Shown piece after piece: positions 1-6,688 of a stretch of DNA of 6,688 nucleotides; position 1 is the first letter of the stretch; each line of letters opens with the position of its first letter. The stretch spans positions 1 to 6,688 of the forward strand of contig JALOPK010000184.1 of the NCBI GenBank assembly GCA_025453925.1, given 5' to 3'. Made by a program: the position numbers and the translations under genes. Origin of the DNA: Candidatus Eiseniibacteriota bacterium. Its GTDB lineage: Bacteria; JAFGKV01. Below the pieces are notes generated by a model. It was not told the origin of the DNA. It saw nothing but the letters and a program-made list of their open reading frames with translations, and did not search any database.

Positions 1-1
1 C

Positions 2-433
2 ATCCTCTTGGCGATGGGCGTACTGAGCATGGGGATAATCCTTTACAGGACGATAGAGAGGATGGGCGGGGGTGGGAGATGGAGGCGCATCATTTTATGG
101 TCGACCGCGGCACTGCATTGTTCAGGTGCGATGGTCCTGGCCTACGCGCTCGGTCCTGATCAGATGGAGCTCCTCATCATGATGTCGTCCGTGCCCCTGG
201 CATACCTGATATGGTATATCTTGAGAAAAGGCGGTCATCCGGCCATTGTAGGCACGGACAAGCTGGCTGGGCTCCGTCACCTGTATCTCTTCGCCGGAGA
301 TGATGTCTTTCTTCGTCACCACGGTAGTCAGCGCGGCTCTGAGTCTCTCGATGGTCTTCTTCGTCTCCTCGGGAAGCTCGGATTGCACGACCTGACTCAT
401 GCGGAGCACGTACTCGTAGCGTTCCGAGAGTGA
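2..433 (+). CDS. 3' part of a multi-pass membrane protein (start outside window, true end doubtful)
   Basis: This frame is open from the left edge to a stop at 431-433 (143 codons). Residues 1-77 look like a real integral membrane protein: a hydrophobic stretch (about 1-16), a basic loop (RTIERMGGGGRWRR), a second helix (about 31-51), a very short GPDQ turn, a third helix (about 56-74), then RKGG. Arginine and lysine cluster at both expected cytoplasmic ends, which fits the positive-inside rule. After about position 235 the frame no longer looks like protein and is codon-for-codon antisense to the minus-strand gene, whose reading is convincing there. The real C-terminus is therefore probably near 235, or the gene is broken there. 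Base composition is closer to even before about 235 than after. Family not recognised. I am fairly sure of the membrane segments and unsure of the stop. Confidence 0.45.
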   Translation: MLLAMGVLSMGIILYRTIERMGGGGRWRRIILWSTAALHCSGAMVLAYALGPDQMELLIMMSSVPLAYLIWYILRKGGHPAIVGTDKLAGLRHLYLFAGDDVFLRHHGSQRGSESLDGLLRLLGKLGLHDLTHAEHVLVAFRE

Positions 434-853
434 GCCTTCGTTGTTCATGACGCTCAATCTGGCGAACTGGTTGTTCTTCACGTCGGCGAGGTCGGGCACG
501 AAGTCCACCAACCTTGAGAGGCTCTCGGCCTGGGCGTACAGGCGGCCGGTGTCCGAGGCCCGCAGTTGCCGCAGGAGTTCCGGTGTCAGTTCCGGCTGAG
601 AGGTCGCGGCACTCCCATCGCCGGTTGTGCCCGTCATGGTCGTACGCATTTCGTCGAGCGCACTCTTTCTGACGACGCCCGTCAATCCCTGAGTCAGGAA
701 GTCGAGATCTCCCGGCGCGATCGGAATACCTGGGGTGCACCAGCTGAAGAAGTTGTCTTCTGACTGGGGCACCGTGTCGTCGCCATTGGTGAGGACGTCG
801 TAGAACTTGGCCATGACTGCATTGGCCATGACGCTTGATGGAACGAGACTCAT
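122..853 (-). CDS. Uncharacterised 243-aa soluble protein, probably truncated at its C-terminus
   Basis: I do not recognise the family. No signal peptide or membrane helix is visible, so it is probably cytoplasmic. Residues 15-63 hold a mixed segment with an aromatic/Cys patch (NFFSWCTPG at 34-42). Residues 71-88 are a Thr/Gly/Ser-rich linker. Residues 88-200 are strongly helical and charged (e.g. ELTPELLRQL, PEETKKTIERLR), suggesting a coiled-coil or helical bundle. The ATG at 853 is preferred over the in-frame TTG at 862 because AGGAGG (868-863) sits 9 nt before it. Quality drops after about residue 210: the last 30 residues are His/charged-rich and are the exact codon complement of a convincing membrane protein on the other strand. 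The native C-terminus is probably missing. The start overlaps the stop of a possible upstream small gene by four bases, and a sigma-54 promoter lies about 420 nt upstream. It could be a structural or secretion-related helical protein, but nothing visible proves this. Confidence 0.6.
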   Translation of the reverse strand: MSLVPSSVMANAVMAKFYDVLTNGDDTVPQSEDNFFSWCTPGIPIAPGDLDFLTQGLTGVVRKSALDEMRTTMTGTTGDGSAATSQPELTPELLRQLRASDTGRLYAQAESLSRLVDFVPDLADVKNNQFARLSVMNNEGSLSERYEYVLRMSQVVQSELPEETKKTIERLRAALTTVVTKKDIISGEEIQVTEPSQLVRAYNGRMTAFSQDIPYQVCQGHGRHHDEELHLIRTERVGQDHRT

Positions 854-1110
854 TTCGCGCAACCTCCTGGGTGAGAGCCATAGGTGCCGTCGAAGGAGAT
901 CGAACCTTCAGGACAGGCGCGGGTGGCATACCCGCCGACCCGGGGGCACGGTGTTTCAGACTCCGGACTGCCGTGGCTTTCGAAGGGCCGGGGCGTTTCG
1001 TCGGGAGGCCGCTCTGACGCGGAACCCGCGTCGATCTCCACCCCGTGTGGTGCCCAACCCGAATGTGTCCGGCACGTCCCCCGCGGTCTGCCCGACTCTG
1101 CTGCTCTCAT
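850..1110 (-). CDS. Possible small Cys-containing protein (86 aa), translationally coupled to the 853 gene
   Basis: The frame starts at ATG 1110, with GGAGG (1120-1116) 5 nt upstream, and ends in a TGA that shares an ATGA with the start of the next gene. This is the classic four-base overlap of coupled operon genes. The product would be rich in Gly/Pro/Ser/Arg/Glu, with four cysteines (13, 55, 66, 84), three of them in the last 32 residues, and no signal peptide. Third codon positions are mostly G or C in the second half, as expected for a real gene here, but less so in the first half. It lies between a sigma-54 promoter and the 853 gene, which would shorten the leader to about 160 nt. No family recognised. 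Low-complexity composition in GC-rich DNA also arises by chance, so this is only a candidate. Confidence 0.3.
   Translation of the reverse strand: MRAAESGRPRGTCRTHSGWAPHGVEIDAGSASERPPDETPRPFESHGSPESETPCPRVGGYATRACPEGSISFDGTYGSHPGGCAK
863..868 (-). promoter_or_regulatory. Ribosome binding site AGGAGG for the 853 start
   Basis: A full AGGAGG lies 9 nt upstream of the ATG at 853. It decides the start, since the in-frame TTG at 862 would directly abut the motif and leave no spacing. Confidence 0.7.
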
Positions 1111-1280
1111 GCGCCCCTCCATTGAGTATCGGAACCCTTCTGCCGCTGACCTGGCGACACAACGGCGCTTTGGTGCCGTGTCTCCGAAGTCCGCTCGCGT
1201 GCGCGTTCAGGCTCAGGGCCCCCGCCGTTCTCCCCCCCCTCGGTCAAGATGCCCGATCAGGGAGAGTCTCCTTCGGAGAA

Positions 1281-1297
1281 CGCATTCGCCGTGCCGG
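1281..1297 (-). promoter_or_regulatory. Sigma-54 (-24/-12) promoter reading toward the 853 gene
   Basis: On the minus strand the sequence reads CCGGCACGGCGAATGCG. It has the GGCACG of the -24 element and ATGC of the -12 element. The invariant GG (1295-1294) and GC (1283-1282) are separated by exactly 10 bases, as sigma-54 requires. The expected start site is near 1270. The dyad at 1370-1390 is centred about 110 bp upstream of that, an ordinary distance for an enhancer-binding protein site. The only clear departures from consensus are CC for TT before the GG and A for the first T of TTGC. Confidence 0.5.
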
Positions 1298-1369
1298 AAG
1301 CCGCGCGGGGGCCGAAACGACGGTGGCGCAACGGTTTCGGGGCTCAGGGTGTTGACCTGCTTTCCGCGA

Positions 1370-1390
1370 GGTGCGACAGATTGTCGCACC
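1370..1390. promoter_or_regulatory. Perfect 9-bp-arm dyad (GGTGCGACA-N3-TGTCGCACC), candidate activator site
   Basis: Left arm 1370-1378, spacer GAT, right arm 1382-1390, with no mismatch. The three-base centre and long arms are typical of a dimeric helix-turn-helix binding site rather than a terminator, and no T-run follows on either strand. It lies upstream of the minus-strand sigma-54 promoter at the usual enhancer distance. The core recurs at 1580-1598. Confidence 0.55.
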
Positions 1391-1579
1391 CTGATAGAGG
1401 AGCACGAGGGGATCCGCTGGGCGGCCGCGGCAGGGCGCGCTCTTGTGACAGCGGCGCAGCACGAGGCCGGCCAAAACCTTGCGCGCCAATGCGAAGCTGG
1501 CGCAGAAACTGCGATCTGACGGCTGGGTTCAGGGCTGCAAAAGCCCGAAAGATGCCGCGATTTGGGGCATTGGCGGCAG

Positions 1580-1598
1580 GTGCGACAAAGTGTCGCAC
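1580..1598. promoter_or_regulatory. Perfect 8-bp-arm dyad (GTGCGACA-N3-TGTCGCAC), second copy of the same site
   Basis: Arms 1580-1587 and 1591-1598 with spacer AAG. Both arms are identical to the inner eight bases of the dyad at 1370-1390, with the same three-base centre but a different spacer sequence. That is what a protein binding site, rather than a duplicated stretch, would look like. It is about 210 bp further from the sigma-54 promoter and may be an auxiliary enhancer site. Confidence 0.5.
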
Positions 1599-1787
1599 GG
1601 TGGCGAAATGCCGCACCCGTGTCCATTGGCGTGCGCCCTGCCAGGACTCGTTCCACGAGCTCACCGAACGTGACCTGACTGCCCATGAAGAGCGACTGGA
1701 CGTTCGGTCTGATGGTTGACTTGGAGGGGGCGGTATCGGCGAAGGATCGAGGAGCTGGGCTGACTCAGAGGAATGCGGGCATTTTCG

Positions 1788-1813
1788 CCACTATTCTCAT
1801 ATTAGAATAGTGG
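1788..1813. promoter_or_regulatory. 26-bp AT-rich palindrome, probable operator
   Basis: Arms CCACTATTCT (1788-1797) and AGAATAGTGG (1804-1813) are perfect complements. The six-base centre CATATT is itself palindromic apart from its outer pair, so only one base pair in 26 breaks the symmetry. It is strikingly AT-rich inside GC-rich DNA. No T-run follows on either strand, which argues against an intrinsic terminator for the lipoprotein gene that ends at 1944. The form resembles operators of small winged-helix repressors (PadR, BlaI and ArsR types), but no specific regulator can be named and none is encoded here. Confidence 0.5.
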
Positions 1814-1845
1814 TGATCGCGGCTCGCCAACCGCCCACCCGAGAC

Positions 1846-1915
1846 GATTGGCACCGCTCGGGAGTCTGACGCATCACGAGACGACGCCCGGTTGCCCCTC
1901 TTCCCGGTGCCAATC
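1846..1915. repeat. 11-bp perfect inverted repeat with 48-nt interior
   Basis: GATTGGCACCG at 1846-1856 and CGGTGCCAATC at 1905-1915 are perfect complements separated by 48 nt. CGAGACGA also occurs twice as a direct repeat, beside and inside the structure (about 1840 and 1877). It lies just downstream of the stop of the minus-strand lipoprotein gene, so it could be a long-loop 3' structure of that mRNA or the ends of a tiny degenerate repeat element. No T-run supports intrinsic termination. Confidence 0.4.
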
Positions 1916-1943
1916 CAGCCTGCTGTTACTGCTCCTCGCGGTA

Positions 1944-2438
1944 CTACTTGCGCGGGCCTCGCCTGATGGCGAACCCCTTGGCGGTGACACCAACAACGGA
2001 CCTCGGGCTTATCGGGACCGATTGGGTGCCTTCCCTAGAGACTCGCGCCTCAGTGTACACAACAGGTTCGGCGGTCGTGAACTCGAGATCCACGACCGCA
2101 TCCGCTCCCATCGTCCTTGCCTGCTCGTAGACGGCATCAAGAAGTGCCTCGGTCACCTTCTCCTCTCGCCATTCCCACACATAGCGAGTGTACCGTCCAT
2201 AAGGGCGCGTGAATCCGACTTGCTCTTGTTCGGGAATCACGGTCACCGTAAGGATCCCGACTCCATCATACTCCCCTTGGTACGTGTGCGGCGTGAACAG
2301 AAACCCTTCCGCGGCATACTTCGAGAAGTTGAGACCAGGGATCTCGGTGTTCCGTGGGATGTACAGGTATCGTCCCGGGGTGCACGCTACGCCTCCAAGC
2401 ACGAACACCAGCGAGCAGAGGATCAGCCGTCTGACCAA
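1944..2438 (-). CDS. Small outer-membrane-type lipoprotein, YbjQ-like domain suspected
   Basis: 164 residues. The N-terminus has basic residues (VRR), a hydrophobic core (5-17) and a lipobox ending GGVAC, so Cys19 should be lipidated after signal peptidase II cleavage. Position +2 is Thr rather than Asp, so outer-membrane sorting is the default expectation. The mature part runs through GFLFTPHTYQGEYDGVGILTVTVIPE, then a helix with AVYEQARTMGADAVVDLEF (about 103-121), and ends in VTAKGFAIRR. An ALxxAYxxAxxxGADAVV helix followed by a strand, with a terminal GFAIR strand, recalls YbjQ/heavy-metal-binding-like small domains seen in Bacteroidetes-type lipoproteins. This is from memory, so family membership is tentative. 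It starts with TTG: GGGAGG (2450-2445) lies 6 nt upstream and no ATG or GTG fits. It is transcribed alone. Function unknown. Confidence 0.8.
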   Translation of the reverse strand: MVRRLILCSLVFVLGGVACTPGRYLYIPRNTEIPGLNFSKYAAEGFLFTPHTYQGEYDGVGILTVTVIPEQEQVGFTRPYGRYTRYVWEWREEKVTEALLDAVYEQARTMGADAVVDLEFTTAEPVVYTEARVSREGTQSVPISPRSVVGVTAKGFAIRRGPRK

Positions 2439-2444
2439 GTAACA

Positions 2445-2450
2445 CCTCCC
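2445..2450 (-). promoter_or_regulatory. Ribosome binding site GGGAGG that fixes the TTG start at 2438
   Basis: GGGAGG is separated by 6 nt from TTG at 2438. The signal peptide begins immediately after, so the unusual start codon is well supported. Confidence 0.65.
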
Positions 2451-2525
2451 GTTCCGGTGATGGCTGACTGGTCACGAATCACCACACACCACGCCTTCCG
2501 GGCTAGAAGCGGAAGCGGGGTCAAG

Positions 2526-2550
2526 CATTGTATTATTGCATTACGAGATT
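2526..2550 (-). promoter_or_regulatory. AT-rich patch, likely promoter zone of the lipoprotein gene
   Basis: A short AT-rich island, reading TAATGCAATAATACAATGC on the minus strand, lies about 90-110 nt upstream of the lipoprotein start in otherwise GC-rich DNA. It contains -10-like hexamers (TAATAC, TACAAT). I cannot pair them with a good -35 at standard spacing, so the exact promoter is not assigned. Confidence 0.2.
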
Positions 2551-3134
2551 GAGAGGGTACCGATGGAGGGAGGATCAAGGGATCGGCGTGCGAAGAAACG
2601 CACCCCGTGGGAGTGAGATCCCGCGGAGAGGAAGGAGAAGCCCCAACTTGCTGGACGACGTGCACAGCCACCCCCAGTGGCGTGTGTCCTGCCGGCGAAT
2701 CGAAACGAAGCCGGCCGTGATGGTTGAGTGACTGTGCCGGAAGGAACGCGTTGGCGGGTCTCAGTCAACAGGGAACGCTTCGGGTTGGCCTCGGTGACGT
2801 TGAATGCGAAACCTGGGATGCCTCAGCAGGATGAATCGGATAGGGGCCGAGGAAGGCTCAACGCGCCTGGCGATGGGTCCGGAGCTGCGCCGTCAGGTCG
2901 GACGCTCGCTGGGTGATCGGTTTGGATCCGTGCGAGCAACGGCGCAGCGGATTCCCAGGGGCGGGATTCGGCGAGGGCGAGGATCGCCGCGGTGCGGAAA
3001 CACCTCCTGAGCAGGCACTCCCTGCTTCGGTGTCCAGGCAGTCCGGACCATGTGAAGGCCGTTGCCCCGGGAAGACAGTTGCAGGCTGTCAGACCGCTGA
3101 GGGCGTGGGAAGCCCGGCACCCGGCGTGAGAAGC

Positions 3135-3165
3135 TGGCGCCGAGGCGCCACGCGAGCGAAGCGTG
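3135..3165. repeat. Two overlapping short hairpins (TGGCGCC/GGCGCCA and CACGC/GCGTG)
   Basis: TGGCGCC at 3135-3141 and GGCGCCA at 3144-3150 form a perfect 7-bp dyad with a 2-nt centre. CACGC at 3149-3153 pairs with GCGTG at 3161-3165 around a 7-nt loop and shares two bases with the first dyad, so the two are partly exclusive. A further TCGC/GCGA stem follows at 3187-3199. No T-run follows, so termination is unlikely; protein binding or RNA structure are alternatives. Confidence 0.35.
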
Positions 3166-3221
3166 ATCCCACTGTCTCGCGCCACTTCGCTGATCGCGAC
3201 TTCAGTGCGCAGAATCGCCAG

Positions 3222-3236
3222 TGCGGTGGCACCGCA
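3222..3236. promoter_or_regulatory. 15-bp perfect palindrome TGCGGTG-G-CACCGCA, possible activator site
   Basis: Arms 3222-3228 and 3230-3236 are perfect complements around a single base. The centre is about 180 bp upstream of the propeller gene's ATG and about 120 bp upstream of the start expected from the weak -24/-12 element at 3324-3340. Its half-site differs in sequence and spacing from the TGTCGCAC dyads, so it is not counted as a copy of that site. Confidence 0.3.
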
Positions 3237-3323
3237 GGCCATTCACGCCGCATGCGCCTTTCCCCGCGACCGATGCGCGGGCAGACGCAGCCGGTGCCGG
3301 CGTGATCTCCCGAATCGCTCGGC

Positions 3324-3340
3324 GCGGGTTGGGGATTGCA
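3324..3340 (+). promoter_or_regulatory. Weak sigma-54-like element before the propeller gene
   Basis: GG (3326-3327) and GC (3338-3339) are exactly 10 bases apart and the -12 part reads ATTGCA, a good match. The -24 part reads GGGTTG instead of GGCACG, a poor match. The start site would be near 3351, leaving a leader of about 57 nt. An alternative sigma-70-type reading, with TTGCAC at 3336 and TAGTTT at 3359 or 3360, is equally weak. Confidence 0.2.
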
Positions 3341-3395
3341 CCCACCCGCCCGGCTTCGTAGTTTGACTATGGTCGGTTCAAACCAAGGGCTGTTC

Positions 3396-3402
3396 AAGGA
3401 GG
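3396..3402 (+). promoter_or_regulatory. Ribosome binding site AAGGAGG for the 3408 start
   Basis: AAGGAGG lies 5 nt before ATG 3408. It selects this ATG over the earlier in-frame ATG at 3336, which lacks a ribosome site and would bury the signal peptide. Confidence 0.8.
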
Positions 3403-3407
3403 GGCAC

Positions 3408-5771
3408 ATGCGCGTCAGTTCCATTGCTCTGCTGGTCGCGATCACCGTTGGCGCACCACCAACCCTCCAGGCCACGGAGTGGCTGATCCAGGGCGTGGAC
3501 TGCCCGAAGCGGTTCGGCGCCATGTCCGATCGGCACCTGAAGCTCGATTCGTCGCTCCTGCCTCATCTGGTCTACGGAGAAGACCACCTCTACCATGCCT
3601 GGTTCGACGGCGCCGCCTGGAACCACGAAACCGTTGATCCGGAAGACCTGAGCGGGCGATACGCGTGTCTGGCCATTTCGGGCAACGGTGATCTCCACGT
3701 CAGCTATGCGGGCGGATTCAGCGATGCCCTGAAGTACGCGGTGAAAAGCGGCGGCATGTGGACCATCGAGACCGTGGACGGGGTGGTCGGATACGGCACG
3801 TCGTTGGCGGTGACCTCATCCGGCATTCCCTGCATCAGCTACTACGACAATGGGAACCAGGATCTGAGGCATGCCCGCCGGGAGGCCTCCGGGTGGATCA
3901 TCGACATCGTGGACAGCAAGGGAGACGTGGGGATGGGCGCATCTTTGGTCCTCGATGAGGATGATCACCCGCACGTCAGCTACTGCGAGCACCCGGCCCA
4001 TCGAGTGAAGTATGCCCATGATGACGGGTCGGGATGGGCGACCCAGATCGCGGATGCCGGTGATGACTTCCCCACCGCGACGTCCATCGCAAGAGGCAAC
4101 GACGGTTCACTGCACATCGCGTTCCTTGCGCGGTTTCATCTGGAGCCGGACGCGTGCCTGCTGAAGTATGCCTTCAAGCCCGGGCCAGCAGATCCCTGGC
4201 AGACGGAAGACCTTGGTTTCGTTGCTGACGAGGCGGAGCCGGGGTCCATCGTTCTTGACCAGCGCGGCGTTCCCCACATCGCCTACCATGCGGACGGTGA
4301 TCTGAAACTCGCGTATAGGGACGAAGCCGGGTGGCACGTCGAAGCCTTGTACGCACCGGGATATGGAGGGGACTCTCCTTCGCTGGTCATCGAGGGGGGC
4401 ACGCTGCACGCGAGCTTCTACGAATTGAACGACGACGCCATGTACTACTTGACCAAGACCGGGGAGTCGACGTCGGTGGAACCGGTCGATGTCGAAGGCA
4501 GCGCGGGCCGGGGCAGCTCCATCGCGGTGTCTTCCGCCAATTACCCCTCCATCAGCTACTATCGTAACGAGGTGTTCGACCGACTCGCGTACGCATATGA
4601 AGACCAACGCGGGTGGCATGTCGAGATGGTGGACAGCTCCGGAATGAGCGGCATCAGCAGCTCGCTGGCCTTGGATTCCGCCGACCGCGCCCACATCGCG
4701 TACGGCGAGGGCCTCGAGGTCGACCTGAAGTATGCCCGCAGGGATGGGACGGGCTGGAGAGTCACCACCGTTGACAGTGAAGGCAGCGTCGGTCACTGGG
4801 CCTCTCTTGCCCTTGATGCGGGCGGGTTTCCCCACATCAGCTACGCGGATTGGACGATCGGATGGAACATGAAGTACGCGTATGAGGATGGTGGAGGCTG
4901 GCATGTGGAGACCTTCGATGACGCATGGATGGTAGGAAACCGGAGCTCCATTGCGGTGGACTCGAACGGGAGGCCGCATGTCATCTATGTGTCGTTGGTC
5001 CAGGTCGAGTTGCTCAAGTACGCATGGAAGGACGCGGTCACCTGGCACAGAGAAGTGGTCGGATCTGGCGAGTTCCAGGATGCCTCGATCGCCCTCGACG
5101 CCAACGACATTCCGCATATCTGCTACACCGCCTGGGAGAACAACACTCTGGCGTATGCGCGACGATTCCACGGAGTGTGGCAGACGGAGATCGTGGCGGA
5201 GGGTGTCTCCATGCTCTCGGCGCCGTCAATCACGCTGGATGTCGCGGGATTCCCGCATATCGCGTACTCCAGCGGTGTGCCGGATCTGGACCTGAGATAT
5301 GCCTACAAGGACGGCCTGGGGTGGCACCTCCTCACGGCGGATCCGGACGGCGCTTCCATGTGGGGCACGGATATCGCGCTGGACGGCGCCGGCATCCCGC
5401 ACATGAGCTACTTCAAGCCGACGATGGAAGACCTGATCTACGTACGGATGGCACAACCCCAGCAGCTCATGATGAACTGGGCGCTGGTCGAGGACGCGAT
5501 CAGTCTCTCATGGATCCCCATCCCCCAGGCGTCGGCCTACTGGGTCTACGGCGCCGCCAACCATCCTCATTTCGCCCCTGGCATGACACCCGGATACGAG
5601 TACCGGCTGGAAATCCTGCCTCCCGGCACGACCTCCTGGATCACCGCGGACTCGCCGGGAACCCCCGATTGCGATTGGACCTACTTGATCATCGCAGTGG
5701 ATGCGTCGGAAGATGAATTGGGGCGGTCGGTTCGAGTCGGGGAGTTCGATTCCCTGATGGATATCCCCTGA
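3408..5771 (+). CDS. Secreted 14-repeat beta-propeller-like protein with C-terminal FN3-like domain
   Basis: 787 residues. Residues 1-22 are a signal peptide (hydrophobic MRVSSIALLVAITVGAPPTLQA, cleavage expected after LQA), so the product is exported. Residues about 45-680 contain 14 copies of a roughly 47-residue unit: a blade-like core SLALD..G.PHISY, then LKYAYxDGxGWHVETVDxxG. The PHISY-type strand recurs at residues 52, 96, 141, 188, 235, 289, 333, 380, 428, 475, 523, 569, 616 and 664. The unit matches the general look of beta-propeller blades; 14 is twice seven, which suggests two seven-bladed propellers. Residues about 685-776 form a fibronectin-III-like module (ISLSWIPIPQASAYWVYGA ... 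WTYLIIAVDASEDELGRSV). No catalytic motif, sortase, PEP-CTERM or gliding-type sorting tail is seen. It is probably a cell-surface or extracellular binding protein; ligand unknown. It stands alone in its transcription unit. Confidence 0.9.
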   Translation: MRVSSIALLVAITVGAPPTLQATEWLIQGVDCPKRFGAMSDRHLKLDSSLLPHLVYGEDHLYHAWFDGAAWNHETVDPEDLSGRYACLAISGNGDLHVSYAGGFSDALKYAVKSGGMWTIETVDGVVGYGTSLAVTSSGIPCISYYDNGNQDLRHARREASGWIIDIVDSKGDVGMGASLVLDEDDHPHVSYCEHPAHRVKYAHDDGSGWATQIADAGDDFPTATSIARGNDGSLHIAFLARFHLEPDACLLKYAFKPGPADPWQTEDLGFVADEAEPGSIVLDQRGVPHIAYHADGDLKLAYRDEAGWHVEALYAPGYGGDSPSLVIEGGTLHASFYELNDDAMYYLTKTGESTSVEPVDVEGSAGRGSSIAVSSANYPSISYYRNEVFDRLAYAYEDQRGWHVEMVDSSGMSGISSSLALDSADRAHIAYGEGLEVDLKYARRDGTGWRVTTVDSEGSVGHWASLALDAGGFPHISYADWTIGWNMKYAYEDGGGWHVETFDDAWMVGNRSSIAVDSNGRPHVIYVSLVQVELLKYAWKDAVTWHREVVGSGEFQDASIALDANDIPHICYTAWENNTLAYARRFHGVWQTEIVAEGVSMLSAPSITLDVAGFPHIAYSSGVPDLDLRYAYKDGLGWHLLTADPDGASMWGTDIALDGAGIPHMSYFKPTMEDLIYVRMAQPQQLMMNWALVEDAISLSWIPIPQASAYWVYGAANHPHFAPGMTPGYEYRLEILPPGTTSWITADSPGTPDCDWTYLIIAVDASEDELGRSVRVGEFDSLMDIP
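3543..5447 (+). repeat. 14 tandem about 47-residue coding repeats
   Basis: Spacing between successive PHISY-type strands is 44, 45, 47, 47, 54, 44, 47, 48, 47, 48, 46, 47 and 48 residues. Copies 9-11 are the most regular. Copy 5 to 6 has the longest insertion (extra residues around ARFHLEPDA and KPGPADP). DNA identity between copies is modest, so the repeats are old and diverged rather than freshly duplicated. Confidence 0.8.
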
Positions 5772-5786
5772 TTCCCTCGAGGGGAT
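5763..5786 (+). terminator. Possible hairpin at the stop codon of the propeller gene
   Basis: ATCCCCT (5763-5769) pairs with AGGGGAT (5780-5786) around a 10-nt loop that holds part of an alternative 10-bp palindrome, CCCTCGAGGG (5774-5783). The stem begins within the last codons. No T-run follows, so it is a weak intrinsic terminator at best and may only protect the 3' end. Confidence 0.25.
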
Positions 5787-6288
5787 CGAGGCCGGGGTGC
5801 AGGGTCAGAGTGCCGGAATTCCGTCCGCTGCGCGGAGAGTCCGGGGAGCAATCAGCAGTCCGGGCGGCAAGACCCCGCTCAACCCCGGCGTCTCCCCCCG
5901 GGGAGAAGGGGTGTCCTCTCCGCCGAATCCTCTGTGCGCACTCATGCTACCCTGCGCACGCATGGCCGTTCGCGAAAGGACGGCGCACCCGGGCAGAGGG
6001 CGCACCTGTCTGCTGCCACCGCATCTCACGCCGACACTGTCACGTGTGTCCCGTGTCCAGTCTCCGAAAGGGGGAGGGCTCGACACTGCCCTCACATGGC
6101 CCTCTCCCGGGCAGGCGGAGGTTGGCGAGCGAAGAGGAAGGGAGGGCAGGGAAGGCGTTCCGCTCCAGACCCTCCCGGCGCTCAGCCAGAACGCCCCGAC
6201 GCCATGGACCCAGGGGTCCGGCCGTCCCCCGGTGACCGAATCGTTGTGCCCCCCCCGGCTCACTCCCAAGCCCGTCCGCTCGATGGGC
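5772..6288. other. Non-coding, CT/AG-rich intergenic region
   Basis: No convincing gene is present. The overlapping frames on both strands are Pro/Arg/Ser/Gly-rich. A perfect 7-bp hairpin TCTCCCC-CC-GGGGAGA lies at 5891-5906. Similar CCTCTCCC/GGGAGG-flavoured stretches recur around 6061-6075 and 6101-6150, recalling degenerate intergenic repeats of GC-rich genomes. GTGTC or its complement occurs four times between 6033 and 6086. No T-run terminator was seen. Confidence 0.4.
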
Positions 6289-6303
6289 GAGACACGGTGT
6301 CTC
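6289..6303. promoter_or_regulatory. Perfect dyad GAGACA-CGG-TGTCTC, candidate activator site for the 6498 gene
   Basis: The arms 6289-6294 and 6298-6303 are perfect complements around a 3-nt centre; the outer centre bases also pair, so it can be read as 7-bp arms around one base. The right half reads TGTCTCAT against TGTCGCAC in the dyads at 1370 and 1580: TGTC, the sixth-position C and the following A are shared, and the spacer is the same length. Its centre is about 127 bp upstream of the start site predicted from the sigma-54 promoter at 6397. Confidence 0.45.
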
Positions 6304-6396
6304 ATCTCCGATGTCCCGCCTCCCGGTCGCTGCAGATAGGCATTAAGCCTTACCCCATTGGTGATTCACCCCGAGCTGCACGCTTGATTCACGTCA

Positions 6397-6412
6397 TGGC
6401 ATGGGCATTGCA
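6397..6412 (+). promoter_or_regulatory. Sigma-54 (-24/-12) promoter for the 6498 gene
   Basis: TGGCATGGGCATTGCA has the invariant GG (6398-6399) and GC (6410-6411) exactly 10 bases apart. It has TGGCAT at -24 and a full TTGCA at -12, close to the TGGCACG-N4-TTGCA consensus. The start site is expected near 6423, giving a leader of about 75 nt before ATG 6498. The surrounding 6340-6500 is more AT-rich than the DNA on its left. Confidence 0.65.
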
Positions 6413-6497
6413 TGAACGTACTCGTAGAACATACGACACGCCCGATTAATGGGCGCGATCGGAACCTACCAACAGTATCAAAGACGAGGTTTTCATA

Positions 6498-6688
6498 ATG
6501 AGACTCACCGCAACGATCGCTCTGATGATCGCAGTTCTTGCCGGCGCTATCACGTCTTCGGATGCGGAGACCAAGCCGCTGTTCGGAAAGATCCATGGCA
6601 GGGTGTACGCCGATGGGAACGTCGTGGCCAAGGCAATTGTGGAGTTCGTGATCATGGCCGACACAGGGGAGGAGTTCCACGCGAGGAC
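6498..6688 (+). CDS. N-terminus of a secreted protein with a carboxypeptidase-regulatory-like domain (runs off window)
   Basis: The first 63 residues are visible. GAGG (6486-6489) lies 8 nt before the ATG. Residues 1-23 form a signal peptide (MRLT, then hydrophobic ATIALMIAVLAGAI, then small residues TSSDA). From residue 29 the sequence FGKIHGRVYADGNVVAKAIVEFV...TGEEFHAR has the GxVxxxxGxxxxxAxVxF...TGE pattern of carboxypeptidase-regulatory-like (CarboxypepD_reg / peptidase-associated) Ig-fold domains. These commonly decorate secreted enzymes and TonB-dependent transport proteins. Whatever follows the domain is outside the window, so the function cannot be given. A strong sigma-54 promoter and upstream dyad indicate activator-dependent expression. 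Confidence 0.75.
   Translation, partial: MRLTATIALMIAVLAGAITSSDAETKPLFGKIHGRVYADGNVVAKAIVEFVIMADTGEEFHAR

Follow-up and report, generated by a model that had tools for sequence, protein, structure and literature searches.

Two inverted repeats with perfect 8-bp arms, at 1371–1389 and 1580–1598 of the 6,688-nucleotide stretch of DNA analysed here (hereafter the window), probably serve as upstream activating sites (UAS) of a sigma-54 activator encoded on another contig of the same genome, C273. This predicted activator, a protein of 1684 amino acids, joins kinase, TPR, GAF, AAA+ and Fis-type helix-turn-helix (HTH) regions in one chain; judged from sequence, its regulon would be small, and a third dyad of the window would lie outside it.

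The window is one whole contig (C196) of a 3.9-Mb genome of Candidatus Eiseniibacteriota (G000), which is in 502 contigs and 82% complete. An earlier note had described three dyads in it, all of which are present in the sequence as described, and had taken them for sites of one design. Motifs were counted over the whole 3.9 Mb of G000, with the reversed pattern as control, and the phylum was sampled by three genomes: this host, a member of the window's own genus (G001, 94% complete) and a member of a sister genus (G002). L022 denotes the C273 region of G000, and L030 its counterpart locus in G002. Sigma-54 itself (rpoN) is presumably encoded in G000, judging by the many sigma-54 activator genes found there.

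Two perfect dyads and their rarity

Dyad 1, the candidate proximal UAS, reads GTGCGACA-GAT-TGTCGCAC (1371–1389, centre at 1380), and dyad 2, the candidate distal copy, GTGCGACA-AAG-TGTCGCAC (1580–1598). Dyad 2 is placed 209 bp, or about 20 helical turns, further upstream, and the two would lie on the same face of the helix. In dinucleotide shuffles, dyads with 8-bp arms around a 3-nt centre occur 0.17 times per window on average, against the two observed; for 6-bp arms and the same centre the shuffled average is 2.3, and the window has five, among them unrelated dyads at 1017 and 3222. Dyads 1 and 2 therefore stand out, whereas the third dyad, at 6289–6303, does not.

The 17-bp core TGCGACA-N3-TGTCGCA occurs five times in G000 and its reversed control not at all, with two copies in the window and three on C273. 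The shorter GCGACA-N3-TGTCGC is also found exactly five times, twice in the window and three times on C273. All five core copies thus fall at two loci, where they adjoin sigma-54-like promoters; their centres vary while the arms are fixed, and they share no flanking sequence. Two wider searches of G000 for further members were rejected. The 15-bp core with one mismatch is found 13 times, against 25 in all for the control pattern; at 84 bp, the spacing described below, those retrieved lack a convincing sigma-54 promoter. A half-site followed by GG-N10-GC at 84 ± 2 bp gave 32 matches against 29 in the control; the known dyads are among the 32, and the remainder is at background level.

The candidate target gene

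The open reading frame of 243 codons that follows dyads 1 and 2 occupies 122–853 on the minus strand, and is preceded by the Shine-Dalgarno sequence AGGAGG (863–868, minus strand). Its product has no match in Pfam or NCBIfam, only a chance-level match in PHROGs, no viral relative, and no relative among 60 genomes; the structure model is unusable, with a mean pLDDT of 36. The coding signature, measured as GC content by codon position, is gone below about position 241, and the C-terminal ~39 residues are doubtful. This part is probably an assembly junction; the sequence of the left end of the window was found on no other contig.

The locus on contig C273

A profile search identified Pkinase, TPR, GAF, Sigma54_activat and HTH_8 domains in the 1684-aa protein of C273. 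The AAA+ domain is that of a sigma-54 enhancer-binding protein (EBP; PF00158, E = 2.9e-66) and carries the GAFTGA loop, and a Fis-type HTH is found at the C-terminus, in residues 1623–1662 (PF02954, E = 6e-8). The three C273 copies of the dyad, at 8055–8073 and, in tandem, at 8505 and 8524 (8505–8542; all L022), lie in the region upstream of the activator gene, and flank it and two divergent neighbours. One of these neighbours encodes an exported peptide of 63 amino acids (L022 8237), and the other is a small conserved gene from 8678 onwards, preceded at 8662 by the promoter TGGAACGCGGCTTGCA, the best sigma-54 match of C273 by the score used. Each tandem dyad is the reverse complement of the other, and together they form a 17+2+17 palindrome.

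In G002, a full-length activator orthologue (49% identity), the peptide gene, the small gene and one perfect dyad are present in the same order. The small genes are 37% identical over 118 amino acids, and both exported peptides contain DG..DDDPSPG. When the regions preceding the peptide gene are aligned, no conserved block is longer than the dyad, and the flanks have diverged. The recognition-helix region RRQ[IV]QRLMRR is nearly identical in the two activators, and the conserved locus has, in common to both genomes, no recognisable DNA-binding gene besides that of the kinase-EBP. In G001, no full-length activator, small gene or dyad was found. The dyad is thus kept where the activator is kept and absent where it is absent, although with a phylum sample of three genomes this amounts to two presences and one absence. 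Other giants of kinase-TPR-GAF-EBP type, of 1650–1840 amino acids, exist in several other lineages, but their recognition region differs and no TGCGACA dyads were found upstream of them, which fits a lineage-specific motif.

Promoter geometry

The window was said to hold two sigma-54 promoters, one on each strand. While the plus-strand promoter at 6397 is strong, the minus-strand candidate CGGCACGGCGAATGCG (1296–1281), which has GG-N10-GC and agrees with the consensus at 8 of 10 or more positions, does not rise above chance when judged on sequence only: a scan of the window returned 23 matches at this threshold where 24.5 are expected. Its position is nevertheless informative. The first base of the -24 box (1296) lies 84 bp from the centre of dyad 1 (1380), and the same 84 bp separate dyad centre and -24 box at the peptide gene of C273 (8064 and 8148, L022) and at that of G002 (11098 and 11182, L030). 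Promoters of this quality occur at only 0.0006–0.0009 per strand position, making it unlikely that the spacing recurs by chance at an unrelated gene in the window, and the weak promoter at 1296 gains support from the two that share its geometry. All three promoters, at 1296, 8148 and 11182, score only 8 points. The distances from dyads to start sites given previously, about 110 and 127 bp, are about right.

The spacing is not universal, since the tandem dyads at 8505 and 8524 stand 148 and 129 bp, not 84 bp, from the promoter at 8662. No good dyad was found within 200 bp of the promoter at L030 12171, the G002 counterpart of 8662.

The third dyad

The third dyad, GAGACACGGTGTCTC (6289–6303), can be read with 6-bp arms around a 3-nt centre or with 7-bp arms around a single nucleotide. 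Measured against the 19-bp motif it agrees at 12 of 16 positions; with these four mismatches it lacks the conserved core. It lies 101 bp, rather than 84, from the -24 box of the promoter TGGCATGGGCATTGCA (6397–6412, plus strand), which has one mismatch to TGGCAC-N5-TTGCW in the window scan and is one of only five TGGCAY-N5-TTGCW sites in G000. This promoter precedes the 5' part of a gene for a putative exported protein (6498–6688, plus strand), an open reading frame with a signal-peptide-like start that is cut by the contig end. No homologue of this gene was found in G001 or G002, the two relatives sampled in the phylum.

The earlier note allowed that the third dyad might be a weaker site for the same activator, which would place all three dyads in one regulon and the 243-aa and 6498 genes under common control. 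I regard this as very unlikely, even though the dyad has TGTC-N-C in both arms and precedes a strong sigma-54 promoter. Scores of 12–13 of 16 arise at about 0.02 per 140-bp zone, so that some 2% of such zones reach the level of the third dyad, and none of the other four strong promoters has a zone that scores above 9 of 16. Against this, the perfect-core copies in two genomes are all exactly TGCGACA-N3-TGTCGCA, while the third dyad carries a symmetric G to T change and lacks the outer bases; the spacing of 101 bp corresponds to a shift of about 1.6 turns; GAGACA-N3-TGTCTC has a single copy in G000; and chance alone yields about two perfect 6+3+6 dyads per window. The third dyad is thus probably not a member of the set formed by dyads 1 and 2, which it seems to resemble by chance, and a common control of the 243-aa and the 6498 gene consequently lacks support. 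The partners of dyads 1 and 2 are found on C273 instead. The regulon proposal therefore stands for these two dyads, on the grounds of rarity, conservation across genera, the 84-bp spacing and co-occurrence with the activator, but is unsupported for the third.

It is possible that the third dyad is a site for an unrelated activator. That it is a genuine site for a paralogous sigma-54 activator is a somewhat doubtful reading, although the dyad lies at a normal enhancer distance from one of the strongest sigma-54 promoters of the genome, and G000 encodes many other EBPs. The absence of a second genomic copy and the chance-level frequency of this class of dyad count against it, as does the lack of a relative of the 6498 gene in G001 and G002 in which conservation could be followed. 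GAGACA-N3-TGTCTC was also considered as a second motif and rejected; G000 and G002 each have a single copy, and G001 has none.

Proposed mechanism and alternatives

As to binding, activation, signal and direction of control, I infer that the Fis-type HTH of the C273 protein would bind TGCGACA-N3-TGTCGCA as a dimer, and that DNA looping would then bring the AAA+ ring onto sigma-54 RNA polymerase at the -24/-12 elements, with the -24 box 84 bp from the centre of the proximal dyad. EBPs are described as acting from sites about 100 bp upstream, through looping and ATP hydrolysis (PMC4641369). The N-terminal Ser/Thr kinase, TPR and GAF regions would presumably set the activity of the protein. The regulon may comprise about three promoters, those of the 243-aa gene, of the exported-peptide gene (dyad 8055–8073) and of the small gene (8662; tandem dyads 8505–8542), in line with the one to four operons controlled by most EBPs of D. 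vulgaris (PMC4641369). The activator gene is perhaps autoregulated as well, because the dyad at 8055 ends 28 bp before its start codon.

The same position, just before a start codon, is typical of an operator, and the dyads could be bound by a repressor or another DNA-binding protein and adjoin sigma-54 promoters by chance. The chance-level sequence of the promoter at 1296 agrees with such a role, and, G000 being 82% complete, another DNA-binding protein could be responsible for the dyads. This appears quite unlikely, however, given that the 84-bp spacing is identical at three promoters, that the strong sigma-54 promoters L022 8662 and L030 12171 precede orthologous genes of the same locus, and that no recognisable DNA-binding gene other than the kinase-EBP is shared by the locus in G000 and G002. 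That mobile or repetitive elements, or hairpins in RNA, account for the dyads is highly improbable. The palindrome of the tandem pair could fold, but the dyads occur at two loci only, without common flanks and with variable centres between fixed arms; a search of Rfam gave no match, and the dyad is conserved across genera within a diverged region.

Comparison with known systems

The proposed activator resembles NtrC-type EBPs in its GAFTGA-containing AAA+ domain, its Fis-type HTH, the dyads about 100 bp upstream of GG-N10-GC promoters and the small regulon. It differs in its regulatory part, which in NtrC-type proteins is a receiver domain and here consists of Ser/Thr kinase, TPR and GAF regions in one 1684-aa chain. 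NorR is a GAF-type EBP with the operator GTCA-N3-TGAC. In both, GAF precedes AAA+ and the associated inverted repeat is centred on 3 nt, but half-site and recognition helix are different, and only the C273 protein has kinase and TPR regions. In PknK-like regulators, a Hanks kinase at the N-terminus precedes a long region of ATPase-like and TPR character; the C273 protein is built alike except in its output, a sigma-54 activator carrying a Fis HTH. FHA-domain EBPs of Myxococcus couple Ser/Thr kinase signals to sigma-54-dependent transcription, and their FHA domain reads a separate kinase, whereas in the C273 protein the kinase is fused to the activator. Work on these Myxococcus proteins (Jelsbak, 2005) is cited in PMC12288465. 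A search of a literature library returned nothing on point for kinase-fused EBPs or the TGCGACA motif, and the string TGTCGC does not appear in a searched paper on D. vulgaris EBPs.

A further and unlikely extension is that the fused kinase-EBP governs about three promoters as a private circuit, in which the adjoining exported peptide, or whatever that peptide responds to, feeds back on the kinase/GAF part. If true, this would be a signalling system in which Hanks kinase and sigma-54 activator are fused and which has a peptide of its own. Genome-wide counting can separate genuine from chance members of a motif first recognised by eye, and the preferred assignment of dyads 1 and 2 to the C273 protein would tie an orphan enhancer motif of a sparsely sampled candidate phylum to an activator with a eukaryotic-type kinase half. 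It may thereby provide a compact, testable example of kinase-to-sigma-54 control.

Gene content of the window

At the left end of the window (1–241), the strand of the coding signature changes near 241, from plus, in the tail of a membrane protein (up to ∼241), to minus, in the 243-aa gene (above ∼241). This switch suggests a contig chimera or rearrangement there, truncating the 243-aa gene. A 164-aa lipoprotein-like protein (1944–2438) has a sub-threshold match to YbjQ (heavy-metal-binding), and a 787-aa secreted protein with beta-propeller-like repeats (3408–5771) weakly matches BNR_4.

Neighbours and architectures of the activator

In two genera, the kinase-EBP gene adjoins that of an exported peptide of 63–79 aa (8237–8428 in the host locus L022, 11274–11513 in its sister-genus counterpart L030), which conserves DG..DDDPSPG and is without known family. 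Tandem dyads at L022 8505–8542, each the reverse complement of the other, form a perfect 17+2+17 palindrome.

Giant Ser/Thr-kinase-TPR-GAF-sigma54 activators (1650–1840 aa) recur across several other bacterial lineages (L092–L100), with differing HTHs; little literature was found on them. All three family members (G000, G001 and G002) possess a GAF-EBP stretch followed, on the same strand, by a separate Ser/Thr kinase stretch (L066, G000:C147; L067, G001:C280; L068, G002:C200); this arrangement looks like the fused activator in two-gene form.
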